A DNA stretch of 26,279 nt. It comes from a virus. Below the pieces are notes generated by a model. The model ran no database searches, was not told where the DNA came from, and saw only the letters and a program-made list of their open reading frames with translations. The position numbers and the translations under genes are program-made. The DNA is taken from the IMG/VR virus record IMGVR_UViG_3300042691_026555, positions 1 through 26,279 of that record; one strand, written 5' to 3'. This document shows, one piece after another, positions 1 through 26,279 of this stretch (positions are counted from its first letter, which is position 1; each line of letters opens with the position of its first letter).

Positions 1-83
1 AAGCGATCTCGTTTAAGCCAGTCATCCAGGACATCGAACCAACCTCTCTGAGAAATGGGCGGTGAAAGAGTTGAAGAAGTCAT
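1..83 (-). CDS. psbD: Photosystem II D2 protein, N-terminal fragment (continues beyond the left edge)
   Basis: D2 is the partner of D1 in the photosystem II reaction centre; phage copies keep photosynthesis running during infection. Only 27 codons plus two bases lie in the window. After a variable start (MTSSTLSPPISQ) the peptide reads RGWFDVLDDWLKRDR, the highly conserved first stretch of cyanobacterial D2 just before its first membrane helix. The start is the ATG at 83; an AGGAGG ribosome site lies only 2 bases upstream, an unusually short spacing. The gene has its own promoter at 105-138. Recognition rests on a short but very characteristic sequence. Confidence 0.9.
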   Translation of the reverse strand, partial: MTSSTLSPPISQRGWFDVLDDWLKRDR

Positions 84-104
84 AGCCTCCTATATCGTTT
101 CTCA

Positions 105-138
105 TATTTATCTTAACATTCCTTAACAAAGAAGTCAA
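105..138 (-). promoter_or_regulatory. Composite sigma-70/late promoter of psbD
   Basis: On the minus strand TTGACT (138-133) is followed after exactly 17 bases by TAAGAT (115-110). This runs straight into GATAAATA (112-105), a match to the NATAAATA late box of T4-like cyanophages. The design is the same as in front of psbA. The predicted RNA start is about 20 bases before the psbD ATG. The -10 box is 4 of 6 against consensus, so the late box may be the stronger element. Confidence 0.65.
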
Positions 139-147
139 TGAGTGTTT

Positions 148-936
148 TTACTTAAAAAAATTATCCAAAGGAGCAAATGACGCAATTCGACTTTGTGCCA
201 TATTAATATACTCTTGATGAATCTCAATTCCCAGATACTGACGTTTTAAGTCAATACAAGAAATAGCAGTTGTACCACTTCCCATAAAAGGATCCAGAAC
301 TACATCATCAACGTAAGAATAATACTTTACAATCTTATCACTCAGTTCTTTTGGATATGGTGCAAGATGTTTGGAAGCAGTTTCAGGATTAATTTTCCAA
401 ACATTAGATCTTTCATATTCTTCTTTAACCAAAGATTGTTCTAGAACATTACCTTCATAAGAACGAACAACTTTATCAATCAAAAAAGGTGCTGGCTTCT
501 GAAAAATAAAAATCGTTTCAGTGACGATGTTTGGTTTGTATGCAACTGGTTTCCGATGCTGATAAAATCCACCATTACGATTAATAGCAGCACCTTCTGG
601 TTTTAACCAAACAATATCATCAATATATTTCCATCCCATTTCTTCCATCAAAGAAAAAAAATGAAATGGAATAGCAAGACGTTTGCTTTCATGCGCTCTG
701 GATTCTCGTGCCTCAATTACAGGAGAAAGATTCACAGCACACATTCTTCCTGGTTGAGTAACTCTATGAACCTCATGAAATACATCTTTCAGAAAGTTGA
801 GGTAATCTTCATATGTTGGCCAAGTTGAATACTCTCGAGCATTGTAATAAGGAGGAGAGGTGCAAGTTAAATGCACACTCTCACTCCCAAGAGTTTTCAG
901 AACTTCTGAACAATCACCAAGAATAATTTTATTCAT
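148..936 (-). CDS. DNA methyltransferase (beta-class, N6-adenine or N4-cytosine)
   Basis: A 262-residue amino-methyltransferase acting on DNA with S-adenosylmethionine. The catalytic motif TSPPY lies near the N terminus (about residue 26) and the SAM-binding motif DPFMGSGTT near the C terminus (about residue 215). That order is typical of beta-class enzymes; TSPPY is commonest in N4-cytosine enzymes, but base specificity cannot be read safely. The ATG at 936 overlaps the TGA of the HNH nuclease gene as ATGA, which implies translational coupling. It sits between psbA and psbD. It could protect phage DNA from host restriction or protect the target site of the neighbouring nuclease. Complete domain, no sign of decay. 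Confidence 0.85.
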   Translation of the reverse strand: MNKIILGDCSEVLKTLGSESVHLTCTSPPYYNAREYSTWPTYEDYLNFLKDVFHEVHRVTQPGRMCAVNLSPVIEARESRAHESKRLAIPFHFFSLMEEMGWKYIDDIVWLKPEGAAINRNGGFYQHRKPVAYKPNIVTETIFIFQKPAPFLIDKVVRSYEGNVLEQSLVKEEYERSNVWKINPETASKHLAPYPKELSDKIVKYYSYVDDVVLDPFMGSGTTAISCIDLKRQYLGIEIHQEYINMAQSRIASFAPLDNFFK

Positions 937-1355
937 CCAATTACACGACTTGATTCTTTATTACTATTGCAGTCACCATTTTCAAGCGACTTTTTACCGT
1001 GACACAACTTACAAAAAGTTTTCACATTACTAGGAATATTATTATAGTGGTTTCCATCAAGATGGTCAAGGTCTAGTGAATTTTGAAATCCAATCCAACC
1101 ATCACGGGGAACAGGGCAATCAAACCCCAGTTGACCATCAATGTTTTCACAATAATCTTTTTTATGAATAGTGACACCAGGAATAGTTTTTCCTTTCTTA
1201 CGTGCCTCAGTGCAACGAGAACACTCAGATTTGAAAGACCAATACTTCCATTCACGAACCAAAACCTTTCGATCACAACCAGTGTTAACACAGTTTGGAA
1301 GTTCATGCCCTTCTGCAAAGAACTTCATCTTCATTTGTTGAGAGAGAGTGGTCAT
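933..1355 (-). CDS. HNH endonuclease next to psbA (F-CphI-like free-standing homing endonuclease candidate)
   Basis: 140 residues. Two CxxC-type pairs (C22/C27, C45/C48) suggest a zinc ribbon. They are followed by an HNH core with DLDHLDGNH (about 95-103), a conserved N at 110 and CKLCHGKK (115-122). The frame stays open upstream into psbA and its terminator, but ATG 1355 starts the conserved part and lies after the terminator. No good ribosome site is visible. Free-standing homing endonucleases beside psbA, such as F-CphI of S-PM2, are known in cyanophages and cut intron-free psbA; position and fold type here suggest the same role, which is inference. It overlaps the downstream methyltransferase by ATGA. 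Confidence 0.8.
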   Translation of the reverse strand: MTTLSQQMKMKFFAEGHELPNCVNTGCDRKVLVREWKYWSFKSECSRCTEARKKGKTIPGVTIHKKDYCENIDGQLGFDCPVPRDGWIGFQNSLDLDHLDGNHYNNIPSNVKTFCKLCHGKKSLENGDCNSNKESSRVIG

Positions 1356-1384
1356 GTGTTTTGTTTCAACAAAGTCATTATAAA

Positions 1385-1412
1385 CGAAAAAAGGACCCCT
1401 TACGGAGTCCTT
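1385..1412 (-). terminator. Rho-independent terminator after psbA
   Basis: Minus-strand hairpin AAGGACtCC-gtaa-GGgGTCCTT with one mismatch, followed by a T run. It starts 23 bases after the psbA stop and lies upstream of the HNH gene, so psbA messages should mostly end here and the HNH gene depend on read-through or its own promoter. Confidence 0.8.
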
Positions 1413-1434
1413 ATGACAGTTGTTTAACTGGATA

Positions 1435-2514
1435 TCAACCGATTGCAGGTGCAGTAAGAGCAACAGGAGTTGACTCAGCCGCAGCAAGGTCAAGAGGGAA
1501 GTTGTGAGCATTACGCTCGTGCATCACTTCCATGCCCAGACCAGCGCGGTTCAGAACGTCAGCCCAGGTGTTAACTACACGACCCTGACTATCAAGCAGG
1601 GACTGGTTGAAGTTGAAACCGTTCAGGTTGAATGCCATCGTGGAAACACCCAAAGCGGTGAACCAGATACCTACAACAGGCCAAGCAGCAAGGAAGAAGT
1701 GCAGCGAACGGGAGTTATTAAAGGAAGCATATTGGAAAATAAGGCGTCCAAAATAACCGTGAGCAGCAACGATGTTGTAGGTCTCTTCTTCTTGACCAAA
1801 CTTGTAACCGTAGTTCTGCGATTCTTGCTCAGTGGTTTCACGAACCAGTGAGGAAGTTACCAGAGAACCGTGCATTGCACTGAACAGAGAACCACCGAAC
1901 ACACCAGCAACTCCAAGCATATGGAAGGGGTGCATCAGGATGTTGTGCTCTGCCTGGAACACAAGCATGTAGTTGAACGTACCAGAGATACCCAGAGGCA
2001 TTGCGTCAGAGAAAGAACCTTGACCAAAAGGATAGACCAGGAACACTGCGCTTGCAGCAGCAACAGGTGCAGAGTAGGCAACGCAAATCCATGGACGCAT
2101 TCCAAGACGATAGGAAAGTTCCCACTCACGACCCATGTAAGCATAGATACCGATGAGGAAGTGGAAGACGACCAGTTGGAAAGGTCCGCCGTTGTAAAGC
2201 CACTCATCTAGGGAAGCAGCTTCCCAGATGGGGTAAAAGTGCAGTCCAATAGCATTGGACGAAGGAATCACAGCACCAGAGATGATGTTGTTTCCGTACA
2301 TGAGTGAACCAGCAACGGGTTCACGGATGCCATCGATGTCCACAGGGGGAGCAGCGATAAAGGCGACGATGAAGCAGATGGTAGCAGCAAGTAGACAAGG
2401 AATCATCAGGACACCAAACCAACCTACATACAGGCGGTTATCGGTGCTAGTGATCCACTGACAGAACTGTTCCCAAGTATTTGATTGTCGTTGTTGTGCA
2501 ATTGAAGCAGTCAT
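1435..2514 (-). CDS. psbA: Photosystem II D1 protein
   Basis: Full-length D1, 359 residues, the fast-turnover reaction-centre subunit of photosystem II; phage copies replace host D1 that is lost during infection. Key residues are present with standard numbering: Tyr161 (YZ), Asp170, Glu189, His190, His198 and the manganese ligands Asp342 and Ala344, after which the C-terminal extension is cleaved. Residue 130 is Glu, as in high-light D1 forms of cyanobacteria. The frame is continuous, with no group I intron. The ATG at 2514 lacks a clear Shine-Dalgarno site and follows a leader of about 160 bases. The gene has a strong promoter (2680-2713) and a terminator (1385-1412). Base composition is visibly more GC-rich than the glycan cassette. 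Confidence 0.99.
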
Positions 2515-2679
2515 TTTTTTCTTAAAAGAGTAGTAAGACCATCAGGGAAATGGTGGTGATACTATTCCCCAGTCACCCTCAGACTGGGTATGAGAGACGT
2601 TTTTATACACCCATAGGTCTCGGTTAGCGGGTGTTTAACAATGTTAAGAATTGTGAGAGATCCGTAACATTTGTTTACC
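2515..2679 (-). promoter_or_regulatory. Long structured 5' leader of psbA
   Basis: About 160 bases between the predicted RNA start and the psbA ATG. It holds at least two perfect small hairpins: CCCAGTC/GACTGGG (2568-2588, 7-base loop) and ACCAT/ATGGT (2538-2554), and a possible CACCC/GGGTG stem further upstream. The last 15 bases before ATG are A-rich with no convincing ribosome site. Control of translation or RNA stability is plausible but inferred. Confidence 0.5.
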
Positions 2680-2713
2680 TATTTATCATACTACGGTTTG
2701 CCGTCCGTGTCAA
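2680..2713 (-). promoter_or_regulatory. Composite sigma-70/late promoter of psbA
   Basis: Minus strand: TTGACA (2713-2708), a 17-base spacer, then TATGAT (2690-2685). The -10 box runs into GATAAATA (2687-2680), a T4-type late box. The sigma-70 part is close to perfect consensus. The TGA stop of the upstream 42-residue gene lies inside the -35 box. The layout is identical to the psbD promoter, including the offset between the two boxes. Confidence 0.8.
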
Positions 2714-2838
2714 GCCTTTTCAGGAGAATTTTTCCAAGTGACTCCTGTGTTTTTAAGTTCTTCATCAAGTTGCTTTATCTTTTTATCTAAATCTTTTGAA
2801 GGTTTAGAATACTTGATAGTCTTTTTAAAAATTCCCAT
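2710..2838 (-). CDS. Small Lys-rich protein of unknown function (42 aa)
   Basis: Reads MGIFKKTIKYSKP and ends NSPEKA. It is strongly basic and acidic in alternation, predicted as one helix (DLDKKIKQLDEELKN), with no membrane segment and no known domain. ATG 2838 follows a late promoter box at 2870-2877, but no clear ribosome site is visible. Its TGA stop is embedded in the psbA -35 box, which places it directly upstream of psbA, so a late message could cover both. It was too short for length-based gene calling; support is the compact fit between a late promoter and psbA. Confidence 0.6.
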   Translation of the reverse strand: MGIFKKTIKYSKPSKDLDKKIKQLDEELKNTGVTWKNSPEKA

Positions 2839-2869
2839 TAAGTATCAACGACTTTTTTGCCTTATCAAG

Positions 2870-2877
2870 TATTTATT
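2870..2877 (-). promoter_or_regulatory. T4-type late promoter box
   Basis: AATAAATA on the minus strand, matching the NATAAATA late consensus of T4-like cyanophages. It overlaps the stop codon of the 54-residue gene and lies about 32 bases before the 42-residue gene, so it could drive that gene and psbA late in infection. Confidence 0.45.
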
Positions 2878-3040
2878 ATGCCCTATATTCGTCAATCTTG
2901 TCTAAAACCTTATTAAGGTATTGATGTGCCAACCATTTTGGATCATAACCAGATTTATTCATCCACTCTTTATCCAAATCATTTTTTATTTTAAGAACTT
3001 CACATTTTATTATATCCTTTGTCAACTGTCCTCTTGGCAT
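2876..3040 (-). CDS. Small hypothetical protein (54 aa)
   Basis: Starts MPRGQLTKDIIKCEVLKIKN and ends LDKIDEYRA. It is soluble, mostly helical by composition and without membrane segment or recognised motif; its style resembles small proteins common in T4-like cyanophages, which is an impression not tested here. ATG 3040 lies just after the terminator of the peroxiredoxin operon. The terminator T run leads into TATTATG, leaving almost no room for an upstream untranslated region, so how it is transcribed is unclear. Confidence 0.65.
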   Translation of the reverse strand: MPRGQLTKDIIKCEVLKIKNDLDKEWMNKSGYDPKWLAHQYLNKVLDKIDEYRA

Positions 3041-3044
3041 AATA

Positions 3045-3080
3045 CTAAAAAACTCTGCTCAATATTTAGAGCAGAGTTTT
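3045..3080 (-). terminator. Strong terminator of the redox operon
   Basis: Perfect 12-bp stem AAAACTCTGCTC/GAGCAGAGTTTT (3049-3080) with an 8-base AT loop and a six-T run on the minus strand. It lies 19 bases after the peroxiredoxin stop. The symmetry means it could also act on the plus strand, but no plus-strand gene is seen. Confidence 0.9.
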
Positions 3081-3098
3081 AAGTTATATCTTATTATT

Positions 3099-3626
3099 TC
3101 AAACTGGTGTGGTTTCCCTCACAGTTGACTTCACGTAATCAAGAACCACTTCTGGAGTAGTCGCCTCGTAAGGGTCGGTGGCGGCATTGTCCCGTTGCCC
3201 CTCCTCAACGAATAGTTTCTCGATGATTCCGTTATCCACGATTGCAGCATAACGCCAAGAGCGGTCACCGAAACCAAGGTTAGACTTATTGACGAGCATA
3301 CCCATAGAACGTGTGAAATATGCATTGCCGTCTGGAATGAGTTTTACATTCTTGATGTTCTGATCCTGTGCCCAAGCATTCATCACAAACCCATCATTAA
3401 CAGAGATGCAGTAAATAGCGTCGATGCCACTACCAATAAAGTCTTCATATTTCTCTTCGAATCCAGGAAGCTGATAGGCACTGCAAGTAGGAGTGAAAGC
3501 ACCAGGCAAACTAAACAGGACCACACGCTTCCCATCGAATAGATCTGCAGTTGTTCTATTTACGAACTCGCCATTTTCACGAAATACGAATTCAACTTGA
3601 GGAACTTGATATTGTTCTTTACGCAT
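3099..3626 (-). CDS. Peroxiredoxin (Prx5/AhpC-TSA type)
   Basis: 175-residue thiol peroxidase that reduces hydrogen peroxide or alkyl hydroperoxides. The active-site motif is LPGAFTPTC with Pro41, Thr45 and peroxidatic Cys48; a later SWRYA segment supplies the usual Arg. Length fits the Prx5 family. The open frame extends upstream through the hli gene, but ATG 3626 is preceded by GGAGG at 5 bases, which decides the start. It is the last gene of the Hli-ferredoxin operon and probably limits oxidative damage, with reducing power from host or phage thioredoxin or glutaredoxin (inferred). Confidence 0.92.
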   Translation of the reverse strand: MRKEQYQVPQVEFVFRENGEFVNRTTADLFDGKRVVLFSLPGAFTPTCSAYQLPGFEEKYEDFIGSGIDAIYCISVNDGFVMNAWAQDQNIKNVKLIPDGNAYFTRSMGMLVNKSNLGFGDRSWRYAAIVDNGIIEKLFVEEGQRDNAATDPYEATTPEVVLDYVKSTVRETTPV

Positions 3627-3637
3627 TTTAACCTCCA

Positions 3638-3757
3638 TCAAAACACACCAGGAATAATCTGACCAGTAGTGAGATAGGATCCAATAGCAGCTACGATTCC
3701 AATCATTGCTGCCCATCCATTAATACGTTCTGCCTTTTCAGTGAAGATTTTGTTCAT
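3638..3757 (-). CDS. hli: High-light-inducible protein (short Hli)
   Basis: 39-residue one-helix chlorophyll-binding-type protein. The core AERINGWAAMIGIVAAIGSY matches the Hli/CAB signature (normally ERxNGRxAMxG, here with W in place of R after NG). Hli proteins bind chlorophyll and carotenoid in the thylakoid membrane and protect photosystem II assembly under excess light. ATG 3757 has a GGAGA ribosome site 6 bases upstream. Its TGA is 12 bases before the peroxiredoxin start. Shorter than the other Hli here, with almost no N-terminal tail. Confidence 0.88.
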   Translation of the reverse strand: MNKIFTEKAERINGWAAMIGIVAAIGSYLTTGQIIPGVF

Positions 3758-3771
3758 TTGGTTTCTCCTTT

Positions 3772-3957
3772 TTATTTTACTTTGGAATAGATAGATGTCT
3801 CACCATAATCACGGTGAGTTTTATAACCAACAACTGCACCCTTAGTATTCATCAAAGCGGGCATAAAAGCAATCGTAAAAAATACTGCAGGTGCTCCGAT
3901 AAAGAGAGCAGCAACAATCACATAATAAGTCAGCAGTTCAATTAGAGAGTGTTCCAT
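3772..3957 (-). CDS. Small membrane protein of unknown function (61 aa)
   Basis: Starts [20 protein letters not shown]; one long hydrophobic segment (about residues 5-35) with an internal Pro is followed by a polar tail ending in YSKVK. No known family recognised. The frame is open upstream, but ATG 3957 starts just before the hydrophobic segment; it overlaps the end of the preceding gene by 20 bases. Position between ferredoxin and Hli suggests a thylakoid or cytoplasmic membrane role in the same redox setting, by context only. Confidence 0.65.
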   Translation of the reverse strand: MEHSLIELLTYYVIVAALFIGAPAVFFTIAFMPALMNTKGAVVGYKTHRDYGETSIYSKVK

Positions 3958-4219
3958 TATAAGGATGTCGTTGTTTGAGTTCAGGATTTGGTTGTGAAGG
4001 AACAACTGGGTTCCTCGATTTGTTTTTAATTACGATGAAAGCATCGTTTTGATAAGTGACTGTTCCGAAAGGTTTTGCCCATTTAGGATTTGCTTCTGGA
4101 CTGGTAGGAGTTCCAGTAACTGCTACTCCACCGATTTCAACTGAGATGTCATCATCTTTATCCCATCCAAGTGTTTCAAGGGCAATTGCAAACTGCCCTA
4201 GCATACCAGCAGTGCTCAC
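3938..4219 (-). CDS. Hypothetical protein downstream of ferredoxin (93 aa)
   Basis: Probable GTG start at 4219, overlapping the ferredoxin stop as GTGA, with AGGA about 9 bases upstream; an ATG five codons in is the alternative. The protein has an acidic middle ([13 protein letters not shown]) and a C terminus rich in Pro, Asn and Gln. No membrane segment, cysteine motif or known domain seen. Tight coupling to ferredoxin suggests shared expression and perhaps a shared pathway; nothing more can be said. Confidence 0.65.
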
Positions 4220-4509
4220 AGATTTTCTTCCTGTTCAGTGAGGATCACGCAGTCACTAGTTGGGTATGCTACACAAGTAAGTACCCAACCATCAGAGATC
4301 TGATCATCATCTAGGAACGATTGCTCCTCATTATCTACCGTGCCACTAATCAGTTTACCAGCACAAGCAGAACAAGCGCCTGCTTTACACGATGAAGGAA
4401 GGTCTACACCTGCCTCTTCTGCTGCTTCAAGAATGTACTGATCACCTTCACATTGAATGGTAGTTTCGGTGCCATCGGGAGAGCGGAGAGTAACATTAAA
4501 AGTGGTCAT
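4216..4509 (-). CDS. petF: Plant-type [2Fe-2S] ferredoxin
   Basis: 97-residue soluble electron carrier. The four cluster cysteines are C41, C46, C49 and C79, in the pattern CKAGACSAC and then C about 30 residues later, exactly as in photosynthetic ferredoxins; length is also standard. It takes electrons from photosystem I and passes them to FNR, thioredoxin reductase or phage bilin reductases. ATG 4509 overlaps the stop of a 28-residue gene by one base (TAATG). Part of the operon driven from 4827-4855. Confidence 0.97.
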
Positions 4510-4595
4510 TAGTAAGTCTCACAAAGTTTTTCTACGGATGCTGCCAACAGAACGAAGAAGGCAACGGATGTCATTGTAAAGAAAATTGAAGTCAT
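4509..4595 (-). CDS. Tiny membrane peptide upstream of ferredoxin (28 aa)
   Basis: Starts [20 protein letters not shown] and ends ETY: a single hydrophobic helix with a short polar tail. ATG 4595 has GAGGG 7 bases upstream, and the TAA overlaps the ferredoxin ATG. Spacing on both sides (9 bases after Hli, overlap with ferredoxin) fits a real gene. Size and shape recall the small one-helix subunits of photosystems and cytochrome b6f, but I do not recognise it as any of them. Confidence 0.6.
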
Positions 4596-4604
4596 TGTCA
4601 ACCC

Positions 4605-4799
4605 TCAGAAGATCCCGAAGAAGAGGTTGCCAGTGAGAGCATAAGAAATGACCCCAGCAACAATGCCGACCATAGCCCAGCGTCCATTTGTTCGCTCCTT
4701 AATTTCGTTGGGAGTCATCATCCCATAGTTCTCATAATACATAACGGGTTCTTTGGCAAACATATTTTGTTGCCCGTACTCATTAGTCGTTACAGTCAT
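4605..4799 (-). CDS. hli: High-light-inducible protein
   Basis: 64 residues: a polar N-terminal half, then the canonical Hli motif ERTNGRWAMVGI and a hydrophobic helix ending FFGIF. Hli proteins sit in thylakoid membranes, bind pigment and protect photosystem II. The frame is open 13 codons upstream, but ATG 4799 gives the normal length and leaves a leader of about 20 bases after the promoter at 4827-4855. No clear ribosome site. First gene of the redox operon. Confidence 0.95.
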   Translation of the reverse strand: MTVTTNEYGQQNMFAKEPVMYYENYGMMTPNEIKERTNGRWAMVGIVAGVISYALTGNLFFGIF

Positions 4800-4826
4800 C
4801 GTAAATTCGTTAAGAATTGTTACACA

Positions 4827-4855
4827 ATTATATAGCAAAAATAAAGGGGCGTCAA
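4827..4855 (-). promoter_or_regulatory. Sigma-70 promoter of the Hli-ferredoxin-peroxiredoxin operon
   Basis: Minus strand TTGACG (4855-4850), 17-base spacer, TATAAT (4832-4827): 11 of 12 consensus bases at ideal spacing. The -35 box lies in the loop and closing base of the terminator at 4836-4863. It probably works early with host RNA polymerase. Confidence 0.85.
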
Positions 4856-4863
4856 GCCCCTTT
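4836..4863 (-). terminator. Terminator closing the glycan cassette
   Basis: Perfect 8-bp stem AAAGGGGC/GCCCCTTT (4843-4863) with a 5-base loop, then TATTTTT on the minus strand. It lies 34 bases after the last glycan gene. Its loop contains the -35 box of the next promoter, so the two signals cannot be separated. Confidence 0.85.
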
Positions 4864-4896
4864 GTCAGAATTTCTTAACTTTTTAAGTATAAATGC

Positions 4897-5694
4897 TTAC
4901 TGTTTATCCTCAACTCCAGGAGGAAGTCTACCAAGATAAGGATTATAATCAAAAAATTGATTCCAGTCTTGAATATTTGCAGATTCATTTCTCCAAAACT
5001 GCCACAGACCATCATGACTACTACGATGAAACACATCAACATGAATATCATGAATATCAGATCCCAAATCAATCTTATACAAGAACAGTGGGATAGCAAA
5101 AGTATTGCCAGAGTTATAAATTAAATCATCCGCAACTGCGCGTGGTTTCACACCCTGATCTAGTTTATACTTATCTTCACGACAATGAAGACGAATCAAT
5201 TTCTCTGCATGATGCCTTGTGATCATGTAGCAAGCAGTGGAAAAATCATTCACAAATCTTTTATGCATCTGAACGTGAACTGATGCAGGATTAATGATTG
5301 CTAATTGAATTACATCATAATCATAAGGAATTTTTGCATAGAAATCCTTCCAGGAAAATCCCCAATGAGTAACTGTACTAATATCACAATCATCTTCCAT
5401 CATTAAAGCACATGGAGAATCAGAAGTTTCCAACCAATGCTTCATTGCTTTAAGATGTGAAGTTACACATCCAACTTCACCAGATGACATCATATCTGGG
5501 TAACGTCCTTTTAGAATGTCACCAAGATCTTTATCACCTCTACCATCATAAGCAGAGATTCGTTCATAGTTTTCAATTTCCCAATACTTAAATTGATCTT
5601 CCATGAACTTTGCCCTATCTGGTTTTTCATCCAGATTGATGTAGTAAATGGGTGGAAGATTTTTAAGTTTATATGCTGATTTGTTTTTGTCCAT
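4897..5694 (-). CDS. Glycosyltransferase family 25-like
   Basis: 265 residues, related to the GT25 LPS-type glycosyltransferases. Visible landmarks are YYINLDEKPDRAKFME near the N terminus, GEVGCVTSHLKAMKHWLE in the middle and ALMMEDDCDI, the acidic metal/nucleotide-binding region. This family usually transfers galactose or glucose onto lipooligosaccharide. The start ATG 5694 overlaps the upstream stop by one base. It is the last gene of the cassette, followed by the terminator at 4836-4863. Donor and acceptor cannot be read from sequence. Confidence 0.85.
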   Translation of the reverse strand: MDKNKSAYKLKNLPPIYYINLDEKPDRAKFMEDQFKYWEIENYERISAYDGRGDKDLGDILKGRYPDMMSSGEVGCVTSHLKAMKHWLETSDSPCALMMEDDCDISTVTHWGFSWKDFYAKIPYDYDVIQLAIINPASVHVQMHKRFVNDFSTACYMITRHHAEKLIRLHCREDKYKLDQGVKPRAVADDLIYNSGNTFAIPLFLYKIDLGSDIHDIHVDVFHRSSHDGLWQFWRNESANIQDWNQFFDYNPYLGRLPPGVEDKQ

Positions 5695-6446
5695 TATTCA
5701 GAAAGAATGCTTTCCATAATTTGTTTGAATACTTTGGTTTTTCCAACCAGAGGATCATCTAGTCCCCTCCAATTTGAATGCCAGTTAGTTGCTGCACGAT
5801 AGTGTAGGAACTTTCCATCTAAATGAAGTTCCATATTATATCCACCAGCGTCTTTCTGCAAATCAATCTCATTATAATGAGTAGGATACTGGACATCAGT
5901 TTCCTTCATTTTAAGATTATTTTTTTTAAAGTACCTATATGTCTCACCACCAGTGTCAAGGTGTTCGCCATCAATAAAATCAATATTAAACCGAATATTG
6001 GAATCTAACTCCAAAAGTTTTGGCATATTAAAAAACATCAAACCATTCCACATATACTTAATATGCTTTCTAATTTGTGGAAGACCAGCGATAATACAAT
6101 CGGACATATAATCATGAATATCAAATTGATCAATCAAAAACATATCGGAATCTGTCCAAAAAACAATATCAGACGAACATTCTTTTTTGATGATCTCATC
6201 AAATGACCACTGAATTACATTCCCAACTTTTGTCGATGGATTGTTATGTTCAAGAGTTTCTGGTGTTTTATAATATTCTATGTTTCTTTGATTACAAATT
6301 TCATTAAATTGTGATGATACTGTTTCATCTATTGAATCATCAACAACATGAAATTTATATTCTCCAATTAAAAACTTTTTAAAAAGATCATCCTGAATTT
6401 CTACAAAATCAGGACGATTAACGACAGAAGTAAAAATGTGTATCAT
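5694..6446 (-). CDS. Putative GT-A-type glycosyltransferase
   Basis: 250 residues. The N terminus (MIHIFTSVVNRPDF) and the acidic motif WTDSDMFLID in the middle fit a GT-A fold enzyme with a DxD metal site; a later GLMFFNMPKLLEL segment resembles the acceptor side of such proteins. Family not assigned. The frame is open six codons upstream, but ATG 6446 overlaps the preceding stop as ATGA, the usual arrangement in this cassette. Likely adds one sugar in the same glycan; this is context-based. Confidence 0.7.
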   Translation of the reverse strand: MIHIFTSVVNRPDFVEIQDDLFKKFLIGEYKFHVVDDSIDETVSSQFNEICNQRNIEYYKTPETLEHNNPSTKVGNVIQWSFDEIIKKECSSDIVFWTDSDMFLIDQFDIHDYMSDCIIAGLPQIRKHIKYMWNGLMFFNMPKLLELDSNIRFNIDFIDGEHLDTGGETYRYFKKNNLKMKETDVQYPTHYNEIDLQKDAGGYNMELHLDGKFLHYRAATNWHSNWRGLDDPLVGKTKVFKQIMESILSE

Positions 6447-7342
6447 ATTTGTGCAGCAAGCCAATCTTCAAGTTTCATCGATGGTTCCCAACCAAAAGTC
6501 TTACGGAGTTTTTGATTATTTGCAAGACTAACTCGCGCCTCACCAGGACGAGGAGCAATATTTACTGTTTCGTGATTGAACATTCGTGCAATCTGATTAA
6601 CGGAATAGTTATTCCCTGTTCCAACATTGTATACCTGACCGAATGCTTCTGGATCTGGATTTGAGATAGCAGCCATCACATTTGCCTTCACAACGTCACC
6701 AACGTAAGTAAAGTCACGACGTTGGTTTCCATCACCAACAATGGTTAGAGGTTCTCCTGCTGCCCTCTGACGAAGGAAAATACCAATCACAGGAGCGTAC
6801 TGTCCACGCAGAGGTTGGCGTTCACCATAAACATTAAAATACCTAAAGATAACGGTTTGAAGACCAAATAAATCCGTATACATCTTACACAGTTTCTCAC
6901 CATTTACCTTAGAAACTGAATAAGGATTTAGACAATCATCAGGTTGATTTTCAATATTAGGGGTTTGATTCAAACCATATCCAGAAGATGTAGAAGAATA
7001 CATCACACGTTTCACACCTGCTTCACGAGCACATTGAAGAACAGTTACAGTACCAACTGAGTTAATACTAACTGCCTGAATAGGATTTTCAACAGCAGGT
7101 TGAATACGTGCCTCTGCTGCAATATGAAAAACATAATCTACTCCATCATAGAGTGGACGTGTGTTTTCATAATCACGAATGTCGTACTTATAATTTTGTG
7201 CTTTATCATTCCAATAAAAATGATCATGAGCATCAGAATACTCATTATCAATTACAACAACCTCATGACCCATCTCAATTAAACGGTCAACAAGGTTTGA
7301 ACCAATAAATCCAGCACCACCAGTAACTAGTGATTTAGTCAT
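6443..7342 (-). CDS. NAD-dependent sugar epimerase/dehydratase (extended SDR)
   Basis: 299 residues. The nucleotide-binding motif VTGGAGFIGSNL opens the protein, and the catalytic YSVSK follows a conserved SSTSSGYG serine region; the C-terminal half has RDFTYVGDVV and the NVGTG segment of nucleotide-sugar epimerases. Closest in feel to UDP-glucose/UDP-glucuronate 4-epimerases, so it may supply a galactose-type donor, but dehydratase or epimerase cannot be settled. ATG 7342 overlaps the upstream stop as ATGA. Confidence 0.88.
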   Translation of the reverse strand: MTKSLVTGGAGFIGSNLVDRLIEMGHEVVVIDNEYSDAHDHFYWNDKAQNYKYDIRDYENTRPLYDGVDYVFHIAAEARIQPAVENPIQAVSINSVGTVTVLQCAREAGVKRVMYSSTSSGYGLNQTPNIENQPDDCLNPYSVSKVNGEKLCKMYTDLFGLQTVIFRYFNVYGERQPLRGQYAPVIGIFLRQRAAGEPLTIVGDGNQRRDFTYVGDVVKANVMAAISNPDPEAFGQVYNVGTGNNYSVNQIARMFNHETVNIAPRPGEARVSLANNQKLRKTFGWEPSMKLEDWLAAQI

Positions 7343-7983
7343 ACAACTCTCTCAGGTAGAAAATAATTTTTACTGTAAGTAAAGCACTCCTCAGTAGGAT
7401 AGCTTGTCAAAGGATTCACCGTGCCGTGATATCCACTTGTTTGATAGAAGAATGGATCATCAAATGTATAAACATTGAACCAACGCTGGATCTCAGCGAA
7501 TCCAATGTCTTGATAATCTTCGATTATGTATCCAGCATGATGACACACTCTCTGGCACATTCTAACATATTCATCAGTCAGATACAAGATCGCATGACCA
7601 CTAAGCATGTTATATGTGCGATACAAATCATCTTTAATATGTTCATATTGGACAAAAGGTCCAGAGTGACCATTCATTCTACCCCAAGATGAAATACCAA
7701 GATAAACTGCATCAGCATCATCTGGAACTTCAATCTCTGGACGAAAGTTTTTGATCATACAATCATCTTCAAAAAGAACGAATGGAGGATCAATTTCTTG
7801 AAGACCTTTAAGATGTGCCAAAGAACATCCAGCAACAGGACGATCTGGGCGAGGTACACCCTCTACACGGATGATATTTTTGAATCCACATTCTTTGAGA
7901 ATCTTTTGCATATTCTCATTCTTTTCCTTGTGCTGTTCAAGATTCATATAAACAGCAGGAATTTCTCTAAGATCTAAGTTCAT
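7339..7983 (-). CDS. Glycosyltransferase family 25-like (second copy)
   Basis: 214 residues. It shares the GT25 landmarks in reduced form: PAVYMNLEQHKEKNENM, GCSLAHLKGLQEID and FVLFEDDC, then a region rich in aromatic residues. Shorter than the 265-residue GT25-like protein at 4897-5694 and clearly divergent from it, so not a recent duplicate. ATG 7983 lies inside the end of the upstream GT6-like gene (17-base overlap), with no clear ribosome site; coupling is likely. Confidence 0.75.
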   Translation of the reverse strand: MNLDLREIPAVYMNLEQHKEKNENMQKILKECGFKNIIRVEGVPRPDRPVAGCSLAHLKGLQEIDPPFVLFEDDCMIKNFRPEIEVPDDADAVYLGISSWGRMNGHSGPFVQYEHIKDDLYRTYNMLSGHAILYLTDEYVRMCQRVCHHAGYIIEDYQDIGFAEIQRWFNVYTFDDPFFYQTSGYHGTVNPLTSYPTEECFTYSKNYFLPERVV

Positions 7984-8662
7984 TGTGATTTTTTTTCAAA
8001 GCAATGATTTTTGGTTCATAAGGATACTGAGGATTCTCCATTTGCTCCTCAGCAAAGCAATAAGAGGGAGTCAAACTAAGTGTCGGTGGATTATCAATGA
8101 GATAGCGATTCATCTGCGACTCATCATGCCAGAGAGCAATAACACCATTCTCAAGGTCTTTTGTTACACGGTCTGCAAGAACCTCCGCCATTTCAAGAAA
8201 TCTCTTGGTAGATCCACCGTTAAAACCGCCAGCATAATAGTACTCACCTTCTTCACCATATGGCACATACGCAAGTGAATCGGGGTTACGGTCATAAGTT
8301 CTTTCTTCTTTTTTGTGGAAAGATTGGTATGGATGCATTGTGGCAACTAGATCACTTAAAACCTCATCACCAACTTTGTCAACCAAACCCATATCTACAT
8401 CAAAGTAAAAGCAGTAATCAAACTGAGAGATAAACTCCTTCTCCTTAATGAAGTAGTTGTATCTTTTCAGAGTTGGCATTGGCCAAGGTTCATGATCAAT
8501 CTGAGAAACCCTCACATTGTCAGATGCCTCTACCTCGTGATCGGTGAACAGAAGACATTCAATTTCATGTCCATTAAGAAAGTTCTCTTCAATATTATCA
8601 AGAAGACGTTCAACAAACTGAATGTACTTGTTTGTTGCAATAGTCAGAATACAAATTTTCAT
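7967..8662 (-). CDS. Glycosyltransferase family 6-like (ABO/alpha-1,3-Gal transferase family)
   Basis: 231 residues. GT6 landmarks are visible in order: MKICILTIATNKY at the start, FDVDM (Asp-Val-Asp, residues 88-90), MHPYQ, YYYAGGFNGGST (about 141-152), ALWHDESQMNRYL (about 176-188) and LTPSYC. In vertebrates this family makes blood-group A/B and alpha-Gal epitopes, and bacterial and cyanophage members have been described. It would add Gal or GalNAc in alpha-1,3 linkage, often next to fucose, which fits the fucose genes here. ATG 8662 lies 1 base after the upstream stop; an in-frame TTG five codons earlier was not chosen. Confidence 0.82.
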   Translation of the reverse strand: MKICILTIATNKYIQFVERLLDNIEENFLNGHEIECLLFTDHEVEASDNVRVSQIDHEPWPMPTLKRYNYFIKEKEFISQFDYCFYFDVDMGLVDKVGDEVLSDLVATMHPYQSFHKKEERTYDRNPDSLAYVPYGEEGEYYYAGGFNGGSTKRFLEMAEVLADRVTKDLENGVIALWHDESQMNRYLIDNPPTLSLTPSYCFAEEQMENPQYPYEPKIIALKKNHNELRS

Positions 8663-8663
8663 A

Positions 8664-9449
8664 TTATTTTTTACCAACTATGATTATATTTTTAGTGCTT
8701 CCACATTCTCGGTAGTTATTATAAAGAGTAAATCCATCCTCTTTCAATTTAGAAGTTATAAGATTATAATTATCATAAACGTTATCAACCATCAAATTAT
8801 ATGTAATGTAGACTATCTTGCTATTTTTAATTACTTTATCGTAATAATTTAATTGAGATTGAATATCAAGTTCTGAAAGAGAATAATTACTAATTAAAAG
8901 ATCAACGTCAGAAATAGTATCTAACTGTTCACAAGGGATGAACTTAATTTTTGGATATACATTTGAAAAATTTTTTAAATATTTTTCTTGAACTTTTAGT
9001 CCCTCAGAAAGATCAATATTTACATATTCATCAAAATCACACAAAACACTTAAAGTTTTACATAACCCACCATAACCACCACCAATTTCTACTACTTTAT
9101 TAATCTCTACGTCTTCGCAAATTGAACTCAGGTCTAAACAGTTTTTAATATACCTAAGAGTGGTTGGTGATATTTTACTATCACCATAAAGGAATTGTTT
9201 AGGATTTCCAATCGAATCATTTTCTAAAAATTGATCTAAATTTTCTTCGTAAATTTCTTTACCGACTTCTTGAATATAATCGAAGTACTCTCTTCCTAGT
9301 TCAAAATCGACGTGTTCTAGAATAACGTTATATTCAGGCAGTGTTTTAAAATTAGAGAAAACTTCATCATCCTCTAAAATTTTATTACAAATATCAATAT
9401 AATTTTTTGCATCATTTGGGTTAATGTCCCATCCATTAAAATTTTCCAT
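8664..9449 (-). CDS. Putative sugar O-methyltransferase
   Basis: 261 residues. A helical N-terminal half precedes a class I SAM-binding motif VVEIGGGYGGLCKTL (about 119-133) and an acidic YVNIDLSEG strand. The layout, with a long N-terminal extension and GGGYGG, resembles the putative sugar O-methyltransferases of polysaccharide loci. It would methylate a sugar hydroxyl using SAM. Very AT-rich. Its stop touches the GT6-like start. The acceptor is unknown. Confidence 0.72.
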   Translation of the reverse strand: MENFNGWDINPNDAKNYIDICNKILEDDEVFSNFKTLPEYNVILEHVDFELGREYFDYIQEVGKEIYEENLDQFLENDSIGNPKQFLYGDSKISPTTLRYIKNCLDLSSICEDVEINKVVEIGGGYGGLCKTLSVLCDFDEYVNIDLSEGLKVQEKYLKNFSNVYPKIKFIPCEQLDTISDVDLLISNYSLSELDIQSQLNYYDKVIKNSKIVYITYNLMVDNVYDNYNLITSKLKEDGFTLYNNYRECGSTKNIIIVGKK

Positions 9450-9467
9450 AAAAAATAATTTACAAAT

Positions 9468-10193
9468 TTACTTTAACAATTTTTTAGACAATTCTTCAAT
9501 TGTACTATGATCGGCAATATTATATATTGGATCTTTGTACTTTAATAATTTTACCTTAGAGTACTTATTCATTTTGAATTGATACTTTTTTCTAACTCCA
9601 ATAGACCATATAACATCCTCACCTTGTCCCCAAACCAATTCATCATTCAAAGGAAACTCCATCATAACATTTTTTTTAGCAACCCAGTAAGCCCCAGAAA
9701 AATACATGTGATTTGTAAATCTTTCTTCATCATATGGAAGAAGACATCTCATTCCAGGTTCAACAATATCACTAATTAATTGATTCTTCTGACCAAAAAT
9801 ACTTTCATCTCGTGGATCATTCCACATACATAGACACCAATCACGATATCTTGTTTCATCTGGATTTACAATTTTAGTCATACACAGATCAAAATCATTA
9901 CCAAATTTCAAAAACCCAGCATACCAATCTTTATCGAATTTAATATAATCATGTAGATATACTATATTTTCAAAATTAGCATAATCAGTAACTGTATTTT
10001 TCTTTTTGGTAATCCAAGATTTCTTTATGCTTTCATCAAACTCTATTATTTGAGTCCTACTTCTACAAACCTTAGAATTTCCAACAATTATAATTTCATA
10101 ATTTGGAATATTTTGTTCCTCGATACTATCAATAATTTCATTGATTTTATCATCTTCCATTCCATTAGTAATGATACCAAAAGTAAAATCCAT
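9468..10193 (-). CDS. Putative glycosyltransferase (GT2/GT-A-like)
   Basis: 241 residues. It begins MDFTFGIITNG, followed by a GT-A-like strand IIIVGNSKV and YLHDYIKFDKDWY at the expected metal-site position. The C-terminal half has HMYFSGAYWVAKK and WGQGEDVIWS, the ED-containing segment typical of GT2-like catalytic domains. Start ATG 10193, with 18- and 13-base gaps to the neighbouring genes, so it is not overlapped like most cassette genes. Donor unknown. Confidence 0.7.
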   Translation of the reverse strand: MDFTFGIITNGMEDDKINEIIDSIEEQNIPNYEIIIVGNSKVCRSRTQIIEFDESIKKSWITKKKNTVTDYANFENIVYLHDYIKFDKDWYAGFLKFGNDFDLCMTKIVNPDETRYRDWCLCMWNDPRDESIFGQKNQLISDIVEPGMRCLLPYDEERFTNHMYFSGAYWVAKKNVMMEFPLNDELVWGQGEDVIWSIGVRKKYQFKMNKYSKVKLLKYKDPIYNIADHSTIEELSKKLLK

Positions 10194-10206
10194 ACGTTAA
10201 ATATTC

Positions 10207-10671
10207 CTATGCTAATCGTTTGACATAATCACTACAAATTCCATAACAATTAAATGCCTTTAAATCAGTGAAGACATCTACTGGCATATTCCACTCGGGC
10301 ATTACAATAACTGATTTTGGAGTATAAGATTTTCCTGGATAAGTCCAAATATAATTTCTACTAGTTAAAGTATAATCATCATCCTGATGCCAAAAATAAT
10401 TGAACCCACTTGTACCATAAGAAAACTCATAGAGTGCTTCAATATTTTTACAATGAATCCACAAAAAATCTTTATATTTTGATAACCAAAACCAGTCTAT
10501 AAGATACTGAGGATCATCATGCCCAAGATAAAGTTTTTTATCATAGGTGTCATACCTAATATCAATCTCAACATGAAATCCTTCTAGTAATGCCTTTTCA
10601 ATATACTCTGGTCTATTTTCTTCAAGAGGATTTGGTCCGTCGATATTACCTCGATGTGCTATAAGTTTCAT
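10207..10671 (-). CDS. Short glycerophosphodiester phosphodiesterase-like protein
   Basis: 154 residues with the GDPD hallmarks: IAHRGN at the start (catalytic His and Arg), EN at about 18, VEIDIRYD (metal-binding acidic pair) and LGHDDP (second His). The family normally has about 240 residues, so the second half of the barrel is short; such short forms can sit next to nucleotidyltransferase genes in surface polysaccharide loci. It may act on a phosphodiester-linked or polyol phosphate compound. ATG 10671 overlaps the HAD-nucleotidyltransferase stop as ATGA, suggesting a joint role. Confidence 0.75.
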   Translation of the reverse strand: MKLIAHRGNIDGPNPLEENRPEYIEKALLEGFHVEIDIRYDTYDKKLYLGHDDPQYLIDWFWLSKYKDFLWIHCKNIEALYEFSYGTSGFNYFWHQDDDYTLTSRNYIWTYPGKSYTPKSVIVMPEWNMPVDVFTDLKAFNCYGICSDYVKRLA

Positions 10672-12038
10672 ACTTTATAATGCTCCAAGAAGTAATTGAG
10701 ATCTTCGGGAGTTCCAATTCCCCACATCCTTTCAATATCTTTAATGCGAATCTTTTTACCATCTTGAATTGCTTCATTAAATACAGGGCAAACATAAAAC
10801 TCATTGTTTGTCCTAATATTTTTTTCAATCATCTGTTCTGCATACTTGACATAATCAGATCCTTTTTTCCAGAAGTAGATACCAACAGTTGCATTGTCAC
10901 TAATTGGTTTTTTCTCTGCAACTTCAGAAACAAATCCATCCTCTCCTACCTTTGCGTAGGACCACTTAGGATGAGTTGCTTTAAAACTAACGATACCACC
11001 ATCTATACCATCAGCACTAAATGCATAAAGACACTCATTACTATTCCATTCAACAAACTGATCGGAGTTTGCCATTACAAGAGGAGCATCATTATTAATA
11101 AACTCTTTTGCAAGTAATGTAGTACAAGCAGCACCCTCAGTCAATCCATCGACTTGAACTATATTGCAATTAGGTGCAATCAAATTAAGTAAGTATTGAA
11201 GACTATATTTTTCATAATGTTCCTTTTGTACAATAAATGTATAGTTTGCTTCAATATTTAAATTTTCAACTACCACTTGTATCATTGGTTTCCCATTGAC
11301 TTCAATTAAAGGTTTTGGGAATGTATATCCAGCATTTGCAAAGCGAGTTCCTGCACCCGCCATTGGTATAAGAACGTTCATCTTTTCGGATTTCCAAGGA
11401 ACCACCGTAAGTTTTTTATCTGTAAAAAGTTTAAATACCTTATCAATTTTTTCTTGATTCAAATCATACCTATTTTCAATGGCAATTAAGTGAGCTTTAC
11501 TGTCCAAAGCACCTTGCCTACCAATATGACTATCTTCAAAAATTATAGTATCTTTTGGAAGAGCATTGCAAGCAGTCATACACTTCCAGTACATTTCTGG
11601 AAATGGTTTGTTTCTCACAACATCTTCATTGCTGACATAGTAATCAATGAACTCCAATACTCCCAATTTAAGGAGAACAAGTTTAACAGTATTGCGAATA
11701 CTATTACTAGCAACTGCAATTTGATAATCCCTTTCTTTCAGTTGCCTGAAATAGTACATCAATTCAAAATCATGCTCTAAATCAGAAAAAATTTTAAGAG
11801 TTTCTTTTTGCTTATCTTCCCATATTTGTTGATGCTTATCTGCTGGAAGTCCTTTCTTCTCAGTAAGCATCGTAAGTTTTCTTGATGTAGGAAGGCCATC
11901 ATAAACACTCAAATGTTCTTCCCTACTAATCACATAATCAGTAGAAACATTTTCCAAAGCACGATTGAGTGCTTCGTAATGTTGTTCTCGACTATCAACG
12001 AGAACTCCATCAAGATCAAAAATTACTAACTTATTCAT
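10668..12038 (-). CDS. HAD phosphatase-nucleotidyltransferase fusion
   Basis: 456 residues, two enzymes in one chain. Residues 1-215 are a HAD hydrolase of the phosphoglucomutase/phosphatase type: FDLDGVLVDS with Asp8 and Asp10, a Ser111-Asn112 motif, Lys144 in NKPFPEMY and FEDSHIG. Residues 220-456 are a sugar-1-phosphate-type nucleotidyltransferase: MNVLIPMAGAGTRF, then PKPLIEVNGKPMIQ, ANSDQFVEW and a conserved C-terminal RMWGIGTPEDL. The second domain begins with Met220 and looks like a once separate gene. A natural reading is phosphate processing followed by activation to an NDP derivative. Overlaps the small HAD gene by 8 bases and the GDPD-like gene by ATGA. Confidence 0.88.
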   Translation of the reverse strand: MNKLVIFDLDGVLVDSREQHYEALNRALENVSTDYVISREEHLSVYDGLPTSRKLTMLTEKKGLPADKHQQIWEDKQKETLKIFSDLEHDFELMYYFRQLKERDYQIAVASNSIRNTVKLVLLKLGVLEFIDYYVSNEDVVRNKPFPEMYWKCMTACNALPKDTIIFEDSHIGRQGALDSKAHLIAIENRYDLNQEKIDKVFKLFTDKKLTVVPWKSEKMNVLIPMAGAGTRFANAGYTFPKPLIEVNGKPMIQVVVENLNIEANYTFIVQKEHYEKYSLQYLLNLIAPNCNIVQVDGLTEGAACTTLLAKEFINNDAPLVMANSDQFVEWNSNECLYAFSADGIDGGIVSFKATHPKWSYAKVGEDGFVSEVAEKKPISDNATVGIYFWKKGSDYVKYAEQMIEKNIRTNNEFYVCPVFNEAIQDGKKIRIKDIERMWGIGTPEDLNYFLEHYKV

Positions 12039-12408
12039 ACAAAAAATTTACAATTGTATCCTTTGTGATACCAGAAGAATTTAGTACTTTATCATCAATC
12101 AGCAAATCGTAATGAATTTTACCCATTACAAGTTGATTATACTTCAAACCCCAATCATTTAATTGATGAATTGTTTTGGAATATAACTCACTATAAATTA
12201 GTGCTACGTTTCCTTTATATTGAGACATTCCTCTTGCAGTATATATGACTATTTTATTACCCTCCTCATATAAAGAATTAACCAGATCAATAACACTTTG
12301 ATCTGGTTCACAATAGTCATATTTGTTTGGACCTAGATGCTCATATCCATTAGGACGAGAGCAAATTACATCATCAAGATCAAATGCAATAGTTTTTAGT
12401 TTGCTCAT
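12031..12408 (-). CDS. Capsule-type HAD phosphatase (BcbF/EcbF-like)
   Basis: 125 residues. The nucleophile motif is AFDLDDVICSRP, with YTARGM as motif II and GKIHYDLLIDDK closing the domain, the pattern of the small HAD family found in capsule loci. Substrate unknown; a sugar or polyol phosphate is likely. It overlaps both neighbours (8 and 29 bases), so it is firmly inside the operon. With the adjacent HAD fusion this gives two phosphatase domains in a row. Confidence 0.85.
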   Translation of the reverse strand: MSKLKTIAFDLDDVICSRPNGYEHLGPNKYDYCEPDQSVIDLVNSLYEEGNKIVIYTARGMSQYKGNVALIYSELYSKTIHQLNDWGLKYNQLVMGKIHYDLLIDDKVLNSSGITKDTIVNFLYE

Positions 12409-13378
12409 TTAATAATCCAAGTTTAGATTTAATTCTTCTCTGTATAATTTTATCGGCAGATGAAAAATTTGATTTTATTTTATCTATAAACTCTTGGTCA
12501 GATAATACATAATGACCACAAGTTATTATAAGTTGATCTTTTGAGACTCCGTTAAGATTAGGAATCCATTTTTTCCACTTACCTGAATTATAGCATATCT
12601 GATAAAATTCTTCAAACAAGTCACTATCCTTCTTACATTCTTCCAAATAATATTCAGATTCTATTTGCCCATACTCTGGTGCTATATTGATTGCATCAAG
12701 TCCTGCCTGAAATCTCATCTCAACATCAAACGAATCAGTAAGATAATCTCCATTATGCTCCTTACTCAATAACTCAAAGTCTTTTACAACTTGAATAAAA
12801 TTTTGCAATCTTCGATTATTGAAGTTTCCTATATTTGTTCTTGTAGATAAATCTAAACGAGTTCCAGATTGAACAACAGCATACTTTATTTGTTGAAACT
12901 GATTAGGTTCTAATGAACTTTTAAGATATTTTAAAAACCATCTCAACTCTTTTGGTTCATATTTAAAGATTGCTTCCTCAGTACCAACTTCATACATTAC
13001 ATTAGAATTTTGATTCCAAAGTCGCACTAAAATTTCTTTTGTCTTTTCTGCTGCTTGCTCTATGGAATTAGAAACTCTAAAAGGATCAATATGTATAATG
13101 TCAAAGTATGAACAGTCTTCGGTAAAGGATTGTATTCCATCATCATAATCTTTTCCTTGTGATTCACCCCCATGATCTCTACAAAGTAAAATATTAGAAT
13201 TTTGTCCCCTTACATACTCTGAGAATATTTTGGTATTCCAGTTATTCACATACCCACTACAATAGTCAACCTGTCTTCTTGATGGAATCAAACCAACAGA
13301 ATGTTTTTGACCATGTTTAATAACACAGTCAACAACATTTTTACTCATCGGGCCTATGTAATACTTGGGGAAACTCAT
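12380..13378 (-). CDS. TIM-barrel protein resembling GatZ/KbaZ tagatose-bisphosphate aldolase subunit
   Basis: 332 residues. The segments IPSRRQVDYCSGYVNNW, LLCRDHGG and FDIIHIDPF align in order with the SNQVN..GGYTGM, GGDHLGP and FSKIHLDAS regions of the GatZ/KbaZ family, and YEVGTEEAI follows. In enterobacteria that family partners the catalytic GatY/KbaY subunit, but no GatY-like gene is visible here. It could act alone as an aldolase or phosphosugar enzyme in making the precursor handled by the flanking phosphatases and nucleotidyltransferases. Function inferred; family assignment is by motif pattern only. ATG 13378 overlaps the upstream stop as ATGA. Confidence 0.6.
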   Translation of the reverse strand: MSFPKYYIGPMSKNVVDCVIKHGQKHSVGLIPSRRQVDYCSGYVNNWNTKIFSEYVRGQNSNILLCRDHGGESQGKDYDDGIQSFTEDCSYFDIIHIDPFRVSNSIEQAAEKTKEILVRLWNQNSNVMYEVGTEEAIFKYEPKELRWFLKYLKSSLEPNQFQQIKYAVVQSGTRLDLSTRTNIGNFNNRRLQNFIQVVKDFELLSKEHNGDYLTDSFDVEMRFQAGLDAINIAPEYGQIESEYYLEECKKDSDLFEEFYQICYNSGKWKKWIPNLNGVSKDQLIITCGHYVLSDQEFIDKIKSNFSSADKIIQRRIKSKLGLLNEQTKNYCI

Positions 13379-13953
13379 AGGATTTTTACAATCTTTCTTT
13401 CGGGATGGTTTTGAAAATCTATAAACTCAAATTCAACATTATACTTATCAACATATTCATAAAAAGCTTTTTGTTCATGATCATTACAATTAGGATCATA
13501 ATTATAAATCCACTCATCAAAAACAATAATTGTTCCACTTTTAATGTATGAATGTAAATAATCAAAAATAGTTTTAGTGGATGAATATAAATCACAATCT
13601 ACATGAAGAAGACATATAGGATTTGCTTCCTTTAAGTAAACTGGAATAGTTTCATCAAACCAACCTTTATAAAATTTTACACCATCAATACTAGGAACAA
13701 TACCATCTGTACTAAAAAATCCTTTATGGCATGGTGTATTTTCCCAATCCTCAGGCAGTCCTTCAAATGAATCAAAACCAAAAACTTTGTAAGAGTCATT
13801 AAATTTTTTTCTAATTATATCAATGGTTCTTCCACTATAAACACCGAATTCGAGGATGTGTTTATATTCTGGATTAATTATTGAAGAAACATACGAAAAC
13901 TGCTCTTCTAGTAGATTATGTTGATGCTGACCTGCGGCATTATCCTCAGTCAT
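13375..13953 (-). CDS. TylF/MycF-like O-methyltransferase
   Basis: 192 residues, SAM-dependent. HILEFGVYSGRTI is the SAM-binding motif; FGFDSFEGLPEDW and LLHVDCDLYSSTKTIFDYL are typical of the TylF/MycF macrocin-type sugar O-methyltransferases, whose metal ligands lie in the VDCD region. Likely methylates a sugar or polyol of the cassette product. ATGA overlaps with both neighbours. Confidence 0.82.
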   Translation of the reverse strand: MTEDNAAGQHQHNLLEEQFSYVSSIINPEYKHILEFGVYSGRTIDIIRKKFNDSYKVFGFDSFEGLPEDWENTPCHKGFFSTDGIVPSIDGVKFYKGWFDETIPVYLKEANPICLLHVDCDLYSSTKTIFDYLHSYIKSGTIIVFDEWIYNYDPNCNDHEQKAFYEYVDKYNVEFEFIDFQNHPERKIVKIL

Positions 13954-15506
13954 TTAAAATTCTCCTGAATATTGAGATAAAGGTTATACTTTCCAAAATA
14001 ATATAAAAACATATCAAGAGGATGTTCATGAAGTGGGGACATATTCAACCATATTAAAGATGTGAGAATTTCAATATTATTAAAGTTTATATTTCTATCT
14101 TCACAAAATTCACGAAGAATATTCTTACAATCAATCAAAGATTTTTTAACGTAGACATCACAAATTATTTGTTCAGAAAAATCTATCTTAAAATAATTGT
14201 TATGTAACATTTCATGATTAAGAACAAGGTTATGATTTAATTTTGCCAAATCATAGTTCATATCTCCCGATTCAATTATACCATTAAAATCCTGTCTCCA
14301 ATCAATTAATGTAAATGAGTCTGATATTAAAATATTATCTAAGATAAAATCACCATGAAATCCTGTTGGATTTGGTCCGATAATATCTTTGAAATTTATT
14401 TCAGTTATTAGGTCTTTAATTCTAGGAACTTCTACACCATTAATACAATCAACATTATCAGTTAAATTGTGCTTATCTAAAAATTTTTCAATCCTCAATA
14501 AAGTTTTATCCTTATAAAAAGATAGAGCATTATCATAAAAGTTTTCTTGCTCTTTCCCTACCCATAAATTATCATTCGCCCAGTTCAATAACTTTGAAAA
14601 CTTATCCCTGTCTACTACATCTGACATGAGATCAGCATTAATATATTCATACTTATAAAAGTTTTCAGTACTGCCTAGAAGTTTAGGGACTAAGTTGCCT
14701 AAACTTTTAGTTCTCAAAACTCTATCATAACATATTTTTTTATTATGAAAGAACTTAATAACAAAGTTATCAAAGATAAAAATGTTTTCATCTTCTTTAT
14801 CAAGAACATGAATTGTTCCCTTTATCTTTGATCTAGTTCTTTTAAGTGCATCAATGTTTCCAATATCATACCATTCATCAACTGGAATAACAGAAAAATT
14901 ATTCATCTTACGAATAACATGACAATCACTCAAATCACTAGTATTCACAGTTTGAAGAATACTTTTACAAGTTTTCCAAAATATATCATACTGAACAATA
15001 CCAGAAACTCCAACATAAACAAAGTCAAAGTTTTGCTCACCTTTCTCATTAATAGAAGCAATCTTTCCATTAACAGAATTAATAGTTCTATATGATTGAC
15101 TGTTATATCCAGTACCACCAATAGACCAATTAGTAGAAAAATCTATATTAGAAATGTAGTTGTTAGGAAGAACTGTATCGCAGGCATGAAAAATAAATGG
15201 ACACTGCAAATACTCTTCACATAAAGAAATTGAATAAAGTAAACTACTACCATCACCAGTGTAATTATCAACCTCAACAAATTGAATGTTTCGATCAATA
15301 TGAGCAAGAGTTAGATACTGTTTTACATGCGATCCATAATGCCCAAGAGTTACAATAAACTCAACATCTTTTGGATATGTCTCAATGATATGAGATATAA
15401 CAGGTTTATCTCCAACTCGAACCAAACTTTTGTTTGTAAATTTAGTTAGATTACCAAGTCTAGAACCCAATCCACTTGTTGTAAGAAGAACTTTATACTC
15501 TGCCAT
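13950..15506 (-). CDS. Nucleotidyltransferase-kinase fusion (LicC/LicA-like arrangement)
   Basis: 518 residues. The N-terminal part (about 1-230) is a nucleotidyltransferase: LLTTSGLGSRLGNLTKFTNK, VGDKPVISH, HACDTVLP. The C-terminal part (about 250-510) is an aminoglycoside/choline-kinase-type phosphotransferase with HGDFILDNIL (catalytic loop) and LIDWRQDF (metal site). A single chain that phosphorylates an alcohol and then couples it to a nucleotide is known for choline (LicC-LicA fusion in Treponema denticola); here the alcohol could be choline, a polyol or another small molecule. ATG 15506 overlaps the cupin gene by 14 bases. Confidence 0.8.
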   Translation of the reverse strand: MAEYKVLLTTSGLGSRLGNLTKFTNKSLVRVGDKPVISHIIETYPKDVEFIVTLGHYGSHVKQYLTLAHIDRNIQFVEVDNYTGDGSSLLYSISLCEEYLQCPFIFHACDTVLPNNYISNIDFSTNWSIGGTGYNSQSYRTINSVNGKIASINEKGEQNFDFVYVGVSGIVQYDIFWKTCKSILQTVNTSDLSDCHVIRKMNNFSVIPVDEWYDIGNIDALKRTRSKIKGTIHVLDKEDENIFIFDNFVIKFFHNKKICYDRVLRTKSLGNLVPKLLGSTENFYKYEYINADLMSDVVDRDKFSKLLNWANDNLWVGKEQENFYDNALSFYKDKTLLRIEKFLDKHNLTDNVDCINGVEVPRIKDLITEINFKDIIGPNPTGFHGDFILDNILISDSFTLIDWRQDFNGIIESGDMNYDLAKLNHNLVLNHEMLHNNYFKIDFSEQIICDVYVKKSLIDCKNILREFCEDRNINFNNIEILTSLIWLNMSPLHEHPLDMFLYYFGKYNLYLNIQENFK

Positions 15507-15834
15507 ACTTATCCTCCAATCTTACAATATCATCTTCACCAAAATAATCACCAAGTTGAACCTCTACAAAAACAAGTTCTTCTTCCCCAATATTCTTAAT
15601 TTGATGTTTTGATTCTTTTGGAATAAAAATAACATCACCAACTCTGTAATGATGAACTACATCATCAATCTTAGTCTGTGCAGTTCCTTTCACAATCACC
15701 CAAATCTCACTTCTTTTAAAATGATATTGATAACTAGGAGATTCTCCTGGTTTAATAACAATTTTTTTAACTTTGGTATACTCTTCATCCAGAAGATTAG
15801 TATATGAACCCCATGGTTTACTTTGAATTTCCAT
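15493..15834 (-). CDS. Cupin of the mannose-6-phosphate isomerase type II family
   Basis: 113 residues. It opens KPWGSYTNLL and has IKPGESPSYQYHFKRSEIW, VKGTAQ, GDVIFIPKESKHQIKN and EVQLGDYFGEDDIVRLEDKYGR, the classic single-domain form of the ManC C-terminal cupin. It may interconvert fructose-6-phosphate and mannose-6-phosphate, which would feed the GDP-mannose used by Gmd, or act on another phosphosugar. The frame is open 8 codons upstream, but ATG 15834 lies 1 base after the upstream stop (TGAGATG). Confidence 0.85.
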   Translation of the reverse strand: MEIQSKPWGSYTNLLDEEYTKVKKIVIKPGESPSYQYHFKRSEIWVIVKGTAQTKIDDVVHHYRVGDVIFIPKESKHQIKNIGEEELVFVEVQLGDYFGEDDIVRLEDKYGRV

Positions 15835-15835
15835 C

Positions 15836-16174
15836 TCAATCTTCCAGTTTAAAAGCATTAATAGACTTGATTAGTCCATCATTATTAAATTCAATAACAT
15901 CAATCACGTCTAGATTTTCTTCACCATTAACAAGTATAGAAATCTGAACGGCATAAGAAGTTTCAGAGTTTGAATAGAATTGAACGGGAGTTACATTTAT
16001 GGTGTTAACACTATCAAAGATGCCACGATTAGCGTCAACAACATTTTTTTTACCACTAGCAAAAATGTTCCAGTCTCTTAGTTCTACATCATCAGAAAAC
16101 ATTTCTGAAAGTGTGTCAATATTTTTATCAGAAAATACTTGGAAGTATTTAACTAAATCATCTTTATGTTTCAT
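15836..16174 (-). CDS. NTF2/SnoaL-like protein
   Basis: 112 residues. A helical start (HKDDLVKYFQVFSDKN), FSDDVELRDW and a C-terminal VIDVIEFNNDGLIKSINAF fit the cone-shaped NTF2-like fold (SnoaL/ketosteroid isomerase type). Members include isomerases, dehydratases and non-catalytic binders, so the role in this cluster is open; it may act on the same phosphosugar as its cupin neighbour. ATG 16174 lies 5 bases after the upstream stop. Confidence 0.75.
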   Translation of the reverse strand: MKHKDDLVKYFQVFSDKNIDTLSEMFSDDVELRDWNIFASGKKNVVDANRGIFDSVNTINVTPVQFYSNSETSYAVQISILVNGEENLDVIDVIEFNNDGLIKSINAFKLED

Positions 16175-16179
16175 AGTCG

Positions 16180-17136
16180 TCAATATCCTAATTTGCAATA
16201 AATTTGTCTCAGCAAATTAATCTCATATTCAAGACCATTTGCCATACCAATACCCCAGCAATTGTAACTGGAATTGTGAATTGTATTATAAGTCAAGTGA
16301 ATTGAAAATCCATTCTTAACGTAAAACGTTTTTTTGTTATGGGTATTTTTAAAAGTGTTTAAAGGAACTTCATCAAATGCATCTGGACCAGGAGTCATTA
16401 CAACTCGTTTCCAGTCTTCGGTTTTAATCATAAAGACACTATTTGTGTAGTATGGGCAAGTAAATTCTTCAATAGAATAATCTTGCTTACCAATCATCTT
16501 ATCAAAATTGTTCATAATGTATTCATTAAGAATAATCTGTGCTTCTGCACAAATACGAATTGGATGAATACCTTTATAATAGTGATCAATCTTACTAACA
16601 CCCTCATAGTAAGCATTAGAATTCCAAGAACTTGCTTGAAGTGTGTATTGATTCAAGGAAGAATAATCAACACCCCAAAGGCCGTTTGGCATATCTCTTT
16701 TTAAAAAGTCAGAATAAATCTGTTCCTTTACAGATACATCAGTAACAAAAGACTCGATGAATTGATCAACCAGAGGAATATTATTTGAAAGTAATGGAGC
16801 TAAAATAAAGTTATCATCAGAATCAAGCACTCCAACATTTTCAATCATGTAATCCCATACATGATTACCAATAAAACAATCTTCATCAAGTTTTACAGAA
16901 TACTTGGTATCCTGAGATAGTGCATATTCAACTTTTGACATATAGTTATATCCAGAGTTGAATAAAACTATATTAGTTTCAATACCATCAAGTCTCTCAA
17001 AATCGGTACTATGAGTGGATAAAATATTAACTCTTATTTTTCTTTTATTTTCTTCTTTAATGCGATTTAAAAAATGTTTGGTTATGTTCCAAAAATTAGT
17101 AGAACGATCATGAGCAAGATAATTAATGGTAATCAT
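16180..17136 (-). CDS. Putative glycosyltransferase, family not assigned
   Basis: 318 residues. MITINYLAHDRSTNFW at the start, VNILSTHSTDF as the second strand and YSVKLDEDCFIGNHVWDY as an acidic DED site match the general plan of a GT-A enzyme; the C-terminal half is rich in Tyr, Asn and Trp. No family recognised with confidence. A 26-base gap separates it from the upstream gene. Role inferred from the cassette. Confidence 0.6.
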   Translation of the reverse strand: MITINYLAHDRSTNFWNITKHFLNRIKEENKRKIRVNILSTHSTDFERLDGIETNIVLFNSGYNYMSKVEYALSQDTKYSVKLDEDCFIGNHVWDYMIENVGVLDSDDNFILAPLLSNNIPLVDQFIESFVTDVSVKEQIYSDFLKRDMPNGLWGVDYSSLNQYTLQASSWNSNAYYEGVSKIDHYYKGIHPIRICAEAQIILNEYIMNNFDKMIGKQDYSIEEFTCPYYTNSVFMIKTEDWKRVVMTPGPDAFDEVPLNTFKNTHNKKTFYVKNGFSIHLTYNTIHNSSYNCWGIGMANGLEYEINLLRQIYCKLGY

Positions 17137-17162
17137 AATGTACGCTTAAATAATTTTAATAG

Positions 17163-17918
17163 TTACTGGGTATCCAATTCCCACCATGTATGTATACCCC
17201 TACTATCAGTGTCTATTCCGTAACCATCCAATAATTTCTTTAATGTTGGATACTTTGTGAAATTCCAAAGACCTTCTGAAAGAGCGTGCATGTGAGGGAA
17301 TATAAGAGAGTTTGTTGTTCTATATTGCCTTACCGTTTTAACATTCTGAACACTGTAAGTATTCTTACTTCTCATGAAAGATAAACAATCTTGATCCTCA
17401 TTTTGATTTTTTGTTTTATCTAACTGATCAGTAAACTCTTCAAATACAGTTTTTTTCCATATTGCTGGTTGGAAAATGTGACTATCTTCTTTGTAAAAAT
17501 AATAATCATCATGTCCAGTAAAAATTCCATCTTGGGATTCAACTACACTATAATGTGCATAACTCAGCAAATAATCCCAAGAATTTTCACTCATAAAATT
17601 ATACATTTCATCAAGAATTTTTCCCGAAACTGGTGCAGTAGGAATCCAGTCTTCATGTATAAAAAGGAGATATTCGCAATCAATCTCTTTTAAGATAGAA
17701 TTAATTCTTTTTGTCCATACAATATTATCAACGTAAGTATGTCTAATCCAACTTTCTGGAATATCATATTTTTCAATATCATCAATTGTATCATTATATG
17801 CAAAATGTATTTCAACATCCCTTACATATTGACTTATCTGCCCAACAAGAGCACTCCAAATAAATGAACAATCAGAGTGTGTGTAAATGAGTAAAGGAAT
17901 TTTAGATTTCGTAGTCAT
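17163..17918 (-). CDS. Putative glycosyltransferase-like protein
   Basis: 251 residues. PLLIYTHSDCSFIW begins the protein and YLLFIHEDWIPTAPVSG supplies an acidic HEDW motif where GT-A enzymes bind metal; a later FQPAIWKK segment and a TWWEL C terminus are also seen. The same HED-type site occurs in uncharacterised surface polysaccharide proteins. ATG 17918 overlaps the upstream stop as ATGA. Assignment by fold-like pattern only. Confidence 0.6.
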   Translation of the reverse strand: MTTKSKIPLLIYTHSDCSFIWSALVGQISQYVRDVEIHFAYNDTIDDIEKYDIPESWIRHTYVDNIVWTKRINSILKEIDCEYLLFIHEDWIPTAPVSGKILDEMYNFMSENSWDYLLSYAHYSVVESQDGIFTGHDDYYFYKEDSHIFQPAIWKKTVFEEFTDQLDKTKNQNEDQDCLSFMRSKNTYSVQNVKTVRQYRTTNSLIFPHMHALSEGLWNFTKYPTLKKLLDGYGIDTDSRGIHTWWELDTQ

Positions 17919-18607
17919 AGTCTTTTCAGATCAACGTGTGAGGCATAAAATTTTTCTATTGGAAATTGCCAAGAGGTATTATGTGGAAAAGTTCCTGATG
18001 GTCCAGATGGACTTTCATTATAAAGAACGTCTCCATACAAAGAGCATTCTTTTAAATCATATCCTTGTTCTTCTAAAAAAAATCCATAACAACCTTCACA
18101 ATATCCAGTTTCCGCTTTATTGGATGGTAAAAATTTATCTGCTCCCATATCAAGCATTCTTTTCATCACTTTATTCTTACAAAAGAATATGGGACCATAG
18201 CATCCAAGACCAGAAAAAATATAATCATACTTAGAATTTTGAGTTATTTTTTCACCCCAAGTATTAAAATTTCCTATGGTTCTATTAAAGTAACATAAAA
18301 TTGTAACATCTTTTTCTTTCAGGTAATCCATATTATCTTTTACAATCATAGAATCATGTAGAAAATAATAAAAATCTTCGCTTGGATATTTTTTGTAGGC
18401 ATACCAATAGGCACCTATCATCCAATTACTATTTTTAGCATCTTCAATAATTACATCATAATCACTTAAAATGGAAAAATACGTCTTATCATTTGAATCA
18501 CTATCAACAACAACTATCTTTTCATTAGGATGAAATTTTCTTATCGATTCAACTAGTCCAACAATAAATGGAAAGTTTGAATTATATTTGCACGGAATTA
18601 CAAACAT
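17915..18607 (-). CDS. Putative glycosyltransferase-like protein
   Basis: 230 residues. MFVIPCKYNSNFPFIVGLVE and IVVVDSDSNDKTYF (a DSDS acidic motif) fit the nucleotide-sugar side of a GT-A fold; YYFLHDSMIVKDN gives a second acidic site. Start taken at ATG 18607; an in-frame TTG three codons earlier lies closer to the upstream stop and cannot be excluded. Cys-rich loop CYGPIFFCKN and GYCEGCYGFF are unusual for this type. Confidence 0.6.
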   Translation of the reverse strand: MFVIPCKYNSNFPFIVGLVESIRKFHPNEKIVVVDSDSNDKTYFSILSDYDVIIEDAKNSNWMIGAYWYAYKKYPSEDFYYFLHDSMIVKDNMDYLKEKDVTILCYFNRTIGNFNTWGEKITQNSKYDYIFSGLGCYGPIFFCKNKVMKRMLDMGADKFLPSNKAETGYCEGCYGFFLEEQGYDLKECSLYGDVLYNESPSGPSGTFPHNTSWQFPIEKFYASHVDLKRL

Positions 18608-18617
18608 ACTTAGCAAA

Positions 18618-19223
18618 TTAACTTTTAATCAAAAACAGTAAGTCATCCCATCTACCTTTTTTGTCACGAAGATCAATACATTCAACAGTATACTCAAAAT
18701 CGTTATCGATAGATTCGCACACTTTTTCAGATTTATCAATTAAAGAATCAAACCACTCTGTGCTTTGGATATCTTCGATCACGAAAAGTCCATTTTGTTT
18801 TAATTTTGGTAAATATAATTCTATGGATTTCAGTTGACTTTCCAATGTATGAGGACCATCATCAATAATAATATCAAATTGTCCTAGTTTTTCACAGAAC
18901 TTTTGATCATAAGCATCATCAAAGTGCATTGTTACACCATCAATATTTCTGTATCTTTGATCTATTTTCTCATCAGAAATATCAACACCAACAATAGATT
19001 TAGAGTTTGAAAAATATTCTTTCCACAACTTTAAAGATCCACCAGTTTCTATTCCTATTTCTAGTAAATCAATTTCTTTTTGTTCGTAAGTTTCAAATTC
19101 TTTCTCATATACATTCTCAATGTAACTATGACATGTATTTTTGTCAGTTCCCCCTTTATCATAACCTTCATTAAAAAAATCAGAATCTAAATTAAATTCT
19201 TTCAAAATATCAATCAATTTCAT
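18618..19223 (-). CDS. SAM-dependent methyltransferase
   Basis: 201 residues. The N-terminal SDFFNEGYDKGGTDKN and the SAM motif LLEIGIETGGSLKLW, followed by VGVDIS and FDIIIDDGPHT, match class I O-methyltransferases of the type found in antibiotic and polysaccharide loci. Together with the proteins at 8664-9449 and 13375-13953 it makes three distinct methyltransferases in the cassette. ATGA overlap with its upstream gene. Confidence 0.78.
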   Translation of the reverse strand: MKLIDILKEFNLDSDFFNEGYDKGGTDKNTCHSYIENVYEKEFETYEQKEIDLLEIGIETGGSLKLWKEYFSNSKSIVGVDISDEKIDQRYRNIDGVTMHFDDAYDQKFCEKLGQFDIIIDDGPHTLESQLKSIELYLPKLKQNGLFVIEDIQSTEWFDSLIDKSEKVCESIDNDFEYTVECIDLRDKKGRWDDLLFLIKS

Positions 19224-19873
19224 TTCTTATAATTCAGCATTTCGTATCTATGTAGGTGTCTTTCATATACGTTTATATTTGAATTCCAGAGACTTTTTAA
19301 ATTACCATTACCCATACCGATCCAAAATTCGCAGTTATGACGTATAGAAAGTATGGGTGGAGTTTTAGGAAATTTGATCTCATCAATTGTGGGTAATTTT
19401 TTAATGTAAGAAGAATTTGCCCACCAAAAATTGCCAGAATAATGAACGGTAGGTTCATCAACTAGATCCACACCACATGAATCATACTCATCAAGTATTT
19501 CAAGACAGTTTTCATATTGGTTAACATTAAAGTAAGTCATATAATGTCGCCAATCATCAATGCAAGGATTGTTTGGGGTTGTTACACCTTTTGTATGTAC
19601 ATATAAAATCTTATGGTTTTCATCTACCGATTCTGAAAATGATTTAATTAAATTTAATGTGAAGAATTCTCCCTCTTCAACACAAGGGTTTTCATGAATT
19701 TTAATCTTTTCATTTGGTTTAACAAATAAATTATTTTCCCCGACCACGCAAAGATTAACTGTGTCAACATTATCAATCAATTTAGAATTTATTATTTGAT
19801 AATAAATTTCATCAAAAATTTCTTGATACTTTCCTACCGCAGCAATATGAAAATATATTGTATTTTTGTACAT
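19220..19873 (-). CDS. Putative glycosyltransferase-like protein
   Basis: 217 residues. Motifs ILYVHTKGVTTPNNP, DDWRHYMTYF and VHYSGNFWWANSSYIKKLP are typical of uncharacterised GT-A-like proteins in surface polysaccharide loci, and HLHRYEML closes the protein. Start ATG 19873 lies 5 bases after the upstream stop; an in-frame TTG seven codons earlier would overlap it. Acceptor and donor unknown. Confidence 0.65.
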   Translation of the reverse strand: MYKNTIYFHIAAVGKYQEIFDEIYYQIINSKLIDNVDTVNLCVVGENNLFVKPNEKIKIHENPCVEEGEFFTLNLIKSFSESVDENHKILYVHTKGVTTPNNPCIDDWRHYMTYFNVNQYENCLEILDEYDSCGVDLVDEPTVHYSGNFWWANSSYIKKLPTIDEIKFPKTPPILSIRHNCEFWIGMGNGNLKSLWNSNINVYERHLHRYEMLNYKK

Positions 19874-19878
19874 GGATA

Positions 19879-20676
19879 TTAAATTATTTCCCAATCAGAT
19901 AGGTATAAATCTTTCGTGTTCTTTGTCAAACAATCTCCACCAAACCAATTTCTAGGAGCAACTACTTTCTCACTCTTTGCTAACCAAGCACCCCACCAAC
20001 TAAAAGAACTATTTGCAATTATATGATAATTGCACAAAGACATTAAACATAAGTCAGCGTCAGTAGAATTTCCTTCAGATACAGAGAACCTATCTGATGA
20101 GAATAAATCTTGCTGCTTACACCATTCGTGATCATCAGAAAAAACTATGACAGGTAAATTTGGCATCTTATTCAATGCCTCTTTATAATAATCTAATGTT
20201 TGAACAGGATGATTTGGATTGGAAACATAATCACCTCTTCTTATGTGTAGAGATATTATATCAGTATCAGAAAAATTTTCTTTTACAAAAGAATTACAAA
20301 TTTCCAATAGATTATCATTAAATGTAAAATCTTTTCTAATATCACTCTCAATGTGCTTAAAGTATTTTTCACTTTGAAAATATCCAAATAAATCCACGTT
20401 ATCTGGACAATTGTTAAAAATATTTTCATCAAAGTGAAATCCACTTTCCTGTACTAATGGATTTCTGATTGTGCTTTTCTTTACCTCAGAAAGACTAAAA
20501 CAATCATAAATTGTAACATCAGAAGTTCTAACATTGTTGTCCCTATTTCCGAAGACATCTTTTGGGGGAATGCAAAAATCATATCCACGATTCGTAGCAA
20601 TACCTTTCAATGAGGCATACTGAAACATTTGATTGGCAAGTCTCCCAAGATTACCAAGACTATTAAAAGAGAGCAT
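19879..20676 (-). CDS. Alpha-1,2-fucosyltransferase-like (GT11)
   Basis: 265 residues. GT11 hallmarks: GNLGRLANQMFQYASLKG at the start (family usually GxxGNQMFQY; here with an extra RLA), HIRRGDYV (about 144-151, the donor-binding Arg motif) and ANSSFSWWGAWLA near the C terminus. It would transfer L-fucose from GDP-fucose, and the two genes that make GDP-fucose lie directly upstream in the same operon. ATG 20676 overlaps the GDP-fucose synthase gene by 14 bases; the longer open frame has no family support. Confidence 0.9.
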   Translation of the reverse strand: MLSFNSLGNLGRLANQMFQYASLKGIATNRGYDFCIPPKDVFGNRDNNVRTSDVTIYDCFSLSEVKKSTIRNPLVQESGFHFDENIFNNCPDNVDLFGYFQSEKYFKHIESDIRKDFTFNDNLLEICNSFVKENFSDTDIISLHIRRGDYVSNPNHPVQTLDYYKEALNKMPNLPVIVFSDDHEWCKQQDLFSSDRFSVSEGNSTDADLCLMSLCNYHIIANSSFSWWGAWLAKSEKVVAPRNWFGGDCLTKNTKDLYLSDWEII

Positions 20677-21583
20677 TTTCTTTATACCATTCGTAAGTTT
20701 TTTGAATTCCTTCACGGAGAGAGATCTTTGGTTCCCACCCAAGTGCTTTGATTCGATCTACATTCATAACCTTTCGGGGAGTTCCATTTGGTTTAGTAAA
20801 ATCCCAGTTAATATCTCGATCATAACCAACAACATCAGCAATAATATTTGCAAGTTCCCAAATTCTAACATCCTCACCTGTACCAACATTGATATGTCCT
20901 GCTTCATCATACTTCTGCATACAAACATAACACGCCTCTGCAAGATCATCAACATATAAAAACTCACGCATTGCTGACCCATTACCCCAAAGGGTCACAG
21001 ATTCTTTGGCATTGTGAAACTTTGCAATCATCGCTGGGAGAACGTGTGAGGTTTCCAGATTAAAGTTGTCATTAGGACCATAAAGATTTGTAGGCATCAG
21101 AGATATGGCATTAAATCCATACTGTTGACGATATGCTTGACACATCATAATACCAGCAATCTTGGCAATCGCATAGGCATCATTAGTTGGTTCCAAAGGA
21201 CCCGTCATCAACTGATCTTCTGTGATTGGTTGAGTTGCAAACTTAGGATAAATGCAAGAGGATCCAAGAAACAAAAGTTTCTTTACACCAAAGTTATAAG
21301 ACTGTTGAATAATATTAGTTTGAATCTGTAAGTTCTCGGTCAGAAACTCTGCCTTATAATTACTGTTTGCCATAATGCCACCAACTTTGGCGGCAGCAAT
21401 AAAGACATATTCTGGTTCCTCTGAACAGAAATATCTTTCTGTTTCATCCTGATTTGTGAAATCAACATCATCACGAGTGCCTTTGATAATGTTGTTATAT
21501 CCTTTACTTTCAAGATTTCTCACAATTGCTGATCCAACCATTCCGTTGGCACCAGCAACTAATACTCTAGAATCACTGTCCAT
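20663..21583 (-). CDS. fcl: GDP-L-fucose synthase
   Basis: 306 residues, an extended SDR that epimerises and reduces GDP-4-keto-6-deoxymannose to GDP-L-fucose with NADPH. Seen are [39 protein letters not shown], the catalytic YAIAK and [12 protein letters not shown]. Length is normal. ATG 21583 lies 11 bases inside gmd; upstream in-frame TTG not chosen. Second enzyme of the GDP-fucose route. Confidence 0.95.
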
Positions 21584-22574
21584 AAATGCACATATCCTCA
21601 ACAAGTTGTTTAAAAGAAATCTTAGGTTCCCAACCTAGTTTTTCTTTTGCCTTTGTGGCATCACCTAATAAAGTCTCTACTTCAGCAGGTCGAAAATATT
21701 TAGGATTGACCCTGATAACGGTTCTTTTAGTAAGTTTATCAATACCAACCTCATTCAAACCCTCACCTTCCCAAGCAATTTTCATTCCAAAATATGGTGC
21801 TGCCTCTTCTACAAACTCACGCACAGAGTATTGAACACCAGTTGCAATTACATAATCATCAGGTTCTTCTTGTTGAAGCATCAACCACATTGCTTCCACA
21901 AAGTCCTTAGCATGACCCCAATCACGTTTTGCATTCAGATTACCAAGTTCTAAAACATCTTGTAGTCCTACTGATATTTTAGAAAGTGCTCTTGTAATTT
22001 TACGAGTAACAAATGTTTCACCACGACGAGGTGACTCATGATTGAAAAGAATACCTGTACAAGCATACATTCCATATGCTTCACGATAGTTTTTAGTTAT
22101 CCAATATCCATATAATTTTGCTACACCATAAGGAGAACGGGGATAAAAAGGAGTAGTTTCACTTTGAGGAGTTTCTTGAACAAGACCGTAGAGTTCGCTT
22201 GTAGATGCTTGATAGATGCGGACACGTTCTTCCATACCCAAGAGACGGACTGCTTCAAGAATGCGAAGAGTTCCCACACCATCCACATCAGCAGTGTATT
22301 CAGGCATCTCAAAGGATACTTTGACGTGACTCTGAGCACCAAGATTATAAATCTCATCTGGTTGGACTTTTTGTATAACTCTTACTATATTAGTCGAGTC
22401 TGTTAAGTCTCCGTAATGTAACTTAACATTTTGATACAAATGATCAATACGATGGGTATTGATTAGAGAAGAACGTCGAACAATACCATGAACTTCATAT
22501 CCTTTTCCTAAAAGAAGTTCTGCAAGATAAGATCCATCTTGCCCAGTAATACCCGTAATTAATGCAACCTTCAT
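21573..22574 (-). CDS. gmd: GDP-mannose 4,6-dehydratase
   Basis: 333 residues, converts GDP-mannose to GDP-4-keto-6-deoxymannose. [18 protein letters not shown] is the NAD(P)-binding start; [19 protein letters not shown] (YxxxK) and [17 protein letters not shown] are diagnostic for the family. Slightly shorter than the usual 340-370 residues. ATG 22574 begins the conserved part; the frame is open further upstream but runs through the terminator and hairpins. First gene of the glycan cassette, about 13 bases after the predicted RNA start, without a clear ribosome site. Confidence 0.96.
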
Positions 22575-22593
22575 AAGGAAAATACTTTTTGTT

Positions 22594-22622
22594 ATTATAC
22601 TAAAAAAGAGAGGTTTATGCAA
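22594..22622 (-). promoter_or_regulatory. Candidate promoter of the glycan cassette
   Basis: Minus strand TATAAT (22599-22594) is perfect; 17 bases upstream is TTGCAT (22622-22617), only 3 of 6 against the -35 consensus. The -35 box lies in the loop and stem of the terminator at 22601-22630. The predicted leader before gmd is very short. Confidence 0.6.
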
Positions 22623-22630
22623 CCTCTCTT
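22601..22630 (-). terminator. Terminator in front of the glycan cassette
   Basis: Perfect 10-bp stem AAGAGAGGTT/AACCTCTCTT with a 5-base loop and a six-T run on the minus strand. It ends transcription from the small-gene block before gmd. Confidence 0.88.
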
Positions 22631-22651
22631 GCTCAGTATGCAGGCTCGCCA

Positions 22652-22777
22652 CTTGCTTTTTGACTAGAAGCAAGAAACTAGGCGGGAGAGAGTCCCATCC
22701 GCACCACTTGCTTTTAGGAAAAGCAAGAAACCATAAGGGGTCATTCTGACTCCACCACTTGGTTTTAAGAAACCAAG
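22652..22777. repeat. Three related stem-loops with a compensatory base pair
   Basis: Plus-strand view: CTTGCTT/AAGCAAG (22652-22674), CTTGCTTTT/AAAAGCAAG (22707-22727) and CTTGGTTT/AAACCAAG (22758-22777), each preceded by CCA and followed by AAA, spaced 55 and 51 bases apart. Between them are smaller imperfect stems (GGGGTCA/TGACTCC and a GCGGGA-type stem). The third copy has swapped one C-G pair to G-C on both sides. It contains the stop codon of the 75-residue gene. Fills the only sizeable non-coding stretch (22575-22764). Confidence 0.7.
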
Positions 22778-22992
22778 AAAAGTTGAGATAACTTTGTCAT
22801 TTCAGTAATGCCAAAGAATGCTATCAGAAATAGCACATCCCAAAGTTTGAGTTTGATAGCAAAAGGAATACCGAGTAAACCCCCGATGAACTTTATCATC
22901 AAACCACTCTTAAAATCTCCCCATAACATAACTTGATATCCAAGTAAGAGGAAAAAGTTCCCGATATATCTCAGGACACTTGTTCTAGACAT
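22765..22992 (-). CDS. Small membrane protein (75 aa)
   Basis: Starts [20 protein letters not shown]; three hydrophobic stretches (about 9-22, 30-42, 48-60) suggest two or three membrane segments. No family recognised. ATG 22992; the longer open frame upstream overlaps the neighbouring gene and lacks support. Its TAA stop lies inside the first transcribed stem-loop of the hairpin trio, so the hairpins form its 3' untranslated region. Confidence 0.65.
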
Positions 22993-23018
22993 AAGGGGTT
23001 TGCTCCCGACCAGTGCTG

Positions 23019-23273
23019 TTATAGACCATCCGTGTCTTCTTCGTCGTCTTTCACATAACAAGGAACACGATCTGGATCTAACCATTTCGCATATTCAATA
23101 TCCTCCATTGCAGTAGAACATTGTAGCACATTATCAAAAAGATAAATGTCATTCCAACGTTTGGTATAATAGTTTTGCTTTTGCATACGGTAATCTGGTT
23201 TACCGTTGATTTCTAAAATACCCGCTTCAACAAAGCGATACCCTTCGCGTTCAAGAAGAACCTTAGTTTTCAC
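23019..23273 (-). CDS. Hypothetical protein (84 aa)
   Basis: Probable GTG start at 23273, overlapping the upstream stop as GTGA. The sequence has KVLLEREGYRFVEAGILEIN, a Tyr/Arg-rich middle (YRMQKQNYYTKRWNDIY) and an acidic tail DDEEDTDGL. Soluble, no known motif. Coupling with the 70-residue gene and the good promoter at 23505-23533 support expression, probably early in infection. Confidence 0.68.
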   Translation of the reverse strand: MKTKVLLEREGYRFVEAGILEINGKPDYRMQKQNYYTKRWNDIYLFDNVLQCSTAMEDIEYAKWLDPDRVPCYVKDDEEDTDGL

Positions 23274-23482
23274 GCTTCAACTGCCTCGAGATCACTGGCG
23301 ACATACTCCATAAGCATTTCGTAGTCGTCAAGGGGGTCACCAGAAAATACCACTCCTTCATTTTCGTAGAATCGGCGGACCTTTTTATAAAGTTTCGGAC
23401 TCTTTACATCAAGATAGATTTCCCCGTTAGCAGCAAGACGAAGAGTGCTAACATCTTTTTTGAACTTTTGAATCAGAGACAT
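23270..23482 (-). CDS. Hypothetical protein (70 aa)
   Basis: Starts MSLIQKFKKDVSTLRLAANG; mixed alpha/beta composition with KLYKKVRRFYENEGVVF and an acidic C terminus. No known domain. The frame extends 17 codons upstream through the promoter, so ATG 23482 is the start; leader about 15-20 bases. First gene after the promoter at 23505-23533. Confidence 0.7.
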   Translation of the reverse strand: MSLIQKFKKDVSTLRLAANGEIYLDVKSPKLYKKVRRFYENEGVVFSGDPLDDYEMLMEYVASDLEAVEA

Positions 23483-23504
23483 TGTTTTGTTTTGTTGCCT
23501 TAGT

Positions 23505-23533
23505 ATTATAAGGTGGAGACTGTGTTTAGTCAA
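23505..23533 (-). promoter_or_regulatory. Sigma-70 promoter of the 70/84-residue gene pair
   Basis: Minus strand TTGACT (23533-23528), 17-base spacer, TATAAT (23510-23505): 11 of 12 consensus bases at ideal spacing. It lies between tRNA-Pro and the 70-residue gene; a small hairpin GCCAGT/ACTGGC (23538-23555) sits just upstream, after the tRNA 3' end. Confidence 0.82.
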
Positions 23534-23557
23534 GTGTGCCAGTGAAGAAACTGGCGA

Positions 23558-23631
23558 TCGGAATGACAGGATTCGAACCTGCGACTTCTCGCTCCCAAAG
23601 CGAGTGCTCTACCAAACTGAGCTACATTCCG
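23558..23631 (-). tRNA. tRNA-Pro (UGG)
   Basis: 74 bases. Acceptor stem CGGAATG/CATTCCG, discriminator A, anticodon stem CTCGC/GCGAG with loop TTTGGGA giving anticodon UGG, and T arm with GGTTCGAATCC. CCA is not encoded. It follows the 38-residue gene by 8 bases, so it probably shares that transcript. Confidence 0.97.
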
Positions 23632-23639
23632 AAGTACCG

Positions 23640-23756
23640 TTATTTAGTTCGGTGTATAAGCATTATACCCATAATGGGAGCGATTGTCAAGCCTGCTCCA
23701 CAGAGTCCTAACCAGATCGGGCTTGCTGCCAGTGTCTCTACTATGTGAAAAATCAT
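23640..23756 (-). CDS. Tiny membrane protein (38 aa)
   Basis: Starts MIFHIVETLAASPIW and is hydrophobic from about residue 13 to 34 (LGLCGAGLTIAPIMGIMLI), ending HRTK: a single membrane helix. ATG 23756 overlaps the upstream stop as ATGA and has GGAGAGGAAG just before it. No family recognised. Ends 8 bases before tRNA-Pro. Confidence 0.65.
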   Translation of the reverse strand: MIFHIVETLAASPIWLGLCGAGLTIAPIMGIMLIHRTK

Positions 23757-23980
23757 CTTCCTCTCCAATTTTTATATTCATAATAAAAGTATTGGTCTAC
23801 TTCGTCAAGTCCAGATAAAGGAGCATGAACATCCCAATGAGACCATTCTATACAGAACTGTTTAATATGCACATCATTCATTGCAGTTTTTACTCCATAC
23901 ATTCTAGAAAAAGCAGAAGATACAAAACCATACCTCTGCTTAATGTGCGGTCCCATTTCCCTTATACTCTTCGGAATCAT
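23753..23980 (-). CDS. Hypothetical protein (75 aa)
   Basis: Starts MIPKSIREMGPHIKQRYGFV and contains EWSHWDVHAPLSGLDEVDQYFYYEYKNW, rich in His and aromatic residues. Soluble; no known domain. ATG 23980 has GGAGG at 5 bases, the best ribosome site in the right-hand block. It overlaps the upstream 39-residue gene by 41 bases. Confidence 0.75.
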   Translation of the reverse strand: MIPKSIREMGPHIKQRYGFVSSAFSRMYGVKTAMNDVHIKQFCIEWSHWDVHAPLSGLDEVDQYFYYEYKNWRGR

Positions 23981-24059
23981 AGTACCCTCCTCGTGTTCCG
24001 AAATACAGTGTAGTCAGTACAAAAGGAATAGCAATAAAAATAAGTGCTTTACCTAACAT
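23940..24059 (-). CDS. Tiny membrane protein after gnd (39 aa)
   Basis: Starts MLGKALIFIAIPFVLTTLYF (one membrane helix) and ends with a polar tail containing YYDSEEYKGNG. ATG 24059 lies 11 bases inside the end of gnd, and its C-terminal part overlaps the start of the next gene. No known family. The double overlap is tight but consistent with phage packing. Confidence 0.6.
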   Translation of the reverse strand: MLGKALIFIAIPFVLTTLYFGTRGGYYDSEEYKGNGTAH

Positions 24060-25083
24060 GATGACCACCAAACATATAACGCATTCCGTTCAAGATTTTT
24101 GCTCCGAACGATCCGAGATTGCGTGAGTTAAACCTTTCAAATAAGGCAGTAGTAATGACAGGAGCGGGAACCCCCAGATCCACAGCGGCAGAAACAGTCC
24201 AACGACCCTCACCGCTATCGGAAACTCCACCAGAGAACTGTTTAAGGCTACCATCCCTGCGTAGCACATCAGCAGTAAGATCGAGTAACCAACTACCAAC
24301 CACGCTACCGCGACGCCATAACTCAGCAACCTCAGCAACATCAATATCATAGCAATAACTTTCTGGATCTGCCATTGGAGCGACCTCAGCATCTCCTTCT
24401 TTGACATACTTGGCACCTGCATTAGCATTCTTTAAAATATTAAATCCTTCGGCATATGCTTGCATCATTCCATATTCAATACCATTATGAACCATCTTCA
24501 CAAAATGTCCTGCACCAGGACCACCACAATGTAACCAACCAAACTCAGCAGAAGTCACATCCGAGTCAAATTGAGTCCTTGAGGCAGCGGTGATTCCTGG
24601 TGAAAGGGCATCAAAAATGCGCGAACAAGTGGCGACCGCAGTATTTCCGCCACCAACCATAAGACAGTATCCACGATCCAAACCATAAACACCGCCGCTA
24701 GTACCGCAATCAATATATTGGATACCCAATTTTGCAAGACGCTCTGCTCTTTTCCGACTGTCTTTAAAATTGCTATTGCCATGATCAATAATAATATCTC
24801 CCTCACTACAATATCGTAGTAACTCATTGATTGTCTCCTCTACGGTTTCGGCAGGGACAACCATCTGAAAGATTCCTGGTTGATATTTGCCGTTTTTATT
24901 TTGTTTAACTACTTTAACAAGATTTTCAATATCAGTTGTAATTCCATTAACAAATCCCTTTTCAAAGGCTTCGTTTGCTTTTTCATAATTCCTTCGATAA
25001 CCCCAAACTTCTATACCTGCTTTCATCATACGGCGAGACATACCTTCGCCCATTCTACCTAAACCAATTAATCCTACTTTCAT
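24049..25083 (-). CDS. gnd: 6-phosphogluconate dehydrogenase (decarboxylating)
   Basis: 344 residues. Converts 6-phosphogluconate to ribulose-5-phosphate and makes NADPH in the oxidative pentose phosphate pathway; cyanophages carry it to raise NADPH and ribose supply for DNA synthesis. Motifs: GLIGLGRMGEGM (coenzyme binding), IIDHGNS, CGTSGGVYGLDRGYCLMVGG and GHFVKMVHNGIEYGMMQ with catalytic Lys and His-Asn. This is the short form (about 300-345 residues) rather than the 470-residue enzyme. The frame is open 11 codons upstream, but ATG 25083 has AGAGG 4 bases before it and overlaps the upstream stop as ATGA. Confidence 0.95.
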   Translation of the reverse strand: MKVGLIGLGRMGEGMSRRMMKAGIEVWGYRRNYEKANEAFEKGFVNGITTDIENLVKVVKQNKNGKYQPGIFQMVVPAETVEETINELLRYCSEGDIIIDHGNSNFKDSRKRAERLAKLGIQYIDCGTSGGVYGLDRGYCLMVGGGNTAVATCSRIFDALSPGITAASRTQFDSDVTSAEFGWLHCGGPGAGHFVKMVHNGIEYGMMQAYAEGFNILKNANAGAKYVKEGDAEVAPMADPESYCYDIDVAEVAELWRRGSVVGSWLLDLTADVLRRDGSLKQFSGGVSDSGEGRWTVSAAVDLGVPAPVITTALFERFNSRNLGSFGAKILNGMRYMFGGHHVR

Positions 25084-25190
25084 AAAACCTCTGGATATGC
25101 GTGCGTAAGTCCCCAATGCATAAAAAGTCCAATAGAAGAAAAAAGAAGAAACGCTGATATTATTGTTCTAATCATCTTCTTCATCCTCAT
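25080..25190 (-). CDS. Tiny membrane protein before gnd (31-36 aa)
   Basis: One hydrophobic helix (IISAFLLFSSIGLFM) followed by HWGLTHAYPEVL. Three in-frame ATGs are possible: 25190, 25184 and 25175; the last has AGGA about 8 bases upstream and may be the true one. Its TGA overlaps the gnd ATG. Overlaps the end of the 37-residue gene. No known family. Confidence 0.55.
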   Translation of the reverse strand: MRMKKMIRTIISAFLLFSSIGLFMHWGLTHAYPEVL

Positions 25191-25281
25191 AAGTAGAGGG
25201 CTCTTCAAAGAGTTCTTCCATTTTTTGGTTGAAAACTCTTCGGTTTAATTTTTGCAAATCTTCTTCTGTAATTGTTGCCAT
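25168..25281 (-). CDS. Small acidic protein (37 aa)
   Basis: Starts MATITEEDLQKLNRRVFNQK and ends EDEEDD: a short helix followed by a strongly acidic tail. ATG 25281 overlaps the upstream TAA by one base (TAATG). No recognised family; the acidic tail could mimic nucleic acid or bind a basic partner, which is speculation. Confidence 0.6.
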   Translation of the reverse strand: MATITEEDLQKLNRRVFNQKMEELFEEPSTYEDEEDD

Positions 25282-25487
25282 TAGTTCAAAGTAATCTTGA
25301 GAAATGGAAGTAATGGTGGAATAACACCAATCAATCTTAAAAGTCCCTCAGCAAATAGAGCAAGAACCACCCAACCGACGCACATACTAATGATAGAAGC
25401 ATTACGGTTGTGTCTTCTGATAGCAGCATCAATCATCTCCTGTACTTCTGTACGAGTTACATAATCATCATCAAATGGTTCCATCAT
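25281..25487 (-). CDS. Small membrane protein (68 aa)
   Basis: Starts MMEPFDDDYVTRTEVQEMID, a polar, probably helical first half, followed by a hydrophobic half (about 32-62) that could form one or two membrane passes. ATG 25487 has GGAG 7 bases upstream and overlaps the preceding stop as ATGA; a second Met follows directly. No family recognised. Confidence 0.7.
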   Translation of the reverse strand: MMEPFDDDYVTRTEVQEMIDAAIRRHNRNASIISMCVGWVVLALFAEGLLRLIGVIPPLLPFLKITLN

Positions 25488-25633
25488 TTCTCATCTCCAA
25501 GAAACTTTGCGAGAGGATCTCTTCGGGTTTTGACTATTTCAACCGCTCTCTTATAGAACATATTATCTGTGTTCCCAGAGGATTCAAAAGTCTCCTTGAT
25601 CTTCACCCAGTTAAGGTAGGTGTGCTGATCCAT
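25484..25633 (-). CDS. Small hypothetical protein (49 aa)
   Basis: Starts MDQHTYLNWVKIKETFESSG and ends DPLAKFLGDEK. Soluble and charged, probably helical. ATG 25633 lies about 50 bases after a TTGACA box; no clear ribosome site. Coupled by ATGA to the 68-residue membrane protein. First gene of the run that leads into gnd. Confidence 0.65.
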   Translation of the reverse strand: MDQHTYLNWVKIKETFESSGNTDNMFYKRAVEIVKTRRDPLAKFLGDEK

Positions 25634-25660
25634 AGGGTTTTAAGTTGAATACTACTAGTT

Positions 25661-25688
25661 ATGCTAGTGAGTATTTTTATGTTGTCAA
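25661..25688 (-). promoter_or_regulatory. Possible promoter of the gnd operon
   Basis: Perfect TTGACA (25688-25683) with TAGCAT (25666-25661) after 16 bases on the minus strand. The -10 box is weak (4 of 6), so confidence is limited; position between tRNA-Ser and the first gene of the run fits. Confidence 0.45.
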
Positions 25689-25745
25689 GTTTGTGTTGAT
25701 ACAAAAACACACATTAAGACAATATAAAGTTTGTAATATTTTGAA

Positions 25746-25831
25746 AGGAAGATCAGGGATTCGAACCCTGGAACGCTATTAACGTTAATAGTTTTCAAGA
25801 CTATCGCCATCAACCACTCGGCCAATCTTCC
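25746..25831 (-). tRNA. tRNA-Ser (UGA)
   Basis: 86 bases, with the long variable arm expected of tRNA-Ser. Acceptor GGAAGAT/ATCTTCC, anticodon stem ATAGT/ACTAT with loop CTTGAAA giving anticodon UGA, T arm GGGTTCGAATCCC. CCA is not encoded. The base after the acceptor stem is T rather than the usual G. Confidence 0.95.
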
Positions 25832-25842
25832 GATAGAAGTCC

Positions 25843-26100
25843 TCAGCGGACTTCAAAATCTAAACGCTTTACTTTACGTTGGCGTCTTGCTTCTTGCCAT
25901 TGAATATCTTCATTGGTAAGAATCCCAGACTTTGATTTATTATGATAAGAGTTTAGCATAATAACATTAGATAAGTCAACTGCTGAGATAACTCCATTGC
26001 GTATAGTTGCCATATTTGGACAACCACACGATACTGTTTTTCCAGAGATGCCTTCTAACTCCTTACCACAGGAGCGGCATCTGATCTTTAAATTTTCCAT
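25843..26100 (-). CDS. Small Cys-rich (zinc-ribbon-like) protein (85 aa)
   Basis: Starts MENLKIRCRSCGKELEG with a CxxC pair at 8 and 11, and a second VSCGCPN pair around 25-27, so a small zinc-binding knuckle is likely. The C-terminal half is helical and basic (WQEARRQRKVKRL). Could bind nucleic acid or a protein partner; no function known. ATG 26100; no good ribosome site. Ends 12 bases before tRNA-Ser. Confidence 0.75.
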   Translation of the reverse strand: MENLKIRCRSCGKELEGISGKTVSCGCPNMATIRNGVISAVDLSNVIMLNSYHNKSKSGILTNEDIQWQEARRQRKVKRLDFEVR

Positions 26101-26118
26101 TATTAATTAAATAATTTT

Positions 26119-26279
26119 TTATTCAGTGAATGATCTTAACATCCAAATAAATTTTCCGTGTGCTTCGTTTAAATCATCAAGAAGATTGATAGTTCCTCTT
26201 GATTTTTGTTTCTCTGCTTCAACAGCAGCATCATCTAACATCTTAACAATTGTTTTATGACTATCAAGCAAATCACGAA
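26119..26279 (-). CDS. Dps-like ferritin, C-terminal fragment (continues beyond the right edge)
   Basis: 53 codons of a C terminus: LLDSHKTIVKMLDDAAVEAE, then RGTINLLDDLNEAHGKFIW and MLRSFTE before TAA. This pattern (helix, short loop, helix ending in HxxxxWMLRSF) is that of the last helix pair of Dps, the DNA-protecting iron-storage protein. Dps oxidises Fe(II) with peroxide and limits oxidative damage. The ferroxidase residues lie outside the window, so activity cannot be judged. Confidence 0.75.
   Translation of the reverse strand, partial: RDLLDSHKTIVKMLDDAAVEAEKQKSRGTINLLDDLNEAHGKFIWMLRSFTE

Follow-up and report, generated by a model that had tools for sequence, protein, structure and literature searches.

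Gene content of the locus

The window, that is, the whole stretch of DNA analyzed here, is an entire IMG/VR virus record of 26,279 bases. Its gene content (psbA, ferredoxin, peroxiredoxin and gnd), together with remote DNA similarity to S-SRM01 and P-SSM2, marks it as a fragment of a T4-like cyanophage, and the names of the nearest contigs suggest a freshwater origin. Most of the window is occupied by a minus-strand surface-glycan cassette that includes glycosyltransferases, fcl and gmd. Eight minus-strand ORFs are present at positions 10207-16198, in agreement with the location and strand given in the first-pass annotation, which had been made from the sequence alone; the last of these ORFs reaches 16198 with a TTG start, and the end previously placed at 16174 corresponds to an internal ATG. 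The eight-gene stretch had no megablast matches among 50,697 phage records. The features, grouped by the module to which we assign them, are the following:

15493..15858, minus strand: core gene 1, PMI-type cupin, type II phosphomannose isomerase (PMI) domain alone (PF01050)
13950..15506, minus strand: core gene 2, fusion of a nucleotidyltransferase (NTase; residues 1-235) and an APH/choline-kinase-like kinase (residues ~235-518) (sequence, fold, motifs)
12380..13378, minus strand: core gene 3, GatZ/KbaZ-type TIM barrel, predicted ketose-phosphate C4 epimerase (fold, residues)
12031..12408, minus strand: core gene 4, small HAD phosphatase of the EcbF/BcbF type (TIGR01689 below cut-off; 9iqw)
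13375..13953, minus strand: optional gene between core genes 2 and 3, TylF-like methyltransferase (PF05711, 45.9 bits)
10668..12038, minus strand: separate module, fusion of a beta-PGM-type HAD and a nucleotidyltransferase (PF13419, PF00483)
10207..10671, minus strand: separate module, small GDPD-like protein (motif only)
15836..16198 (ATG start possible at 16174), minus strand: mobile gene, SnoaL/NTF2-like protein (PF12680, 31.4 bits)
20663..22673, minus strand: context, fcl and gmd of the GDP-fucose route (ORFs), directly upstream of the core in several relatives (L006-L016)

Pfam cut-offs were exceeded by the beta-PGM-type HAD and NTP_transferase fusion, the TylF/Methyltransf_24 protein, the PMI cupin and the SnoaL/NTF2-like protein. 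The PMI cupin scored 104.7 bits against PF01050 (cut-off 23.6) and contains seven nearly invariant residues (H46, E51, H85, E99, D110, R113 and R120; 58 homologues). It aligns only to the last 107 of the 467 positions of the GMP_PMI model, so that the classical fusion of type II PMI to GDP-mannose pyrophosphorylase is absent from this protein. The small HAD matches TIGR01689 (EcbF-BcbF) at 8e-9 and 35.5 bits, under the cut-off of 162, and the solved 'Capsule biosynthesis protein' 9iqw at 4e-12; D10, D12, R59 and D106 are conserved in 60/60 homologues and T57 in 59/60. The GDPD-like protein corresponds to phrog_34507, a family of unknown function; it yielded no Pfam match and no PDB profile match, and its family assignment is by motif only, namely, HRG (H6 R7 G8), ExD (E35, D37) and GHD (H51), all invariant in nine sequences. 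The initial gene calls (the GatZ/KbaZ-like barrel, the kinase half, two nucleotidyltransferases and two HADs) were thus correct, with the labels of the kinase half and the GDPD-like protein based on motifs only.

A four-gene core conserved in viruses

A profile search with the barrel gene identified 57 viral loci, some of them on cut contigs; the 55 with a usable barrel, 41-100% identical to that of the window, were counted. Across these loci, the gene order PMI, NTase-kinase, an optional gene, barrel and HAD recurs, and the core genes mostly overlap by 4 bases. The NTase-kinase fusion was detected in 55/55 loci, a linkage far above chance, and lies at most two genes upstream of the barrel in 54 of these, and a HAD of the same family as core gene 4 in 51/55. 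PMI is a separate gene in 41/55 loci and is fused to the NTase-kinase in nine viral and two bacterial loci. It directly follows fcl in several relatives, and in many loci lacking gmd and fcl, it precedes the NTase-kinase. A protein search of the phage collection revealed no cyanophage isolates carrying the barrel; the only matches were to one single-cell marine virus and, remotely, to Listeria phages.

The other four genes are separable from this core. A TylF family member is present in 12/55 viral loci, and in many loci the slot between core genes 2 and 3 is empty or contains a shikimate dehydrogenase-like (AroE) gene. The AroE-like gene takes the place of TylF in 11 viral loci, and the window has none. 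The NTF2-like gene occurs in 12/55 loci at variable positions, the HAD-NTase fusion in 10/55 and the GDPD-like gene in 13/55. The latter two are also found together in barrel-less cyanophage isolates, such as S-CAM9 and DSL-LC03 (in DSL-LC03, the GDPD-like gene adjoins HAD/HAD-NTase genes), and their DNA was detected without the barrel in 11 cyanophage records. A single eight-gene pathway was therefore rejected: the HAD-NTase and GDPD-like genes occur without the barrel and are missing from most barrel loci. The first-pass annotation had proposed that all eight linked genes form one self-contained set, a view that would fail if individual genes were found scattered among unrelated partners; such scattering is seen for four of the genes and not for the four core genes. 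The seeming surplus of nucleotidyltransferase and phosphatase domains, previously taken to surpass the needs of any common sugar route, arises because two modules adjoin, the PMI/NTase-kinase/barrel/HAD core and the HAD-NTase with the GDPD-like gene; within the core, there is one enzyme for each heptose-style activation step.

The barrel is a divergent relative of GatZ and KbaZ

The barrel alone had no match in Pfam, NCBIfam, PHROG or PDB sequence searches and was resolved only through a diverse alignment and the predicted fold. It does not reach the GatZ/KbaZ family cut-offs (PF08013, TIGR02810), and PF08013 matches 4/22 relatives (best 4e-4); the kinship to GatZ/KbaZ is shown by these relatives and by the fold. 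In a PDB fold search with the AF2 model (pLDDT 92.6), the GatZ-type structures 2fiq and 3txv ranked at the top (E 2e-13 to 4e-13, TMq 0.69-0.73), followed by class II aldolases and tagaturonate/tagatose epimerases (UxaE).

GatZ and KbaZ of E. coli, formerly considered 'aldolase chaperones', are now recognized as C4 epimerases that convert fructose-6-P to tagatose-6-P, with Asp87, His88, Glu171 and His257 proposed as the catalytic residues of GatZ (PMC11907403). The equivalent residues of the barrel, D68, H69, E134 and H208, are retained in 55/55 viral sequences. The substrate-site residues C20, E44 and K279 of GatZ, at positions that separate GatZ from aldolases, are replaced in the barrel by G, I and N, respectively. 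With these three distinguishing positions altered and a score under every family cut-off, the barrel is a separate branch and not an equivalog of GatZ, although it probably works in a similar way. Given the same three differences, fructose 6-phosphate might not be its substrate.

The closest relatives outside the module sit in PTS operons. In Streptococcus (L094), the relative closes such an operon and is the sole visible enzyme there, a setting that fits a one-step sugar-phosphate epimerase; in Klebsiella (L119), it lies between PTS genes and a transaldolase. The possibility that these Klebsiella and Streptococcus relatives are true GatZ proteins was considered and dropped, as both the tree and the residues place them on a separate branch. 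In marine Flavobacteria, an orphan barrel with 45-47% identity was found, in one case in a genome without the fusion.

The nucleotidyltransferase-kinase fusion

By both sequence and fold (AF2 model of the fusion, pLDDT 91.5), the NTase half is closest to LicC, PntC and IPCT. LicC is the top PDB sequence match (8.9e-12); PntC, CTP:inositol-1-P transferases and HddC are also among the matches, and the best fold coverage was obtained with IPCT and LicC (TMt 0.80-0.85, compared to about 0.6 for RmlA). The kinase half of the window protein had no Pfam match (including PF01636) and no PDB match in profile searches; its motifs, H384 G385 D386 with N391 (HGDxxxxN) and D402 W403 (DW), are present in 62/62 homologues, and the related L038 protein shows a weak APH match (PF01636, 17.2 bits against a cut-off of 23.2).

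The core in cellular genomes

Profile scans of genomes detected the core in metagenome-assembled genomes (MAGs) of Flavobacteriaceae, Alphaproteobacteria, Gribaldobacteria, Bacteriovoracaceae and one archaeon; a scan with the barrel as a single protein had found no relatives. In a sample of Bdellovibrionota (n=340), the phylum of the Bacteriovoracaceae MAG, the fusion was detected in 11 genomes and the barrel in four, all among these 11; the barrel tally is a lower bound, given that in one further Bdellovibrionota genome, a barrel about 5 kb from the fusion was missed by the scan. In a sample of Patescibacteria (n=380), the phylum of the Gribaldobacteria MAG, the fusion was found in eight genomes and the barrel in four, again all among the eight. 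With the two seed genomes excluded and phylogeny ignored, the probability of such co-occurrence by chance is about 2e-5 for Bdellovibrionota and 4e-6 for Patescibacteria. About half of the bacterial genomes with the fusion had no detected barrel. The bacterial versions often include a KdsC-like HAD, a longer cupin and a full-length AroE. The best 80 matches of the genome scan, which detects only genes containing either of two motifs, included no cyanobacteria, and nothing therefore points clearly to the host as the origin of the core. Among cultured bacteria carrying the core, none turned up whose glycan structure is known.

A putative route to a nucleotide-activated rare sugar

From the domain identities, fold, conserved catalytic residues, gene order and co-occurrence described above, we infer the reactions of the core, their order, and the substrate, nucleotide and product. 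In the reading that we favor, with a probability of roughly one half, the four core genes provide every step of a short pathway that begins with a ketose 6-phosphate (in the simplest case, fructose 6-phosphate) and ends with a nucleotide-activated rare sugar. The GatZ/KbaZ-type barrel would invert C4 by zinc-dependent retro-aldol/aldol chemistry, the PMI cupin would interconvert the ketose- and aldose-6-phosphates, and the EcbF-like HAD would remove the 6-phosphate. The APH-like kinase half would then phosphorylate the sugar anew, with the anomeric position as the most probable site, and the fused nucleotidyltransferase would yield an NDP-sugar. Under PMI stereochemistry and with fructose 6-phosphate as the starting compound, the simplest product would be NDP-D-talose, the C4 epimer of mannose. 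Where present, TylF would O-methylate the sugar, and the neighboring glycosyltransferases could attach it to a host surface glycan during infection. Partners of the TylF, C-methyltransferase and AroE types suggest that different genomes decorate the product in different ways.

Several observations count against this scheme: the NTase is no closer to sugar-1-phosphate nucleotidyltransferases than to the cytidylyltransferases of phospho-alcohols, orphan barrels exist in marine Flavobacteria, about half of the bacterial genomes with the fusion have no detected barrel, and the barrel fails the family models and departs from GatZ at three substrate-site positions. The AroE-like dehydrogenase gene that replaces TylF is left unexplained by the scheme.

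A CDP-alcohol or CDP-ketose product is the main and a serious rival to an NDP-sugar, even if we consider it rather unlikely. Here, the fusion would act like LicA-LicC, with the kinase phosphorylating a free alcohol (a ketose or, by reduction, a polyol) and the NTase producing a CDP-alcohol, so that the product would not be a sugar-1-phosphate nucleotide and the cupin would bind or isomerize. The affinity of the NTase to LicC, PntC, IPCT and the CTP:inositol-1-P transferases in both sequence and fold, and the APH/choline-kinase-type motifs of the kinase, all point in this direction, and the shikimate dehydrogenase-like genes in 11 viral loci and several bacteria would suit a reduction step, although the window and most loci lack AroE. 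However, a PMI domain, an aldose maker, is nearly always present or fused, and the short-form NTases include HddC, which is active on sugar-1-P. It is improbable, in our estimate, that the barrel is instead a true aldolase joining a three-carbon unit to another aldehyde, with the resulting longer or unusual sugar processed by the HAD and the fusion as in Kdo and heptose routes. The fold and motifs are indeed common to class II aldolases, the barrel motif INIAPE (N231) is nearer to the aldolase-type VNVATE than to the GatZ K279 site, and in bacteria, the accompanying phosphatase is KdsC-like, a type characteristic of long-chain sugar acids. But the barrel lacks the third of the zinc histidines found in class II aldolases, a Glu taking that role as in GatZ; the conserved core lacks an enzyme making a second substrate; and the Streptococcus single-enzyme operon better suits an epimerase. 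The barrel, initially labeled aldolase-like, is thus better read as a C4 epimerase.

The core genes might also share no common pathway, with PMI feeding mannose 6-phosphate to the GDP-fucose route of the nearby gmd and fcl, and the rest being unrelated surface-glycan cargo. The adjacency of fcl and PMI in several relatives is compatible with this explanation, as is the shuffling of phage cassettes, in which TylF, NTF2 and the HAD-NTase/GDPD genes come and go. Synteny has already largely refuted it, and we consider it highly improbable: PMI and the NTase-kinase form a single protein in 11 loci, PMI lies ahead of the NTase-kinase in many loci without gmd and fcl, and the core itself persists in 55/55 viral loci as well as in distantly related bacteria. 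Assignment of PMI to the GDP-fucose genes was rejected on the same grounds of fusion and synteny.

Returning to the NDP-sugar route, the idea of an activated-precursor pathway is supported for a coherent, conserved four-gene core and not for the eight genes as a unit. This core is an apparently undescribed variant of nucleotide-sugar biosynthesis: searches of open-licence PMC papers for this gene combination, for GDP-talose and for Campylobacter capsule analogues yielded no account of it. A more specific claim can be put forward only tentatively, and its odds are low, namely, that this is an undescribed pathway in which a GatZ-type C4 epimerase leads to an NDP-sugar of the tagatose/talose series (such as NDP-D-talose), and that numerous uncultured phages of aquatic habitats carry it as a full set that does not depend on the host and is shared with Bdellovibrionota, Patescibacteria and some archaeal, Bacteroidota and Alphaproteobacteria MAGs. 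Phages with surface-glycan genes are commonly assumed to modify sugars that the host already has. If the proposed route is correct, a four-gene unit whose order is conserved across very different phages makes a new activated sugar from central metabolism, and the viruses would supply the building block themselves. This would have consequences for superinfection exclusion and for recognition by grazers, and the enzymes would form a compact set for synthesizing rare-sugar nucleotides.

Comparison with known systems

The core resembles the GDP- and ADP-heptose routes (GmhA, kinase, GmhB, HddC), in which isomerization is combined with a shift of the phosphate to C1 by a kinase and a HAD phosphatase, and with nucleotidylation. 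It differs in that the kinase is APH-like rather than of the GHMP/ribokinase type, the isomerase is a cupin rather than a SIS protein, and a C4-epimerase-type barrel is added; among the eight genes, there was no Pfam match to a GHMP/ribokinase-type sugar kinase or a GmhA-type isomerase. A kinase of the APH/choline-kinase type is paired with a short NTase in LicA/LicC choline activation and in AmgK/MurU. Unlike these pairs, the kinase and the NTase of the core are fused in one chain, always accompanied by the barrel in viral loci and nearly always by the HAD and the cupin, and no choline or MurNAc context was seen around the core.

The small HAD shares with the EcbF/BcbF capsule phosphatases of TIGR01689 its size, the DxD motif and the occurrence in capsule-type loci, but scores far below the family cut-off. 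The monofunctional type II PMI of S-SCSM1 (PMC9602691) is likewise a lone cupin domain in the surface-glycan setting of a T4-like cyanophage, whereas PMI of the window type is locked to, and sometimes fused with, the NTase-kinase. With GatZ and KbaZ, the core has in common the barrel fold, the Asp/His/Glu/His catalytic set and the logic of an epimerase followed by a phosphatase, a HAD phosphatase having been required alongside GatZ/KbaZ for tagatose output (PMC11907403). In contrast to those proteins, which belong to catabolic operons, the barrel lies next to genes for nucleotide activation, differs at three substrate-site residues and falls far under the family cut-offs; the proposed route would assign a concrete function to this divergent branch of a family only recently recognized as epimerases.

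Variation around the core genes

The slot between the nucleotidyltransferase-kinase fusion and the barrel gene, occupied in the window by the TylF methyltransferase gene, holds a shikimate-dehydrogenase-like gene in 11 related loci (L034, L037, L038, L040, L046, L048, L049, L051, L053, L057 and L061). The product is shortened in these loci (204-230 aa), and full-length copies are encoded in bacterial versions of the same cassettes. In three Patescibacteria clusters that lack the barrel (L175, L176 and L177), a C-methyltransferase-like gene accompanies the nucleotidyltransferase-kinase and a KdsC-like HAD; given these clusters, the fusion may serve other sugars as well.

Upstream of the core, three loci carry a pair of genes, for the GDPD-like protein and for a second EcbF-like HAD, that lies away from any HAD-nucleotidyltransferase fusion:
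L020, 4617-5362
L036, 4617-5365
L021, 3844-4592

Other features of the window are a glycosyltransferase gene within the cassette and two tRNA genes near its end:
7967-8677, glycosyltransferase family 6 protein, of the alpha-Gal/blood-group type family (PF03414, 1.6e-42)
23556-23632, tRNA-Pro(tgg)
25746-25831, tRNA-Ser(tga)
In cyanophage S-CAM9, a gene annotated as glycosyltransferase family 6 is likewise located close to the HAD-nucleotidyltransferase.

Barrel homologs in bacteria

Orphan barrel genes with 45-47% identity to the phage barrel are present in marine Flavobacteria/Bacteroidetes MAGs (L062-L070, L072-L074 and L077), in most of which they are flanked by a CN-hydrolase gene on one side and a beta-lactamase-like gene on the other. 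The nucleotidyltransferase-kinase is absent from G004, a tested genome among these MAGs.

A separate GatZ/KbaZ-like branch (~420 aa; L094, L119 and relatives L082-L141) is represented in Streptococcus, Enterococcus and Enterobacterales. Because this gene belongs to PTS operons in L094 and L119 and adjoins a transaldolase gene in Klebsiella, the branch probably represents an uncharacterised sugar-phosphate epimerase.

Follow-up and report, generated by a model that had tools for sequence, protein, structure and literature searches.

The three stem-loops spanning positions 22652 to 22777 of the window (the whole stretch of 26,279 nt analysed, taken from an IMG/VR virus record) are, by covariance-model match and comparison with relatives, a minus-strand wcaG RNA with one extra unit on its 5′ side. 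Our favoured explanation, to which we give as a whole a probability of about 0.5, is that this array would give a short phage operon a structured 3′ end, where it may act as a 3′ barrier ahead of a terminator fused to a promoter that would restart transcription into the next cassette. The window is a T4-like cyanophage, judged by its gene content and the relatives found.

The identity of the RNA is virtually beyond doubt. A cmscan search placed wcaG (RF01761) on the minus strand at 22638–22735 with 103.5 bits (gathering score 42); the match covers the full model (1–98 of 98) and corresponds to the units that we call A and B, that is, to two of the three stem-loops. The third, in unit C, lies outside the Rfam model and is included in a second, weak wcaG match (25.6 bits, 22743–22822), so the span under study runs from the pseudoknot of B to the hairpin of C. 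We take the minus strand to be the functional one on account of the Rfam match, the terminator, the direction of the genes and an asymmetry in G-U pairs: these make up 195 of 2066 counted cells (9.4%, summed from the covariation table) and would be A-C mismatches on the plus strand. An earlier note on this DNA, which did not recognize wcaG in two of the units, had seen on the plus strand a faint likeness to tRNA T arms with a CCA end. That reading is not supported: the Rfam match and the terminator are both on the minus strand, and ARAGORN found no tRNA at the array, giving for the window only a tRNA-Pro and a tRNA-Ser, both elsewhere. A perfect TTGACA-17-TATAAT promoter-like site (23662–23690, minus strand) lies just upstream of the tRNA-Pro gene (23556–23632).

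The wcaG RNA is a known but poorly understood cyanophage RNA. The account of the motif in Weinberg 2010 (PMC2864571) presents it as a cis-regulatory riboswitch candidate for exopolysaccharide genes, nearly confined to marine metagenomes and T4-like cyanophages and located near exopolysaccharide or high-light genes, and the riboswitch-candidate label was repeated in later phage papers (PMC9964418, PMC9602691, PMC10665884). The RNA described here resembles that family in its full-model match over units A and B, in its T4-like cyanophage setting and in its position upstream of sugar genes, which is gmd in the window and mostly sugar genes in the relatives. It differs from RF01761 as printed by cmscan, which is without units C and D and without the pseudoknot helix S1 (the Rfam structure line gives only S2 for unit B), although the 2010 figure or the Rfam seed may draw the pseudoknot. 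Furthermore, whereas the family is filed as a cis-regulatory riboswitch candidate, the comparison here puts the RNA last in the upstream unit, at its 3′ end and ahead of the terminator–promoter. Another known cyanophage motif, PhotoRC-II RNA (RF01717, 81.7 bits), occurs in the window at 2554–2646 (minus strand), just upstream of a psbA-like ORF at 1435–2514.

Relatives were collected by blastn against phages, which gave 87 records, and by three pattern scans of IMG/VR that added further loci; at least 199 unique core sites, among the matches listed, were analysed. Enough upstream sequence was available at 190 of these sites, other counts refer to 193, 167, 161 or 156 loci, and the structure statistics come from an alignment of 83 sequences. 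Since the A-unit linker AAGTGGYGCGGATGGG was in part the basis for choosing the set, its invariance is partly by construction; the helices, flanks and terminator lie outside that selection pattern. An exact-pattern scan of bacterial genomes returned 16-mer matches in unrelated bacteria, with no cyanobacterial title among the matches listed, and is uninformative on hosts.

The three copies that the earlier note had described at 51–55 base spacing are indeed present, with spacings of 55 and 51 nt, and the C-G to G-C swap that it had pointed out is real (CTTGC/GCAAG versus CTTGG/CCAAG). All three stems exist as well, but the first copy, unit B, is a pseudoknot and not the simple hairpin it had been taken for. 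Unit B (22641–22681, minus strand), the second half of wcaG, consists of the sequence CTAG-TTT-CTTGCTT-CTAG-TCAAA-AAGCAAG (22652–22681), which contains the stem CTTGCTT/AAGCAAG, and of the exit TGGCGAGCCTG; the order S1-UUU-S2-S1-NNAAA-S2 is that of an H-type pseudoknot. Both interleaved helices covary in the relatives, and S1 is paired in 97.6% of cases, with two pairs showing changes on both sides and with forms such as CTGG/CCAG, CAGG/CCTG, CTAG/CTAG, CCTG/CAGG, CCAG/CTGG and CGAG/CTCG. Unit A (22681–22735, minus strand), the first half of wcaG, has the stem CTTGCTTTT/AAAAGCAAG at 22707–22727, followed by the hairpin UGGUGCGGAUGGG...CCCGCC, and its pseudoknot helix S1 is just 2 bp long in the window. 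In unit C (22737–22777, minus strand) the stem CTTGGTTT/AAAACCAAG forms a hairpin at 22758–22777 over the TAA stop of the phrog_2318 gene, and an exit hairpin GGAGTCA-GAA-TGACCCC follows; in the window this unit is a plain hairpin, without the helix S1 found in some other C units, and C hairpins covary among 49 sequences.

An outlying unit D (22995–23037, minus strand) is separated from C by the phrog_2318 gene; its hairpin AGAC-ACGGATG-GTCT overlaps the phrog_481 stop and its exit reads CTGGTCGGG...CCCC. The S1 hairpin is present in 343 of 360 D-like units, in several covarying stem forms, and such units may hold a second helix. The four units are unlike one another in stems and linkers, and GGA-containing loops and linkers recur in D, C and A. 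An extra unit directly precedes the Rfam model at 148 of the 190 sites with enough upstream sequence: 68 are of C type, 54 are of D type or others with a GGTGGAGTC exit, and 26 carry a GGTCGG exit.

Comparison across the 83 relatives showed that 95.3% of cells are paired, against 79.4% after shuffling, when both helices of A, the linker hairpin and both helices of B are counted together, and that 374 cells are doubly changed where 109 are expected. When all partners were slid along the alignment, pairing of the whole structure fell to 36–60%. The paired stems and the linker hairpin thus covary, and the region itself folds much more stably than its shuffles (z of −5.0 as minus-strand RNA and −5.8 as plus; 0 of 200 shuffles). 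These data strongly support selection on RNA structure, one of two options that the earlier note had offered; the other, a DNA cruciform, is unlikely, since a cruciform cannot accommodate the interleaved helices of a pseudoknot. We are very confident of the structure of the array units.

Downstream of the array, a predicted intrinsic terminator, AAGAGAGGTT-GCATA-AACCTCTCTT-TTTT, lies at 22602–22630 (minus strand), and a promoter-like element is fused to it at 22594–22622 (minus strand), with TTGCAT (22617–22622) in the terminator loop as the −35, a spacer of 17 nt and TATAAT (22594–22599). The −35 of the window is weak, and a simple promoter scan did not list the element. The same layout was found in the relatives. 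A terminator is predicted after the array in 171 of 193 loci, compared to 40 of 965 shuffles (4%), nearly always beginning 63–89 nt beyond the core; an exact TATAAT accompanies it in 128 of these 171, usually 5–7 nt after the stem, and the loop carries −35-like hexamers (TTGACA, TTTACA or TTGCAT-like). Several of the loci without a detected terminator, about one in ten, adjoin the next gene or a tRNA. Of 167 loci, 140 have a strong terminator in the bin immediately following the RNA, and none was found over the 790 nt before it in those loci, among the matches listed. Promoter-like sites occur just after the terminator in 121 of 156 loci and about 830 nt upstream in 65 of 156, and the 150 nt leading up to the core are at background (same 156 loci, among the matches listed). 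In the window, a promoter-like TTGACT-17-TATAAT at 23505–23533 (minus strand) is the presumed start of the unit that ends in the array.

That unit comprises three small genes on the minus strand: phrog_552 (23270–23482), the first gene of the presumed transcription unit, and phrog_481 (23019–23273), both conserved, and phrog_2318 (22765–22992), which looks like a membrane protein gene. The 3′ end of phrog_481 overlaps unit D and that of phrog_2318 overlaps unit C. At least one of the three, phrog_552, phrog_481 and often phrog_2318, precedes the array in 148 of 161 loci, and the genes downstream of those 148 fall into 38 clusters, so that the array does mark a cassette border in other phages, as the earlier note had proposed to check. 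On the far side of the terminator in the window lies gmd, GDP-mannose 4,6-dehydratase (21573–22574, minus strand; phrog_540, nucleotide-sugar epimerase), which opens the glycan cassette. In DSL-LC03 and S-SKS1, too, the annotation of the gene that follows wcaG is gmd. Across the relatives, the gene next downstream is in most cases sugar-related, being an epimerase or dehydratase in 89 of 190 and a cytidylyltransferase in 38 of 190. Within the cassette of the window, a 456-aa ORF (10668–12038, minus strand) has by eye a HAD-type phosphatase-like start, followed by a sugar nucleotidyltransferase-like part.

The units are placed at the stops of the upstream genes. All 61 unique phrog_2318 genes are followed by the exit motif of a unit at 4–19 nt from the stop, and 86 of 118 phrog_481 genes have one no more than about 50 nt beyond theirs; the stop codons of these genes are often inside the unit. 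In S-SCSM2R the D, C and A–B units each follow a different one of three cistrons. Across ten complete phages, most matches to the exit motifs of C and D fall at the wcaG locus, three of the phages having a few further matches, one of them within a baseplate gene; the reversed pattern gave no matches in these genomes. Genes flanking the array are co-directional with near-constancy across loci; where they seemed to be opposite, the ORFs were on inspection spurious antisense ORFs by appearance. The phylogeny of the array tracks the upstream genes slightly more than the downstream ones, a weak signal. Annotated hypothetical proteins overlap the wcaG RNA on the same strand in S-SRM01 (L122, 1543–1749) and S-SM2 (L125, 1449–1643), and may be spurious. 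In S-CREM1 (L130, 1498–2320), a stretch of about 1 kb holds wcaG, manA and abiF RNAs together with several tRNA genes.

As judged from sequence, then, the family, the strand, the covarying pseudoknots, the placement of units at stop codons and the fixed terminator–promoter layout are established, and a structured 3′ end with cassette restart fits these facts better than a 5′ leader of gmd. Units C-A-B, with the outlying D, would be a chain of pseudoknots or hairpins at the 3′ end of the phrog_552–phrog_481–phrog_2318 operon, transcribed as the tail of that unit; the intrinsic terminator would close the operon, and the fused promoter-like element would restart transcription for the sugar-gene cassette from gmd onwards. 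The knots may serve as a barrier that caps or stabilizes the upstream cistrons, protecting them from 3′-to-5′ exonucleases, and may insulate them from the swappable cassette. The 3′-end position is probable; for the stabilizing or insulating role, where mRNA stabilization is favoured as the mechanism by analogy with 3′ structural barriers, we would put the chances at about even. Of the earlier note's suggestion of a 3′ stabilizer at the edge of the glycan cassette, the position thus fits the anatomy, and the stabilizing role is what we infer. Some observations count against the favoured explanation: a simple terminator might suffice as a 3′ barrier, about a tenth of the loci have no detected terminator, mostly sugar-related downstream genes are what a regulatory link to exopolysaccharide genes predicts, and the conserved linkers UGGUGCGGAUGGG (itself in the search pattern) and UGGCGWGC suggest a specific partner, which plain exonuclease blocking does not need.

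In the published proposal (Weinberg 2010, PMC2864571), developed here as a leader that senses something and controls terminator read-through into gmd and the other sugar genes, the terminator at a fixed distance after the RNA would be the switch; leader control is possible, since the downstream genes are mostly sugar-nucleotide genes and read-through transcripts would carry the RNA. We consider this reading weakened and rather unlikely, however, because the promoter-like element in and just after the terminator in most loci would bypass the RNA, units follow other cistrons too, the helix sequences are free to vary, and a tRNA gene follows the array in S-RIM50, S-IOM18 and S-CREM1. Attenuation by an antiterminator was rejected: the array scored 14.83 for pairing to its own terminator arm versus 14.40 for swapped arms, a small excess at no fixed place, so that no conserved antiterminator, and with it no consistent alternative structure of the kind expected of a riboswitch, was found.

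Somewhat less probable still is a small, stable RNA that would be processed from the 3′ end of the upstream transcript and act in trans, for instance by titrating a host protein as its decoy or by countering a host defence in the manner of an antitoxin RNA. Type III antitoxin RNAs (ToxI, CptI, TenpI) consist of tandem pseudoknots followed by a terminator, the layout seen here; the recurrent GGA elements of D, C and A, and the annotated abiF RNA about 700 nt downstream in S-CREM1, point the same way. Their repeats are near-identical, however, while the units here are not, no type III endoribonuclease toxin or AbiF-like gene was present among the representative downstream genes scanned, so that a type III toxin–antitoxin system was rejected, and the RNA lacks a predicted promoter of its own, judging by the 150 nt ahead of the core. 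The STAXI motif, in its description by Weinberg 2010, likewise has two or three tandem copies of a pseudoknot; the likeness noted is one of layout, and its neighbours are genes for DNA-binding and DNA-handling proteins. A recombination or cassette-exchange site acting as DNA, with the RNA structure incidental, would explain why the array sits where a conserved block meets a variable cassette, and why 887 locus pairs share more than 90% of the B region with unrelated downstream genes. PeSLs, composite promoter–terminator motifs of T4-like phages, are reported to mediate such shuffling (Arbiol 2010; Comeau 2014, as cited in PMC4503421), and the array shares with them a terminator, here a predicted one, fused to a predicted sigma-70-like promoter that persists while flanking genes shuffle. 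Unlike PeSLs, a long structured RNA precedes the terminator–promoter here, and the unit motifs lie essentially at one locus in the 10 phage genomes checked. Homology-driven exchange favours identity, not compensatory changes, and cannot account for covarying pseudoknot helices that no cruciform could form, so a recombination site as the sole function, which the earlier note had considered, is improbable. The probability that the hairpins arose by chance, or are ordinary terminators that do nothing more, is negligible; the terminator itself is ordinary, but the Rfam score, the fold z near −5 and the covariation in 83 sequences refute this reading.

The comparison of at least 199 sites adds to the family record a covarying pseudoknot, an extra unit, the placement at stop codons and a fixed terminator–promoter. 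Since units stand at the ends of upstream genes, and a terminator fused to the promoter of the next gene follows, wcaG is probably a gene-end element and not a riboswitch leader. More tentatively, and with odds somewhat below even, wcaG may be the visible part of a modular class of cyanophage 3′-end pseudoknots, in which interchangeable units at the stops of successive cistrons, closed by a terminator–promoter, would cap the RNA of each cistron or attract a factor of phage or host in the course of infection. If the 3′-end reading is true, the search for a ligand and the idea of phage control of exopolysaccharide genes through this RNA would be tied to the wrong neighbouring gene, and an RNA common in marine phages would become testable as a gene-end or cassette-border element.
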